Shown: in pieces, positions 1 to 64,000 of the stretch | Numbering within the stretch: position 1 is the first letter of the stretch | How the letters are laid out: each line of letters starts with the position of its first letter | NCBI GenBank assembly: GCA_024698325.1 | Contig: JAILRG010000076.1 | Coordinates: 62,001 to 126,000, forward strand | Source: Treponema sp. | GTDB taxonomy: Bacteria; Spirochaetota; Spirochaetia; Treponematales; Treponemataceae | Direction: 5' to 3' | DNA length: 64,000 nucleotides | Program-made: the position numbers and the translations under genes | Notes under the pieces: model-generated | What the model saw: the letters and a program-made list of their open reading frames with translations, nothing else | Told to the model about the DNA's origin: nothing | Databases searched by the model: none

Positions 1-407
1 TTACTAAGAGCTGGCAGGAGCTGATGAACTGTGAGCTTATTCCCTTTGTGCAGAATTTTGATGTTGCTGACAGCGTGATGGTTGCGCATGTCACCTGTAC
101 GGCTGTAGACGATGAGTATCCGGCATCCCTTTCTAAAAAACTGATAACGGACAAACTCCGCACGGAACTCGGCTATGACGGACTTGTGCTTACAGACGCG
201 CTTAATATGGGAGCGATTGAGAAAAACTACGGTTCTGCAAAGGCAGCAGTTCTTGCCTTTGCGGCAGGAAACGATATTTTGCTTATGCCGAAAGATTTTG
301 AGAGTGCATACCGTGGCGTTCTGGAGGCAGTTACATCTGGAAAAATCAGCATGCAGCGGCTTGACGAGAGCGTGACCCGCATATTGAAAATGAAAGGCTT
401 TCTGTAA
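1..407 (+). CDS. Glycoside hydrolase family 3 / beta-N-acetylhexosaminidase (NagZ-like), C-terminal fragment; 5' end lies outside the window
   Basis: Frame open from position 3; LRTELGYDGLVLTDALNMGAI and GNDILLMP are GH3 N-terminal-domain motifs; stop at 407. Confidence 0.8.
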   Translation, partial: TKSWQELMNCELIPFVQNFDVADSVMVAHVTCTAVDDEYPASLSKKLITDKLRTELGYDGLVLTDALNMGAIEKNYGSAKAAVLAFAAGNDILLMPKDFESAYRGVLEAVTSGKISMQRLDESVTRILKMKGFL

Positions 408-426
408 GAGTTGCTTTTAGGAAGCG

Positions 427-957
427 TCATTCAAGCAGGTTGTTGATGATGGCCTGCCATTCTTTCAGGTTTTTTGCTCCGGTGTATATCTGGCCGATTC
501 GCTCGCCGCTAGAATCAACAAAAAAGGTCATGGGAACGGCCTGAACGTTTTTAAGGAAGCCTGTCAGCATGTCTTCTGTGGGAACTATATGGAGGTAGTC
601 GGCGCCTGTCTGCCTGATGATTGCTTTTGCGGCGCGGAGAATCCCCGGCTGAATGGTTCCCCTGCTGTCGGTAAGGTCAAGCGGAATGCCGATAACGGCA
701 AAGGACTTTGCTTTGTAGCTTCTTGCCAGGGCTGAAAGGTCAGGCATTTCGCGGATGCACGGCGGGCAGAACGTGCCCCAGATGTGTATCATTGTAATCC
801 TGGTGTCCTTAAAAATCGCATCAGTAACGCCAATGCCGTTTAAGTCCCTGGAGCTAAAGCTGATTTTCTCTCCTTTCTTTCCTTTTTTTCCGGATCCTTG
901 CGCAAAAACGCCCGCGACCGCTATCAGAAGTATGATGACTGCAAGTACTTTTTTCAT
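427..957 (-). CDS. TlpA/ResA-like thioredoxin-fold lipoprotein or periplasmic redox protein
   Basis: Signal peptide MKKVLAVIILLIAVAGVFAQ; WGTFCPPCIREMPDL (CxxC) active site; internal ATG preferred over 972. Confidence 0.85.
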   Translation of the reverse strand: MKKVLAVIILLIAVAGVFAQGSGKKGKKGEKISFSSRDLNGIGVTDAIFKDTRITMIHIWGTFCPPCIREMPDLSALARSYKAKSFAVIGIPLDLTDSRGTIQPGILRAAKAIIRQTGADYLHIVPTEDMLTGFLKNVQAVPMTFFVDSSGERIGQIYTGAKNLKEWQAIINNLLE

Positions 958-1095
958 ATGCTCCTCCGCCATGCCTTTTCGTGTACATTTCAGTATACCA
1001 TGCTTTTTTGCGCGGGCTTCGATTTTTTTATGCCGGAGCGGGGCTTTCGTTGACAGGTGTTCGGACGGTATGGTATCGTTCGGCGAGGTTTTACT

Positions 1096-2073
1096 ATGAT
1101 AGTTTTTAATGTCGTACTGCTGGCAGTTGCTTTTGTGGCGCTGGTTAAGGGTGCTGATTTTTTTGTTGACGGAAGCTCAGCGCTTGCCCGTATTCTGAAA
1201 GTGCCGGGGGTGGTTATCGGGCTTACCGTGGTCGCGCTTGGAACTAGTCTTCCGGAGCTTGCCGTGAGTACTACAGCGGCGATTCAGGGGGCAAATGAGA
1301 TTGCCCTTTCAAATGTCGTCGGTTCTAATTTCTTTAATCTGCTGGTGGTGCTGGGCCTGTGTGCCGTTATTCATCCGGTGCCGGTAGATGCCGTCATCCT
1401 GCGCCGTGATTTTCCGCTTTCGTTTGCCGCGACGGTGGGCGTTCTGCTTGCAGTTGCCCTGCCGGCTGTTACTGGCGGCTCCTTTTTTACGCTTGGCATG
1501 GAAGAGAACGCAGGACTCGTTTTCCGTGCTGTGGGAATCACGCTTTTGGTCGTGTTTGCCGCCTATATCGGCTATTTAATCTTTGATGCCCGCCGGAACA
1601 AGGTGGAGGATGATGAAGGCTCTTCTATGCCGCTCTGGAAATGCCTTGTGCTTCTTGTGATTGGTGTGGTGCTTATTATTGCTGGCGGCAAGGCCGTTGT
1701 GTACAGCGCCCGCAATATCGCACGCTTTTTCGGCATGTCTGAGACGCTCATCGGCCTTACGATTGTTGCTATCGGAACTTCGCTTCCTGAGCTTGTGACG
1801 TCAATTGTGGCTGCCCGCAAAGGTGAAGTCAGCCTTGCTGTCGGAAACGTTGTCGGCTCAAATATTTTTAATCTGCTTTTTATTCTGGGCGTCTCTACGT
1901 CGATTCACCCGGTTTCTGTCAATGCAGCCTCAATCTATGACCTTGCGATTCTGACAGCGGTAAGCGTGCTTGTCTGGATTTTCTCGCTGACAGGCCGCAA
2001 AGTTGTCAGAATCGAAGGATGCATCATGCTGCTCTGCTATCTGGCAGCAACAGCATTTGCGATTGTGCGCTAA
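1096..2073 (+). CDS. Calcium/sodium antiporter (CaxA/YrbG family)
   Basis: Two inverted alpha repeats with GTSLPELAVS and GTSLPELVTS plus NVVGSNFFNLL/NVVGSNIFNLL; GAGG RBS upstream of ATG 1096. Confidence 0.9.
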   Translation: MIVFNVVLLAVAFVALVKGADFFVDGSSALARILKVPGVVIGLTVVALGTSLPELAVSTTAAIQGANEIALSNVVGSNFFNLLVVLGLCAVIHPVPVDAVILRRDFPLSFAATVGVLLAVALPAVTGGSFFTLGMEENAGLVFRAVGITLLVVFAAYIGYLIFDARRNKVEDDEGSSMPLWKCLVLLVIGVVLIIAGGKAVVYSARNIARFFGMSETLIGLTIVAIGTSLPELVTSIVAARKGEVSLAVGNVVGSNIFNLLFILGVSTSIHPVSVNAASIYDLAILTAVSVLVWIFSLTGRKVVRIEGCIMLLCYLAATAFAIVR

Positions 2074-4397
2074 TTTGTAAAGGCGCTGATTAGCTTTTCT
2101 ACAGCTTCCGGTGCGTGACCGTTTGCGAGCAGCTGTTTTTTGTACCAGTCTGCCACACCTTTGGTTGCCTCGCGGAAGCTTTCCGTATCAATTTCTTCTG
2201 TTTCCACGACAGAAATCACGTTGTTTTTCTTCCAGTCTTTAATCAGCTCATCACATTCGTAGCGGTTGATTGCGCGCTCGTAGGCTACGGCTTTCTGTGC
2301 GTTTTCGTCTACGATGCGCTTCTGCTCGTCAGTCAGGCTGTTGTATACGTCTCCGTTCATACAGAAGAAGAGGCAGTCATAGTAGGCATTCCAGAGGGAG
2401 ATGTATTTCTGCACGCTCTGCACTGACGCTGAGGCGATTGAAGGAAGCGGGTTTTCCTGGCCTTCGACGGTGTTCTGCTGCAGCGCCGTGTAGGTTTCTG
2501 ACCAGTTCATGTTGGTGGCATTAGCACCCCATGCGCGGTAAGCCTGCATCAAAAGGTTGGAGCCAGCTACGCGGATTTTAAGGCCTTGGATGTCAGACAC
2601 GCTCTTTATCGGGCGGCGGCTGTTGGTAAGCTGGCGGAATCCGTTTTCCGCTATGCCGAAGCAGTGCAGATTCAGCCCTTCAAGAATCTCCTTGAGCATG
2701 GCGCCAGCTTCACCGTCGAATTTCTCGTCGGCGTCTTCGTAGCTGTCGTAGATGTAGGGCAGGGACACCACGTTAAAGCGGTCGTCAAGTGCTGAATAAA
2801 TCAGGTTTGAATGCATGGAAAGCTGAATCGGGTCACCTTCGCGCAGGGCTGCGATGCCGTCGGGCTGGCTTCCGTTGGTAAGCTGGTCCGAAAAGCCGTC
2901 TACAAGAACGGTCACCTTGCCACCGGTGGACTCTTTCATAAGGGCAGCAAAGTAGCGGCCGGCTTTTGCCCAGGTGCAGGTTTCGCCCGGTGAACAGGCG
3001 AAGTGCCAGGTGGCTTCATCCCATTCCACGGTTGCTGGAGCTGCGTCTTTTTTGGCGTCGTACTGCTCGCTGTCGTAGAGTGCAATCTGGCTTCCGTCGC
3101 CAGCGATGCTGTTGGCTTTCTGTGCGGCAACTCCTGGCCTCGGCCAGTAGGTGTAGCCGACGAGGACCACAAGGCTTGCGGCAATCATCGGGAGGACGGC
3201 ATGAGAAATCTGCGGCAGCGTGACCCGTACGCTGTTTTTGATTTTCAGGCTGATGGCGACGAAGAGATTGATGCCCACAGGCGGCGTTACTTGTCCGATG
3301 GCGAGGTTGACGGTCGCAATAATGCCGAATACGACGGAGTTAAAGCCGAGCATGCGGCAGACCGGAATCATTACCGGAATAAAGATGTACATGGCGCTGT
3401 TTGCGTCAATAAAGCAGCCTGCAATAAGGAAAATGACGTTTATTACCAGCAGGAAGATAATCTTGTTTGCGGCGACCGCCCGGAGCAGGTGTTCTGCGGC
3501 GCTTGAGATGCCAAAGAGCGTGCATACATACGAAAAGAGCGTTGCGGAGCCAATGATGAACATGATGCTTCCAGTTGTCTTTGCTGAATCAACGAGAATG
3601 CGCGCCATGTCGCGGAGTTTTACTTCCTTATAGATGAACATGCCGACGACAAGGCCGTACACTGCGGCAACAGCTGCGGCTTCTGTTGGCGTAAAGACAC
3701 CGCCGTAAATGCCGCCTAAGATGATGACCGGCATCAAAAATGCCCAGAATGCGTCCTTAAAGGCAAGCCAGCGTTCTTTTGCGCTGGATTTTTCTTTTGT
3801 GGACTGAATGTTCTTGCGGTGTACTTCAAAGAGGACGACCAGGATAAGCGCAAGTCCGACCAGAACTCCCGGTACAATGCCTGCCATGAAAAGCTTTCCT
3901 ACGTCATCTCCGGTAATTGACGCATATACGACGTAAGCGATGCTTGGAGGAATGATGATGGCGATGGAGCTTGAAGCGGCCATAAGGGCGGTTGCAAAGG
4001 GGGCGGAAAAACCTGCCTCAATCATGGCTGGAATCAGGATTGCGCCCAAGGCGGCGACTGTAGCCGGCCCGGACCCTGAAATTGCGCCGAACAGACAGGA
4101 GACGATAACGCAGACGATTGCGATGCCGCCTCTTGTGTGGCCGATGCAGGCGTTGACGAAGGCAATCAGCCGCTTTGAGATGCCGGCTTTTGCCATGATG
4201 TTTCCTGCAAGTACAAAGAAGGGGATGGCAAGCAGCAGCGTTTTAGAAATGCCTGAATACGTATTTACGGCGACGACGGAAAGCTTCTGTCCTGCAGTAA
4301 GGATTGCGGCTACAGAAGAAGCCCCCAGACAGATTGCGATAGGAACATCTGCGATAAGCAGCAGGAAAAAGACTGCAAAAAGGATGGCGGTAATCAT
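2070..4397 (-). CDS. TRAP transporter large permease (DctM) fused at its C-terminus to a DctP-type substrate-binding domain
   Basis: N-terminal about 430 aa is DctM-like (many TMs, FTPTEAAAVAAVYGL, GQVTPPVGINLFV); the C-terminal part is DctP-like (GLKIRVAGSNLLMQAYRAWGANATNMNWSETYTALQQNTVEGQENP). Confidence 0.9.
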   Translation of the reverse strand: MITAILFAVFFLLLIADVPIAICLGASSVAAILTAGQKLSVVAVNTYSGISKTLLLAIPFFVLAGNIMAKAGISKRLIAFVNACIGHTRGGIAIVCVIVSCLFGAISGSGPATVAALGAILIPAMIEAGFSAPFATALMAASSSIAIIIPPSIAYVVYASITGDDVGKLFMAGIVPGVLVGLALILVVLFEVHRKNIQSTKEKSSAKERWLAFKDAFWAFLMPVIILGGIYGGVFTPTEAAAVAAVYGLVVGMFIYKEVKLRDMARILVDSAKTTGSIMFIIGSATLFSYVCTLFGISSAAEHLLRAVAANKIIFLLVINVIFLIAGCFIDANSAMYIFIPVMIPVCRMLGFNSVVFGIIATVNLAIGQVTPPVGINLFVAISLKIKNSVRVTLPQISHAVLPMIAASLVVLVGYTYWPRPGVAAQKANSIAGDGSQIALYDSEQYDAKKDAAPATVEWDEATWHFACSPGETCTWAKAGRYFAALMKESTGGKVTVLVDGFSDQLTNGSQPDGIAALREGDPIQLSMHSNLIYSALDDRFNVVSLPYIYDSYEDADEKFDGEAGAMLKEILEGLNLHCFGIAENGFRQLTNSRRPIKSVSDIQGLKIRVAGSNLLMQAYRAWGANATNMNWSETYTALQQNTVEGQENPLPSIASASVQSVQKYISLWNAYYDCLFFCMNGDVYNSLTDEQKRIVDENAQKAVAYERAINRYECDELIKDWKKNNVISVVETEEIDTESFREATKGVADWYKKQLLANGHAPEAVEKLISAFTN

Positions 4398-4873
4398 TTG
4401 CGTGCCTCCAGGAAATCTGCAAGGTTTTCAATAAAGTGAAGGATAAGGCAGATGCCGCAGACCGGAATGAATGACCAGAAAATCCAGCGCGGAAGGTGCA
4501 TGACAAAGGTGTGCTCACCCTGAGAAAGGCTTGAAAGCGTGCGTATGAAGCCCTGCCAGGTAAGCATTGCGCAGTACAGAATGCTTACGATGCTTGAAAA
4601 CAGTTTCTGAGCCGTTTTTTTGCCTCCGGTAAGGCGGCTTGAAATGAGTGCCAGACCGATAAGACCGTCGTTTTCGCGTGCGCACATGGCGGCTCCCATA
4701 AGCGACACCAGTACGAACAATGCGATGACCAGTTCATCTGCAAAGGCAAGCGAGTGATTGAACACAAAACGCCCGATAACATTGGCAAAGGTGAATGCCA
4801 GTGTAACCGACATGGTGATTGCCAGAAGGTACTTTTCTACCACGGCAACCGCATTCATGATCTTTTTGAACAT
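4394..4873 (-). CDS. TRAP transporter small permease (DctQ)
   Basis: 159 aa, four predicted TMs; ANVIGRFVFNHSLAFADELV is a DctQ motif; 4-bp overlap with the DctM-DctP gene. Confidence 0.9.
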   Translation of the reverse strand: MFKKIMNAVAVVEKYLLAITMSVTLAFTFANVIGRFVFNHSLAFADELVIALFVLVSLMGAAMCARENDGLIGLALISSRLTGGKKTAQKLFSSIVSILYCAMLTWQGFIRTLSSLSQGEHTFVMHLPRWIFWSFIPVCGICLILHFIENLADFLEARK

Positions 4874-5080
4874 GAAAATCCTCCAACAATTTTTTGGGAG
4901 AGTATATCAATTTTTGTCTTTCTGTACTAGTACTTATATAACTTTAGTATAATTGCAGTCTGATCCGATTTTTTTTTGCTCCTGTGGCTGCCGCCTGAAG
5001 GAGAGGTGAAGAAGAGGGGCGGAACGGGCATGTGAAAAAATGCTGTCTTTGCCGGTAAAATATGCTATAGTCTGCGTGCA

Positions 5081-6118
5081 ATGCAATTCTTTTTATATTT
5101 TCAGCTGTTTCGGCTTCCCGTAGCGTTTTTGCTCGATGCGCTTTTCGGAGATCCTGTTTGTATTCCTCATCCTGTCGTTCTGTTCGGCCGCTTGATTTCC
5201 CGTCTTGAAAAGCTTTTTCGAAGGCTGTTTCCAAAAACGCGCTGGGGTGAGCGGTTTGCAGGCGCTCTTCTTGTCTTTGTGCTGTGCGCCTGCGCATATG
5301 CCGTTCCGATTCTCGTGCTGTATGCGCTTTTTTCGCTGGGGCTTCGGCACGGGAATATGCTGCTGCTTACCTGCGCCTATGGACTTGACCTGTTCTGGGG
5401 CTGGCAGTGACTTGCCGCCCGTACCTTGCGTGATGAGGCGGAGAATGTCTATCTGAAGCTGGGCCGGTCTCTGGAGGAAGGGCGGAAAGCGGTGTCGCGG
5501 ATTGTCGGCAGGGATACTGAAGCGCTTGACCGGAGTGGCGTCATAAAGGCATGCGTTGAAACTGTCGCGGAAAGCACTACCGACGGCGTTGTTTCTCCGA
5601 TGATAGCGTATTGTGCCGGTGGCGCGCCTCTCTCACTTTTGTACAAGGCGATTAATACCATGGACAGCATGATTGGCTACAAAAACGAGCGCTACCGGTT
5701 CTTCGGTACGGCGGCGGCACGGCTTGATGATGCTGCTAATCTTTTAGGTGCGAGAATCGCGGCGCTGTGTATGATTTTTTCGGCTGGAATATTGCGTTTA
5801 TTTTCTTTTATAACGGGCCGGGTGTATGTGTACCGGCCGCTTAATGCGCTGCTTGTGTTTGCCCGTGACAGATACTGCCATCAAAGTCCGAACAGCGCTC
5901 AGACGGAATCCACCTGCGCCGGCGCTCTGGGAGTGCAGCTTGCAGGGGATGCTTTTTATGAGGGAGTCTGCGAGCACAAGCCAACTCTTGGAGATGAGCT
6001 TCGGCCGGTACATATCGGCGACATACGGCACTCGGTCGTGCTGATGTATGCGGCAAGCGTGCTTGCCGTGCTTCTGTGTACCGGAGTGAAGCTCCTTGTG
6101 CTTAGCGCCTTCCTTTAG
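5081..6118 (+). pseudogene. cbiB: Adenosylcobinamide-phosphate synthase CbiB/CobD interrupted by an in-frame TGA at 5408-5410
   Basis: Both halves are in the same frame: 5081..5407 (LDALFGDPVCIPHPVVLFGRLI) and 5411..6118 (IVGRDTEALDRSGVIKACVETVAESTTDGVVSPM). Only a TTG start with no clear SD follows the stop. Confidence 0.75.
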
Positions 6119-7536
6119 CGGGTTACGATGTCGACGGCAACGTTGAAAATCTTTGCGACTTTCAGGATGGTGTCGATGTGGTGACCGACAGCTGCAGCCA
6201 TGTGGTGTGTCGGGCCCGCCTCGCTCCAGCGGTTGCAGAACTCCCGGGCGCCAATCTTGAATCTGGTGCGCATGTTGGTGTCGCCAAAGGTGAAAATCGG
6301 GCCTTCCTCGTTTTCTCCCTCTGCCACGACGAATTTGAATACGCCGTTCTTGTCCTGCGTAATGCCCAGGTAGGTGATGGGGCCTACCGGCGGGTAGAAC
6401 TGTGTCAGGTAGCCGCCGCCAGCCTTTCCGTGGAAGACCGGAACAATCTTCATGGTAGGCTTTTTAGCCTGAGAGATGTCCGCGTCGCCGCTTCCTGAGT
6501 GACCGATGATGCAGATGTCCTTGTCAAAGTCGATTGAATACATTTCTGAAAGCTGGCCGGTGCCGGAAATAGTCTTCAAGATGCTCATGGCCATGGCAAC
6601 TTTCATGTCGCCTTCAACGGCGCAGGCGGTTCCCTGCTTAATCAGCATGGAGAAGGCCGGAATGAGCATGCTGTCGAGCTTTCCTGCGATTCCCTGTGCA
6701 AAGCCGTCGTAGTGAGAGGCAATCAGACCGAGCTTTTCGGTTTTGACCCACTGCTCGAATGCAACGACGTATTTTGCCATATCCCAGACTTTTTCGACTG
6801 TTCCGCCGCCTTCGATGTCGAAGGTAGCAAGGATGTCCTCTGCTTTTGCGCGGATTGCCTTTTCGTCGGTGATGTTGTCGGCGATGGCCCACATCTTTTC
6901 CCAGTCAAACTGCTTGGTGTAGAGCCACATGCGGTGATAGAGGTTTGTCTCGTCGATGTAGAGATCCATCATGCCCGGGTAGGGGCGGCCAATCTGTGCG
7001 ATGTTTGTGTCGCGGAATCTTCTGCGAACCTGTGCGGCGCGGCACCAGTCTTCAATTTCGTGCTGAACGTAGGGGTCTCCGCCTTCTACAACGCCGGTGA
7101 TGACGGCGTGGCGTTTTCCTGCGCGCTCAAGGTCTGCCACCATTTCGCCGACAGCGCCGCAAGCATACAGCTCGCCGAGCCAGGTGGGGGTGTCAGTATT
7201 TGCGTAATCCGGAGCCTTTTTCTTCTGGACGTTTACGAGTACAACCGGCACGTCAAGATCGCGCACTGCCGGCAGCATGTTGTAGGAAGTTGCATAGGTT
7301 AAAAGCTGCAGGATGACCAGGTCAACGTCTGCCGCGCGGAATTTATCTCCAGCTTCCTGTGACTGTTCTTTTGTAGTGACCATACCGCCGTCAATGATTT
7401 CTACAGTACTTGGAATGGTCTTTTTGAAGGCTTCATACTGAGCCTTGAATTCGGGCACAAGCTGCGGGAATTGAGGCAGGTATGCGCCTAAGGCGATGGA
7501 GAATACGCCCACTTTTGCTTTTGTTTCAACCAACAT
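6115..7536 (-). CDS. L-fucose/L-arabinose isomerase family protein
   Basis: 473 aa; VDLVILQLLTYATSYNMLPAVRDLDVPVVLVN resembles AraA/FucI-type N-terminal domains; C-terminal conserved-looking MAAAVGHH. Confidence 0.65.
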   Translation of the reverse strand: MLVETKAKVGVFSIALGAYLPQFPQLVPEFKAQYEAFKKTIPSTVEIIDGGMVTTKEQSQEAGDKFRAADVDLVILQLLTYATSYNMLPAVRDLDVPVVLVNVQKKKAPDYANTDTPTWLGELYACGAVGEMVADLERAGKRHAVITGVVEGGDPYVQHEIEDWCRAAQVRRRFRDTNIAQIGRPYPGMMDLYIDETNLYHRMWLYTKQFDWEKMWAIADNITDEKAIRAKAEDILATFDIEGGGTVEKVWDMAKYVVAFEQWVKTEKLGLIASHYDGFAQGIAGKLDSMLIPAFSMLIKQGTACAVEGDMKVAMAMSILKTISGTGQLSEMYSIDFDKDICIIGHSGSGDADISQAKKPTMKIVPVFHGKAGGGYLTQFYPPVGPITYLGITQDKNGVFKFVVAEGENEEGPIFTFGDTNMRTRFKIGAREFCNRWSEAGPTHHMAAAVGHHIDTILKVAKIFNVAVDIVTR

Positions 7537-7713
7537 AAAAAAGCTCCTTACATAGTGTGTACTTTTTCAGAAGAATAACACGCTTTATAAATGAGACAGC
7601 TATAAGAAAAAATCAAACATTAGCACGAAATCGTCTACTCATTTTTAAGAGTGCACTTCATTGCAAGGCGGCCTTACGCTTAGGGAATGTGTGCGTTCTT
7701 TGTTTCCTGCGTG

Positions 7714-8949
7714 CTAGTTTGCAGAGCCTGCTACGACTGCCGTGATGGTACCTTCCGCAGGGATGATTTCAAGCGTGTCGCCAGCTTTTGTGTCGCCTGC
7801 GCTTCGCACGATGGCACCGGAGTATTTGTCGCGGACCATGCTGTAGCCGCGGGCGAGGATGGTCTGGGGGCTTGCGCTTTCGAGGACTTCGACACAGCGG
7901 CGTATGTAATCGCGGGTGTCGGCTGTTTTCCGCTGCATGTTCTCAAGCAGCGCTACCTTTGCGTTGTCAAAGCGTGAAAGAAGCGGCTGTTCAATCGTGC
8001 GGAACCGTACTTCCAGGTGGTACGGGTCAAATGTCTTTACCATGAGGCGCAGTTTTTCTACCCGGGCTTCGATGGTGGTGTACAGCTCTCTTTTGCAGGC
8101 GGCTAAATCCTGCAGGATTTCGGTGAGTACCGGTACGCACAGCTCTGCAGCGGCGCTTGGTGTCGGCGCACGCACGTCGGCTGCGTAATCAGCAAGCGAC
8201 CAGTCAATCTCGTGACCGACAGCGCTCACGACAGGAATGTCGCTTTCGGAAACAGCGCGCACGACGCTTTCTTCGCTGAACGGCAGCAGATCTTCAATAG
8301 AGCCGCCGCCGCGTCCCACAATGAGCACGTCGCACAGCGCAAAATCGTTTGCCGCATGTATCTGCCGCACGATTGTGTCTGCCGCGCCTTCGCCCTGCAC
8401 GACAGCTGGCAGAATGACGACGCTTACGGCTTTATTGCGCCGGCGCAGAATCTGCAGGATGTCGCGCAGCGCGGCTCCCGTAGGACTTGTGACAATGCCT
8501 ATGGTGCGCGGAAAAAGCGGAAGGCGTTTTTTCCGGCTGTCGTCAAAGAGGCCTTCTGAGGCAAGCTTACGCTTGCGCTCCTCAAGAATCTGCAGGATGT
8601 TTCCGATTCCTGCAAGTTCCATGCTTGTGATGATAATCTGGTAGGAGCCGCGCGGTGCATAGACGGAAATGGAGCCTTTGCAGCGCACTTTCATGCCGTC
8701 TTTGGGAGTGAACTTGAGCGTGCTGGCTCTGCCCCGGAACATGACGGCGCTAATCTGAGAGTTTTCATCTTTTAGGGTAAAGTATAAATGACCTGAACTG
8801 TTCGGGCGGTAGCTTGACACTTCGCCTTCAAGCGTGACAGACGAAAATGATGATTCAAGTTTTTCGCGGATGAGCGCGGTAAGGGATGTGACTGAAAAAA
8901 CAGTCTCCGGTGTATCTGGCTGAAAAAGGCGCGGCTGAGTCATGACCAT
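7714..8949 (-). CDS. xseA: Exodeoxyribonuclease VII large subunit
   Basis: N-terminal OB fold (VTLEGEVSSYRPNSSGHLYFTLKDENSQISAVMFRG) and DVLIVGRGGGSIEDLLPFSEE..VSAVGHEIDWSLADYAADVRAPTPSAAAEL. Confidence 0.95.
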   Translation of the reverse strand: MVMTQPRLFQPDTPETVFSVTSLTALIREKLESSFSSVTLEGEVSSYRPNSSGHLYFTLKDENSQISAVMFRGRASTLKFTPKDGMKVRCKGSISVYAPRGSYQIIITSMELAGIGNILQILEERKRKLASEGLFDDSRKKRLPLFPRTIGIVTSPTGAALRDILQILRRRNKAVSVVILPAVVQGEGAADTIVRQIHAANDFALCDVLIVGRGGGSIEDLLPFSEESVVRAVSESDIPVVSAVGHEIDWSLADYAADVRAPTPSAAAELCVPVLTEILQDLAACKRELYTTIEARVEKLRLMVKTFDPYHLEVRFRTIEQPLLSRFDNAKVALLENMQRKTADTRDYIRRCVEVLESASPQTILARGYSMVRDKYSGAIVRSAGDTKAGDTLEIIPAEGTITAVVAGSAN

Positions 8950-8982
8950 GAGTGTAGCGTATGCCGGCCTTTTAGTCCATGT

Positions 8983-9504
8983 TTATGCCCAGATGACGCG
9001 GTTTTCTTTTCTTGGTGCGGCTGCGGGGGATGTGCCGTCTGCGTAGCCGAGCGCACAGTGGCCGATGCCTTCCCATTCGTCAGAAAGGCCAAGCTCGGAA
9101 AGGATGGCTTTTCCGTCAGCGCTTTCAAATTCCTCTTTTGCGCGGTGAATCCAGATGCCGCCTAAACCTACGGCATGAGCTGCATTCAGAAGGTTACCCA
9201 TAACGAGGCTTCCGTCGTACACGCGGTTAGCCCAATCTTTTTTTGCAAGGACAATAAGAATGACTGGCGCCCCATAAAACGGGTCGAAGCCTTCGCGTCC
9301 CATTATGGCTGCATTCATTGCTGAAATGCGGTCGCGCAGCTTTTTGTCGGTTACGGCGATAACAGCGGTGTTCTGCGTTCCCATCGCACTCGGTGCATAC
9401 AGGCCTGCGTCAATTACCTCGCTGATAAGCTCTTTCGGAACGGCAGTGCTCGTATACTTTCGGATGCTCCGTCTCTCTCTCAGTGTTTTTAAAACTTCAT
9501 TCAT
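8983..9504 (-). CDS. Nitroreductase family protein
   Basis: RRSIRKYTSTAVPKELISEVIDAGLYAPSAMGTQ is the nitroreductase FMN-binding N-terminus. Confidence 0.9.
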   Translation of the reverse strand: MNEVLKTLRERRSIRKYTSTAVPKELISEVIDAGLYAPSAMGTQNTAVIAVTDKKLRDRISAMNAAIMGREGFDPFYGAPVILIVLAKKDWANRVYDGSLVMGNLLNAAHAVGLGGIWIHRAKEEFESADGKAILSELGLSDEWEGIGHCALGYADGTSPAAAPRKENRVIWA

Positions 9505-9616
9505 GGCAAAGTCCTCCGTCCGCATACTACACTAAATTCTTTATGCGTGCATATAGCTTGAAGTGCGCTGTACGGCAAATGCTAAACACGCAAAAAAAAA
9601 CGCCGATACTAGAATG

Positions 9617-11239
9617 ATGAAAAACCTTGTTGTGCTTTTTGCAGGCGGCGACATGACGCACGCCTTTGAACCGATATTCGATGGAAAAACCGCTTTTGAC
9701 TGTGCATGTTTCTGGGCGCAGACAGTGTCCGAAAATGCTGGTGACAAAAATGCGGGTGTCTCCGTATTCACCGTTCCGGAATACAAGGAGCGGATAGAAG
9801 CTGCTTTCGGCGCCAAAAAAACTGATGTTGTCGTCAGGGAGCAGTGGACGAATGCTGCTGTTGCCCGGGAGATTTCCGCCGCATGTACACGCCACGATGC
9901 CAGGTGTGCAGTGTTCGCCTGGGCGGACTCCCCGTTCCTGAATGCTGCGCTGACAGAAGAGCTTATCCGCATTCAGACTGAATACAAGGCTGAGTACAGT
10001 TTTGCCGACGGCTTTGCGTACGGTCTTGCGCCGGAAGTCATTGACAGGGGATGCGCCGGAATTGTCGCGGCTCTTGGTGAAGACAGCCAGAAAACGGCGG
10101 GCGAAAAGCCTGCTTCCCGTGACGCGCTCTTTTCCATCATGAGCGGCGACATCAACAGCTTCGAGATAGAAACGCACATTGCGGACAAAGACTACCGCCT
10201 GCTGAGGTTTTCGTTTGAATGCGGAAGCAAGGCTTCTGCACTCGGCTGTAAGCGCCTGTACGAGAGCGCAAAAAAAGGAAAGCTCCTTTCAAAGATAACG
10301 GATGCACCTTCCTGCAATGTCTATACGCTTTCTGACCTTGCGGAAAAAGACGTTTCCGTGCTCAAGACGCTTCCCGCTTTCTATAACGTGCAGCTTTCAG
10401 GCTCCTACAGCCACGCGCTTGTATATGCGCCGATTCCAGCGCTTCCCTCAGCGCAGAATATGGACATCGGCGCATTTTCTGCGCTTGTCAAAGATATTGC
10501 GCAGACAAGTGAGCGCGCCGTCGTCTCGCTTTCGCTTTTCGGAGAGCCGCTTTTGCATCCGCAGTTCGCCGACGCCGTCTCTGAAGTGCTGCGCTATCCG
10601 GGGCTGACAGTCTTTGTGGAGACTGATGGCGTGCTTGTTACCGAAGAACTTGCTTCCCGCATTGCCGCTTCGTGTCCAGATGCCGAAAAGCGTGTTATCT
10701 GGTGCGTGCTTCTGGATGCGCAGACGGCGCCTGTATACGGGGCTGTGCACGGCATAGGAGATGGCGAAAAAGCTGCTGCTGACTTTGCGGCGGCGCAGGC
10801 GGCTGTCGCGGTTCTTGCCGCTCATTTTCCGCACGCAGTCTATCCGCAGTTTACCCGTATGAAGGTGAACGAGCCGGAGCTTGAGGCTTTCTACCGCTAC
10901 TGGAAAAAAGCTGACAGCCCGAGCCGCGGCGAGCTTATCATTCAGAAATATGACCGATTCTGCGGCCTGCTTCCCGATGCAAAAAGCGCCGACCTTTCGC
11001 CGCTTGAGCGCATGCCCTGCTGGCATCTGCGCCGCGATTTCTGCGTCTTAAGTGATGGAACGGTTCCGTTCTGCCGGAGCGCCGCCTGTGCGACGGGTTG
11101 CGCCTCTGCCGGAAATGTGTTACAAGAGGGCATTCAAACTGTATGGGAACGATTTAATACTCCGCTTGAAGCTCATATCAGCCAGTCCTATAACGAAGTG
11201 TGCAAGGTTTGCGATGAATACTATACCTTTAACTTTTAA
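9617..11239 (+). CDS. spiro-SPASM-like protein: NTP-transferase-like N-terminus, cysteine-less radical-SAM-like core, C-terminal SPASM domain
   Basis: LSLFGEPLLHPQF resembles the radical SAM GGEP motif; CWHLRRDFCVLSDGTVPFCRS...GNVLQEGIQTVWE...CKVCDEYY is SPASM-like; no CxxxCxxC. Confidence 0.75.
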   Translation: MKNLVVLFAGGDMTHAFEPIFDGKTAFDCACFWAQTVSENAGDKNAGVSVFTVPEYKERIEAAFGAKKTDVVVREQWTNAAVAREISAACTRHDARCAVFAWADSPFLNAALTEELIRIQTEYKAEYSFADGFAYGLAPEVIDRGCAGIVAALGEDSQKTAGEKPASRDALFSIMSGDINSFEIETHIADKDYRLLRFSFECGSKASALGCKRLYESAKKGKLLSKITDAPSCNVYTLSDLAEKDVSVLKTLPAFYNVQLSGSYSHALVYAPIPALPSAQNMDIGAFSALVKDIAQTSERAVVSLSLFGEPLLHPQFADAVSEVLRYPGLTVFVETDGVLVTEELASRIAASCPDAEKRVIWCVLLDAQTAPVYGAVHGIGDGEKAAADFAAAQAAVAVLAAHFPHAVYPQFTRMKVNEPELEAFYRYWKKADSPSRGELIIQKYDRFCGLLPDAKSADLSPLERMPCWHLRRDFCVLSDGTVPFCRSAACATGCASAGNVLQEGIQTVWERFNTPLEAHISQSYNEVCKVCDEYYTFNF

Positions 11240-12170
11240 TCAGCGGCAGATTAACCGCACGGTGCTGGGGGGAAAGGAAGCTGTGCCCCATACGCAGCTT
11301 CCGGTGTCTGTCATTCTGCTGAATCAGGGAGGCAGCCACTACCGCATTCAGAATCTGGAAAATCTGATTAAATGTGGTTTTGAATCAATCATCTCATTCG
11401 AAACGGATCCGGAAAACTATAATATCGAGGATTTTGCCCAGCGCTTTCCCTGCGTGCATTTTGTTGTTCCTCTGGAGCCAGTCACTGATGGAGACCTTAT
11501 CAACATCGGCATGGATGAAGTTAAGAGCGATTATGTGCTGGTTGTCCGCGATACGATTTCGATTACCGGTGATATCCTGACAGCCCGGCTGGTGTCGCGA
11601 ATCACGGAGCAGACGCCATACTGCATTTCTCCGCATCTGATGGTCTCAAACAGCCCGTCGTTTCCTAACATATTTGTGCCCGGCGTCAAGAGGAGCGAGC
11701 TTGACGTCATTCCGTCATCACATGTTGCGGATGGAACGCCTACGCTCTATCCGCTAGACTATATCGGTCTGTACAACCGGCAGAAGTTCATTCAGCTCGG
11801 CGGCTATGACTATACGATTCTGTCGCCGTACTGGCAGAACCTTGATTTGTCATTCCGCGCATGGCTCTGGGGCGAGAAGATTTCGCTTTCTACGATGTTT
11901 AACCTTTCGTATCTGGGGCTTCCGCCAGCAGAAGATACATCGGCGAACCTGTTTTCGGGACGCTTTTACTTAAAGAATCTGCTTCCGCATTTTGTGGATG
12001 ACCACGCCCTTATTCCGCGCCTGTCATTTTTTGCCTACTATCGCCGTTCCGGCTGTGGCTTTTTCGAATCGCTTAACCAGTTCGGAGATGCCCGCAGCTG
12101 GGTAGAAAAAAATAAATACCGCTTCCGTTTTGATGCGCCGCATCTGATAGAAAACTGGGGGAATCTATGA
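11214..12170 (+). CDS. Glycosyltransferase-like protein (family 2-like fold)
   Basis: ATG at 11214 (MNTIPLTFNQRQINRTVLGG) overlaps the upstream gene by 26 bp; SVILLNQGGSHYRIQNLENLIKCGFESIISFE and FIQLGGYDYTILSPYWQNLDLSFRAWLWG are GT-A-like. Confidence 0.6.
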   Translation: MNTIPLTFNQRQINRTVLGGKEAVPHTQLPVSVILLNQGGSHYRIQNLENLIKCGFESIISFETDPENYNIEDFAQRFPCVHFVVPLEPVTDGDLINIGMDEVKSDYVLVVRDTISITGDILTARLVSRITEQTPYCISPHLMVSNSPSFPNIFVPGVKRSELDVIPSSHVADGTPTLYPLDYIGLYNRQKFIQLGGYDYTILSPYWQNLDLSFRAWLWGEKISLSTMFNLSYLGLPPAEDTSANLFSGRFYLKNLLPHFVDDHALIPRLSFFAYYRRSGCGFFESLNQFGDARSWVEKNKYRFRFDAPHLIENWGNL

Positions 12171-14746
12171 GTGAATCTTGTGATACCGTTCTGATTGTGC
12201 AATGCCGTCTGTCATCAAGCAGACTTCCTGGTAAGGCGCTGCTTCCGCTGGGAAATAAAACCGTGCTTGACTGGACGCTTTCTGCGATGAAGAAAGTGCG
12301 TGCCGATGCCTATTATGTCGCTACCGACGCAGAATCTTACGACGCACTGCTACCTGTTGCCTCGCGGAACGGCTTTTCTGTATTTAAAGGCCCGCTCGAA
12401 GATGTGCTTGAACGTTTCTGCCAGCTCATAGAAAAGACCGGCGCAAAAACGGTTATCCGCGCAACTGCTGACAATCCGTTCCTGTTTTACGAGGCTGCGC
12501 AGGCGCTTGTGGATGAATACGAAAAACGCCGGGCTTCTAATCCTGTTGATTACATTACCTGGACGGGCTTACCGCATGGAAGCGGCGTCGAGGTGTTCAG
12601 CGCAGAATCTCTCTTAAAGGCCAAGCCTGAGACAAGCGATGCGTATGATCACGAGCATGTGGCGCCGGCGCTTTACAAGCACACCGACCGCTTTTCTGCG
12701 CTGTTCCTGCCGGCTCCCGAAGCGTGGAACCGCCCGGACTTGCGTACCACGATAGACACAAAGACTGATTACCGCCGCGCCTGTGCCATTGTGCGGGCTG
12801 TCTCGGCTTCTGTCAGTGCGGACGCTGCGGCCAATGCAGGCGGCGCAAGTGCGGAGCCGTTTACCTGTAAGCAGATTATTGCCGCCTGTGAAGACGCAAG
12901 CGTCTCTCATCCGGTTCTCTGCGTTCCGTGCGTCAAAAAGGGGCGGGGAACGGGCCACCTTCGCCGCTGCCTTTCCATTGCTGTTTCTGCTGGTGCTGAC
13001 GTGTATATTCCGGAAGACGCAGACCTGGATAAAAAGAACGAGCTGCTTGCCGCTTCCCGCCTAGAAGGCCTCTGCGACTGGCAGATTGTTACCGAGCTTC
13101 CGCAAAAAAATGACTACGCGCTCATCTTGACGGACGCGTTCTCGCTGAACCGCGATCTTGCATTAAAGCTTGCGTCTGTAGCGCCGCTTGCCGCCATTGA
13201 CGAAGGCTCGCTTAATACTGATGTCTGCGATTATCTGCTTGATATTATTCCGTCATATGGCATTACCCGCCCGGCAAATGTTGCAGACCCTTCATTTGTA
13301 ACGCTTCCGAAAAACCGTCGCAGCGCTCCGAAGATTACGGCTTTCGAGCAGATTAAGAACATACTTGTAACTGTCGGCGGCGAAGACCCTGCAGACCTTG
13401 TTGTTCCGGCAGCGACAGCCTTTGCCGGCGTCGGAAAGAACATTACTGCCATCATCCCGAGTGATAAAAGCATTGACGAATCCCTGCTTCGTGTGCCGGA
13501 GTCGGTGCGCGAAAAGGTGACGTTTATACCGCCGGTGCATAACCTGCGGGAAAAACTGTATGAATACGATGTGGTCGTAACTCATTACGGCTTTACCGCT
13601 TTTGAGGCTGTGGCTGCAGGTTGCGGCGTCGTGCTTTTGGGAACGACTGCGCTGCATGTGCAGCTTGCGCAGCGCTACGGCTTTGCCTGTATTCCTGCAA
13701 ATGATATCGGAGAAGCCTCTGCCCAGAATGCGCTGTACGATGTCGAGGCGTTGTATCCTGACAGCCCGTTTACCCGCGAGGGTGCCGGCAGGCGTGAATT
13801 GGGCGCCTTTGTGCAGCATCTTGCGCAGGGACGGCGCTTTTTCTGCCCGGTCTGCGGCGATACTGCCCAGAACAGTCCCGTGCCGGCTCATGTCGGTGAC
13901 GCTGTCGTCTCGCGCATTCCGTCGCGCACCTTCCGCCGCTGCTCGTCCTGCGGTATGCTCTACATGTCATGGACACAGGACGCAGATGCCAAGCGCTACG
14001 ATGAAGCCTATTTCTTTGAAAACTACAAGAAGCAGTACGGAAAGACCTATCTGGACGACTTTACTGCGATAAAGAGCCAGTGCGTGCGCCGCACCTCAGT
14101 GATTGACCAGCTGTATCGTTCCGCGCATAAAGCCGTTACGCCCACGGTGCTTGATGTAGGCTGCGCGTTCGGCCCGTATCTTGATGCGGCAAATGACGCA
14201 GGCTGGCAGGTGTTTGGCACCGATGTAAGCGAAGAAGCCGTGCAGTATGTGCAGAATACGCTGCATTATCCTGCCGTTATGGCCCGCTTTCCTGATTTAG
14301 ACCCTGCCGCGGAATACGGAGTCCGCCAGTTTGATGCGGTGACAATGTGGTACGTTATTGAGCATTTCCAGAATCTTGATGCAGTCCTCCGCGGAGTCGC
14401 ACGCATGGTAAAAAAAGGCGGCATTTTTGCATTTTCCACGCCCAGCGCAAGCGGCGTGTCTGCGCGGTTCAGTCCGCAGAAGTTTTTTGTGCAAAGTCCG
14501 GCAGATCACTTTACCTTGTGGGAGCCATCACGCGCCGCTTCGATTCTGCGCCGGTACGGCTTTAGGGTGGTAAAAATCGTCTATACCGGGCACCATCCGG
14601 AGCGGTTCCCCAAGCTTGCAAAATCAAAGGCAAAACCCTCAAGCTTCCGCTTCTCATTATTCAGCGCGCTCAGCCATTTCTTCGGACTGGGCGATACGTT
14701 CGAAGTGTATTGTAAAAAAGAAAAGGATATTTCATTCGATGACTGA
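12167..14746 (+). CDS. Fusion protein: SpsF/NeuA-like cytidylyltransferase + PseG-like domain + zinc-ribbon SAM-dependent methyltransferase
   Basis: VQCRLSSSRLPGKALLPLGNKTVLDWTL (SpsF-type); KKGRGTGHLRRCLSIA and TVGGEDPADLV (PseG-like); CPVCG..CSSCGMLYM then VLDVGCAFGPYLDAANDAGWQVFGTDVSEEAV (methyltransferase). Confidence 0.8.
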   Translation: MSESCDTVLIVQCRLSSSRLPGKALLPLGNKTVLDWTLSAMKKVRADAYYVATDAESYDALLPVASRNGFSVFKGPLEDVLERFCQLIEKTGAKTVIRATADNPFLFYEAAQALVDEYEKRRASNPVDYITWTGLPHGSGVEVFSAESLLKAKPETSDAYDHEHVAPALYKHTDRFSALFLPAPEAWNRPDLRTTIDTKTDYRRACAIVRAVSASVSADAAANAGGASAEPFTCKQIIAACEDASVSHPVLCVPCVKKGRGTGHLRRCLSIAVSAGADVYIPEDADLDKKNELLAASRLEGLCDWQIVTELPQKNDYALILTDAFSLNRDLALKLASVAPLAAIDEGSLNTDVCDYLLDIIPSYGITRPANVADPSFVTLPKNRRSAPKITAFEQIKNILVTVGGEDPADLVVPAATAFAGVGKNITAIIPSDKSIDESLLRVPESVREKVTFIPPVHNLREKLYEYDVVVTHYGFTAFEAVAAGCGVVLLGTTALHVQLAQRYGFACIPANDIGEASAQNALYDVEALYPDSPFTREGAGRRELGAFVQHLAQGRRFFCPVCGDTAQNSPVPAHVGDAVVSRIPSRTFRRCSSCGMLYMSWTQDADAKRYDEAYFFENYKKQYGKTYLDDFTAIKSQCVRRTSVIDQLYRSAHKAVTPTVLDVGCAFGPYLDAANDAGWQVFGTDVSEEAVQYVQNTLHYPAVMARFPDLDPAAEYGVRQFDAVTMWYVIEHFQNLDAVLRGVARMVKKGGIFAFSTPSASGVSARFSPQKFFVQSPADHFTLWEPSRAASILRRYGFRVVKIVYTGHHPERFPKLAKSKAKPSSFRFSLFSALSHFFGLGDTFEVYCKKEKDISFDD

Positions 14747-16412
14747 TACAAAACAAAGACAGATATTGATTTTGGGCGCGGGGCTTATGCAAAAGCCCTC
14801 GATTCTTGCGGCAAAGGAGCTTGGGTACAAGGCTGTTGTCGTGGATGCAAATCCGCATGCGCTCTGCGTGCCGCTTGCAGACCGCTTCGAGACAATTGAC
14901 TTGAAAGACCGTCCGGCGCTTGCAGCATTTGCAAAATCGCTCATGAAAGAAGAAGGCGGGCTTGTGGCAGTGTTTACTGCAGGAACTGATTTTTCAGCCT
15001 CCGTTTCGTATGTGGCAGAGCAGTGCGGCTTAAAGGCGCATGCTTTTGAAGCAGCCCTTAATGCAAGCGATAAGCTTCGTATGCGTGCGTGTTTTTCTGC
15101 GTACGGGGTTCCCAGCCCTGATTTTTCAGAAATGCAGAAAGCTGACATTGCATTCCTTGGTGCTGACGAGACATGTGATACGCAGCCGGGCGTGTTAAAA
15201 GTAGTAAAGCCCTGTGACAATATGGGCGGCCGTGGCTGCCGTCTGGTGCGTTCCCGGCAGGAATGGGTGCCGGCCCTCACAAATGCCGTCTCTTCATCCC
15301 GCACGGGCAGGGCAATCGTCGAAGATTACATGGCAGGCCCCGAGTTCAGCATTGATTCAGTTGTATACAACGGAACGCTTACCATAACAGGCTTTGCCGA
15401 CCGTCACATTTACTTTCCGCCGTATTTTATTGAAACAGGACACACCATGCCGACCTGCATCGACGAAAAAATGCGCCTTGAGCTGATTGCGGCTTTTGCC
15501 CTCGGCATTAAGGCTCTGGGGCTTTCCTGCGGCGTTGCCAAGGCTGACATCAAGTACACGGAAAATGGTCCCATGATTGGCGAGATTGCAGCCCGGCTTT
15601 CCGGCGGTTACATGAGCGGCTGGACGTACCCGTACGCAAGTGACGTTCCGCTTACAAAAACTGCCCTGCAGGTTGCGCTCGGCGAAGAGCCTTCCGAACT
15701 GGTGAAAAACCGCGTGCCGCTTCCCTGGGCGCCGCATCCTGCACAGGCTGGCAAGGAGCAGCCGTTCTTGCTGTATGAGCTTCCCTGTAAGCGCACGAGT
15801 GCAGAACGCGCATGGATTTCTATCCCCGGCGTTGTTTCCCGTATCTATGGCCTTAAGGAGGCTTCCGGCGTGCTAGGAGTGCGCGATGTGCTTCCCCGGG
15901 TACATGAAGGGGACGAGGTTCGCTTTCCGCGCAATAACGTAGAAAAATGCGGTAACATCATCGCCGTTGGTAGCACGAGGGCTGATGCCGTTGACTCAGC
16001 TCAGCTTGCAGTAAGTGGTATAACGCTCAGGCTTACTCCGCATAATGCGGGTACTGACGCATTCCTTGGCGGCCTGTGCGCTGAAGATGAATCAGGTTTT
16101 CCGCCCCAGGCATTTTCCGAAGCGTTTTCTCTCTACAGCACACACTGCTCCGATGCAGAAAAAGGAAAGACTATTCCAGCTTGTGTTCCGGTGGCGCCTC
16201 TTTTACCTCCCGCGCTTTCCTCACTCACCGAAAGCACTGACTGGAATCACCTTTCGCTCAAAAATGCTTTGGCGCGTTTTGACGAACTGTGCCCGAATCA
16301 CCCGGAACTAGATGCAAATCAGTTCTGGCTTGTTTTCCTGCGTGGCAGCGTGCAGGGCGCCTTGTATCTTGCAGATAGCGCATCTTCAGGTGCTGTTTCG
16401 GAGGAAGACTGA
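14739..16412 (+). CDS. ATP-grasp domain protein (PurK/CarB-like ligase)
   Basis: MTDTKQRQILILGAGLMQKPSILAAKELGYKAVVVDANPHA; VLKVVKPCDNMGGRGCRLV; GEIAARLSGGYMSGWTYPYA. Confidence 0.8.
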   Translation: MTDTKQRQILILGAGLMQKPSILAAKELGYKAVVVDANPHALCVPLADRFETIDLKDRPALAAFAKSLMKEEGGLVAVFTAGTDFSASVSYVAEQCGLKAHAFEAALNASDKLRMRACFSAYGVPSPDFSEMQKADIAFLGADETCDTQPGVLKVVKPCDNMGGRGCRLVRSRQEWVPALTNAVSSSRTGRAIVEDYMAGPEFSIDSVVYNGTLTITGFADRHIYFPPYFIETGHTMPTCIDEKMRLELIAAFALGIKALGLSCGVAKADIKYTENGPMIGEIAARLSGGYMSGWTYPYASDVPLTKTALQVALGEEPSELVKNRVPLPWAPHPAQAGKEQPFLLYELPCKRTSAERAWISIPGVVSRIYGLKEASGVLGVRDVLPRVHEGDEVRFPRNNVEKCGNIIAVGSTRADAVDSAQLAVSGITLRLTPHNAGTDAFLGGLCAEDESGFPPQAFSEAFSLYSTHCSDAEKGKTIPACVPVAPLLPPALSSLTESTDWNHLSLKNALARFDELCPNHPELDANQFWLVFLRGSVQGALYLADSASSGAVSEED

Positions 16413-17443
16413 TGAAACGCTTTTACGCTGTGCTTTTACTGCTGCTTGCTGTTTGTATGCAGTCCTTCTGTGCAGAATCTTCCCTTAACCTGCTCGAAGC
16501 GGCCGAAAAGGCTGGCGCACAGGTTTTCTGGGATTCGCTTTCCGGCACCGGTATGCTCGAAAAAAACGGTCATCAGATTTCTTTCCGTGCCGGAGATAGC
16601 TTTGTGCTGCACGACTACAAACTTCTTGCGCTCTGCGATGCACCTGAGCTGAAAGACGGAACGCTGTATGTCTCCCAGCAGTTCATGAAAGATGCCGAGT
16701 CGTTTTTTAATACGCGTACTGACGAAAGTTCGTACAAAATCGGTGCAATCCTGATTGACCCCGGTCATGGCGGAAAAGACCCCGGTGCTATGGACACTCA
16801 TACGATAAAAGGGAAAAAAGTAACCGTTAAGGAAAAGGATGTGAACCTTGCCGTGGGAAAAATGCTCTATGCACGGCTTAAGACCGCCTATCCGGATAAG
16901 CAGATTCTCATGACCCGCAGTACTGATGTGTTTATTTCCCTTGCCCAGCGCACGGAAATAGCAAACAGTGTCAAACTGAAAGACGACGAAGCGATTCTGT
17001 ACATTTCCATTCACGTTAATGCCTCGCTTGACAAAAAAGCAAACGGCTACGAAGTCTGGTATCTGTCTCCCGGGTACCGGCGGACAGTCCTTGATAAACG
17101 GGCTTCTGACGACAAAACGCTGTTTAACATCATGAACTCAATGATGGAAGAGGAGTACACTACCGAAAGCATTTTAATTGCGAAGTTCGTTATGGACGGC
17201 ATGCAGGCGCAGGTTGGCTCGCTTGCTTCTCCGCGCGGCATAAAAGCAGAGGAGTGGTTTGTTGTCCGCAATTCAAATATGCCGGCTGTCCTTGTCGAGC
17301 TGGGATTCCTGACAAACGAAAAAGAGGCAGCTTTGCTCGCAGATAACTCCTACTTGCAAAAGGCAGCTTTCGGTATATATAATGGCCTGGCCGCATTTGT
17401 AACGCATTTTGAGCGATCCCGCGGTTTTACTGGAACGAAATGA
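16412..17443 (+). CDS. N-acetylmuramoyl-L-alanine amidase (Amidase_3)
   Basis: ILIDPGHGGKDPGAM, LMTRSTDVFISLAQRTEIAN, SIHVNAS and VLVELGFLTNEKEAALL; signal peptide. Confidence 0.93.
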   Translation: MKRFYAVLLLLLAVCMQSFCAESSLNLLEAAEKAGAQVFWDSLSGTGMLEKNGHQISFRAGDSFVLHDYKLLALCDAPELKDGTLYVSQQFMKDAESFFNTRTDESSYKIGAILIDPGHGGKDPGAMDTHTIKGKKVTVKEKDVNLAVGKMLYARLKTAYPDKQILMTRSTDVFISLAQRTEIANSVKLKDDEAILYISIHVNASLDKKANGYEVWYLSPGYRRTVLDKRASDDKTLFNIMNSMMEEEYTTESILIAKFVMDGMQAQVGSLASPRGIKAEEWFVVRNSNMPAVLVELGFLTNEKEAALLADNSYLQKAAFGIYNGLAAFVTHFERSRGFTGTK

Positions 17444-17886
17444 CCCTGATGAAAAGCAAAATACGCCTGTTTTTGATAATTGCTGCGGTAGCTCTGGCTA
17501 TCTCTTTTATTTTTTACATTCCCGGAACCTCGGCAAAGCGCCGGATTTTTACGTTTCCGGAGATTGGTACAGAAAAAACTGTTGTAGAAGTCCGCTATCT
17601 TCGCACTCCTGAAGGTATGGATGAAGTGACGGCTTTTGTTAATGAACTGCTGCTTGGCCCGCAGACATCCCGGGTACGGCCGCTGTTTACCCGGGGAACG
17701 AACTGTTCTTTCTGTTTTGTCCGCGATAAGACGCTCTATGTAGACCTTTCAGCAAATGCCCTGCTTGAGGCTTCAGATTCCGCGTCGATTCTGGAAGGCA
17801 TCCGTTATTTTAAGCAGAATATTAAAAAGAATTTTCCGTCTGTCCGGGAGATTCAGCTCTATATCGGCGGTCGTCCTGTTGAATAA
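17440..17886 (+). CDS. GerMN domain-containing protein
   Basis: N-terminal TM; FVNELLLGPQTS...LYVDLSANAL motif; 4-bp overlap with the amidase gene. Confidence 0.75.
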   Translation: MTLMKSKIRLFLIIAAVALAISFIFYIPGTSAKRRIFTFPEIGTEKTVVEVRYLRTPEGMDEVTAFVNELLLGPQTSRVRPLFTRGTNCSFCFVRDKTLYVDLSANALLEASDSASILEGIRYFKQNIKKNFPSVREIQLYIGGRPVE

Positions 17887-17924
17887 GTCTTAAAAAAATG
17901 CGGAAAAAATCCGTATAAAAAGCG

Positions 17925-17953
17925 TTGACAAAAAAGCAGTCTTGTTAGATACT
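17925..17953 (+). promoter_or_regulatory. Sigma-70-like promoter for flaA (TTGACA - 17 bp - GATACT)
   Basis: Consensus -35 at 17925-17930 and -10-like GATACT at 17948-17953, upstream of an AGGAG RBS. Confidence 0.65.
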
Positions 17954-18001
17954 TTAATCACATACAAGGCTACATCAATCGAGTTTTAAAAGGAGCTTCG
18001 A

Positions 18002-19096
18002 ATGAAGAAAACTTTAGCGTTATCTGTTGCAGCTGCAATGCTTCTTGGAACATCTGCTTTTGCTACAGAATCAGTACTCATCGATTTCACTATGCTGGAC
18101 GGCGATATTACTATCAAAGCACAGGATAGTGATGTGGAAATTCCCCAGAACAGACGTACTGTGATGGATTACGGTATCAATGCTGGTGCAACTTTCAACC
18201 AGGATCAGAAAGATCTTATGAAGACATCTCTGTACCTTGGCGAATGGGAGATTGTACTCAACAGTTCTGCCCGTAATGTAACAAGCCTCGCAGAATCTGT
18301 CGTTGTTCCGGCACCTGTCCGCGAAAGCTCTAAGCAGCCGTTTGCTGGCAAGAACGTCATGGGCGTTCATGTGATTTTCCCGCATGGCGCATACAATGCA
18401 AATGCAAAAGTTGTTCCGCCGTTTGATATTCCGGCTTACGAGCCGCTCTCAACAGCAGATGACAACGGCGACCGTCAGCAGCCGACTGATGAAGAAAAGG
18501 CTTCTGGTCGCATGCTGTTCGAAGCTGACGACGATACAACACCGGCTTATGGTCTGGTAAAGAACGTTGGTACACTTAAGTCAATCAAAGTAACTACAAT
18601 GGGTATGAATTATCCTCACGGACTCTATGTTCTCCTGAAGGACAATGACAACGTTGAGCGCCGCTACTTCATGGGTTACCTTGGTTTTGACGGTTGGAAA
18701 CAGCTGATTTGGAACAACCCTGATTACATTTCTGAAGTTCGCACACGCGAAATCCGTGTATACCCGATTTATCCGCGTGGTCTTCCGTTCGTGAAGTTCT
18801 GCGGCTTCCAGATTACACGTGATGCTATGCACGCTGGTGATGATTTCATCGGTTACTTCAAAGATGTTGCAATCATCTACGACAAAGCAGAGCTCACAAC
18901 AGAGCGCGACATTGCTGATGAAGACCTTTGGGGTATCGTAACTCGTCGTGAAGCTGCTCGCCAGACATTCGAAATGTCTCGCTTCGGTGGCAAACAGGTT
19001 AACCGCTACCTCGAAAAGGCTAAGATGGCAACTGAAGAACAGTTCACATCAAGCCTGGCAGATGGTTCTGAAGGTCACGCAACAGGCAATCAATAA
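18002..19096 (+). CDS. flaA: Flagellar filament outer-layer (sheath) protein FlaA
   Basis: Signal peptide MKKTLALSVAAAMLLGTSAFA; spirochaetal FlaA-like sequence (LGVKxx-style GMNYPHGLYVLLKDNDNVERRYFMGYLGFDGWKQLIWNNPDY). Confidence 0.9.
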   Translation: MKKTLALSVAAAMLLGTSAFATESVLIDFTMLDGDITIKAQDSDVEIPQNRRTVMDYGINAGATFNQDQKDLMKTSLYLGEWEIVLNSSARNVTSLAESVVVPAPVRESSKQPFAGKNVMGVHVIFPHGAYNANAKVVPPFDIPAYEPLSTADDNGDRQQPTDEEKASGRMLFEADDDTTPAYGLVKNVGTLKSIKVTTMGMNYPHGLYVLLKDNDNVERRYFMGYLGFDGWKQLIWNNPDYISEVRTREIRVYPIYPRGLPFVKFCGFQITRDAMHAGDDFIGYFKDVAIIYDKAELTTERDIADEDLWGIVTRREAARQTFEMSRFGGKQVNRYLEKAKMATEEQFTSSLADGSEGHATGNQ

Positions 19097-19125
19097 TAGC
19101 TTTGCTACTAGCTTGAATTGAAAAA

Positions 19126-19160
19126 AAAAGGTCATTCCTTAAAGGGATGGCCTTTTTTGT
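19126..19160 (+). terminator. Rho-independent terminator of flaA
   Basis: AAAAGGTCATTCC-TTAAA-GGGATGGCCTTTTTT hairpin and T-tract. Confidence 0.85.
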
Positions 19161-19268
19161 TTTTTGGTTTACTGCAAGCCCTATACATGACGGCGTCAAG
19201 GCTGTAAGTGTTAGCATGTCAAGGCTTGGCGTATTGCTTTTCTACTAATTCCTTATATACTGATAACT

Positions 19269-20534
19269 ATGGTACAGACGAAAGATTATTTTCCCCAGAA
19301 AGACCGGATTCAACATGTGTATGATTCATACAGGCCTTTCTTAGCTAAGATAATGAGTCAGATAGAAGCAGATTTGAAAAATACGATAAAGCTTGCTTCT
19401 ATGCCGACCTATAAGTCTCGTATTAAGACCTTTGCCAGCTATTACCGCAAAATTCTTCGCTTAAAAACAGAAGAAGCAGAGGTGTCAACTAAGTTAGTCA
19501 CCCTGACGGATATGATGGGAATCCGTGTTATTTGCGCTTTTCTTGAAGATTTACCCGAAGTAGTGCGGCAGGTAAAGGCAAACTATGCAGTAAAAGAAGT
19601 TGAATATAAAGGAGCTGAGCAGACATTTAGGGAATTCGGATATGAGTCCATACATGTACTTATAGGAATCCCCGAAAAATGCATGGAAGAGGCGCGGCAC
19701 CTGTATCCTGATATCGAAGTTCCAGAGGGGATTGTCTGTGAGATTCAGATACGGACAATTTTGCAGGATGCGTGGGCGGAAGTTGAGCATGAACTGATTT
19801 ATAAGACCGAGTTTACTCCTTTTGATATGCCGCTTAGAAGAAAGCTTGCTTCAATGAATGCAAGTCTTACGCTTGCCGATATCACGTTTCAGGAAATTCG
19901 TGATTATCAGCGAAAGCTCCATGAGGAAACGGATGCCAGACGAGAGTCTTTTTACAATCAGGTAGATTTAGCGACCGTTACGCACATTCCCGAACTGCAG
20001 TCTGACAGCACGGAAAAAAAGATTTCGCGTGTTTCTCCGTATGTTCGTGGCACTGTTGATGACATGCTTCTTGAGGCAATACATGCGCATAACAGCGGCG
20101 AGCTTGAGCGAGCCGTCGTCATTTACACTCAGATTTTAGGAATAGATCCTGTTCCTGCAGAACCTGTTCTTGCGGTCATTCACAAGCATAGGGGAATGGC
20201 GTATTTTGCGCAGGGGGATTACGATAAAGCGCTGCAGGATTTTAAGGAAAGCGTAGCTCATGATGCGATGAATTTCCGTGCGTTGTATTACATGGGAATC
20301 GTCTACAGTGTAAAAAACGAGCATGAAAAGGCAGTTTCCTGTTTTGATCAGTCAATTGATCTGAATAAATACCAGTCGCATGCGTATTACCGGCGCGCAA
20401 TCTCCAGATACAAGCTTGGACAGGATACCGATGCTCTTGCGGATTTATCAGCCGCGGAACAGCTTGGCTTAAAAGATGAAGGCTGTCTGATTCTGAAAGA
20501 AAAGCTTGTAGGAAAGCTTGGGCTTGCTATGTAG
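19269..20534 (+). CDS. RelA/SpoT synthetase-domain protein with C-terminal TPR repeats
   Basis: SRIKTFASYYRKIL, DMMGIRVICAFLEDL, FGYESIHVLIGIP, VCEIQIRTILQDAWAEVEHELIYK; C-terminal TPR repeats (AYFAQGDYDKALQDFKESV, ALYYMGIVYSVKNEHEKAVSCFDQSIDL). Confidence 0.88.
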   Translation: MVQTKDYFPQKDRIQHVYDSYRPFLAKIMSQIEADLKNTIKLASMPTYKSRIKTFASYYRKILRLKTEEAEVSTKLVTLTDMMGIRVICAFLEDLPEVVRQVKANYAVKEVEYKGAEQTFREFGYESIHVLIGIPEKCMEEARHLYPDIEVPEGIVCEIQIRTILQDAWAEVEHELIYKTEFTPFDMPLRRKLASMNASLTLADITFQEIRDYQRKLHEETDARRESFYNQVDLATVTHIPELQSDSTEKKISRVSPYVRGTVDDMLLEAIHAHNSGELERAVVIYTQILGIDPVPAEPVLAVIHKHRGMAYFAQGDYDKALQDFKESVAHDAMNFRALYYMGIVYSVKNEHEKAVSCFDQSIDLNKYQSHAYYRRAISRYKLGQDTDALADLSAAEQLGLKDEGCLILKEKLVGKLGLAM

Positions 20535-20554
20535 GCAAGGCCGTTTGCGCTTTT

Positions 20555-21412
20555 TTACTGTTCGGTAAACTGCTTACGGAATGCTAATGGGGTAACGCCT
20601 TCTCTTTCCCGAAAAAAAGAGATGAAGTAGCTTGCGCTGTCAAATCCGCATTGGTCTGCAACGGAAGAAATCGTGCAGTCAGTGGTTCTTAAGAGCGTCT
20701 TTGCCCTGTTCATGCGGCAGAACAGAAGGTATTCATGGGGGCTGTATCCTACCTGCTCTTTAAAAAGATGTGATAATTTGTATTTATCCATCTTCATCTG
20801 CTTTGCCAGGTCTTCGAGGGAAAGAGAGGTAAGGCAGTGTTCCTCGATGCAGTTTAGCGCCTCTGCGATGACTGGCAGGGTGACGGGGCTTTTCCCTTTA
20901 GAGATACGGTAGGAATGTTCTACCAGAGTCAGTATGCAGCGCACAATGGCGCCGCTGGCACTGAGCTCTGTAAACGGAGTGTAATTTTTTGTGTAATTAA
21001 AGCATTCTGTAAAGGCCTGGATGCAACATTCATCTGTTGCAGGCTGTACCAGAGACGCAAGCTGTTCTGTGTAGCCTTCTGCAGCAGTTCCCGCAAAATG
21101 AAACCAGTTAAAAACCCAGTGCTCTGTATCCCCTGTCCTGTAGGTATGCGGGAGCCTGCAGTCAATAATCATTATTGTTCCTTTTGTAAGCGGGATTTCT
21201 TTTCCCTGATATGTTACAAGCCCCAAGCCTTCTTTCGTATACAGGCAGAGAAAGCTTGCGAGGGGCGTTGTTCGCCTAGTGCAGTACGTTGCGGAGGCGT
21301 AAAAAGTGCCCCCGCACTGCAGGTAGAGCAAAGTCCGGCGGGTTGCAATCGTTGGGGTAAAATCTTTTGCCCAAGACTCTGGTGTAACTTCGTCGGGAAT
21401 GCTTGTATTCAT
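20555..21412 (-). CDS. AraC family transcriptional regulator
   Basis: C-terminal double HTH (LSLEDLAKQMKMDKYKLSHLFKEQVGYSPHEYLLFCRMNRAKTLLRTTDCTISSVADQCGFDSASYFISFFREREGVTPLAFRK); N-terminal cupin-like domain. Confidence 0.95.
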   Translation of the reverse strand: MNTSIPDEVTPESWAKDFTPTIATRRTLLYLQCGGTFYASATYCTRRTTPLASFLCLYTKEGLGLVTYQGKEIPLTKGTIMIIDCRLPHTYRTGDTEHWVFNWFHFAGTAAEGYTEQLASLVQPATDECCIQAFTECFNYTKNYTPFTELSASGAIVRCILTLVEHSYRISKGKSPVTLPVIAEALNCIEEHCLTSLSLEDLAKQMKMDKYKLSHLFKEQVGYSPHEYLLFCRMNRAKTLLRTTDCTISSVADQCGFDSASYFISFFREREGVTPLAFRKQFTEQ

Positions 21413-21431
21413 TGCTGCCTTGCTCCTTTTT

Positions 21432-24206
21432 TTAGGAGATTATGGCAGACAATGTGTTTTTATCCAACTCTTTTTCCGGTGAAAAATCATCTCCGCCCAT
21501 ATATTCGAGGATTCCCTTAAGCAGGTTTCTGCATTCGATGGAATCCTGCTTGTCTAAAAGACCCATGCCGCTCAGGATGAGGGAGCCGCCATTGCAGGTA
21601 AACTCTGACAGCAGACTTGTCCGCCGTAAGCGGGCATAGCAGTCGAGAGCCTCGATGATAGCCGGGAATCCTTCTGGCTGTATAAAGGCTCTTCCTTGAT
21701 GTGTCGGATGCCACCACTGCCAGTCGGCGTGATATTCAGTCGGAAAGTGCCTGAAAACCGGGTGGGAAGGCTCTGTCAGGATTCCCATGTAGCCGGACTG
21801 GAATGCAAATGTGCCGACAGACCAGAAATCTGTTGAAAAGCATGTCTCCATTGACTTTGGAAAGTTCGCCTCGGTTGCTTCCGGCTCTAAAAATACCCGT
21901 TTTCCTTCAGAAAGAAGGTTCAGCGCTTGTGCTTTTGTGCGTGCGATGGAGACGCGGTTTGAGCCTGATGCAGTAACGGCAGGAGTTTCCTCAAAGAGCC
22001 AGACTGTGTAGCGGCTTGAATAGCCTGCAAACGAAAGCTCGAGCGTGTACGAGCCTGGAAGCGCATTTTTAAGCTGTATTTCTGTCTCTGTAAGCGGAGT
22101 GAGAAAGCCTTCCGGGGCTGTAAGCGCATCGAATTGCAGGGCTTCAGTGACAGTTCCGTTTGCATCGATAAGTCTGAGTGTAAGCTTTCCTGAAAGGGGG
22201 CTCTTTCCGTAATTTGCTGCCAGGACTTTTAGCGGAATGAGGCTTCCGGTGGCGAATGTGTATGAGTCCAGTACTGCCAGCAGCGTAACAGGTGCAAAAA
22301 ATGCGCGGAAGCGCTCTGGGGAAGCAAACGAAAACGGTTTTGGGAGCAGGTGGCTGTTCAGCATGCCTACAAGAGCAGTTCCTTGTCCGGGGAAATCCTG
22401 CAGCCCTAAAAGCGAGATTCCGCTGAATCCGTCGCCTGCGCTGGTGCGGAGTGCGGCCTCGACTTCTTCCCGGTAGCAGCGGAGCGCAAGTTCTCCGCTT
22501 GCTTCAATCCGCTTCTGCCAGTCGGCTGAAAATCCATTCGCCTGTACCTGTTTCTGCACATTCTTCAGGTTTTCCGGAAGCGAAATTCCTTTAAATAAAG
22601 CGATTTCCGAAAAATCCGGGAGGACTTCATACTGTCCGACTTCAAACGAAAAAAGCGGCTTGGGAGCCATGCCGGCATTTTTTTCATCCTGGCGCATGGC
22701 CTTTACGGCGTTTTCGTAGCTGGTGGTCGTGCATGGTGGGGTTTGGTTTATGTGGCCGGTCATCTTTGCGCCGGTACCGCGCATTTTGATGCCTTTGTAG
22801 ACGGCTGACGTGTAAAAGTCGCTGTCAGCGCTGGGGCCGTTGTGCCCGTAAAAGGGGTTTGATGCATTTGCGTAAAGCCGTGTGCTGTCAGTTTCTTTTG
22901 CGAGTGAAAGCAGCTCTGACACGGTTTTTTCTGCCGCTTCGCTGTAATGAAGCTCGTTTCCTAATGTCAGCATGACAAACGAGGGGTGATTTGCGTATTC
23001 CCGGAGAATTGATGACAGCTCGAGCCTGTAATACGCCGCCGCTTCAGGACTGTCAAATGCGGTTTTCGGGTCCCAGTTTGAAAGCTCCGGCTGAATGAGC
23101 ATGCCGAGCTTGTCGGCAGCGCTGAATGCAGCTTCCGGCGGGCAGTGGGAATGAAAGCGTACGCAGTTAACGCCGTAGGAGGCGTAGGTTCGTAATATTT
23201 TTTCCCATTCGGCTTCTTTCATCGGAACGTAGCCGGATTCAGGGTAGACGGCGCAGTTAGATTCGCTGCGGAGGAAAATGTTTCTGCCGTTGAGCGTGAG
23301 CCTTCCGTCCTTGCTTGCAAAATCGCGTATGCCGAAGCTTGTGCTTTTGCTGCTGCCTTCAGAAAGCGTTACTTCCAGATTGTGCAGGTTGCCTTCTGAT
23401 TCGTCCCAGCGGGAAGCCCTGCTTGCAGTGCCCGTAAGCGTGACCGTGTTCCTGCCGGCTTTGAGCGTAATGCGGCTTTTAAGCCTCTCGTCTAAGGCTT
23501 CGCTTGTGGCAGTGAGCGTTGTTTCAAGCGGCTCGATGCTGTCGATGTCGACAAAAATCGTAAGTTTTTTTCCATGCGGATAGACGCGAATATTTCGGAT
23601 TGTGGTGCATTCTGTTGTCTCAAGCAGGATGTCGCCGGGAAAGCCGTTCCAGTTTGTCTGCGTTTCGTCAGTAGCTGCTGATGAATAGGTGATGGCTCCT
23701 TTCGGCATGCCCGGGTAGCTGTTGTCGCAGGCGAGCGTAAGGCTGTGCTCTTTGGTGGCGCTGCTTGAGGCAGAACGGAGGACATCGGTAAGCTCGTAGA
23801 CAGCTTTTGTCGACAGCGTGCCGGGCGTGTAGGGAGACAGGACTGTTCCGTCAACAGTGACTGACAGCAATCGGCTTCGCTCTATGTGCAGAAACACGCG
23901 GCATTTTCTGTCGGAAAGCATTTTTCTGGTATCTTCGTCAACGGAGAATGTCCTTTCGTACAAGGCTTTCCCTGTGTACGTGTGCTTTCTTGTGAATCTC
24001 GTCGTGATGACGCCTTCGACCTGTAAGCCGGTGTTTGCCTCTGATGCGTTTCCTAAGTCTACGTCGGGGTGCCAGCTTTGGGCGCACTGGTCCGGAAAGC
24101 CGATGTTGTTTGTGTCGAGCGTTCCCGGAAGCGTGCCTTCCCAGCTGGAACCGTCTTCGAGCGTTATGCGGTATGCGCCGGCAAGGCTTTTAAAAGTGCT
24201 GCTCAT
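21432..24206 (-). CDS. Glycoside hydrolase family 2-like protein (beta-galactosidase/beta-glucuronidase type)
   Basis: GRNIFLRSESNCAVYPESGY, YGVNCVRFHSHCPPEAAFSAADKLGMLIQPELSNW and MLTLGNELH acid/base motif. Confidence 0.85.
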   Translation of the reverse strand: MSSTFKSLAGAYRITLEDGSSWEGTLPGTLDTNNIGFPDQCAQSWHPDVDLGNASEANTGLQVEGVITTRFTRKHTYTGKALYERTFSVDEDTRKMLSDRKCRVFLHIERSRLLSVTVDGTVLSPYTPGTLSTKAVYELTDVLRSASSSATKEHSLTLACDNSYPGMPKGAITYSSAATDETQTNWNGFPGDILLETTECTTIRNIRVYPHGKKLTIFVDIDSIEPLETTLTATSEALDERLKSRITLKAGRNTVTLTGTASRASRWDESEGNLHNLEVTLSEGSSKSTSFGIRDFASKDGRLTLNGRNIFLRSESNCAVYPESGYVPMKEAEWEKILRTYASYGVNCVRFHSHCPPEAAFSAADKLGMLIQPELSNWDPKTAFDSPEAAAYYRLELSSILREYANHPSFVMLTLGNELHYSEAAEKTVSELLSLAKETDSTRLYANASNPFYGHNGPSADSDFYTSAVYKGIKMRGTGAKMTGHINQTPPCTTTSYENAVKAMRQDEKNAGMAPKPLFSFEVGQYEVLPDFSEIALFKGISLPENLKNVQKQVQANGFSADWQKRIEASGELALRCYREEVEAALRTSAGDGFSGISLLGLQDFPGQGTALVGMLNSHLLPKPFSFASPERFRAFFAPVTLLAVLDSYTFATGSLIPLKVLAANYGKSPLSGKLTLRLIDANGTVTEALQFDALTAPEGFLTPLTETEIQLKNALPGSYTLELSFAGYSSRYTVWLFEETPAVTASGSNRVSIARTKAQALNLLSEGKRVFLEPEATEANFPKSMETCFSTDFWSVGTFAFQSGYMGILTEPSHPVFRHFPTEYHADWQWWHPTHQGRAFIQPEGFPAIIEALDCYARLRRTSLLSEFTCNGGSLILSGMGLLDKQDSIECRNLLKGILEYMGGDDFSPEKELDKNTLSAIIS

Positions 24207-27200
24207 GCCAGTCCCCCTGCTTTTTTGGCGGCAGAAAGCAGTTCGAGTGCCTTCTGATGACAGGGGGCGTCTTTTACGGCGGCAGTCAGATACGCGGCGG
24301 CCTTTTTGTATTCACCCAGGCCGTACCAGCCGAGTCCCTGCAGGTAGCTGCAGTGCACTTTGTTTTTCTTGTCTAAATCATCTTCGAAAATCTGCAGGTC
24401 GGGAAGCGAAACTGCAAAGAAGTCAATTTTCATTGTGTCAAACTGATGCGTTTCTCCGTAGTCAATCAGGCTGTGGAAGCAGGCTTTCGCTGCAGTTTCA
24501 TCTCCGAGTTTCTGGAGGGCAAGTCCCTGATAGAGAATCATGTCTGCCGGCTGGTCATTGTAATACAGCACGCCTGCTGGATTTCTGTCACCGGCGGTTG
24601 CAAGCTGGAATTCTGCGGCCGCCTCTTCCTCTTTTCCTGCTGCCTGAAGGAGCGTGCCAAGCTCGTAGTGCACGTCGTTGTTTTTTGTTCCTTCAAGCTT
24701 TCCTTCGCCGAGGTTTTCCGGATAGATGAGCGCCTTGTTCAGAAGGCTGATGGCTTCCTCTACTTTGCCATTCCGGGCTTTATCTTGTGCGATGGCGCGC
24801 AGCGTGGTGACGTACTGTGCCGTCACTCGTCCTTCGCCGCCTTCCCATGGGTGGAATTTTGTTTTTTCGAGGAAGTCTGCAGCTTCGCTGTATTTTTCCG
24901 TCAAGTTGAGGAGCGTCAGGTATTCGACTGCAAGGTCGTCTCTCTCTTTGATAAGGCCTTTGTTTTCCATAAAGGCAGAAAGCCGTTCCTGAGCCGTTGC
25001 GCCGAGGATTTTTTTGAGCTGGTCAAGCTCCATGAAGACCCTGGCGTCAGTTTTGTCGAGGGCAAAGGCCTTTTCCAGCTCCAGGCGGGCTTTTTCCGGC
25101 TCCCGGCTCTTGTTGTAATAAAGCAGCGCAAGGTTCCGGTGGACAGTCGGGAAGCTGTCATCGTTCTTTTCTGACTGCTCCCACAGCTCCCGGGCTTTTT
25201 CGTACTGGCGCTTGTCGTAGAAAAGATTTCCCAGATAGTAGGGGGCTTTTGCGCCTGCGGGATTTTTTTCGATTGCCGCCTGCAGAACAAGAATGTCGGT
25301 AAGTGTATTCGGGAAGATGCATGTACTGTCAGCTTTTTCTGCCTGAGAAAGCAGGTCAAAGGCTTTGCTGCCTGCATCATCGGGACGGCCGTCCTTGCAA
25401 GTTGCGCTTTCAGAAAGTTTTGTCTCGTAGTATGCCTGATAATACATGACAAGCGCGTCGCTTTCTGCGGCTGCAGAGAGAAGCTTGATTGCGTCTGTGT
25501 AGAAACCGCCGTCCGCGGCATTGATTGCAGCGTTAATCAGGTCGGTATTCTTTCTGAGCGCTGCCTGCTCTTTAAATTCTTCAGAATCGCAGAGGAGAAG
25601 GGAGATAAGGTCGAAGCAGTCGATCGAAAGCGTTTCTCTTGCGGCTTTAGCTGCGTTTTCTTTTTCGCCTAGAGCGTTCAGTATGAGCGCCTGTAGCGCG
25701 CGTGCCTTGATGTTGTGGCTGTTTTTGATTAGTGAACGGCCGATAAAGTCTTTTGCTGCCAGATAGTCGTGCTTCCGGCTTGCAATGGCCGCCAGGTAGT
25801 AGAAACTCATTTCCTGTGTCTCTGCGCTCCAGGTTGCCTTGTAGAAATTGTCAAAAGCCTCGTCAAGTTTATCCTGATACAGCTGGGAAAGCGCTAAAAT
25901 GTACAGCGGCTCGCTCGTGTACGGGTTCGGATTTCGCAGGAACAATCTTGGAAGACAGTGCGTAATCTGGCTTTCCGCCTGTGAAAAGCAGCCTCGCTGC
26001 AAAAGAAGCCGTGCATAGGCCGTGTTGATGCGGATGTCCTTGTCGTCGCGCTTTAATCCTTCGAGATAGTACGGATCTGGAAGAAAGGTTGCGTGGCGGT
26101 ACTGCTCTATATGCAGGCCTGTCAGGTACAGCTCTTCGTTTGTCTTGATGTCTGCCGGTGCTAACGGTGCGGCTGCAGGCTCCGGCATCTGGTGCGGCTT
26201 TTCTTCAAGCGGCCGGTATGAGATAAGCTCGCTGTCAGCATCACGCACTGTCAGCATAAAGTCCTTTTCCGGCGCCTCCGCAGCGTTTCCTGTAAGCGGA
26301 ATGTCCTCAATCAGCGTCTTTTCCGGCGACAGTTCTGCGTTTTTGCTCCAGACAAGGTCGCTTCCGCAGTAGAGGCTGACGGAAACCTGCTGTTTTGCGG
26401 TTGTGTATACGCGAACCTGTGCATAGCGCTCTCCGTCGGCTCCCTCAAGCTCAAGGTTGACTGCGGCGCGGGTGCTTGCGTTTTTAATGTAGCCTGCGTC
26501 CTTGTACGGCATGAAATACTGTGTAAAGCTTTTTTCCTCAAACGGCTTAAGCCAGGTGAAGTCAGGCTGGTTGTCGGTGTATACGCCTGTCATCAGCTCG
26601 ATGTACGGGCCGTCTTCGTCGGTAAGGTTTCTGTCCCATGCTTTACCAAAGTCGCCTGAGCCCCATGTCCACTGTTTTTTTCCTGGAGAGACGTGATGGT
26701 CTGCAACGTGCAGAATGCCTGCTTTTTTGCCGTAATCGTAGCCGCCGACAAAGTTGAAATCAGACTTTTCTGCCATGTAGGATGTGGGGACCGGAATGTT
26801 TCTGTAGCGGGATATGTCTACGCCCTCTCCATAATCATGCTTGTAATACACGCCTGTCGCTATGGGGAAGCGGCTTACGTCGCGCTTACCGTGATCCATG
26901 ACGGCATGTACATCCGGCGGAAATACAGATTGCGTGTCGTTGTTGACGGCAACCGCAGGGTTTGCCCACCACAGGAATGTCTGCGGAAACGGCGTCGGAT
27001 TGTACAGCTGCCCGCGGATTTCGATATACGCTTTTCCCGGGTACAGGCGGATTTCGGTGATGCTTTTTGTGCCGTTGATGCGGTCAGTGTCGTTCAGAAG
27101 CACGGATTTGCTTCCGTCGTCGTATTCTTTTACGGTAAAGTCCACTGGCAGGAAGGTGCTCGGACGGTGATGCTGCGGCCAGTTGAACTCGATGCCGCCG

Positions 27201-27532
27201 GAAATCCACGGACCGGTGAGGCCGACCAGTGCCGGTTTGATTACGTGGTTGTAATAGACAAAATCATAGCCGTTGGTTTTGTCGAGCGCCCGCTGAATAC
27301 GGCCGCCAAGTTCCGGTAATACCATTATCTTGAGGTATTCATTCTCCAGAATGACCGCTGTGTACGTCTTGTCTTTTTTCTCGTCAAAAATACGGTCGAC
27401 AACAGGGTAGGGGTAAACCTTTCCCGAACTTCCCTGATAGACTCGTTTTTCAAGGAACATCGGGTTTTTATTGGGGGTTCCGATTCCATACGTCGGAATG
27501 ACTGTCTTTTCAACTGAAATGCTTACGCTCAT
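24203..27532 (-). CDS. DUF5107-type protein with C-terminal TPR repeats
   Basis: N-terminal PELGGRIQRALDKTNGYDFVYYNHVIKPALVGLTGPWISGGIEFNWPQHHRPSTFLPVDF; extended TPRs after about residue 480; 4-bp overlap with the GH2 gene. Confidence 0.75.
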   Translation of the reverse strand: MSVSISVEKTVIPTYGIGTPNKNPMFLEKRVYQGSSGKVYPYPVVDRIFDEKKDKTYTAVILENEYLKIMVLPELGGRIQRALDKTNGYDFVYYNHVIKPALVGLTGPWISGGIEFNWPQHHRPSTFLPVDFTVKEYDDGSKSVLLNDTDRINGTKSITEIRLYPGKAYIEIRGQLYNPTPFPQTFLWWANPAVAVNNDTQSVFPPDVHAVMDHGKRDVSRFPIATGVYYKHDYGEGVDISRYRNIPVPTSYMAEKSDFNFVGGYDYGKKAGILHVADHHVSPGKKQWTWGSGDFGKAWDRNLTDEDGPYIELMTGVYTDNQPDFTWLKPFEEKSFTQYFMPYKDAGYIKNASTRAAVNLELEGADGERYAQVRVYTTAKQQVSVSLYCGSDLVWSKNAELSPEKTLIEDIPLTGNAAEAPEKDFMLTVRDADSELISYRPLEEKPHQMPEPAAAPLAPADIKTNEELYLTGLHIEQYRHATFLPDPYYLEGLKRDDKDIRINTAYARLLLQRGCFSQAESQITHCLPRLFLRNPNPYTSEPLYILALSQLYQDKLDEAFDNFYKATWSAETQEMSFYYLAAIASRKHDYLAAKDFIGRSLIKNSHNIKARALQALILNALGEKENAAKAARETLSIDCFDLISLLLCDSEEFKEQAALRKNTDLINAAINAADGGFYTDAIKLLSAAAESDALVMYYQAYYETKLSESATCKDGRPDDAGSKAFDLLSQAEKADSTCIFPNTLTDILVLQAAIEKNPAGAKAPYYLGNLFYDKRQYEKARELWEQSEKNDDSFPTVHRNLALLYYNKSREPEKARLELEKAFALDKTDARVFMELDQLKKILGATAQERLSAFMENKGLIKERDDLAVEYLTLLNLTEKYSEAADFLEKTKFHPWEGGEGRVTAQYVTTLRAIAQDKARNGKVEEAISLLNKALIYPENLGEGKLEGTKNNDVHYELGTLLQAAGKEEEAAAEFQLATAGDRNPAGVLYYNDQPADMILYQGLALQKLGDETAAKACFHSLIDYGETHQFDTMKIDFFAVSLPDLQIFEDDLDKKNKVHCSYLQGLGWYGLGEYKKAAAYLTAAVKDAPCHQKALELLSAAKKAGGLA

Positions 27533-27662
27533 ATAAACTCCTGCTGTTACGGATTGTGATTATTGAATGCCGATAAAAAAAAGTATCATGGAAAAGGCGG
27601 CATGTCATGTCAGAACTGTGTGGGAAAAATATAAGAATCTTGCAAAAAAGAGGAGGGGGCAA

Positions 27663-27700
27663 AACAAAAACGCCGGCCCGGGTTGTGTCCGGAACCGGCG
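27663..27700 (-). terminator. Rho-independent terminator downstream of carB
   Basis: Minus strand: CGCCGGTTCCGG-acacaa-CCCGGGCCGGCG-TTTTTG. Confidence 0.8.
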
Positions 27701-27758
27701 TTCATGGGTACGCTAAGCCTGCCTGCTGGAGTGCAGGCGCAGGCTTTTTTGGCTTTGC

Positions 27759-30700
27759 CTATTTAATCATTGCGTGGTAAGCCTGCAGAGATTTTACTCC
27801 GCCTTCTCCACCGTTACCGTCCTTTACGCTTGCAATGCCCTGGACGGCTGCTAATGCGCCGGCGAGCGTCGTGATGTAAGGAACCTTGTATTTAAGGCAG
27901 GCCTTGCGGATGGTTTTGCGGTCTTCAGCGTAATTGCGCTTCGCTTTCGGCGTGTTAATCACAAGGCTTACTTCCTTGTTCATGATTGTGTCAATGACGT
28001 CAGGACGGCCGCCGCCGATTTTGTTTACGACTGCGCATTTAATGCCGTTCGTATTGTAGAAATCAGCGGTTCCCTGTGTGGCTACGAGCGTGAAGCCCAG
28101 GTCAGAAAGCGTCTTTCCGATGGTAAGCACTTCATCTTTCTGTCCCTCTTTGTTGGAGAGGCTGATGAGTACCTTTTTGTTTTCCCATGCTGCCGGTGCG
28201 TGGGGCAGTTCTGAGCCGGCCGCTTCTTGTGCCTTGTAGAAGGCAAGCGGGAAGTTTTCTGCTATGCCCAGAACTTCGCCGGTTGAGCGCATTTCCGGGC
28301 CTAAGATGGGGTCGACGCCAGGGAAACGTGCCCACGGAAGTACTGCTTCTTTTGCGCCGTGGTACGGAATAACCTTGTCCTTCAGGGAAAGGTTTTCGAG
28401 TGATTCTCCGAGCATGAGCCGGGTTGCAAGGCGTGCCATCTGAGTGTCACAGACTTTTGATACGAGCGGCACGGTGCGGCTTGCGCGCGGATTTGCTTCG
28501 ATTACATACACTTTGCCATTTTCGATGGCGTACTGCATGTTCATAAGACCGCATACATGGAGTGACTCCGCAATCTTGCGCGTGTAGTCTTTGATTGTCG
28601 CAAGGTTGTCCTTAGGAATAGATACCGGCGGGATAACACAGGCAGAGTCACCTGAGTGAATGCCTGCAAGCTCGACGTGCTCCATAACGGCCGGAATGTA
28701 CACGTGCGTGCCGTCTGCAAGCGCGTCAGCCTCGCATTCAAGCGCATTCTTCAAAAAGCGGTCGATAAGAAGCGGGCGGTCGGGGGTTACACCGACTGCT
28801 TTTTCAACATATTCTTTGAGCGTCTTCTCGTCGTAGATGACTTCCATGCCGCGGCCGCCAAGAACGAATGACGGGCGAATCATAATCGGGTAGCCAATCT
28901 TGTCTGCAATGGCCTTTGCTTCGTCAAAGTCGATTGCCATGCCGCTTTCGGGCATCGGAATATTGAGGTTGTCCATCATCTTGCGGAAGAGGTCGCGGTC
29001 CTCGGCGATGTCGATGCTGTCGATTGAAGTGCCGAGAATGTTCACGCCGTTTTCCTGCAGCTCGCGTGCAATGTTAAGCGGTGTCTGGCCGCCGAACTGC
29101 ACGATAACGCCCATCGGCTTTTCTTTTTCGTAAATCTGCAGTACGTCTTCCGTGGTGACCGGCTCGAAGTACAGTTTGTCTGAGGTGTCGTAGTCGGTAG
29201 AAACGGTTTCGGGGTTGCAGTTTACGATGATGGTTTCGTAGCCCATCTCTTTAAGCTGCATGGCTGCGTGGCAGCAGCAGTAGTCGAACTCGATGCCCTG
29301 ACCGATTCTGTTCGGGCCGCCGCCTAAAATCATAATCTTCTTTTTGTTGTCGGTAGCTTTTGACGTGTCCTTGCTGTTGTAGGTCGAGTAGTAGTAATTT
29401 GCATTTTTTACGCCGCTGACCGGAACGGCAAGCCATGCTTCTGTAATGCCGAGTTCTCTGCGGCGTGCGCGGATGTCTTTTTCTGCGACTTTGAGGATTT
29501 TTGAAAGATACTTGTCGCTAAAGCCGTCTTTCTTTGCCTGAATAAGCAGGTTGTCTTCGGGAACGCGGCCGGGATTTTTGAGCATTTCTTCCTCAAGATC
29601 GACAAGCTCTTTCATCTGCTCAAGGAAGTACTGCTTTACATAGGTGATTTCGTGCAGTTTATCGAGAGGTACGCCCTTGCGGATTGCCTCATACAGCTGG
29701 AAGTAGCGTTCGCTTGATGCTGTTTTGAGCATTTCGCACAGCTCTTCCGCGCTCTTTTTGTTGAAGTCCTTTGCAAAGCCAAGGCCAGCGCGTCCGTTTT
29801 CTAGCCCGCGGATTGCCTTCTGGAACGTCTCCTTAAAGGTTTTGCCGATTGCCATAACTTCGCCGACCGCTTTCATGCTGGTGCCTAAGGAATCTTCGGC
29901 TCCGCGGAATTTCTCGAATGCCCAGCGTGCAAATTTCAGTACGACATAGTCGCCGTCAGGAGCGCCGCCCGGAGTGTATTTGTCGAGCGTGCCGTCGCGC
30001 CAGTACGGAATTTCGTCGAGCGTAAGACCGCTTGCAAGCTTTGCGGAAATAAGCGCAATCGGAAAGCCGGTAGCTTTTGACGCAAGGGCAGAAGAGCGGC
30101 TGGTACGCGGGTTGATTTCGATGATGACTACACGGCCGGTCTTCGGGTTGTGCGCAAACTGTACGTTCGTGCCGCCGATGACGCCGATTGATTCTACAAT
30201 CTTGAAAGCCATGTTCTTGAGTTTTTCCTCAAGCGCCTTGTCGATGGTCATGAAAGGGGCAGAGCAGAAACTGTCGCCGGTGTGAACGCCGACAGCATCA
30301 ATGTTTTCAATAAAGCAGATTGCAACCATCTGATTTTTTGCATCGCGTACGACTTCTACTTCAAGCTCTTCCCATCCGAGAATGCTTTCTTCAATAAGAC
30401 ACTGGTGTGTCATGGAAAGGTCAAGGCCGTTTGCAACGATGGTGCGCAGTTCTTCTACGTTGTAACAGAAGCCGCCGCCCTGGCCGCCCATGGTGTATGC
30501 GGGGCGTACGACGACCGGATAGCCGATTTCTGCGGCGATTTTTTCAGCTCCTTCTACAGTGTGGCAGATGTCGCTTCGCGGGGTGTCGATGCCCAGAGAC
30601 TGCATGGTCTCCTTGAAGATTTCACGGTCTTCGCCCCGTTCGATTGCGTCAAGATTTACGCCGATGACTTTTACACCGTATTTGTCGAGAACGCCGGCTT

Positions 30701-31019
30701 TGTTCAGCTCGCAGGCAAGGTTTAAGCCTGTCTGACCGCCCAGGTTCGGAAGCAGCGCATCCGGACGCTCTTTTTCAATAATCTGTGCAAGACGCTCTAC
30801 GTTCAGCGGCTCAATGTAAGTTGCATCCGCCATAACCGGGTCGGTCATAATGGTTGCGGGGTTTGAGTTTACCAGAACGATTTTGTAGCCCTGCTCGCGC
30901 AGTGCTTTACAAGCCTGTGTACCTGAATAGTCAAACTCGCATGCCTGTCCGATTACAATTGGACCCGAACCGATAATCAATACCTTGTTGATGTCATCGC
31001 GTTTCATTTTATTTTTCAC
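27759..31019 (-). CDS. carB: Carbamoyl-phosphate synthase large subunit
   Basis: IGSGPIVIGQACEFDYSGTQACKALREQGY, tandem ATP-grasp halves, RMGGGPNRIGQGIEFDYCC-type second half. Confidence 0.98.
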   Translation of the reverse strand: MKNKMKRDDINKVLIIGSGPIVIGQACEFDYSGTQACKALREQGYKIVLVNSNPATIMTDPVMADATYIEPLNVERLAQIIEKERPDALLPNLGGQTGLNLACELNKAGVLDKYGVKVIGVNLDAIERGEDREIFKETMQSLGIDTPRSDICHTVEGAEKIAAEIGYPVVVRPAYTMGGQGGGFCYNVEELRTIVANGLDLSMTHQCLIEESILGWEELEVEVVRDAKNQMVAICFIENIDAVGVHTGDSFCSAPFMTIDKALEEKLKNMAFKIVESIGVIGGTNVQFAHNPKTGRVVIIEINPRTSRSSALASKATGFPIALISAKLASGLTLDEIPYWRDGTLDKYTPGGAPDGDYVVLKFARWAFEKFRGAEDSLGTSMKAVGEVMAIGKTFKETFQKAIRGLENGRAGLGFAKDFNKKSAEELCEMLKTASSERYFQLYEAIRKGVPLDKLHEITYVKQYFLEQMKELVDLEEEMLKNPGRVPEDNLLIQAKKDGFSDKYLSKILKVAEKDIRARRRELGITEAWLAVPVSGVKNANYYYSTYNSKDTSKATDNKKKIMILGGGPNRIGQGIEFDYCCCHAAMQLKEMGYETIIVNCNPETVSTDYDTSDKLYFEPVTTEDVLQIYEKEKPMGVIVQFGGQTPLNIARELQENGVNILGTSIDSIDIAEDRDLFRKMMDNLNIPMPESGMAIDFDEAKAIADKIGYPIMIRPSFVLGGRGMEVIYDEKTLKEYVEKAVGVTPDRPLLIDRFLKNALECEADALADGTHVYIPAVMEHVELAGIHSGDSACVIPPVSIPKDNLATIKDYTRKIAESLHVCGLMNMQYAIENGKVYVIEANPRASRTVPLVSKVCDTQMARLATRLMLGESLENLSLKDKVIPYHGAKEAVLPWARFPGVDPILGPEMRSTGEVLGIAENFPLAFYKAQEAAGSELPHAPAAWENKKVLISLSNKEGQKDEVLTIGKTLSDLGFTLVATQGTADFYNTNGIKCAVVNKIGGGRPDVIDTIMNKEVSLVINTPKAKRNYAEDRKTIRKACLKYKVPYITTLAGALAAVQGIASVKDGNGGEGGVKSLQAYHAMIK

Positions 31020-31035
31020 TCCTATTGAAAGCCTA

Positions 31036-31072
31036 AAAAAAAGGCGAAATCCTTAAAAGAATTTCGCCTTAG
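31036..31072 (-). terminator. Intrinsic terminator in the carB 5' leader (possible attenuator)
   Basis: Minus strand AAGGCGAAATTC-TTTTAA-GGATTTCGCCTTTTTTTT located just upstream of the carB RBS. Confidence 0.7.
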
Positions 31073-31244
31073 AAATTACAAGATAAAAACAATATGAGCT
31101 GCTTTTGTACATTTGAGAATTATAATGTTCGAACAGCCCTCAGTTTTCATACTGAAGTCTTATCCTATCAGAAAAATAATTTTTGTTCTAGTGGGGCGCT
31201 TTGACTTTACGGTGGGCGTTTTGCGTTAAATAGTCTGCTGGTAG

Positions 31245-31273
31245 TTGACCGAAAGCCCCTAAACCGATAGTAT
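31245..31273 (+). promoter_or_regulatory. Candidate sigma-70-like promoter for the rpsF operon (TTGACC - 17 bp - TAGTAT)
   Basis: Sequence match and spacing upstream of rpsF. Confidence 0.45.
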
Positions 31274-31331
31274 AACGCTAAACCCCTTGAAGCTGCGTAT
31301 GCGGCTTCCATTTGTCCATAAGGAGACACGA

Positions 31332-31625
31332 ATGAGAAAGTATGAACTCATGACTATCTATCCGGTAGAGGAAGATAAGTCAAAAGCTGGACTTGAAGCA
31401 GTTCGCTCAATTCTGGCACAGTTTGGCGCCACAATCGAAAAAGAAGAATCTTACGGCGACCGTGACCTTACCTACGAAGTAAAGAAGCAGAAGAGAGGAC
31501 GCTTCCTCCTCCTGACTATCAATGCAAATCCTGCAAAACTTGTAGACATTGACCGCCAGTTCAAACTGAACGCAGATATCCTTAAATATCTGTTCGTCAG
31601 ACTGGAAGACGAAAAATCAAAATAA
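31332..31625 (+). CDS. rpsF: 30S ribosomal protein S6
   Basis: MRKYELMTIYPVEEDKSKAG...FGATIEKEESYGDRDLTYEVKKQKRGRF; AGGAG RBS. Confidence 0.95.
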   Translation: MRKYELMTIYPVEEDKSKAGLEAVRSILAQFGATIEKEESYGDRDLTYEVKKQKRGRFLLLTINANPAKLVDIDRQFKLNADILKYLFVRLEDEKSK

Positions 31626-31659
31626 ATTAGGGTATACTGCTTAAAAAGGAGCTGCTTGT

Positions 31660-32148
31660 ATGACAGACATTAATCACATTGTTATTGTCGGACGTCTGAC
31701 TCGCGATTTAGGAACTGATGAGCGTTCTTTCGCTTATCTTCCGAGTGGTCAGGCACGCGCAAACGTAAGTATTGCCGTTAACCGCAGCCGTAAGCAGGGC
31801 GACCAGTGGGTCGATGAAGCTAATTATTTTGATGTTACCATTTGGGGAAAGACAGCAGAAAATTTAAAGCCGTATCTGACGAAAGGCAAGCAGATTGCCG
31901 TTGACGGTTACCTGAAACAGGACCGTTGGGAAAAAGATGGCCAGAAACAGAGCAGAGTAAGCATCGTTGCAAATAACGTGCAGCTGCTCGGTGGAAAATC
32001 GGATGGCGGACAGCAGTCCGGGGGGTATACACCGAGATTTTCACAGGGAGCCGCTTCTTCACAGGGTATTGGTGCCGATGCCGGTTACGATATGGGACCG
32101 AGTTATGGCGGATCAGATGGTTCCTTCCCCGAGGACATCCCGTTTTAA
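31660..32148 (+). CDS. ssb: Single-stranded DNA-binding protein
   Basis: NHIVIVGRLTRDLGTDERSF..; acidic C-terminal tip SFPEDIPF. Confidence 0.97.
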   Translation: MTDINHIVIVGRLTRDLGTDERSFAYLPSGQARANVSIAVNRSRKQGDQWVDEANYFDVTIWGKTAENLKPYLTKGKQIAVDGYLKQDRWEKDGQKQSRVSIVANNVQLLGGKSDGGQQSGGYTPRFSQGAASSQGIGADAGYDMGPSYGGSDGSFPEDIPF

Positions 32149-32193
32149 GCGCTGGCTGAAAAACGGAAACACACTTTAATTTAGGAGACGTAT

Positions 32194-32517
32194 ATGTCAG
32201 ACGAAGTTACAACAAACGAAGTTGAACAGAATACAGCCGACGTTGAGACCAGAGGTGCAAACGAAGGTCGTGAAAACGAAGGTCGCGAAGGCCGCGGTAA
32301 GGGTAAGACTTTCTTCCGTAAGAAGGTTTGCCGCTTCTGCGCTAACAAAGCAAAGATTGATTACAAAGATGCAGACGGTCTGCGCCGCTTTACAACAGAG
32401 CGCGGTAAGATTCTTCCGCGCCGCATCACAGGTACGTGTGCAAAACATCAGCGTGAGCTTGCTCTGGCAATCAAACGTGCACGTGCAATCTGCCTGCTGC
32501 CGTTCGTAGCAGAGTAG
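32194..32517 (+). CDS. rpsR: 30S ribosomal protein S18
   Basis: [60 protein letters not shown]. Confidence 0.97.
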
Positions 32518-32603
32518 TCAAACAGGGCGGATATCCAACTCCTGGAGCTTCCGCTTTTCTCGGTCTGTAATTTGACCACTTACATTATATTAGGAGCTTG
32601 TAT

Positions 32604-33125
32604 ATGAAAATTATTCTGAATCAGGATGTTAAACACCTGGGTGAAATGGGTGATGTAAAGAACGTTGCTAACGGATATTTCCGCAACTATCTTTTCCCGC
32701 ACGGATTTGCTGTTCCGTACAATGACGTTACTGTTGCATACTTCGAGAGCCGCAAGGAAGAAATCGAAGCTCGCAAAGAACAGAAACGCAAGGATTCAGC
32801 AAGCCTTAAAGAAAAGCTTGAAGGCCTTTCTGTTGAACTGGTTATGCCGGCAGGTTCAAACGGCAAACTGTACGGTGCTGTTTCTAGCCTGACAGTTGCT
32901 GAATATCTGGCAAAACAGGGCTTCGAAATTGAGCGCAAGCGCATCGAAATCCCTGGTGTTACTATCAAGACTGTTGGTAACTACCACGCTACTGTCCGCC
33001 TGTACGAAGCACAGACTGCAGAACTTAAGATTTCTGTAAAAGGACAGACTTCAGACGGCGAAGTAAAAGAAGCTGCAAAGCCTGCAGAAGCTGACGCTCC
33101 TGCAGCTGAAGAAAAAGCTGAGTAA
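32604..33125 (+). CDS. rplI: 50S ribosomal protein L9
   Basis: MKIILNQDVKHLGEMGDVKNVANGYFRNYLFPHGFA. Confidence 0.97.
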   Translation: MKIILNQDVKHLGEMGDVKNVANGYFRNYLFPHGFAVPYNDVTVAYFESRKEEIEARKEQKRKDSASLKEKLEGLSVELVMPAGSNGKLYGAVSSLTVAEYLAKQGFEIERKRIEIPGVTIKTVGNYHATVRLYEAQTAELKISVKGQTSDGEVKEAAKPAEADAPAAEEKAE

Positions 33126-33142
33126 GCTTTTGCGTTAAAAGC

Positions 33143-33178
33143 GTAAAAAGCCGGAGAATATTCTCCGGCTTTTTTTTT
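33143..33178 (+). terminator. Rho-independent terminator between rplI and dnaB
   Basis: AAAAGCCGGAGAATATTCTCCGGCTTTTTTTTT. Confidence 0.9.
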
Positions 33179-33194
33179 GGAAAGAGGTGTTTTT

Positions 33195-34535
33195 ATGGAC
33201 GAGATTTTAAAGGATTCTGTGCCGCCGCAAAATCTGGAGGCAGAAAAGGCGACCTTAGGTGCTATGCTTCTGGACTGGAGTTGTGTCGGAGCTGTTTCCA
33301 TGATACTGCGGAAAGAGCATTTTTATTCAAAGCAGAATCAGATTATTTACGCAGCGTTACTGTCTCTTTCTAACCAGAATATTACTGGAGATACACTCAC
33401 GCTTATCAGTGAGCTTACTAAAGAGGGGCTTCTTGAGCAGGCTGGCGGGGCTGCGTACATCGCCTCTCTTACTGATATGGTTCCGACGAGTGCGAATGTT
33501 GAGTATTATGCGGAGATTGTGCTTGATAAGGCAACCCGACGTACGCTCATCACGATGTCATCGGAAGTTAAGGCCTCTGCCTTTGATAATACCCGCAAGA
33601 GCCGGGTTATCGTAGAAGAAGCGGAAAAGAAGATTTTTGCCCTGACAGAGCTTGGTCAGACAACTCAGGTGCATGATATGCGGGAGCTTGTTCCGCGCAC
33701 CATAGAAATCATTGAATCCCGTTATAAAAACCATGATACCTTTACCGGCGTTCCTTCTGGCTTTACGCGACTTGACAGCATGACGAGCGGTTTTCAGAAC
33801 TCGGAATTTATAGTCATTGGTGCGCGTCCTTCAATGGGTAAAACGGCTATGGCTATGTCCATGATGGAGCATATTGCCGTTAATATGAAGATTCCAACGG
33901 CGTTTTTTTCTTTGGAAATGTCTTACGAGCAGATTGGCCAGCGTCTTTTAAGCCAGACTGCACGTGTCCCCGGACATAAGCTTAGGAGCGGTATGCTTAA
34001 GATTTCAGAGCTGCAGCAGCTACAGGAGGCTGCGGGCCGAATTTATGAGGCGCCGTTGTATATTGTTGATACCCCGAATATGCCGCTTATTGATTTGCGT
34101 GCTATGGCGCGGCGCATGCGTGTTAACAATAAAATTGAAATTATATTCATTGACTATATTGGTCTTATTTCTACCGAGAACTCTCAGGCTCCCGTATATG
34201 AGCAGGTAAGCGAAATCTCAAAGTCGTTGAAGAGCCTTGCGCGTGAACTTGAAATTCCGGTTGTCGCACTTTGTCAGGTTGCCCGTGATGCAGAAGGTAA
34301 TGAGCCGTCTTTGAACCAGTTGCGCGGTTCCGGAAGCATCGAACAGGATGCGGATGTGGTAATGTTTATTCACCGTGAGCGCAAGAAGACTGAGGAAGGT
34401 GAGATGGAGCCCGTGCAGGACGCAAAGCTTATCGTGGCAAAGCAGCGAAACGGCCCGATCGGCGATGTGAATCTGCTCTTTCTTTCAAGCTACACCAAGT
34501 TTGAGAACAAGGCGGATGATGGCTCTGCAGACTAA
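33195..34535 (+). CDS. dnaB: Replicative DNA helicase DnaB
   Basis: PPQNLEAEKATLGAMLLD; GARPSMGKTAMAMSMMEH Walker A; RGSGSIEQDADVVMFIHRE. Confidence 0.97.
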   Translation: MDEILKDSVPPQNLEAEKATLGAMLLDWSCVGAVSMILRKEHFYSKQNQIIYAALLSLSNQNITGDTLTLISELTKEGLLEQAGGAAYIASLTDMVPTSANVEYYAEIVLDKATRRTLITMSSEVKASAFDNTRKSRVIVEEAEKKIFALTELGQTTQVHDMRELVPRTIEIIESRYKNHDTFTGVPSGFTRLDSMTSGFQNSEFIVIGARPSMGKTAMAMSMMEHIAVNMKIPTAFFSLEMSYEQIGQRLLSQTARVPGHKLRSGMLKISELQQLQEAAGRIYEAPLYIVDTPNMPLIDLRAMARRMRVNNKIEIIFIDYIGLISTENSQAPVYEQVSEISKSLKSLARELEIPVVALCQVARDAEGNEPSLNQLRGSGSIEQDADVVMFIHRERKKTEEGEMEPVQDAKLIVAKQRNGPIGDVNLLFLSSYTKFENKADDGSAD

Positions 34536-34549
34536 AAGGAGTGTGTGTA

Positions 34550-35383
34550 ATGAAAATAATTTCGTGGAATGTAAATGGCATTCGTGCTGTAGAAAAAAAA
34601 GGTTTTGTAGACTGGCTGCTCTCGTTTGATGCGGATGTTGTCTGCATTCAGGAAACAAAGGCTCATCCGTCTCAGCTTTCTGCGGCGCTTCTGGCGCCAG
34701 GGGCAGCGGAAGAGTCTGTTGCGCTTCCTGATAAGACTGCTGAGGGGCTTGTGTCTGTGTGTGCTGAGGGTGCGCTATACCGGTCGTACTGGAGCTCAGC
34801 TAAAAAAGCAGGGTATAGCGGAACCTCAATCTATACAAAGATTGCGCCGGATAAAGTTGAAGTGCTTGGAGATGCTCTTTATGACGATGAAGGTCGTGTT
34901 ACCGCCGCTTTTTTTGGAAAGCTCTGTGTGCTCAGCGCATATTTTCCGAACAGCCAGGGGATAGGGCTCCGGCTTGATTACAAACTTGGCTTTTGCGAGG
35001 CTATGTTCCAGTATCTGAACAGACTTGTTTCTGAAGGCTATAACATTGTGCTTTGCGGCGACTACAATATTGCACATAAACCAATAGATCTTGCAAATCC
35101 CAAGTCAAACGAGGGAAATGCCGGTTATCTTCCTGAAGAGCGAGCCTGGATGGATATGTTTACGCAGAATGGATATGTTGATACGTTCCGGGCCTTTTGC
35201 GCCGAGCCGAAGCAGTATACCTGGTGGAGTTACCGTTTTCATGCGCGTGAAAAGAATATAGGCTGGCGTATAGATTATCAGTGTGTAAACGAATCGTTTG
35301 CGCCACATGTTAAGCAGAGCCGGATATTGAGTGAGGTTACAGGAAGTGATCATTGTCCGATTCTGGTAGAAGTTGAAGTCTGA
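34550..35383 (+). CDS. xth: Exodeoxyribonuclease III (AP endonuclease, Xth family)
   Basis: MKIISWNVNGIRAVEKKGF, VCIQETKAH, YSGTSIYTK, CGDYNIAH, WRIDYQCV, GSDHCPI. Confidence 0.95.
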   Translation: MKIISWNVNGIRAVEKKGFVDWLLSFDADVVCIQETKAHPSQLSAALLAPGAAEESVALPDKTAEGLVSVCAEGALYRSYWSSAKKAGYSGTSIYTKIAPDKVEVLGDALYDDEGRVTAAFFGKLCVLSAYFPNSQGIGLRLDYKLGFCEAMFQYLNRLVSEGYNIVLCGDYNIAHKPIDLANPKSNEGNAGYLPEERAWMDMFTQNGYVDTFRAFCAEPKQYTWWSYRFHAREKNIGWRIDYQCVNESFAPHVKQSRILSEVTGSDHCPILVEVEV

Positions 35384-35496
35384 TGATGGAGTACAGAAAA
35401 AAAACAAAAAAAATGTAAAAATCCATTGTCAGCTACTTGACTTTATTCTTTGGACCGGATATAGTAACACCATCACAGCGCAAGACGTGATGAGAT

Positions 35497-35568
35497 GTCT
35501 CCTTCGTCTAGTGGTTAGGACATCGGGTTTTCATCCCGACAACAGGCGTTCAATTCGCCTAGGAGATG
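35497..35568 (+). tRNA. tRNA-Glu (anticodon TTC)
   Basis: GTCTCCT/AGGAGAT acceptor, TCGTCTAGTGGTTAGGACA D-arm, TCGGGTTTTCATCCCGA anticodon arm, GGCGTTCAATTCGCC T-arm; CCA not encoded. Confidence 0.95.
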
Positions 35569-35571
35569 GAT

Positions 35572-35611
35572 AAGCCTTGTAAGAGCACTTCTTACAAGGC
35601 TTTTTTTTTAT
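35572..35611 (+). terminator. Rho-independent terminator after tRNA-Glu
   Basis: AAGCCTTGTAAGA-gcactt-CTTACAAGGCTTTTTTTTT. Confidence 0.9.
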
Positions 35612-35644
35612 TTCTATCCCCAGTTATCCGGGAGTAGCAGAATC

Positions 35645-38092
35645 ATGGATATTCATAACCGCTTTACTTCTGATGTTATAGTTGAGATGCGCCGTCACAT
35701 TGAAGCTGCAGGTGGCAATGAAGTTTTTTTTTCCGGTACCATTAACGAGTCTGGCATTGTAACTGAGGTTTCTGTTGGTGCCAGAGGTAACGAGCATGAA
35801 GTTCCTGTCAATGCATTCGTAGCCCGTGCCGGTTCTGTTCTGATTCATAATCATCCTTCTGGAAACCTGAGGCCTTCTGATGCGGACCTTTCTGTCGCAT
35901 CCCGTGTTTCGGAGAATGCTCAGGGCTTCTATATAATTAACAATGCAGTGGATGCTGTGTATGTGGTTATGGAACCCATAAAGCCCTCTGTGACGGTGCC
36001 GTTGTCTTCCGAAGAGGCTTCCGGATACCTTTCGTCAACAGGTCCGCTTGCAAAAATGTCCCCTGACTACGAGGAACGACCTGTGCAGCAGCAGCTGGTA
36101 AAAGCTGTCGCTGAATGTTTTAACAAAAATGGCGTCGGTGTGTTTGAGGCTGGAACTGGAGTCGGAAAATCATTTGCATATTTGATTCCGTCTATGCTCT
36201 GGGTATCTAAAAACAAAGAGCGGGTTGTTGTTTCTACCGGGACGATAAACCTTCAGCAGCAGCTTTTGGAAAAAGATATTCCTGCCGCCGAAAAAATTAT
36301 TGGGAAGAAAATAAAGGCCGTTTTGGTAAAAGGCCGGCAGAACTATGTCTGCCTGCGCAGGCTTGATGAAGCAGGCCGGGAGCGGGATTTATTTAGCGAG
36401 GAGACAGAGGTTTTTGACAGGATTGCGGCCTGGGTGCAGGAAACGAAAACAGGCGACCGAAGTGACCTTTCGTTTTTACCGCCGGATGCTTTATGGACGA
36501 GGGTGAACTCTGAGGCTGATGCATGTCTGGGGATGCGCTGTCCGTTCCGTGAGAAGTGCTTTGTCATGCGGGTACGGAAAGAGGCTGCAGATGCACAGCT
36601 TCTGGTCGTGAATCATCACCTTTTGTTTGCGGATATCGAATCCCGCCTTGGGGGAGCCGGTTATGATGATGCGGCTGTCCTGCCGCCGTACCGCCGCATT
36701 ATTTTTGATGAAGCGCATGGAATAGAAAATGCCGCGACAAGTTTTTTTAGCGAAAGCCTGAATCGCTTTAAGATTGGAAAACAGCTGAACCTGCTTTACC
36801 GACAGCGCCGGGGATCCGCTTCCGGCTTTTTATATACGGTAGCTGCGCTTGCGCAGGAGGATTATAGCGCTGAAATAGAAGCTGCTGTAGCCGAAGTCAA
36901 AGGCGCATTACTTTCACTAGAAGAGCGCGGCTTTGAGATGGTGCAGAATGAAGGATCCCTTCGCCTGCATGAAGCTACTGCAATGCGCTTTGGTGAAGTC
37001 TTGCATAGCCTTTCATACCTTCAGCAGCAGGTTGCAAAGGTAACCGGTTTAATGCGGGATATGATGGAGACTATAGCGGATGAGGATCGGGATGTTCCTG
37101 TATTGTACGAGACAAAATCTGTGCTTCGCCGTCTGGATGATGCTGTCGCCCTCTGCAAGCAGTTTCTTGACTGGAATGAGCATCCCGACAGCGTTTTCTG
37201 GGTTGAAAAAAGGCGTCTAAGTCCTTCCGCAGCGAAAAATCTTGATTCTCCCTATTATTTCCAGCTGTATCAGACGCCGCTGGATATAGCCCCGCTTATG
37301 AATGAAGGTGTTTTTGAGCCGATGAAAAGCGCTGTGTGTACGTCCGCCACGCTTGGAATTGGTGGCACGTTTAATTTCTGGCAGCGCAGGACGGGAGTGG
37401 GGTTTGTAGAGCGGGAGAGAATCCTTGAGGGAGTGTTTCCGTCACCGTTTCCTTACAAAACGAACCTGCTGCTTGCAGTCCCTAGGGATGCGCCGTTTCC
37501 GGACAGCAGGGAGTATCAGCCGTATGTTGAGCAGGCTGTCGTTAGGCTGATAGAAACTGCCGGTGGAAGGACGCTGGTGTTGTTTACCTCGTATGACTCA
37601 CTCCGGCGCGCTTGTGATGCAGCCCGCAATGCACTGCGCTCAAGTGGCATAACGGTGCTGAAGCAGGGGGAAGATGACCGGTTCCGGCTGCTGTCAGCGT
37701 TTAAGAATGACCGCGCAAGCGTCTTGTTTGCTACAGACTCGTTCTGGGAGGGCGTTGACGTGCCGGGGGATTCCCTGTCGCAGGTTGTTATTGTAAAGCT
37801 CCCGTTCGGGGTGCCGTCTGATCCTGTTTTTGCTGCCAGAAGTGAACTGGTGCAGGCACGTGGCGGAAATCCTTTTATGGAGCTTTCGGTTCCGGAAGCG
37901 GTCATTCAGTTCCGGCAGGGCTTCGGGCGTCTTATCCGTCGCGGTGATGACCGGGGGGCTGTCGTCGTTCTTGACAGGCGCATCATGGAAAAGCCGTACG
38001 GGCGGATATTCCTTGCAAGCATACCCGAGTGCCGCCGCATGTACGATACGCTTCCTGTCATCTGCGATTCTGTTGAAAAGATGTTGAATTGA
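35645..38092 (+). CDS. DinG/XPD-family ATP-dependent helicase with N-terminal RadC-like JAMM (MPN) domain
   Basis: N-terminus: GGNEVFFSG ... LIHNHPSGNLRPSDADL (JAMM signature); then FEAGTGVGKSFAYLIPS Walker A, DEAH box (FDEAHGIENA), Fe-S cysteines CLGMRCPFREKC, QGFGRLIRR. Confidence 0.92.
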   Translation: MDIHNRFTSDVIVEMRRHIEAAGGNEVFFSGTINESGIVTEVSVGARGNEHEVPVNAFVARAGSVLIHNHPSGNLRPSDADLSVASRVSENAQGFYIINNAVDAVYVVMEPIKPSVTVPLSSEEASGYLSSTGPLAKMSPDYEERPVQQQLVKAVAECFNKNGVGVFEAGTGVGKSFAYLIPSMLWVSKNKERVVVSTGTINLQQQLLEKDIPAAEKIIGKKIKAVLVKGRQNYVCLRRLDEAGRERDLFSEETEVFDRIAAWVQETKTGDRSDLSFLPPDALWTRVNSEADACLGMRCPFREKCFVMRVRKEAADAQLLVVNHHLLFADIESRLGGAGYDDAAVLPPYRRIIFDEAHGIENAATSFFSESLNRFKIGKQLNLLYRQRRGSASGFLYTVAALAQEDYSAEIEAAVAEVKGALLSLEERGFEMVQNEGSLRLHEATAMRFGEVLHSLSYLQQQVAKVTGLMRDMMETIADEDRDVPVLYETKSVLRRLDDAVALCKQFLDWNEHPDSVFWVEKRRLSPSAAKNLDSPYYFQLYQTPLDIAPLMNEGVFEPMKSAVCTSATLGIGGTFNFWQRRTGVGFVERERILEGVFPSPFPYKTNLLLAVPRDAPFPDSREYQPYVEQAVVRLIETAGGRTLVLFTSYDSLRRACDAARNALRSSGITVLKQGEDDRFRLLSAFKNDRASVLFATDSFWEGVDVPGDSLSQVVIVKLPFGVPSDPVFAARSELVQARGGNPFMELSVPEAVIQFRQGFGRLIRRGDDRGAVVVLDRRIMEKPYGRIFLASIPECRRMYDTLPVICDSVEKMLN

Positions 38093-38123
38093 CAGTGATT
38101 CTTATTGCCGCTACAATTTTGGC

Positions 38124-38879
38124 ATGGTGAGTTTTTTTTCGAATATCATAACGTTTTCAACGCTTCTTTTTGTCGTAACCCTGCCGGCGGTGGCAAATAT
38201 ACTTGTGTACCCAGTTTCTAAAAAAGCATGTCTGGCAGTGTCCCGGTACATCACTAAGGTGTGCGCGCCCCGTGTTTTTGCTATTCTTGAAGCTTTCAAG
38301 CATTTTTCGTTTATTGGTTTTCCTGATAACAAAGATGCGCTTCCACCTCAGTTTATCATCATGTCGAATCACCAGAGCCTGATGGATATTCCGCTGTATA
38401 TGAATTTTCTGCGGGATAAAAACCTCCGCTTTGTGGCAAAGGATGAGCTTGCCCGCCATGTTCCGCTTGTGTCGGAGATGCTCCGTGCGGAGCAGCACTG
38501 CATGATTCCGCGCCGTGGCAGTCCCTCTGTTGCGATGCGCACGATTGACGTGTTCGGAAAGCGCGTCGTTGAGCGCAGACAAATTCCTGTTATTTTCCCT
38601 GAGGGAACCCGTAGTAAAGACGGTTCGCTGGGAACTTTTTATGCGGCAGGTTTCCGCCGCCTCTCTGATGCAACGAATCTGCCTGTCGTTGTGTGTGCGC
38701 TTGATGGCGGGTACAGAATCAATAACATAAAGACGTTCTTTAAGAATCTGCATCACGGAGATTACAAAGTAAAAATTGTGGGAATTTTTCCGGCTCCCTC
38801 TGGAAAGGAAGAGCAGGCTGCGCTGCTTGCAAAAGGAAAGGAGCTGATTCAGGCTCAGCTTGATGAATGGCGCCGATAG
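38124..38879 (+). CDS. plsC: 1-acyl-sn-glycerol-3-phosphate acyltransferase (PlsC family)
   Basis: SNHQSLMDIPL (HX4D-like NHQS..D), FVAKDELARHVPL, FPEGTRSKDGSLGTF. Confidence 0.93.
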   Translation: MVSFFSNIITFSTLLFVVTLPAVANILVYPVSKKACLAVSRYITKVCAPRVFAILEAFKHFSFIGFPDNKDALPPQFIIMSNHQSLMDIPLYMNFLRDKNLRFVAKDELARHVPLVSEMLRAEQHCMIPRRGSPSVAMRTIDVFGKRVVERRQIPVIFPEGTRSKDGSLGTFYAAGFRRLSDATNLPVVVCALDGGYRINNIKTFFKNLHHGDYKVKIVGIFPAPSGKEEQAALLAKGKELIQAQLDEWRR

Positions 38880-38936
38880 GCTTTTGCCCGAAAGGGCAGG
38901 GCCTTTGTTCTGGCGTTTATGCCTTTAGAAAAAAAT

Positions 38937-38984
38937 AAAGCCTTGGCGTATCGTGCACAGAAACTGCCAAGGCTTTTTTTATTG
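38937..38984. terminator. Bidirectional terminator between plsC and the convergent small zinc-ribbon gene
   Basis: AAAGCCTTGGC...GCCAAGGCTTTTTTT with T-tract on plus and A/T-rich flank on minus. Confidence 0.8.
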
Positions 38985-39006
38985 TATATCTATTTAAAAA
39001 CAGATA

Positions 39007-39180
39007 TTATTTGAAATCTTTAGGACGACGCTCTGTGCGCTTGCACTTTGAGCATTCTGCAAGATTTCTCAGTCTGCCGCTTTCGAACATCGTCTTCATA
39101 ACGATTTCGCCGCCGCAATCGGGGCACATAAATTTCTGTGTAGCAACAGTGGTACGAGAGTTTTTACTGGCTCCTGCCAT
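39007..39180 (-). CDS. Small zinc-ribbon protein of 57 aa, not in the supplied ORF track
   Basis: MAGASKNSRTTVATQKFMCPDCGGEIVMKTMFESGRLRNLAECSKCKRTERRPKDFK*; two CxxC pairs; strong SD TTGGAGG upstream of ATG. Confidence 0.85.
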   Translation of the reverse strand: MAGASKNSRTTVATQKFMCPDCGGEIVMKTMFESGRLRNLAECSKCKRTERRPKDFK

Positions 39181-39273
39181 GACTAGCCTCCAAATGAATA
39201 ATCGATTATTTCGGAATAATAGCGAAATCGCAGGGGTCTGTCAATAACAGCAGCTTTATGTTACACTCAAGTC

Positions 39274-42090
39274 ATGAATAAACATGGTGGCGCGGCACGC
39301 ATTTCTAACTCGATAGACTTTTCTGCAAATATAAATCCGCTTGGGCTTCATCCGGCGGCACAGCAGGCGCTTGCTTCGCTTGTCCTTGATTCCGAGAATT
39401 TTTCCAGATATCCGGATGCTGAGGCTTCTTCACTGAAAGCGCTTTTGGCTCGCTTCTGGAATTGCGACAGCGCGTCTGTTGTGTGCGGAGCCGGCGCCGC
39501 TGACATCTTATATACGCTTGTCTCTCTTTCTGGCGGCGCGAAAGCTGTAATTGTCGAGCCTGCTTTTACTGAGTATGAGGCTGCCGCGAAAGCTGCCGGC
39601 TGCCAGATTGCGCATTTCCTTCTGAAAGAATCAGCTGATTTTGCGTTTACGGAAGATGATTTGCGTCGCTTGCCGGAGGTGCTTCGGGGAGCGGGGCTTT
39701 TGTTTCTCGCGCATCCTGCAAATCCTACCGGAGTGACGCTTTCTTTTGAAATGCTTTCTGCTGTTGCTTCTCTCTGCGAGCAGACGGGAACGCTTTTTGT
39801 GCTTGATGCCTGTTTCTGTCAGTTCTCGCCGGATGCAGAAACTGTAGTTCGCAGGCTACTTGGCAGCTCTGCACGGTTCCCGCATCTTGTTGTTGTAAAC
39901 GCATTCACCAAATATTATGGAATGGCCGGGCTTCGCCTTGGCTATGCAATTTTTTCTGACAGTGCGCTTGCTTCTCGCTTCTGCGAGAGGCAGCGGCCGT
40001 GGGCTGTCAGTTCAGAAAGTGTACGGTGCGGGGAAGCGGTGCTTGAGGCGGAGCTTTCAGCGCAGGCGGCGCCAGCCGAATGTGATCAGCCGCAAGAGTG
40101 TGCTTTGCCGCCAACCGAATGTGACCTGTCGCAAGCGCGTGCGGCAGAGCAGGAAGGCTGCGGGGCGGGGGAAGCTCTTGCGGAGCCGGGAACTCGTTCG
40201 GCGCCGGAAGCTTGTCCGGCTCGGTGGACGGAATCAAAAAAAACAGCTCGGAGTGACTGGGCGGAAAAAACGCTAGCGTGTATTACAGGTGAGCGGAATC
40301 GTATGTATTCTGCCTTACAAAGGCTGTCTCTCCGCTGTATTAAAGGAAATGCAAATTTTATTCTTTTCCAGTGTGCAGCAGATCTTTCGTCATTTACGGC
40401 ACCGGATTCTTTGGTAGTAATCCGGCAGTGCGCCGATTTTTACGGACTTGACGCTTCCTGGTATCGCATTGCGGTAAAAACACCGCAGGAAAACACTGTG
40501 CTTCTGAACGCACTTTCTAAAGCGCTTTCTTTCGACGTAACGTTTCCGGAGTCGAAAACTGGCCCCCTGGACGCGCCCGGAAAGAAAAAGGCGCGGGTTA
40601 TCATGGTGCAGGGAACGATGAGTAATGCGGGTAAGTCCCTTCTGGTTGCAGCTCTTTGCCGGATTTTTGCGCAGGACGGTTACCGGGCAGCTCCTTTTAA
40701 GAGTCAGAACATGGCGCTTAACAGCGGCGTGACGGAAGACGGGCTTGAGATGGGGCGTGCGCAGATAATGCAGGCGGAGGCAGCCGGCATTCTGCCAGAT
40801 GTTTCCATGAATCCGATTCTGCTAAAGCCCTGCAGTGACAAAGGCAGCCAGGTGATTGTTAACGGAGAAGTCCGTGGCGTAATGTCTGCAAGAGACTATT
40901 TTGCTTTCCGCAAGAAGCTTATACCTGAGATTCTTGCCGCTTATCGCCGGCTGCAGGATGAATATGATGTCATCGTTATAGAAGGCGCAGGAAGTCCTGC
41001 GGAAATCAACCTGAAAAAAGATGACATCGTGAATATGGGGCTTGCGGAGCTGGTGGATGCTCCCGTTCTGCTTGCAGGAGATATTGATAGGGGCGGCGTG
41101 TTTGCCTCGCTGTATGGAACGGCCGCGCTCCTTCCTCAGTCGGAGCGGAAGCGGATAAAAGGATTCATCATCAATAAATTCCGCGGTGAAGTTTCGCTGT
41201 TGCAGGATGGACTTGAGCAGATTCATGCTCTGACCGGAATTCCGGTGCTTGGTGTCGTGCCTTATATTCCGAATCTTCGGATTGATGATGAGGACAGCCT
41301 TAGCGAGCGGCTTGAGAATGTGGAAAAGCAGGAGACCTGCCTGCATATTGTCGCCTTGCGGTTTCCGTATGTTTCGAATTTTACCGACCTTGCGGCATTT
41401 GACCGACTCCCCTTTGTGCAGGTGTCTTATTGCGAAAGCATGGAAGAATACGGTGAGTGCGTGTCGGTTTCGGGAGAGCCGGATATGCTGGTGCTGCCTG
41501 GAACAAAGAATACCGTTCAGACGCTTGATTGGCTCCGCCAGACGGGCTTTGACAGGCTGGTTATACGGAAGGCGCGTTCAGCGCTTCCTGTCGTGGGATT
41601 GTGCGGCGGTTTCCAGCTTTTAGGTCGATGCCTGCATGATCCGGAGGGAAACGAAGGCGGTTTTCCGAGGAATGAGATTGCAGGACTTGGGCTGCTGCCG
41701 GTAGAAACGGTGTTCAGCGTCTCAAAAACGCGCCGGCAGGTTCATACAAGCTTCCAGAAAACTGACGGTGTCTACGGCTGCCTTTCTGGCTGTGCTGTCA
41801 GCGGATACGAGATTCATCACGGAGTTACGACGGGACTGGAGGAGCAGGCTGTCGGCTGTATCAATGGCTCTGTTTTGGGAACGTATGTGCACGGCTTTTT
41901 TGACGAGGAAGAAATCTGCCGCGCCTTCGTGCAGCTTTTGTGCGCCCGCAAGGGCATTGCCGTCCCTGCATTCAGTGAGTACGCCGCGTCCCGGAACCAG
42001 GAATATGACAGGCTTGCCGCAGTAGTCAGAGAATCGCTGGATATGGAAGCGCTTTACAAAATACTTTCCTGTGATACAATGCCCGTATGA
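39274..42090 (+). CDS. Fusion: threonine-phosphate decarboxylase-like aminotransferase (CobD/CobC) + cobyric acid synthase (CobQ/CbiP)
   Basis: N-term SNSIDFSANINPLGLHPAAQQAL, NPTGVTL, NAFTKYYGMAGLRLGYA; C-term VMVQGTMSNAGKSLLVAALCRIFAQDGYRAAPFKSQNMALNSGVTEDGLEMGRAQ, LCGGFQLLG, HGVTTG. Confidence 0.92.
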   Translation: MNKHGGAARISNSIDFSANINPLGLHPAAQQALASLVLDSENFSRYPDAEASSLKALLARFWNCDSASVVCGAGAADILYTLVSLSGGAKAVIVEPAFTEYEAAAKAAGCQIAHFLLKESADFAFTEDDLRRLPEVLRGAGLLFLAHPANPTGVTLSFEMLSAVASLCEQTGTLFVLDACFCQFSPDAETVVRRLLGSSARFPHLVVVNAFTKYYGMAGLRLGYAIFSDSALASRFCERQRPWAVSSESVRCGEAVLEAELSAQAAPAECDQPQECALPPTECDLSQARAAEQEGCGAGEALAEPGTRSAPEACPARWTESKKTARSDWAEKTLACITGERNRMYSALQRLSLRCIKGNANFILFQCAADLSSFTAPDSLVVIRQCADFYGLDASWYRIAVKTPQENTVLLNALSKALSFDVTFPESKTGPLDAPGKKKARVIMVQGTMSNAGKSLLVAALCRIFAQDGYRAAPFKSQNMALNSGVTEDGLEMGRAQIMQAEAAGILPDVSMNPILLKPCSDKGSQVIVNGEVRGVMSARDYFAFRKKLIPEILAAYRRLQDEYDVIVIEGAGSPAEINLKKDDIVNMGLAELVDAPVLLAGDIDRGGVFASLYGTAALLPQSERKRIKGFIINKFRGEVSLLQDGLEQIHALTGIPVLGVVPYIPNLRIDDEDSLSERLENVEKQETCLHIVALRFPYVSNFTDLAAFDRLPFVQVSYCESMEEYGECVSVSGEPDMLVLPGTKNTVQTLDWLRQTGFDRLVIRKARSALPVVGLCGGFQLLGRCLHDPEGNEGGFPRNEIAGLGLLPVETVFSVSKTRRQVHTSFQKTDGVYGCLSGCAVSGYEIHHGVTTGLEEQAVGCINGSVLGTYVHGFFDEEEICRAFVQLLCARKGIAVPAFSEYAASRNQEYDRLAAVVRESLDMEALYKILSCDTMPV

Positions 42091-42632
42091 TTCACTTGTA
42101 TTGCGGAGAAGGCAAGGGAAAGACGACTGCAGCTATGGGGCTTGCGCTCCGTGCCCTGGGAAACGGCTGGCATGTCGTTATCGTGCAGTTTTTGAAGAGC
42201 CGCCTGTCAGGGGAGATTGCTTCTCTGGAGCGGCTGGGCGCCGTTGTTCTTCGCGGTAAGGGTGGCCAGCACTTTGTCAAGGATATGGATGAGCAGGAAA
42301 GGCAGGAGACAAAGAGCTTGTGCTGCAAAAACCTGGAGAAGGCGCTTTCGCTCTGCGCCTCGTATGCTGCTGAAACCTCCGCTGAACCTGACAGTGCATC
42401 CGGTATTTTGCTTGTGCTTGATGAAATCTGTGCGGCATATGAAAAACAGATGATTGACCGTGCAGCTGTTGATGCGCTGCTTTTAGCGCCGCTTCCGGGC
42501 GTTGAGCTTGTCCTTACAGGCAGAAATCCCGCGCCGGTATTCCTTTCTGAAGCTGACTATATCACCGAAATGAAAAAAATCCGTCATCCTTTTGACAGCG
42601 GCATCCATGCCCGCCGGGGAGTTGAGTTTTGA
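42087..42632 (+). CDS. cobO: Cob(I)yrinic acid a,c-diamide adenosyltransferase
   Basis: MIHLYCGEGKGKTTAAMGLALRALGNGWHVVIVQFLKS P-loop; VLDEICAAYE; LVLTGRNPAP. Confidence 0.93.
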   Translation: MIHLYCGEGKGKTTAAMGLALRALGNGWHVVIVQFLKSRLSGEIASLERLGAVVLRGKGGQHFVKDMDEQERQETKSLCCKNLEKALSLCASYAAETSAEPDSASGILLVLDEICAAYEKQMIDRAAVDALLLAPLPGVELVLTGRNPAPVFLSEADYITEMKKIRHPFDSGIHARRGVEF

Positions 42633-43330
42633 GTCTGGAATTGTTTTCCGAGGATGCGCTTCCTCAGTTTTCTTCGATACAGTATTTTGAGCCGGCAGCT
42701 ATTGAAGACGAAAGCATGGCGACAATAGAAGCTGAGTTAAAGGAGCGGCAGGTCGTTGTGCCGGAAAGGCTCCGGCCGGTGGTGTTCAGGGCGATTCATG
42801 CAAGCGCAGATTTTGAATACGCAGAAACACTCACTTTTTCACAGTCGGCACTGGATGTTGCCTGCAATCTGCTTGCAAAGGCTTCTCCGCGGATTGTGAC
42901 CGATACGAATATGGCTCTGGCGGGAATTAGTCGCCCTGCCTGCCGTAAGCTTGGTATTGAAGCCTGCTGTTTTATGGCTGATGAGGACGTTGCCAAGTCC
43001 AGTGCCGAAAGCGCTTTGACGAGGGCTGCCTGCAGTGTGGATAAGACTGCACGGCTTTTTAAGGCAGACGGCCGGCCCGTTGTGTATGTGTGCGGCAATG
43101 CTCCGACAGCGCTTGTGCGCATCCGCCAGCTTTCGGATGCCGGCATTTTTTCTCCGGCGTTTGTCATCGGCGTTCCGGTTGGCTTTGTGAATGTGACGGC
43201 CGCAAAAGAGCTGATTCTGAATTCATCTATACCGCATATAGTTGCGCGCGGCAGAAAAGGCGGCAGTACGATTGCCGCAGCGATTATGAATGCGCTTTTG
43301 TATGAATTTACGGGACGGGGGCGCTCGTAA
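42629..43330 (+). CDS. cbiC: Precorrin-8X methylmutase (TTG start)
   Basis: RVVFRAIHASADFEYAETLTFS; DTNMALAGI; GVPVGFVNVTAAKELILNSSIPHIVARGRKGGSTIAAAIMNALL. Confidence 0.93.
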   Translation: MSLELFSEDALPQFSSIQYFEPAAIEDESMATIEAELKERQVVVPERLRPVVFRAIHASADFEYAETLTFSQSALDVACNLLAKASPRIVTDTNMALAGISRPACRKLGIEACCFMADEDVAKSSAESALTRAACSVDKTARLFKADGRPVVYVCGNAPTALVRIRQLSDAGIFSPAFVIGVPVGFVNVTAAKELILNSSIPHIVARGRKGGSTIAAAIMNALLYEFTGRGRS

Positions 43331-43448
43331 AAGCTCTTTTTTTTAGTAACAGGTTTCGCTTTTGCAGCAGGCCATCAGATACGGCATTGTTTGACATATT
43401 GTTTGTAATTCATTATACTGTAGAATATTATTAAGAGGTGAGTTTTCG

Positions 43449-43643
43449 ATGATTTTTCCGCTTGAAAATCTTGTTAAATTTAACGGCAATGTATACGAAA
43501 TATCTGTAGCTGCAAGTCGCCGTGCTTATCAGATGTCAATGATTAAAGATCCGCTGATTGACGAAAATGACGGTAAGGTAGTTTCTCTGGCAGCTAAGCA
43601 GCTGTTCAACAAGGACGTTCAGTACCGTATCGAAAAACAGTAA
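43449..43643 (+). CDS. rpoZ: DNA-directed RNA polymerase omega subunit
   Basis: MIFPLENLVKFNGNVYEISVAASRRAYQMSMIKDPLIDENDGKVVSLAAKQL; short omega-like protein. Confidence 0.75.
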   Translation: MIFPLENLVKFNGNVYEISVAASRRAYQMSMIKDPLIDENDGKVVSLAAKQLFNKDVQYRIEKQ

Positions 43644-43722
43644 AAAAAGTCGTAAGGTGTACTTGACCAAGATACCCCTTTTGACCATAATGACAATACA
43701 TTTTTACTAAGGAGTGCCCATC

Positions 43723-43812
43723 GTGCCCTGTGGAAAGAAAAGAAAGCGCCAGAAGATGGCGACACATAAGCGAAAGAAGATGCTTAGACGCAATCGTCAT
43801 AAGAGCAAGTAG
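43723..43812 (+). CDS. 29-aa highly basic AURKAIP1/COX24-domain-like protein (putative small ribosomal-subunit protein), not in the supplied ORF track
   Basis: GTG start with AAGGAG SD; MPCGKKRKRQKMATHKRKKMLRRNRHKSK; resembles the KMxxHKRxKxLRxNRHKxK signature of the COX24/mS38 family. Confidence 0.8.
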   Translation: MPCGKKRKRQKMATHKRKKMLRRNRHKSK

Positions 43813-43845
43813 ATTTTCTTACGACTCTGTGATGAAAGCAGAATA

Positions 43846-43893
43846 AAGACCGCGGTAGTCGCGATAGTTCCGACTTACGCGGTCTTTTTTTTA
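43846..43893 (+). terminator. Rho-independent terminator after the rpoZ/COX24-like genes
   Basis: AAGACCGCGGTAGTCG...CGACTTACGCGGTCTTTTTTTT. Confidence 0.8.
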
Positions 43894-43904
43894 GGGGGCG
43901 AGTT

Positions 43905-45824
43905 ATTCCTTTTTCAAGTAGGATTCTTTCTTCAATTCATTCTCCTCAAGATGTGCATAATCTTCCTGAATCCCGGCTCCCGGAACTTGCTGAAGAGATT
44001 AGAAAAAAAATAATTTCTGTCGTAGCAAAAAATGGCGGGCATCTGGCCAGTAATCTTGGAATAGTTGAGCTGACTGTTGCCTTGCACAGGGTGTTCACAA
44101 GCCCTGAGGATGCCATTATTTTTGATGTAAGCCACCAGTGCTATGCGCATAAAATGCTTACAGGACGCTATGAACAGTTTGATTCGCTGCGCCAGCATGG
44201 CGGAATATCCGGTTTTACCAGACACAACGAAAGTCCGCATGATTATTTTGATAACGGACATGCTTCAACATCCATCTCGCAGGCGCTCGGCCTGCTGACA
44301 GCATGGGAAGCGCAGGGAAAGAAAGGAAAAGTTGTCGCTGTCATTGGTGACGGTGCGCTTACCGGAGGCCTTGCGTTTGAAGGGCTGATGCATGCCGGTC
44401 AGCTTGCAAAAAATCTGATTGTTATACTCAATGACAACAAAATGTCCATAGATGCGAACAATGGCATGCTTTCCAGCTACCTTAGCCGGATTACCGTGTC
44501 GCATTTTTACCAGACTGCAAGACGCTGCATCGACAGAATTGTAGATGCAATCCCCAATTCAAAGCACCATCTCGGAAAGCTGCTTTTCCGCTTTAAGCGG
44601 GGCTTAAAAGGGCTTTTCCTTACAGATAATCTGTTTACGGACCTCGGGTTTGAGTATGTCGGTCCTCTTGACGGACACAATATAAAGGAACTCGAAGAGG
44701 TTTTGCGCCGCGTGCGTACCTTGTCCCAGCCTGTAGTCGTGCATATCCGCACAAAAAAAGGAAAGGGCTATAGTCCCGCGGAAAACGATCCCGCAAGCTT
44801 TCATGGCATCGGACCGTTTGCAATCAGCGATGGAAAGGTCGAAAAATTTGATGCCTTAAGTTTTACGGAGGCATTCAGTAATTCCGTCGTTGCGCTTGCA
44901 GAAACGCATCCGGAAATTGCGGCCATTACCGCTGCAATGGCAAAGGGAACCGGACTTGATGCATTTTCCCGGCATTTTGCTGACCGGTTTTTCGATGTGG
45001 GGATTGCGGAAGAGCATGCCGTCACATTTGCGTCAGGACTTGCCCGCGGGGGCATGATTCCTGTCGTAGCCATTTACTCGACTTTTATACAGCGATCCAT
45101 CGATCAGATTATTCATGACGTGGCACTTCCTGCGCTGCCTGTTGTACTGGTGTTTGACCGCGCAGGTCCCGTCCCGAATGACGGTGAAACTCATCAGGGA
45201 GTTTTTGACATTTCGCTTCTGCGTTCTGTGCCGAATCTGCAGATGCTTTGTCCGGCGAGCGCTTCTGATTTGTCACTTTGCCTTGACTGGGCCGTGCACT
45301 GCGGGCTTCCTGTCGCCATCCGCTATCCGAAGCTTACCTGCCCGTCAGAGTTACCGGCGTTTTCGCTTCCGGTGGTGCCGGGACGCGGAATACTCCTGAC
45401 CTGTTCTGACTTTGAGCCGTCGCTCAGCGTTGAATTTGAGGATACTGAGCCGCGTCAGAAACTGCTTCTGGTTTGCACAGGCGGCTTTTACAGTGAGACT
45501 TTGCAGGCTGCCAGAGCGCTTCTTCTGGACAGTATCTACGCTGATATTTACTGCCTGCGGTTCATAAAGCCGCTCGATGAAGCGTATATTAAGGACCTTG
45601 CAGCGCAGTATACTGGCGTTCTATTGATTGAAGATGGGGTAAAGACCGGCGGTGTTGCTGAATACATACAGATGCTTTTGTATGCTTCCGGCTACACCAA
45701 TACTGCGGTAAAAGCTTTTCCCGAGACATTCTTCGCACACGGAAGCCGCGCGCAGGTCTGTGAAGATGCCGGTATGCTGCCAAAACATTTGGTGCACTCT
45801 GCAAAGCAGCTGCTGAACTCTTAG
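43905..45824 (+). CDS. dxs: 1-deoxy-D-xylulose-5-phosphate synthase (start probably upstream of the listed GTG 43953)
   Basis: GGHLASNLGIVELTVALHRVF, DVSHQCYAHKMLTGR, GDGALTGGLAFEGLMHAG, FDVGIAEEHAVTFASGLA; in-frame upstream SSRILSSIHSPQDVHNLPESRLPELAEEIR matches the normal DXS N-terminus. Confidence 0.9.
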   Translation: MPFSSRILSSIHSPQDVHNLPESRLPELAEEIRKKIISVVAKNGGHLASNLGIVELTVALHRVFTSPEDAIIFDVSHQCYAHKMLTGRYEQFDSLRQHGGISGFTRHNESPHDYFDNGHASTSISQALGLLTAWEAQGKKGKVVAVIGDGALTGGLAFEGLMHAGQLAKNLIVILNDNKMSIDANNGMLSSYLSRITVSHFYQTARRCIDRIVDAIPNSKHHLGKLLFRFKRGLKGLFLTDNLFTDLGFEYVGPLDGHNIKELEEVLRRVRTLSQPVVVHIRTKKGKGYSPAENDPASFHGIGPFAISDGKVEKFDALSFTEAFSNSVVALAETHPEIAAITAAMAKGTGLDAFSRHFADRFFDVGIAEEHAVTFASGLARGGMIPVVAIYSTFIQRSIDQIIHDVALPALPVVLVFDRAGPVPNDGETHQGVFDISLLRSVPNLQMLCPASASDLSLCLDWAVHCGLPVAIRYPKLTCPSELPAFSLPVVPGRGILLTCSDFEPSLSVEFEDTEPRQKLLLVCTGGFYSETLQAARALLLDSIYADIYCLRFIKPLDEAYIKDLAAQYTGVLLIEDGVKTGGVAEYIQMLLYASGYTNTAVKAFPETFFAHGSRAQVCEDAGMLPKHLVHSAKQLLNS

Positions 45825-45979
45825 GAGGCATGGTAAAGAGGGGCGTTTATGTGCTTTTTTTCCATGTGCTGATTTTGCAGGGCCTGGAATGTGGCGTTTG
45901 CAGGGCCTTTAAAATGCGGTTTTGAAACACTGCACGGCCGCTATTGTACTGTTTGTGGCATTAAAAAAAGGAGTGATGT

Positions 45980-46855
45980 ATGAAAAAGCTTGTACTTGCA
46001 GACAGAACTTTACAGACAGATAAAGCTGCTTTTGTCATGGGAATTGTAAATGTTACGCCGGATTCTTTTTATGCTGAAAGCCGTGCGGGAGCTGGATGCC
46101 GAGCCATCGACTATGCGCTCAGACTTATAGATGAGGGCGCTGATATTCTTGATATTGGCGGAGAAAGCACCCGGCCTGGCTCTGACTATGTAGATGCAGA
46201 AGAGGAAATCCGTCGTGTTGTGCCTCTTGTCCAGGAAATCCGTAAGCATAACCGTACCGTTGCCATTTCTGTTGATACGAGAAAAAGTGCTGTCATGCAG
46301 GCGGCCCTGGATGCCGGCGCTGATATTCTGAATGATGTATCCGCACTTGAAGATGACGAGGCGCTGTTTCCGCTGTGCGCCCGTTCTGGTATTCCGGTCA
46401 TTTTAATGCATAAGCGCGGAATTCCGCAGAATATGCAGGCGAACACTGCCTACCGCGATGTTTTTTCTGAAGTTGATGAATATCTTGCCGCCAGAGCGGA
46501 GCTTGCAGTGAGCCGTGGAATTGCTGCTGATAAAATAATTGTTGATCCTGGAATCGGCTTTGGAAAAGATGCAGCCGGAAACAGCACTCTTATCCTGCAC
46601 TGCGGCGAGCTTTGCAAGGGACGCTATCCTGTGCTTATGGCTCTTTCCCGCAAAACTGTCATCGGCGCGCTTTTACAGCGTGGCTCTTCTCCCGTACCGC
46701 CGGAAGAGCGGCTTTTTGGTACTGTAGCCGCAGATATCCTTGCAGTGCAGGGCGGAGCTTCCCTTATCCGCGTGCATGATGTAAAACCCGCTGTTGATAC
46801 TATGACACTGCTCGAGAAAATCTCTATACTGGACGGGGGCCTGGCAAAAGCGTGA
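45980..46855 (+). CDS. folP: Dihydropteroate synthase
   Basis: MGIVNVTPDSFYAESRAG; DIGGESTRPGSDYV; ILNDVSALEDDE; ILMHKRGIPQNMQ; IIVDPGIGFGKD. Confidence 0.95.
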   Translation: MKKLVLADRTLQTDKAAFVMGIVNVTPDSFYAESRAGAGCRAIDYALRLIDEGADILDIGGESTRPGSDYVDAEEEIRRVVPLVQEIRKHNRTVAISVDTRKSAVMQAALDAGADILNDVSALEDDEALFPLCARSGIPVILMHKRGIPQNMQANTAYRDVFSEVDEYLAARAELAVSRGIAADKIIVDPGIGFGKDAAGNSTLILHCGELCKGRYPVLMALSRKTVIGALLQRGSSPVPPEERLFGTVAADILAVQGGASLIRVHDVKPAVDTMTLLEKISILDGGLAKA

Positions 46856-47670
46856 ATGCATTTAACAACCTGAAAATCCTGTATGATTATATACGGCCGG
46901 TACTCGATATAGCGGTCATGACCTTTTTGCTTTACAAGGCGTATCAGATCATCATAAAGACCAATGGCGTTCAGATTATCCGTGCCGGTATTATCGTCGC
47001 CATGTCGTATGCTGTGGCGCTTCTGTTCAGACTTTCCATGCTGCTGTGGCTGCTCAATTTTATCGCTCCCGGTCTGGTTGTCTGCTTTGCCATCGTATTC
47101 CAGCCGGAAATCCGCAAGATGTTCTTGAAGCTGGGGCAGGGCGAATGGTTTGCCTTCGGAAAGCGCAGCCGGCACACATATGTAGACTCCGTGATTATTG
47201 CGGCCGAAATGCTTTCAAAGCAGCGTCGCGGCATGCTTGCGGTTTTTGTGCGGCATACAAAGATGGATGACATTATGGATACCGGAACGCGAATCAATGC
47301 AGACCTGTCTTCAAACCTGCTGGTGACTATTTTTGGACACGACACCCCCCTTCATGACGGCGCATGCTTTATTCAGGCGGGAAAAGTTGTCTCTGCAGGC
47401 TGTTTTTTGCCGCTGTCAGAGCAGTATGATATTAAAAAGACATTTGGCACACGCCATCGTGCGGCCCTTGGCTTAAGCGAACAGACGGATGCTGTTGTCC
47501 TGGTTGTTTCTGAGGAGTCTGGCGCAATCAGCCTTGCTTACGATTCCCACCTGCATTATGACCTGAAAACAGAGCAGCTGACAAAAGTGCTTGAGAATCT
47601 TCTGGATTTAACTCCTGATCAATATACGATTGAGGATACCATTGATGAAAGTAAATCAGCTTATAAGTAA
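46852..47670 (+). CDS. cdaA: Diadenylate cyclase CdaA (DisA_N domain)
   Basis: N-terminal TMs; FGHDTPLHDGACFIQAGKVVSAGCFLPLS (DGA) and FGTRHRAALGLSEQTDAVVLVVSEESGAISLA (RHR) motifs; GTG start. Confidence 0.95.
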   Translation: MNAFNNLKILYDYIRPVLDIAVMTFLLYKAYQIIIKTNGVQIIRAGIIVAMSYAVALLFRLSMLLWLLNFIAPGLVVCFAIVFQPEIRKMFLKLGQGEWFAFGKRSRHTYVDSVIIAAEMLSKQRRGMLAVFVRHTKMDDIMDTGTRINADLSSNLLVTIFGHDTPLHDGACFIQAGKVVSAGCFLPLSEQYDIKKTFGTRHRAALGLSEQTDAVVLVVSEESGAISLAYDSHLHYDLKTEQLTKVLENLLDLTPDQYTIEDTIDESKSAYK

Positions 47671-48661
47671 TATTCAGGAACACTGGCCGGCAAAAGTCAT
47701 CTGCTTTATCATGGCGCTGGGACTGTATGTTTTGTTTCAGGTTTCCAGCCTTGATACAAAGACGTTCATCGTGCCGCTGCATGTAAGCGCGGAAAACGGT
47801 ATTGTCCCCGCAGCTCCCTATCCGGCTGAGGTGAAGATAACGGTCAGATGCAGTAAGGATGATGTCCTTTTGCTGCGCGAGTCCGACTTTTACGCGTATT
47901 TGAATGCGGACTACCTTACCGATGACGGCACATACGACCTGCATGTGTACACAAAGCTTTCTGGAAACGCGCTTCTGGTTGATCCTCTTGAGATACGGAT
48001 AAGTCCTGAGGCGGTGCCGCTCACTGTCGAGCAGCAGGTTTCGGGCTATGTACCGGTAAGTCCCCTGCTTGCGGGAAATCCGGCTCACGGGTATGAAGTG
48101 AAGGGGACGGTTGTCACTCCTTCCCAGATAAAGATGACCGGCCCGCACAATATGGTGGAAAAATACCGCCGGCTCCAGACAAAAACTGTTTCTGTAGAGG
48201 GAATTTCTGAATCACAGACGTTTGACGTCGCACTTGAGACGGGAAGCAGCTTTGTCAGAAATGATGATGTAAAGACGGTGTCGGTTCAGGTGACGGTTGA
48301 GCCTGTCATCATCGAGCGGACGTTTGAGAATCTGCCGGTAAACCTCATCAATGTTCCGGAAGGGCTTGAGGCAAAGCTGTCAGTGGAAACGGCATCTCTT
48401 ACGCTTACCGGCGCTCAGAGTGAGCTTGAAAAATATGCTCCTACCGGCTTTGTCTTTTTTGTAAACTGCGGCTCTGTTACCAGTACTGGTATTGTGGAGC
48501 TTCCGCTTACCGTGATGGTTCCGGGAAGCTTTACTGTCAGCGACTCGGTCGCAAAGACGGTGTCGGTGCGTTTTACTGAGTTTGTCCAGAAGCGGGACCC
48601 TGCTCCTTCAGAAGGCGCTGAGCCGCCTGCAGCAGAAGATGAAGAGACTGAAAGCTTATGA
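47645..48661 (+). CDS. cdaR: CdaR (YbbR-domain) family protein
   Basis: One N-terminal TM followed by YbbR-like repeats; overlaps cdaA by 26 bp. Confidence 0.85.
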   Translation: MKVNQLISNIQEHWPAKVICFIMALGLYVLFQVSSLDTKTFIVPLHVSAENGIVPAAPYPAEVKITVRCSKDDVLLLRESDFYAYLNADYLTDDGTYDLHVYTKLSGNALLVDPLEIRISPEAVPLTVEQQVSGYVPVSPLLAGNPAHGYEVKGTVVTPSQIKMTGPHNMVEKYRRLQTKTVSVEGISESQTFDVALETGSSFVRNDDVKTVSVQVTVEPVIIERTFENLPVNLINVPEGLEAKLSVETASLTLTGAQSELEKYAPTGFVFFVNCGSVTSTGIVELPLTVMVPGSFTVSDSVAKTVSVRFTEFVQKRDPAPSEGAEPPAAEDEETESL

Positions 48662-49077
48662 TTTACGGAATAGGCTGCGACATCGCCGAGGTGGCCCGCT
48701 TCGAAAAATGGGTGGAAAGCGGGAGCCTGTGCGAGCGTTTTTTTAACGAGGCAGAGCAGTGGACGGGAAAAGCAAAAGCCCGCGCCTCGTGGGAGCATTA
48801 TGCTGCGCGCTTTGCTGCCAAGGAAGCGTTTTCTAAAGCGCTTGGTACGGGATTTTCAGGCCTGGTGCTGAAAGATTTTTGGGTGGTGAAAGATGAGGCT
48901 GGAAAGCCTTCGTTTGCGTTTGCACCGTCGGTTCAGGCGCTGCTTGACGCTCGTGCGGGCGCGGGGGCAAGGGTTCACCTTTCCCTGAGCCATGAAAAAT
49001 CTTTCGCAATCGCCTATGTTGTGATAGAATCAAAAGACGGTGCTTCTGGCGCCAGTACAGGAGAAATAAGTGGCTAA
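48658..49077 (+). CDS. acpS: Holo-[acyl-carrier-protein] synthase
   Basis: MIYGIGCDIAEVARFEKWVES; AARFAAKEAFSKALGTG; HLSLSHEKSFAIAYVV. Confidence 0.93.
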   Translation: MIYGIGCDIAEVARFEKWVESGSLCERFFNEAEQWTGKAKARASWEHYAARFAAKEAFSKALGTGFSGLVLKDFWVVKDEAGKPSFAFAPSVQALLDARAGAGARVHLSLSHEKSFAIAYVVIESKDGASGASTGEISG

Positions 49078-49984
49078 ATCAGCGTTTACCAAAAAACCTG
49101 CAATTTCATACTGGTCAAAAACGAAGGTTCTGTGCCCGGTCTGCCAGAAAGAGTTTCAGCGTGAAGAAATGCTTTCTGGAAGCGGACGCATGATTGCAGG
49201 CGACCTTACTGATGAACTGCGCCGGAATTACGAGCCTTCCAAAAAATATGGCATGATTTATCCGCTGCTGTATGCGGTAGGCGCCTGCCCGAAGTGTCAC
49301 ATGGCGCTTTTGTGGTCTGATTTTAAGGAAGTGGATGATAAAAACAGCTTGCGGCGCATTCACCTTGATGAAGAAAACCGCCGTAACCGCACGTTCACGA
49401 TTTTTCCCTATTATGACCTAATCAAAGAGCGGTCGCTTCTGGACGGAGCTGCGATTTATTATCTTGCGCTTCAGACATACGAGCTGCTGGACGTAACCTA
49501 TGCGCCTACGTTCAAGCGGGGGCTTATCTGCCTGCGCCTTGCATGGCTCTGCCGCGACCTGGACCGGGTGATGCCGAATCACAATTACAACTACATAGCC
49601 GAAGTGTTTTACCGGAAGGCAACATTCTTCTACGAGCAGACGGTGCTAAATGAAATGAGCGGCACTGAGTCCATCACTGTCGTGAACAATTTTGGCCCGG
49701 ATATCGACAAAAATTACGGCTATGACGGCCTTATTTATCTTGGAAGCCTGCTTGAATATAAATACGGGCAGAAAGAGGATTTGCCGCTGCGCTATAAAAA
49801 GCTTGATGCCGGAAAGCGCTCTATCGCGCGTATTTTCGGCCTGGGTAAGTCCTCGAAGAATAAGCCCGGCCCGCTTCTTGAGCATGCGCGAAACCTGTAT
49901 GACACACTTACCGCGGAACTGAAGGCTGCAAATACGATTGATTTTGAATTCAACGAGGATGATGACGGGGAGTCTGAAAGCTGA
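49070..49984 (+). CDS. DUF2225 domain-containing protein
   Basis: KVLCPVCQKEFQREEMLSGSGRMIAGDLTDELRRNYEPSKKYGMIYPLLYAVGACPKCHMALLWSDF. Confidence 0.85.
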   Translation: MAKSAFTKKPAISYWSKTKVLCPVCQKEFQREEMLSGSGRMIAGDLTDELRRNYEPSKKYGMIYPLLYAVGACPKCHMALLWSDFKEVDDKNSLRRIHLDEENRRNRTFTIFPYYDLIKERSLLDGAAIYYLALQTYELLDVTYAPTFKRGLICLRLAWLCRDLDRVMPNHNYNYIAEVFYRKATFFYEQTVLNEMSGTESITVVNNFGPDIDKNYGYDGLIYLGSLLEYKYGQKEDLPLRYKKLDAGKRSIARIFGLGKSSKNKPGPLLEHARNLYDTLTAELKAANTIDFEFNEDDDGESES

Positions 49985-50760
49985 TGCGCAACATTCTCCT
50001 TACGCTTTCGTATGACGGAACCGATTTTTGCGGCTGGCAGCGGCAGGATAAAGCTGACGGCGGAAAACCGGTTCGGACCGTGCAGGCTGCGATAGAAGCG
50101 GCACTTGAAAAACTGCATAAGAGGCCGGTTGCTCTTGCCGGAAGCGGACGCACTGACAGTGGCGTCCATGCATCTTCCCAGGCCGCGAACTTTTTTTCAC
50201 CGATAGACTCCATTCCTGTTGACCGCTATCCGCTTGCGCTGAATGCGTTTCTGCCGCCGGATGTGCGCATTCACACGGCGCGTGAAGTGCCGGAAGATTT
50301 CAGCGCGCGTTTTTCTGCTACGAGCCGCACCTACCGATATTTCCTGTATCCGGGAGATGCCCCCCTTGCAAGCGACATGCGCTATGTCTGGGCACTCCGC
50401 CGGCAGGTAGATGTAGGGGTGCTGAATGATATGGCTTCTGTCCTGCATGGCGAGATTGACTGCGCGACTTTTGCGGCGGCAGGAGATGCAAGCCTGTCGA
50501 CAAAACGCTATATTGAACACGCCTGTTTTTTTCCTCAGGGGGATAAAGTCGTATTTGAAATCTGCGCCAATGCCTTTTTGTGGAAAATGGTGCGGAGCCT
50601 TACCGGCACGCTTGTTTCATTCGAGAAAGAAGGAAAAGGGAAAAAAGAGTTCGCCGAGGCGCTTTTCGCCTGTGACCGAAGCAAAGCCGGGCCTACAGCG
50701 CCGCCACAGGGGCTTTTCCTCTGGAACGTAAGCTTTTCAGGTGTCCGGCGCCACGTGTAA
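49984..50760 (+). CDS. truA: tRNA pseudouridine(38-40) synthase
   Basis: LSYDGTDFCGWQRQ; GSGRTDSGVHASSQAANF; ARFSATSRTYRYFLYPG; FLWKMVRSLTGTLV. Confidence 0.96.
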   Translation: MRNILLTLSYDGTDFCGWQRQDKADGGKPVRTVQAAIEAALEKLHKRPVALAGSGRTDSGVHASSQAANFFSPIDSIPVDRYPLALNAFLPPDVRIHTAREVPEDFSARFSATSRTYRYFLYPGDAPLASDMRYVWALRRQVDVGVLNDMASVLHGEIDCATFAAAGDASLSTKRYIEHACFFPQGDKVVFEICANAFLWKMVRSLTGTLVSFEKEGKGKKEFAEALFACDRSKAGPTAPPQGLFLWNVSFSGVRRHV

Positions 50761-50840
50761 ATCGGTAATCATCGGGCTGTCGTAAAATTGCAAATCGGTA
50801 AACATTCTGCTGTCGCAAATCGGTAATTAGCGGGCTGTCG
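50759..50840. repeat. Three copies of a 24-bp imperfect direct repeat (AAATCGGTAAtcATcgGGCTGTCG)
   Basis: Copies at 50759-50782, 50792-50815, 50817-50840; the first overlaps the truA stop codon. Confidence 0.9.
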
Positions 50841-50868
50841 GCCATTACGGCTGACTCATTTTTTCGCA

Positions 50869-52881
50869 TTACAGCAGGCTTACCGGGTCTACATCACATT
50901 CAATGTACACGTCGCTTGGGGAGCGGTACTGCTCAAGGAATACGCCCGCAGCCTGCTGCAGGGGAAGGAGCTTTTTCCCGCGAAGCAGAATCTGGTACCT
51001 CCAGTTTGCCGCAATCTTTACAAGCGGACATTCTGCAGGGCCGAGTACTTCTACGTCCTGTGCGCCCTCATTTTTAAGCAGCGCTTCCAGAATATGGGCA
51101 GCTCCCTCTGCTGCCAGCGCTGCCTGCTTTTCTGTAGGCGCGCGGAATACCAGGCGCACCATGCGCGCATACGGCGGAAAACCGAGCAGTTCCCGCGTGG
51201 AAAGCTCTCCAGTGTAAAAACGCGCAATATCACCCTTTACGGCGCAGAGAACCGGCTCCCGGTCGGGGCTGTAGGTTTGGACAAGTACCTTGCCGTCTGG
51301 GAAAAAACGGCCGGCGCGCCCGGCAACCTGCGTAATTAAGGCAAAGGTGCGCTCTGCGGCGCGAAAATCCGGCAGATGAAGGCCTGTGTCGGCAAGCACC
51401 ACGCCGACCAAAAGCAGGTTCGGAAAATTAAGCCCCTTTGCGACCATCTGCGTTCCCAGCATGATGTCGTATTCACCGCGGCGGAATGCATCCAGTTTTT
51501 CCTGGAGCTCGCCCTTGTGGGTAAGGCTGTCGGTGTCTATGCGGATAACCCGGGCCGTGGGGAATTTTGCCGCAACTTCGGCTTCTATGTATTCGGTGCC
51601 GAATCCTGAATAGCCCACGTCGAGTGAGCCGCAGGCGGGGCACTGCTGGGGCGGTGTAACTGACCAGCCGCAGTAATGGCAGCGCAGGCGTTTTTCGCTT
51701 TTGTGGTAGGTAAGCGCCACGGAGCAGTTTTTGCATGTAAGCTCGTAGCCGCAGCTGTTGCAGCGGAAAAAATGGGTAAAGCCGCGCCGGTTCAGAAAGA
51801 GAATGGTCTGCCGTTTTTGCGCAAGTGTCTCGCGTACCGCTTCTGCAAGCGGCTCAGAGATGCAGCCACCTGCTGCAGGCTGCAGGCTCAAGTTTATGCT
51901 TGTGATTTCAGGCATTTTTCCGCCAGCGAGGCGCCGGGTAAGCGTGTGCCGCCTGATGATGCCCTGCTGCATGGAAAACCATGCTTCCACGCTGGGGGTT
52001 GCGCTTCCCATCACAAGCGGTATGCCCTCTTTTTTTGCGCGGTACATGGCGACCTGCCGGGCGTGGTAGCGGGGCGTGTTTCCGCTTTTATAGGAGCCGT
52101 CATGCTCTTCGTCGATAATGATAAGCCCTAAATCCGGCACCGGCGCAAAGACAGCGCTGCGCGCGCCGATTACGACGCGGGCCTCGCGGTGCAGAATCCG
52201 CTTCCATTCACCTAAGCGCTGGCTTGGTGTCAGTTCTGAATGCAGCACGGCTACCGTTTTTCCAAAGCGCGCGCTGACAGCTTCGATAACCTGTCCGGTA
52301 AGTCCGATTTCCGGCACCAGATAGATGACGCCTTTCCCCTGTAAGAGAAGCCGTTCCGCTGCCTGTAGGAAGACTTCGGTTTTTCCGGTGCCAGTAGCGC
52401 CATAAAGATAGTGAAATCTTCCGGCTTGAGAGGTGGATTCATCTTCTGCGAGTATGCCTTCCACCGCCTGCTTCTGCTCGTCACTTAGTACGCGCGGGGT
52501 TGCTTCCGGCGCCTCCTCTGCAAACGAAAAGCTTCCGGCATCCGTTCCTCGTTTTCCGCTTGGAAGCATGGCGCTTAAGGCCTCGCCGTGTGAGCACAGG
52601 TAAAAGCGTGACACCCACAGCGCAAGGTCAATCGTATCTTTTGTAACGAGCGGCTCTTTGTCTACGAGGCGCAGAATCGGGCGGATTTTGCTTTCGTCGA
52701 CCGGGCAGTCTGGCGGAAGCTCTGCATACTGGGCGATGATGTAGCCGGTCATGCGCCGGTTTCCAAACTTTACGTCAGCCCGCCAGCCGGTAAGGTCTGG
52801 AATGCTTGCGTTTTCTTCGAGGTCTGCGTAGGTAAAGGCGCTTTTTAGCGGCAGGTTCAGAACGAGTGAAAGATACCGCAC
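50869..52881 (-). CDS. priA: Primosomal protein N' (PriA helicase)
   Basis: YLYGATGTGKTEVFLQAAERLL; IIDEEHDGSYKSGNTPRYHARQVA; four CxxC zinc pairs CNSCGYELTCKNCSVALTYH..CHYCGW..CPACGS; LGTQMVAKGLNFPN. Confidence 0.97.
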   Translation of the reverse strand: MRYLSLVLNLPLKSAFTYADLEENASIPDLTGWRADVKFGNRRMTGYIIAQYAELPPDCPVDESKIRPILRLVDKEPLVTKDTIDLALWVSRFYLCSHGEALSAMLPSGKRGTDAGSFSFAEEAPEATPRVLSDEQKQAVEGILAEDESTSQAGRFHYLYGATGTGKTEVFLQAAERLLLQGKGVIYLVPEIGLTGQVIEAVSARFGKTVAVLHSELTPSQRLGEWKRILHREARVVIGARSAVFAPVPDLGLIIIDEEHDGSYKSGNTPRYHARQVAMYRAKKEGIPLVMGSATPSVEAWFSMQQGIIRRHTLTRRLAGGKMPEITSINLSLQPAAGGCISEPLAEAVRETLAQKRQTILFLNRRGFTHFFRCNSCGYELTCKNCSVALTYHKSEKRLRCHYCGWSVTPPQQCPACGSLDVGYSGFGTEYIEAEVAAKFPTARVIRIDTDSLTHKGELQEKLDAFRRGEYDIMLGTQMVAKGLNFPNLLLVGVVLADTGLHLPDFRAAERTFALITQVAGRAGRFFPDGKVLVQTYSPDREPVLCAVKGDIARFYTGELSTRELLGFPPYARMVRLVFRAPTEKQAALAAEGAAHILEALLKNEGAQDVEVLGPAECPLVKIAANWRYQILLRGKKLLPLQQAAGVFLEQYRSPSDVYIECDVDPVSLL

Positions 52882-53795
52882 TATCTTTCTCCGGAGAGGG
52901 GCGCCTGCTCGTCAAATGCACGTGCGTAGTCAGGTTCCAGCGACAGGAGCCGCTCGCGCAGCATTTTTAAGTCTTCCCAGGCGGGGCGCTTTAAGCTTTC
53001 GTCGCGGAGAAGGGCGCTCGGATGGTAGGTAACCGCCACCGGAATGCCGTTCCATTCATAAAAGGCGCCTCTCATGTGGCTTATGCCGTCTGTCGTCTTT
53101 AACAGGTTTTTGACCGCCGTGTTTCCCACGCACAAAATCATGCGGGGTTTAAGGGCAGAAAGCTGGGCATGCAGGAATGACTCGCAGGCGGCGGCTTCTT
53201 CTGGATACGGCGTGCGGTTCTGCGGCGGACGGCATTTTACGATATTGCAGATGTAGCAGTTTGTGGTGCGCGAAAGCTTGATTGCGGATAGCATTTTGTC
53301 CAGAAGCTTTCCGGCCTTTCCTACAAACGGTTCTCCCTGCATGTCTTCGTCGTGTCCCGGCCCTTCGCCTATGACTGCCACTACCGGATGCCGCACGCCT
53401 GTACCAGGTACCGTGTTTGTGCGGGTCTGAGAAAGCGGGCATCTTGTGCATACGGAAATCTTCTGTGCAATGTGTGTAAGCGCGTCGCTGTCAGCGGCTT
53501 CTGGTAACGCGCCGTAAGTGGCGGGCTTTTCTGCCGCCGCATACTCTGCAGTCGCATGTCCCGGTGCCGCAGCTTGTCCCGGAGACGCATGTCCCGGTGC
53601 CGCATATCCGGGTGCCGCCGCTAGCCCTGCTGCCGCAACAGCCTGTGCCGGTGTGGCCTTTTCCGCTGTATGTGCCATCTCGTCATCAGTGAAAACCGGC
53701 ATGTCGCCTGAAAAAGCAGGATCTTCATAGCCAAGAAGCGCATCCGCGGCGGTTTTAAGAAGTGTATATATCGTCTGTTTGTCGTTGGAAGTCAT
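52881..53795 (-). CDS. Type-4 uracil-DNA glycosylase with low-complexity Ala/Pro/Gly linker
   Basis: [83 protein letters not shown]; Fe-S cysteines. Confidence 0.93.
53552..53622. repeat. In-frame minisatellite encoding the APG[Y/H/Q]A linker of the UDG gene
   Basis: Units GCATGTCCCGGTGCC / GCAGCTTGTCCCGGAGAC / GCATGTCCCGGTGCC / GCATATCCGGGTGCC. Confidence 0.8.
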
Positions 53796-53997
53796 AGATT
53801 AGCCGTGAGTATACCACGTTATGCGGATTTTAGCCATAGAGCGCCCTCTGAGCGGCTAGGAAAGGAGCAGGGGGCGAGTCTGGAGAGCTGTAGCGGGGCT
53901 GCCTGAGTCGGAAGAGCGGGGGCCTCTAAGCCTTAAAAGGCTTAAAAAGCCTGAGTTCTTGCTGTTTGTAAAAAAATCGTATATAGTTTTAAGAAGT

Positions 53998-55212
53998 ATG
54001 AGAATAGCGATGTTTACGGATGCCTACTTTCCCCGTATAAACGGAGTGGCCATGTCCGTTCATTCCTATGCGCAGGAACTTTCCAAAATAGGACATTCTG
54101 TCTGCGTTGTCTGCCTTGAATATACCGAAGAGCAGCAGCGCAATGCGCTGTTTGATGAGAAATCCAGAGATCAATCTTCTCCTTTTCAGGTTATTCGTGT
54201 TCCTTCTACCAGCGTGATTTTTTCGAAGGAAGACCGGATGGCACGGCTGTATAAGTGGCGCTTCATCAAAAAATCAATGGATGCGTTTAACCCTGACGTG
54301 ATTCACCTTAATTCTGAATTCACGATGGGCTACTTCGGCGCGCTGTATGCTCGTCACCGGCATGTTCCCTATGTGTTTACCTTTCATACGCTGTGGGAAG
54401 ATTATCTTGCAAACTATATTTCGTTTCTGCCTGATGCGGGGCTTCGGAAGCTCGGTAAGTCGCTGGTAAAGTTTTACTTAAAGCGCGCTTCGGTGATTGT
54501 CGCTCCGACCCGGCATATAGCAGAGGTTGTGCACCGCTATGGCGTTGACCGTCCAGTTTCAATTCTGCCGACAGGAATTCCTTCGGGGCAGAACAAGTAT
54601 AAGCTTGCCCGTGCGCTTGCCGTTTCCGGGCAGCTGAGCAAAAAATTCCCGGCGATAAAAGGCGCCAAAGTGCTGCTGTACGTGGGACGAATCGTAAAGG
54701 AAAAGAATCTCTCGTTCCTGTTTGATGTGCTTGAGAAAGTTCAGAAGACGGTGCCTAAGACGGTGCTGCTGTTAGTAGGTGGCGGACCGTATGCAGAGGA
54801 GCTTGAGGCGCTTGCCTCTTCGCGCGGCCTTTCCGGCTCCGTGTTTTTTACCGGGTACGTGCCGTCAAAGGATTTGATTTACTTTTACCGCATGTCGCAG
54901 GTGTTTGTGTTTGCCAGCAAGACTGAGACGCAGGGACTTGTCACGGTGGAAGCAATGCTTGCAGGACTGCCCGTTGTTGCTGTCGGCGAGATGGGAACGG
55001 TTGACGTCATGCAGGGCGACCACGGCGGCTATATGGTACATGAGGATGCAGAAGAATTCAGCGAAAAAGTGCTCTCTTTGATACAGAATGCGCAGCTTCG
55101 TAAGCAGAAATCAGAGGAAGCAAAGCAGTGGGGCGCCAAGTGGTCTATTTCCGCGCTGACACCGAAACTGCTTGCCTGCTATGAGAACGCCATTGCAGTT
55201 ACAGAAAAATAA
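53998..55212 (+). CDS. Glycosyltransferase family 4 (GT-B; diacylglycerol glucosyltransferase-like)
   Basis: MRIAMFTDAYFPRINGVAMSVHSYAQELSKIGHSV; VGRIVKEKNLSFLFDVL; FVFASKTETQGLVTVEAMLAGLPVVAV. Confidence 0.93.
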   Translation: MRIAMFTDAYFPRINGVAMSVHSYAQELSKIGHSVCVVCLEYTEEQQRNALFDEKSRDQSSPFQVIRVPSTSVIFSKEDRMARLYKWRFIKKSMDAFNPDVIHLNSEFTMGYFGALYARHRHVPYVFTFHTLWEDYLANYISFLPDAGLRKLGKSLVKFYLKRASVIVAPTRHIAEVVHRYGVDRPVSILPTGIPSGQNKYKLARALAVSGQLSKKFPAIKGAKVLLYVGRIVKEKNLSFLFDVLEKVQKTVPKTVLLLVGGGPYAEELEALASSRGLSGSVFFTGYVPSKDLIYFYRMSQVFVFASKTETQGLVTVEAMLAGLPVVAVGEMGTVDVMQGDHGGYMVHEDAEEFSEKVLSLIQNAQLRKQKSEEAKQWGAKWSISALTPKLLACYENAIAVTEK

Positions 55213-55227
55213 CAGGAGTTAAAAAGC

Positions 55228-56913
55228 ATGAAAAAAACGCTGCTCGCTCACGCCGCTCTGTTTGTGTTTGCGGTATCGTTGCTGTTTCCCGCTTCCCGGG
55301 GCGCACAGGAGCTTATTCCTTCCGGTCACTGGATATATGACGCTCTTGAGGCGCTTTCACTTGAATCTGAAACGCTGTCCTTTGCTGACAGCGCGCCCCT
55401 GAGCATTTCGCGTATCCGTGCCATTATGGCAGAAATAGACTATGACAGCCTGAGTGAACCCGGCCGCGCAAACTATGACAGAATCGAATCGTATTTTGCA
55501 GAGGAACAGTTTTCAATCGCAAGCGACCTTTTAAGCTTTTCATTTGAGCCTGCCCTCAATCTTGAGGGGTACTGGAAGTCCAATGACGACATAGACTGGG
55601 TTTATGACCGGTACAGCAGAAGCGGACTTTTTGAAATGCCGGTGACAATCGACATGGGGGACTATGTGTCGATGGGCGCCGTCATGGAGCTTTCAGAAAA
55701 TCAGGGCGCCATGCAGCATGAGGACAATTATTCGAGCATTCCTGCAAGCGCGGATGAAGTTGACGCCAATTTTCCGCATTGGGCATGGCTTTCTACCGGC
55801 GCTTCGTTTTCGCAGGGGAGCGGCGTTCAGTTTATGCTCAATCAGGGCACGCAGTCGGTAGGACGCACGCAAGGCGGCTCCGTCATCATCTCTGACTATA
55901 TGACCGGTGCGACAACAGCAAAGCTTTCATTTTATGCGCCTTCCTTACAGTACAGCGCTGCCGTCACCGAGCTGAACGTGGATAAGTATTTTTACTATCA
56001 CCAGCTGGACGCGCGTTTTTTTAAGCGGCTTTCCGTTTCATTCCTGGAAGGAATCGCGGTGTATGCTCCGCTTGAATTGCGCTATTTGAATCCCTGGACG
56101 ATTTTCCACGGATTTGCACCCTGGCGCGATTACGGCGATTATGACGGCGACCGCTCAGACAGCGACCCGGAAAGCCACACCTGCGCGTATTTTGGCGCCA
56201 AGCTGGATTTTACTCCGTGCAAGGGCATTCGCTTCTACGGACTTATGGCAATGACGCAGTATCAGACGCCCTATGAGCGCAAAAACTGGCCCGACAGCCC
56301 GACTCCGGACGGACTTGGCTTTCAGGGCGGCACGGAATGGTACCTTCCGCTCCAGAAAGGCTATTTTCACTTCGGACTGGAAGGCTACTACGCGCAGCCC
56401 TATCTGTACATAAAGGAAAGCCCCAACTGGTCTTTGGTACGCACTTACAGCGAAAACATGGGTGACAAGGCTGTGTTCTACGAATGGATTGGCTCTCCCT
56501 ACGGGCCTGACACTATTTCCGGCGAGCTTACCGCAGGCTACGACAGGCCCGGCATTTTCAGCGTAGATTTTACCTACCTGTTTATGGCACGCGGCGAAAT
56601 GAGCGGAACGAGCGTGTTTGACCCGGATGTCTGGGGCGGGCAGAAGACAGCCCTTTCTGAAAGCGAAGCGCAGAGCAGCTGGTGTTATCCCACTGATAGT
56701 ACGCTTTATAAGACGGACTGGACGACGCCGACCGGCACGCCTGAATATGTAAACCGGCTTTCTGTCCGCGCAACCTGGCAGGCAAAACCGTATCTAAAGC
56801 TTACGGCTCAGCCGGCCTATGTGCTGATTTTTAATCACAACCATGAGCACGGCGAGACTGCCCGCGGATTTGAGATGGCCCTTGCCCTTGAACTGTCATT
56901 CTTAAAGTTCTAA
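55228..56913 (+). CDS. Predicted outer-membrane beta-barrel protein, possibly Wzi-like
   Basis: Signal peptide; GHWIYDALEALSLES N-terminal motif; alternating amphipathic strands; C-terminal Phe (ALELSFLKF*). Confidence 0.6.
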   Translation: MKKTLLAHAALFVFAVSLLFPASRGAQELIPSGHWIYDALEALSLESETLSFADSAPLSISRIRAIMAEIDYDSLSEPGRANYDRIESYFAEEQFSIASDLLSFSFEPALNLEGYWKSNDDIDWVYDRYSRSGLFEMPVTIDMGDYVSMGAVMELSENQGAMQHEDNYSSIPASADEVDANFPHWAWLSTGASFSQGSGVQFMLNQGTQSVGRTQGGSVIISDYMTGATTAKLSFYAPSLQYSAAVTELNVDKYFYYHQLDARFFKRLSVSFLEGIAVYAPLELRYLNPWTIFHGFAPWRDYGDYDGDRSDSDPESHTCAYFGAKLDFTPCKGIRFYGLMAMTQYQTPYERKNWPDSPTPDGLGFQGGTEWYLPLQKGYFHFGLEGYYAQPYLYIKESPNWSLVRTYSENMGDKAVFYEWIGSPYGPDTISGELTAGYDRPGIFSVDFTYLFMARGEMSGTSVFDPDVWGGQKTALSESEAQSSWCYPTDSTLYKTDWTTPTGTPEYVNRLSVRATWQAKPYLKLTAQPAYVLIFNHNHEHGETARGFEMALALELSFLKF

Positions 56914-56941
56914 ACTGGGGCGACTTTTATTGGAGAAACGT

Positions 56942-58816
56942 ATGAAAAAAACAGCTGTTTTTATTGCCGCCTTTTTCTGTGCGGCAGCCCTGTTTGCGCA
57001 GGTTTCAATTGATCCTACTGATTATTTTTACACGGAAGTTCAAAGCTGGCAGTTAAAGGGCCTGGTAAAAAACGTGCCGCTTTTGCGCCCGTACCCGGCG
57101 AATACCATAAAGGCAATCCTTGAGGAAGTGATTTCTTCGGCGACAGATAAGGAAACGTCCGAAGCCATTCCGCGCTACGAACGCGACCTGGAAGCAGCGC
57201 TCCTTGAGTACGAGCGGATTTTCTCCCGCCCGTGGCATGTTTCGTTCGAGGCTGGCGGCACCTACAAGAAAAAGCAGAGCCGCACCACTTCCGCCGACGG
57301 CTCTCTGGAAACAGAAAACGGAAGCACGAAAAACTATTTTGCAGAACCGGAAGTCTATGGCGATGTCGTCTTTAACAGCCTGGTGAGTGCAGGCTATGAC
57401 TTCGGCCTGTATGCACAGTCCGCTGACTGGGATGATTTCCTTGCAAAGTATCAGAATCCTGACCATGACTCCATTCAGGATGCAGCAGGAGTCGGACCTG
57501 CTGATATGTACGTCGACTTTAACAGCGCTGTCAGCGTGGGAACTGCAACAACCTACGCAACTGCCGGCTTGCAGCGTGTAGGCTACGGGCCGTTTTTGAA
57601 CAGCGGCCTTTCGCTTAACGACACCGCTTACCATGCGGCAGGCTTTTCTTTTAATGTCGTCCGCAGCCGCTGGAGCTACACATCGCTTTTTGAGTCTCTT
57701 GGAGCAACGACAAATACCGGCGAAGACCTTGCCGGAAACAAATATCTTGCCTTCCATGCCGGAAAATTCCGCGTGAACGACAAGCTCTCTGTCTCTTACT
57801 ACGAGTCAAGCGTATTCGGACGCCGCACCGACCTTTCCTATCTGATTCCGGCTCCCTACATGGCAATTCAGGGTATCGGCGGCTGTAACGACAATATTCA
57901 GATGGGACTCCTTGTTGAATATAATCCGATTCATAATTTGACCTGGGCGACAGACATCTTTGTTGACGATCTTGATGTAGAGTCAATCGTAAAGCTTAAG
58001 ATAAAGAGCAAGCAGCGGGTTGCCGCCCAGACCGGCCTTATCTTTGCACCCGAAAAATCAAAATGCACGGCCGTTCAGCTCGATTACACGATTGTCATGC
58101 CGTACACGTACAGTCACTGGGATTATGACGATGACTCGGCACACATAATCTCGGAAGATACATGGAACTACCAGAACTACACGAACGCAGGCATTCACAT
58201 CGGCACGACTCTGGAGCCAGACAGCGACCGGGTTTCGTTTACGGCAAAGTTTAAGCCTGCAAAACGCCTGACGTTTACGTTCGGAACAGCCTTTGTGCGC
58301 CATCAGAATGTCGCGGAGTGCCTGAGCGATGAAGAGGCCGCCGAGTACATGCTTGCAGGCAAAAATGTGTACAAGACTGACGGCAGCATTTACATGCACG
58401 CAAATATGTCGGAAGATGACACCGAAACAAGCAATAATCACGTGTATTCGGCATGGAAGAACCTGCAGTTTATGAGCGGTAACCACACCGAAGTAACCTG
58501 CCAGGCTTCGTTCAATACGGAATGGGCGCTTCCGCCTTCCCGCAAAGGCCATCAGCTGACGCTCAAAGCCGGCTACATGTTTGAATACATCCGCAATGCT
58601 GGTGTTTCAAGCGACATCTACTCAGGTGGGCTTTCTTACACGAGCAATGACGACGGAACGTACACATACGGCGGAACTACCTATAATTCGTGGACTGAGC
58701 TTATTTCAAGCGATGCCGTGCAGGACGCTGTTTCTGCCGCCTATGACAGCTGGGTTTCTAATCTGTGCGATAAGGTGAATCATTACTTTACGCTCGCTGT
58801 AAAATACAGCTACTAG
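56942..58816 (+). CDS. Predicted outer-membrane beta-barrel protein (second in tandem)
   Basis: Signal peptide MKKTAVFIAAFFCAAALFAQ; alternating strands; C-terminal FTLAVKYSY* resembles a beta-signal. Confidence 0.6.
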   Translation: MKKTAVFIAAFFCAAALFAQVSIDPTDYFYTEVQSWQLKGLVKNVPLLRPYPANTIKAILEEVISSATDKETSEAIPRYERDLEAALLEYERIFSRPWHVSFEAGGTYKKKQSRTTSADGSLETENGSTKNYFAEPEVYGDVVFNSLVSAGYDFGLYAQSADWDDFLAKYQNPDHDSIQDAAGVGPADMYVDFNSAVSVGTATTYATAGLQRVGYGPFLNSGLSLNDTAYHAAGFSFNVVRSRWSYTSLFESLGATTNTGEDLAGNKYLAFHAGKFRVNDKLSVSYYESSVFGRRTDLSYLIPAPYMAIQGIGGCNDNIQMGLLVEYNPIHNLTWATDIFVDDLDVESIVKLKIKSKQRVAAQTGLIFAPEKSKCTAVQLDYTIVMPYTYSHWDYDDDSAHIISEDTWNYQNYTNAGIHIGTTLEPDSDRVSFTAKFKPAKRLTFTFGTAFVRHQNVAECLSDEEAAEYMLAGKNVYKTDGSIYMHANMSEDDTETSNNHVYSAWKNLQFMSGNHTEVTCQASFNTEWALPPSRKGHQLTLKAGYMFEYIRNAGVSSDIYSGGLSYTSNDDGTYTYGGTTYNSWTELISSDAVQDAVSAAYDSWVSNLCDKVNHYFTLAVKYSY

Positions 58817-58831
58817 CGTAATTTGTAATGC

Positions 58832-58877
58832 AATGCGTAATGGGGATAAGAAAAGCTCCATTACGCATTTTTTTTTG
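58832..58877 (+). terminator. Rho-independent terminator after the tandem OM-protein genes
   Basis: AATGCGTAATGG...CCATTACGCATTTTTTTTT. Confidence 0.85.
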
Positions 58878-58879
58878 GA

Positions 58880-60037
58880 TCAGGCTTCGAACTTTTTTAT
58901 CTCGCGCTTTTCAAACGCTTCTTTTATCATTTCGTCTACTTCAAGGCTGTTGTAGATTTCGCGGCTTGCCTCAATTTCTGCGTGCAGAATCGGGTGGCGC
59001 GGACTAAAGAGCACGCAGCAGTCTTCGTAGGGAAGAATTGATGTTTCGTATGTGCCGATTTCTTCTGCGGTTGCAATGATTTCTTCTTTGTCCATGCCGA
59101 CAAGCGGGCGAAGGAGCGGCTTTTCGGCAAAGCTTTCGGTTACGGCAAGATTCTGAATTGTCTGGCTTGCAACCTGTCCCAAGCTTTCGCCGGTGACGAT
59201 GCAGTCAGCTCCAATGCGCTCGCAGAGCATGTTTGCGCACTTCATCATGCAAAGACGCAGCATGAGCGTAGTAAATGCCTGCGGAGAGCGTTCCTTTATG
59301 CGCATCTGCACGTCGGTGAACGGAATGATATTGAGGTGCGTTACAAGCCCGTAGCCGGAAAGAATCTCTGCGAGTTTTTCGACTTTCTGCTGAGCCTGCT
59401 CGCTTGTGTACGGGTAGGCATGAAAATAGCAGCATTCTACCTTCATGCCGCGCCGCATCATGCGGTAGCCGGCAACCGGGCTGTCCAGGCCGCCTGAAAG
59501 CAGCAGCAGGCCCTTTCCAGAGCAGCCGACCGGAAGCCCGCGGCGTCCTTTGTGGCTGTTTCCGTAGACAAAAACGCGCTCGCGCACTTCTACGGTGATC
59601 ACGCATTCAGGCTTGTGCACGTCAACTTTCATCATGCCGCTGTCGAAAACGGGCGCGGCAGCCTCGCGGCAGATGCCGTATGAGTCGAGCGGAAAGCTTT
59701 TGTCGCCGCGCTTTGCTTCTATCTTGAATGACTTTGCACCGTTTTTGACGGCAATTTTTGCCTCTTCCATGACGGCTTCTTTAATTGCGTCGATGTTTTT
59801 TTCGCATACGCGGGCTTCTGCCCAGCCGGTTATGCCTAAAAGATGGTCGAGCGCCCACATAACGCGCTCTCCTGCGCTGTCTTCGGCGTCAATATAGAGC
59901 CGCCCGCCAAAAAGCTTTACGGTTGCCTCGCAGCCGGTAAGGTACTGACGGGTGTTTGAAAGCAGCAGTTTTTCAAAATCACGGATGTTCGAGCCTTTTA
60001 AAATCAGCTCGCCGACTTTTCCTAAAAATGTTCGCAT
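58880..60037 (-). CDS. thiI: tRNA uracil 4-sulfurtransferase ThiI (without a rhodanese domain)
   Basis: THUMP region; LLLLSGGLDSPVAGYRMMRRGMKVECCYFHAYPYTSEQA; TGESLGQVASQTIQNL. Confidence 0.95.
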   Translation of the reverse strand: MRTFLGKVGELILKGSNIRDFEKLLLSNTRQYLTGCEATVKLFGGRLYIDAEDSAGERVMWALDHLLGITGWAEARVCEKNIDAIKEAVMEEAKIAVKNGAKSFKIEAKRGDKSFPLDSYGICREAAAPVFDSGMMKVDVHKPECVITVEVRERVFVYGNSHKGRRGLPVGCSGKGLLLLSGGLDSPVAGYRMMRRGMKVECCYFHAYPYTSEQAQQKVEKLAEILSGYGLVTHLNIIPFTDVQMRIKERSPQAFTTLMLRLCMMKCANMLCERIGADCIVTGESLGQVASQTIQNLAVTESFAEKPLLRPLVGMDKEEIIATAEEIGTYETSILPYEDCCVLFSPRHPILHAEIEASREIYNSLEVDEMIKEAFEKREIKKFEA

Positions 60038-60156
60038 ACCGCAGAATATAGCATAAAACGTAAGCTTTGTGCTACACGGCGCGTAAGCTTAAAATTTTTT
60101 ATATACAAATGAAAAATCTGGTGTTATACTATTTTAAGATTGTAATGGAGTACGCT

Positions 60157-61605
60157 ATGGCAAGAAAGGAATCAGTCGCTTCAATTTCCCGATTACTCTA
60201 TTTTTTTGGGATATCGGTAGTACTCTCTGTTTTTTCCCTTCAGTCAGTGTCTCTGAAGCTTTTTGAGCGGAGCTTTGTAAAAAGCACCTGCGAAGACCTC
60301 GAGCATGTCAGCACCGGCATCATGTCCACTTTTAAGGCGTGGCGGGACTCTCTGAAAGGAGACGCCCAGCTTATTGCAGGTCTTCCTGATGTCAGGGGGG
60401 CTGTAAGAAAGCGCGATGATGCCTCCTTAAAAAAGCTGCTAGATTCCTTCTCCAAAGTGCTGCATGTCCCGACGATGCTGTTTACCGATAATGCCGGTGT
60501 CATCATTTCTGCCTCAGATAATTTTATACAGGCGGGCGAAAATATTGCGGCTTTAAAGGCGGTAAAGCGTGCACTGAGCAATGACTCTTCTATGAGTTAT
60601 GAGACTATCGGTTCCCTTCCGTTTGCAGAAATCTACGCAAGTCCTGTCAGAGAAGCCGACGGCTCTGTTATCGGCACCTGCGTCATCGTGTACAGCCTGA
60701 CAGAAAAGACTTTCATCGAACTTCTGAGCGAATACGGGGTTGAAGGAACGGTATTCAGGGGAGACAAACGGGTCGCCTCGACGCTCCCAAATGTAACGGG
60801 TACGATATTGGATAATCCGAAAATAAAGCAGCAGGTTTTGTATCAGGGAAGAAATTTTGTCGGCCGCGTCAAGATTCGCGATGTCGATTACTACTCGGTC
60901 TATTCGCCGTTCCAAAATGAAGACGGGACGGTCGCCGGCATGCTTTTTGTTGCAAAGCGTATGCGGAGCATAAAGGCTGTCACGAGCGCTATCCGGCGCG
61001 TCCTTATTCCGCTGTGCCTGATTATAACCGTGCTGCTTACAGCTCTTCTGGTGCAGCGCACCGTGCATGACAGGCGAAAGCTCCGGCAGAAGGTGACGCA
61101 GCTTGGAAAACAGGTTGACTGGGATACGCTGACAGGTGCGAACACCCGCCAGTTCGGCATGGATGAGCTTGAGCACAGCTTCCACAATTTTCTGCGCGGT
61201 TTTTCAAGTCCGGCCATCATGCTGCTTGATGTCGACAACTTTAAGTCGATAAACGACACCTACGGACACGAGGCCGGCGACATCGTGCTTAAGCAGCTTG
61301 TTCAGACCGTGTATGGAGAGTGCCGCACGTCCGACAAGATTATCCGCTGGGGCGGAGATGAGTTTGTCGGCATTTTTGAAGGAATGCGGCGCGAAGTCTG
61401 CAGCGGGCTTGCGGAAAATGTCCTGAAAGCAGTTTCTTCCACGCAGTTTGTGTTTGACGGGAAGACGGCAAAAGTAACCGTTTCGATAGGATTTTCATAT
61501 TTTCGCACTGGTGATAACGGCTATGAGGACGCTGTTGCCCGTGCCGACGACGCATTGTACCAGTCGAAGGCGAACGGAAAAAATACCTGCAGCATAAAAG
61601 TCTGA
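60157..61605 (+). CDS. Membrane diguanylate cyclase with an extracytoplasmic Cache-like sensor domain
   Basis: Two TMs flanking a sensor domain; LLDVDNFKSINDTYGHEAGDIVLKQL, RTSDKIIRWGGDEFVGIFEG. Confidence 0.93.
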   Translation: MARKESVASISRLLYFFGISVVLSVFSLQSVSLKLFERSFVKSTCEDLEHVSTGIMSTFKAWRDSLKGDAQLIAGLPDVRGAVRKRDDASLKKLLDSFSKVLHVPTMLFTDNAGVIISASDNFIQAGENIAALKAVKRALSNDSSMSYETIGSLPFAEIYASPVREADGSVIGTCVIVYSLTEKTFIELLSEYGVEGTVFRGDKRVASTLPNVTGTILDNPKIKQQVLYQGRNFVGRVKIRDVDYYSVYSPFQNEDGTVAGMLFVAKRMRSIKAVTSAIRRVLIPLCLIITVLLTALLVQRTVHDRRKLRQKVTQLGKQVDWDTLTGANTRQFGMDELEHSFHNFLRGFSSPAIMLLDVDNFKSINDTYGHEAGDIVLKQLVQTVYGECRTSDKIIRWGGDEFVGIFEGMRREVCSGLAENVLKAVSSTQFVFDGKTAKVTVSIGFSYFRTGDNGYEDAVARADDALYQSKANGKNTCSIKV

Positions 61606-61683
61606 TTGTGAATCCTGCCTACTAGTCATTCTGACAAAATGTTGTATAATGTCATGCATAACAGTTTGCGTGCGAGGTACGAC

Positions 61684-63642
61684 ATGATTGATGAATCAGC
61701 TATGGATAAGACGCTTGGGGCAACGCTTCCGCTCCTGCTCAGAAAGAAAGTGAGTGAAGTTCCTAACTACACTCTGCAGGCGGTAAAGAACAAAAGCGGT
61801 GTATTTGTGCGTTACAGCTACTCCCAGGTGTATCAGCATGTAATCGAACTCGCTCACAGCCTTAAAAAGCTCGGCATTAAAAAAGGCGACCGCATCGGCC
61901 TTATTTCCGACAACCGCCGCGAGTGGCTGATTACGGACTACGCGCTCCTTTCGCTTGGTGCCATTGACGTTCCGCGCGGCTGCGACAGCATGGGCGTGGA
62001 AATCCGCTTTATCCTGAGCTTTGCCGAATGTTCGGTATCCTTTTTCGAAAACGCGCGCCAGCTCCAGAAAGTGCTTGAAAAGCCGGAGGAAGTGCCGCTC
62101 TTAAAGACCGCCATCCTGTATGAGCACCCCGACGAGAAGACCGTGCTTTTAGCCCGTGAGCACGGCATTGAAGTCTTAAATTATTCCCTGCTTGAAAGCG
62201 AGGGGAGCGCAGTTTCCAAAGATGAGTGGCAGGAAATTGAAAAAGACATGGACGAGGTGCAGCCTGACGACGTTGCGACAATCATCTTTACATCTGGCAC
62301 TACGGGGCTTCCCAAAGGTGTCCAGCTTACCCATGACAATTACATTGCCCAGTGCGAGGTTGCGCATAAGGTGCTTGGCCTGATGCAGCCCGGCGATATC
62401 TGGCTTACCGTGCTTCCCATCTGGCACAGCTTTGAGCGTGCCTTCTGTTACATGGTCATTGGCTTAAAAGGCGGTTTTGCCTATTCCAAGCCGATTGCAT
62501 CCGTAATGCTGCAGGACATGGCGCTCGTGCAGCCACAGTGGATGAATGCCGTTCCACGCCTGTGGGAAGCTGTCGCGCAGGGGCTTTTCCGCGAAGTTAG
62601 AAAGCAGGATGCGCTCAGAAAGCACGTCTTCTACAACTTTGTGGCGGTCGGAAAGCTTTACTACAAGGCAAAGGAGCTGGTCTTCGGCCTGCGCTGCCGC
62701 TACCACTGGTATCCGCGCTTTTTAGATACGCTTTTGGGCATTATTCCGTTCTGCCTCTTGTGGCCGTTCCACAAAATGGGGCAGGCGGTCGTCTACAAAA
62801 AGATTCTTGCCAAATTTGGCGGAAAGTTCCGCGCGGCTATTTCCGGCGGTGGAGCGCTGCAGCCAGAAACCGAGGCATTTTATCACGCAATCGGCTTTAA
62901 GCTGCTCGAAGGCTACGGCATGACGGAGACCGCGCCTGTTATCTCGGTCAAAAACTCCAAAAAGCCGCGGAGCAACAATGTCGGCTGGGTGTTCCCGTCA
63001 TTTGATGTGAAGATTGTGGCGGAAAAAGATGGAAAGCTTGTGGACGGCGAGCCTCTAAAGCCCGGTAAGCGCGGCATCATCATGGTAAAGGGTCGTCAGG
63101 TTATGAAAGGCTACTACAAGCGGGATGATTTAACGGCAGAAGTAATCGATAAGGACGGCTGGATGAATACCGGCGACATCGGTATGCTCAGCTACGACGA
63201 AGAGCTTAAAATTGTTGGCCGCGCAAAGGACACGATTGTCTTGCTTGGCGGCGAAAACATAGAGCCGCAGGTAATCGAAAAGGCGGTGAACGCTTCTCCG
63301 TATATCGAGCGCACGGTCGTTGTCGGCCAGGACAAAAAATACGTTGCGGCAATGATTGTGCCCGACCAGCAGAATGTGCTTAATTATGCCGAGGAAAACG
63401 GCATTTTGTACGATAATTACGAGCAGCTTTTAGAGACAAACGAAATTCAGAACCTGTTTAAAAGCGAGATTGACCGCCTGGACAATGATAAGACAGGGTT
63501 CCGCACCTGTGAGCGTATCTTTAAGTTTGTGCTGCTTCCCAAGCCCTTTGAAATCGGCGTGGAAATCAATGCTAAGCAGGAGCTTATGCGGCACAAAATC
63601 GTAAAAGTCTATAAGAAAGAGTACAACGCGCTTTTTGAGTAG
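61684..63642 (+). CDS. Long-chain-fatty-acid--CoA ligase (AMP-forming)
   Basis: IIFTSGTTGLPKGVQLTHDN; GYGMTETAPVIS; DGWMNTGDIG; LLGGENIEPQVIE. Confidence 0.95.
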   Translation: MIDESAMDKTLGATLPLLLRKKVSEVPNYTLQAVKNKSGVFVRYSYSQVYQHVIELAHSLKKLGIKKGDRIGLISDNRREWLITDYALLSLGAIDVPRGCDSMGVEIRFILSFAECSVSFFENARQLQKVLEKPEEVPLLKTAILYEHPDEKTVLLAREHGIEVLNYSLLESEGSAVSKDEWQEIEKDMDEVQPDDVATIIFTSGTTGLPKGVQLTHDNYIAQCEVAHKVLGLMQPGDIWLTVLPIWHSFERAFCYMVIGLKGGFAYSKPIASVMLQDMALVQPQWMNAVPRLWEAVAQGLFREVRKQDALRKHVFYNFVAVGKLYYKAKELVFGLRCRYHWYPRFLDTLLGIIPFCLLWPFHKMGQAVVYKKILAKFGGKFRAAISGGGALQPETEAFYHAIGFKLLEGYGMTETAPVISVKNSKKPRSNNVGWVFPSFDVKIVAEKDGKLVDGEPLKPGKRGIIMVKGRQVMKGYYKRDDLTAEVIDKDGWMNTGDIGMLSYDEELKIVGRAKDTIVLLGGENIEPQVIEKAVNASPYIERTVVVGQDKKYVAAMIVPDQQNVLNYAEENGILYDNYEQLLETNEIQNLFKSEIDRLDNDKTGFRTCERIFKFVLLPKPFEIGVEINAKQELMRHKIVKVYKKEYNALFE

Positions 63643-63702
63643 CCGTGTTTCCTTATAAAAAAATGCTGAAGCAGCATAAAGACTGATGCCGATATTCTAA
63701 GC

Positions 63703-64000
63703 GTGAAAAAAGCTTTGTTTGTTTTGGCTTCCAGTCTTTCTTTTCTTGTACTGCCGCTTTCTGCCCAAGAGGCGCCTGCAGGCTCCCTTTTGGCTTCGGG
63801 CATTGTTTCTGAGCGCGTATCTAGTGACCGCATACCGGATTTGCTTTCCGGTATCTGGCAGGGAAGTGACAGGCTTTTGCTTTTCGGCCGCGACGGAAAT
63901 GAGTTTGCGCTCGTGCTGCGAGAGTTTTACGGCCTGTACGCAGACCGCGCAGTCGAGCCTGTCCGCTATGCGGAGCTTTCGACGCGCCCGCGAAACGATG
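63703..64000 (+). CDS. Exported hypothetical protein, truncated by the window end
   Basis: GTG start; signal peptide MKKALFVLASSLSFLVLPLSAQEAPAG; frame open to 64000. Confidence 0.65.
   Translation, partial: MKKALFVLASSLSFLVLPLSAQEAPAGSLLASGIVSERVSSDRIPDLLSGIWQGSDRLLLFGRDGNEFALVLREFYGLYADRAVEPVRYAELSTRPRND

Follow-up and report, generated by a model that had tools for sequence, protein, structure and literature searches.

The window, the whole 64,000-nt stretch of Treponema sp. DNA analysed here, contains six plus-strand ORFs that overlap consecutively by 26, 4, 8, 1 and 4 nt and are followed on the same strand by flaA. The first ORF (P0001; 9617..11239) encodes a spiro-SPASM protein, matching TIGR04321 at E = 1.1e-146 and 489.5 bits against a curated cut-off of 250. 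It shares 26 nt (11214..11239) with the ORF of a GT-A-fold glycosyltransferase-like protein (P0002, hereafter GT; 11214..12170), which has no Pfam or NCBIfam match and whose fold comes from a structural model (pLDDT 91.3). Next come an SpsF-PseG-methyltransferase (MT) three-domain fusion (12167..14746; PF02348 1.6e-30, TIGR03590 1.1e-5, PF13489 8.5e-21), an ATP-grasp ligase with an LAL_C2 domain (P0004; 14739..16412; PF18603 2.5e-15, PF13535 3.7e-11), a secreted N-acetylmuramoyl-L-alanine amidase of the Amidase_3 type (16412..17443; PF01520 7.7e-46) with intact zinc ligands (motifs DPGHGG, EKD, HVNA and ELGF) and a membrane-anchored GerMN domain protein (17440..17886; PF10646 9.2e-9). The gene for the flagellar filament outer-layer (sheath) protein, flaA, occupies 18002..19096 (PF04620 4.4e-72); it is preceded by a predicted sigma-70-type promoter and followed by a putative intrinsic terminator (19124..19158; a 16-pair stem, then a T run), both on the plus strand. 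The coordinates and overlaps given in the original prediction were reproduced exactly. Its domain calls were mostly right; the ORF called GT-like has no family match, and the PseG-like match falls under the cut-off. The DNA belongs to a Treponema of the T. socranskii/bryantii genus group and not to T. denticola.

In the fusion protein, an SpsF-type CMP-sugar cytidylyltransferase (~1-205) is joined to a PseG/SpsG-like UDP-sugar hydrolase (~250-545) and to a zinc ribbon with a SAM methyltransferase (~555-859). The SpsF domain belongs to CTP_transf_3 (PF02348) and retains its nucleotide-binding motif, QCRLSSSRLPGK; the methyltransferase is of the Methyltransf_23 family (PF13489). The PseG-like domain scores only 25 bits against TIGR03590 (cut-off 153); the motif GTGHLRR (GxGHxxR) is present in the window protein and in 60 of the SpsF/PseG proteins scanned.

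We took ~20 kb around the spiro-SPASM gene from many genomes and searched these loci with profiles of the seven proteins. TIGR04321 matches were found in 188 of 198 Spirochaetota genomes. In about 41 of the 48 class Spirochaetia loci with a spiro-SPASM gene, the window included, the order on one strand is spiro-SPASM, GT, SpsF, PseG/MT, ATP-grasp, amidase, GerMN and flaA, and this array spans 29 families (the totals of 48 loci and 29 family codes are hand counts from tables). In 42 of the 45 loci having both genes, the GT gene starts exactly 26 nt before the spiro-SPASM gene ends; the shared DNA codes for ...YYTFNF-stop in one frame and for MNTIP... in the other. Recurrence of the order and of the overlap at such frequencies indicates that the arrangement is not due to chance. 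The linkage with flaA, on whose conservation the original prediction depended, was found class-wide, well outside the source strain.

Exceptions to the array are L038 and L039 (T. denticola-like), L040 (T. pallidum-like), two f53 loci, one f63 locus and one short contig; exceptions to the 26-nt overlap are L046, L047 and L217. The labels T. denticola-like, T. pallidum-like, Borrelia and Brachyspira-like were assigned from the size of each genome and its gene layout. Among the 41 array loci, no amidase was found in L048 and no GT in L219. In L038, L039 and L040 the array is split, with amidase, GerMN and flaA still together. The ATP-grasp gene, considered at one point to have been lost from these T. 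denticola-like and T. pallidum-like genomes, is in fact kept there at another position. The T. denticola-like genomes have spiro-SPASM-GT-SpsF/PseG/MT, an ATP-grasp homologue and NeuB, and the gene layout of L084, one of their loci, is that published around TDE1712. Fusion of SpsF with PseG-MT is confined to Treponemataceae loci; SpsF is a separate gene outside this family, except in f13, where SpsF and PseG are fused without MT. In other classes the core is often spiro-SPASM-SpsF-PseG without flaA, and sometimes spiro-SPASM occurs alone, as in Brachyspira-like f17, again without flaA.

The promoter sequence claimed for flaA, TTGACA-17-GATACT, was confirmed at 17925..17953 as a predicted promoter with equivalents upstream of flaA in other loci. 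In 29 of 40 loci the site was matched by <5% of shuffles, and in very many cases it reads as a perfect TTGACA-16-TATAAT; the flaA genes of the T. denticola-like and T. pallidum-like loci have TTGACA-16-TATACT (a near-perfect sigma-70 site at about 10006-10101 of L084), and no such site was found upstream of flaA in the Borrelia loci. In T. denticola, a start site lies upstream of TDE1716 and flaA is co-transcribed with four upstream ORFs (PMC9481697); given that start, the flaA-proximal site would be an additional, predicted promoter. Since flaA appears to have a conserved and strong promoter of its own, the description of the six genes as ‘feeding into flaA’ holds for gene order more than for strict co-expression.

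The spiro-SPASM protein consists of an N-terminal cytidylyltransferase-like domain, a radical-SAM-like barrel without the CxxxCxxC motif and a C-terminal SPASM domain. PDB matches to its model (pLDDT 90.8) include the Leptospira cytidylyltransferase 6oew and the radical SAM enzymes BtrN and DesII; the latter two, among the best structural matches, share the barrel fold but P0001 differs from them in lacking CxxxCxxC and in having the N-terminal domain. The motif is present in 33 of 68 spiro-SPASM proteins and absent from the window protein and from all 12 Treponemataceae loci. On the tree its distribution takes eight changes, at least five of them on well supported branches. Such counts alone do not separate gain from loss; repeated loss is likelier, the motif being a defining feature of this family of folds. 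With the motif absent, the Treponema protein is probably not a radical SAM enzyme and, judged from its sequence, is probably a non-catalytic partner. The term ‘spiro-SPASM’ was absent from the literature searched, in which we also found no described role for the SpsF-PseG-MT fusion or its ATP-grasp partner.

A NeuB-type synthase is encoded elsewhere in the window's genome (G000:C82:2637-3356, 3.2e-55). NeuB was found in 189 of the 198 genomes of the phylum sample, and both NeuB and spiro-SPASM are missing in 7 of 7 Borrelia-like genomes. Three Borrelia-like genomes carry a shortened array, GT-amidase-GerMN-flaA, from which the three sugar-related genes are missing; the ATP-grasp gene was absent in both of the Borrelia-like genomes searched genome-wide. 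Flagellin_N is missing in 50 of 248 genomes of the class, and we examined 20 of the 50 for module genes. Spiro-SPASM was found in none of these 20 vs 32 of 34 flagellin-bearing non-Borrelia genomes (the two without it are 81% complete), and NeuB in 1 of 20 vs 31 of 32. G239 accounts for the single flagellin-less NeuB match, which is a strong one (1.4e-58). The GT-amidase pair, the most persistent of the array, remains in flagellin-less genomes.

Three f8/g15 genomes (G149, G226 and G242) keep FlhA and are missing both flagellin and the sugar genes, both of which are present in f8/g147; thus the sugar genes track flagellin and not the export genes. The corresponding f8/g15 loci (L108, L230 and L231) retain GerMN along with GT-amidase. 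FHIPEP matches without flagellin were seen also in G205 and G255 of f55. On the GT tree the absence of flagellin needs one change only; a tree that keeps f8 together had the higher likelihood and was not rejected by the AU test (p 0.8), and would imply a second flagellin loss, and f55 may represent a third. There may have been just two to three independent losses, with the co-occurrence partly reflecting one history; with so few, the 20 genomes do not count as independent observations, and any significance value calculated from the comparison would mislead. As to whether the sugar genes track flagellin everywhere, Borrelia retains flagellin without them.

Evidence from the acceptor protein bears on the Borrelia case. 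VEVSQL and DRIAS are glycosite motifs of T. denticola FlaB, and in B. burgdorferi the serines at these motifs are substituted (PMC7431986). The acceptor serine is present at the two sites in 31/33 and 28/33 non-Borrelia spirochaete flagellins, taken from lineages where the sugar genes are general (with a partial genome-by-genome check, and usually one flagellin copy per genome), and in 0/9 and 0/9 Borrelia flagellins, which have Glu and Asp there instead. This extends the published observation to more genomes and ties the loss of serines to the loss of the sugar genes, as one evolutionary contrast. Two flagellin copies that have neither acceptor serine (L249 in G138 and L268 in G222) come from genomes that carry several flagellins.

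On this evidence we consider it likely that the array comprises two interleaved modules. Module 1 (spiro-SPASM, SpsF-PseG-MT and ATP-grasp, together with NeuB elsewhere) would make and tailor a CMP-activated nonulosonate (NulO) of the pseudaminic/legionaminic type that is O-linked to FlaB. Module 2 (GT, amidase, GerMN and FlaA) would be an envelope or periplasmic set, whose GT-amidase core would be independent of flagellin. We checked this division against flagellin co-occurrence, joint loss with NeuB, loss of acceptor sites in Borrelia, synteny and integrity of the SpsF/PseG motifs. The part of the original prediction that proposed a nonulosonate-type flagellar glycan system agrees with the tracking of flagellin by spiro-SPASM and NeuB and with the missing FlaB serines where module 1 is missing. 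Its view of all these genes as a single glycan/peptide system, and of the amidase as a link from the glycan to peptidoglycan, conflicts with the persistence of GT, amidase, GerMN and FlaA in Borrelia without the sugar genes and of GT-amidase without flagellin.

FlaA had been named as a glycan target as well. T. denticola FlaB proteins bear a glycan of 450.2 Da without which filaments do not assemble, as stated in PMC9481697; a 1998 study cited in PMC13144727 says in its title that flagellins are glycosylated and sheath proteins are not. FlaA therefore probably lies beside glycosylated FlaB as its partner in the sheath and is not itself the glycoprotein. Cryo-EM work on L. biflexa proposes that FlaB glycans mediate the contact between sheath and core (PMC13144727).

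Genes of the SpsF, NeuB and PseG types often work in the synthesis of surface polysaccharides, the NeuB gene is not next to the array and some genomes have extra copies of it; all this would suit a cluster that makes a surface or outer-membrane glycan (capsule or lipid-linked polysaccharide) unrelated to flagella, with incidental linkage to flaA. We regard this as unlikely, since module 1 is lost together with flagellin, is retained in a reduced T. pallidum-like genome of 1.14 Mb (G056) and is missing in Borrelia along with the FlaB acceptor serines.

The model of P0002 has as its top PDB match the polypeptide GalNAc-transferase ppGalNAc-T (5nqa_B; E 5.5e-12, TMq 0.64, prob 1.0); by sequence there was no match to PDB below E 0.26. 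Where the DxH metal site of GT27 enzymes is expected, P0002 has RDT (placed by eye). Its GT27-like fold, and the tight overlaps that include the conserved 26 nt shared with spiro-SPASM, would fit all seven genes forming one flagellar glycosylation operon in which P0002 is the peptide O-glycosyltransferase putting NulO on FlaB or FlaA. The distribution of P0002 makes this improbable: homologues persist in 4 of 4 Borrelia genomes without NeuB or spiro-SPASM and in 15 of 20 flagellin-less genomes, and a strong homologue was found in 0 of 17 genomes tested of other classes, though module 1 is present there. On the same grounds P0002 was judged unlikely as the flagellin NulO transferase, and no other gene was identified in that role. 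The FlaA branch of this explanation also meets the 1998 title cited above.

ATP-grasp ligases of the LAL type form amide or peptide bonds and GT-amidase is the most persistent pair, as a cell-wall or envelope maintenance operon (GT, amidase, an ATP-grasp peptide cross-link and GerMN, with the sugar genes modifying peptidoglycan or lipoproteins) would have it; this is very improbable, given that Borrelia lost the ATP-grasp gene with the sugar genes and kept GT and amidase, and that in f18 (L112) the ATP-grasp gene lies a few genes from PseG-MT, though an M23 peptidase is also near. In three genomes of other spirochaete classes that we looked at, the ATP-grasp/LAL_C2 homologue is fused to FMN_dh, a domain of alpha-hydroxyacid dehydrogenase fold (L109:8605-10971, L116:9940-12288 and L110:8170-10341), and is 39-44% identical in the ATP-grasp part. 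Co-loss (with the ATP-grasp search of the flagellin-less set covering G149), synteny and this fusion suggest, at the level of sequence, that the ligase may be the enzyme forming the N-acyl (amide) bond in the sugar pathway. A second ‘ATP-grasp’ match in the window, at 27759-31019 on the minus strand, is carB, for carbamoyl-phosphate synthase.

Within the two-module reading, the PseG-like domain would remove UDP from a 2,4-diamino-sugar, NeuB would condense the product with PEP and the SpsF domain would make the CMP-sugar. The ATP-grasp ligase may add an acyl group by an amide bond, and the methyltransferase may methylate either the sugar or the added acyl group. Spiro-SPASM would be a partner protein, with catalytic activity limited to lineages whose copies still have the radical-SAM cysteines. 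We infer the order of steps, the acyl and methyl chemistry of the ATP-grasp and methyltransferase proteins and the identity of the transferase. A 2017 study of the T. denticola glycan reportedly described a NulO of pseudaminic configuration whose N-acyl group is methoxy-trihydroxyhexanoyl; an amide ligase and a methyltransferase would suit such a hydroxy-acid, methoxy-bearing glycan.

Campylobacter and Helicobacter O-glycosylate flagellin with pseudaminic acid made by PseBCHGIF. PseG-like, CMP-transferase and NeuB/PseI-type steps are common to that pathway and to module 1; however, its genes are separate, whereas in the Treponema array SpsF, PseG and MT are fused and accompanied by spiro-SPASM and ATP-grasp. 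In B. subtilis, according to PMC7439481, legionaminic acid synthesis requires SpsE and SpsG, and transfer of the product requires SpsF. The types of cytidylyltransferase (SpsF), hydrolase (SpsG/PseG) and synthase (SpsE/NeuB) are shared with the present system, but the target is the spore crust, and the pathway as given there includes neither a spiro-SPASM gene nor a fused methyltransferase nor an ATP-grasp gene. Closest is the FlaB NulO system of T. denticola (Kurniyati 2017, cited in PMC9481697 and PMC7431986), as described there a Treponema flagellin O-glycan of 450.2 Da needed for filament assembly; the difference is that the array is split in T. denticola-like genomes and intact in the window. 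The present system would thus be of a known kind, flagellin nonulosonate glycosylation, in a new form, a conserved NulO module interleaved with an envelope/FlaA module.

The two-module reading offers a testable function for families nearly universal in flagellated spirochaetes; it would explain why Borrelia lacks the modification, and it names the residues lost alongside. More tentatively, spirochaetes may have their own flagellin-glycan line. In it, a near-universal cytidylyltransferase-like and radical SAM/SPASM protein would have turned more than once into a scaffold without the cluster, and a dedicated ATP-grasp ligase (in other classes fused to an FMN alpha-hydroxyacid dehydrogenase-type domain) would attach a hydroxy-acid N-acyl group to NulO. 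The genes would have stayed beside flaA in most lineages of class Spirochaetia because it is the glycan that docks the FlaB core to the FlaA sheath. The conservation of sugar genes beside the sheath gene, together with the proposed FlaB-glycan contact (PMC13144727), makes this docking model directly testable.

No NulO gene cluster was found around NeuB in the loci looked at, where it is an orphan gene. In a T. pallidum-like genome (G056:C1:611206) and a T. denticola-like genome (G165:C1:982633), NeuB is followed by one and the same pair of genes (fam6 and fam7).
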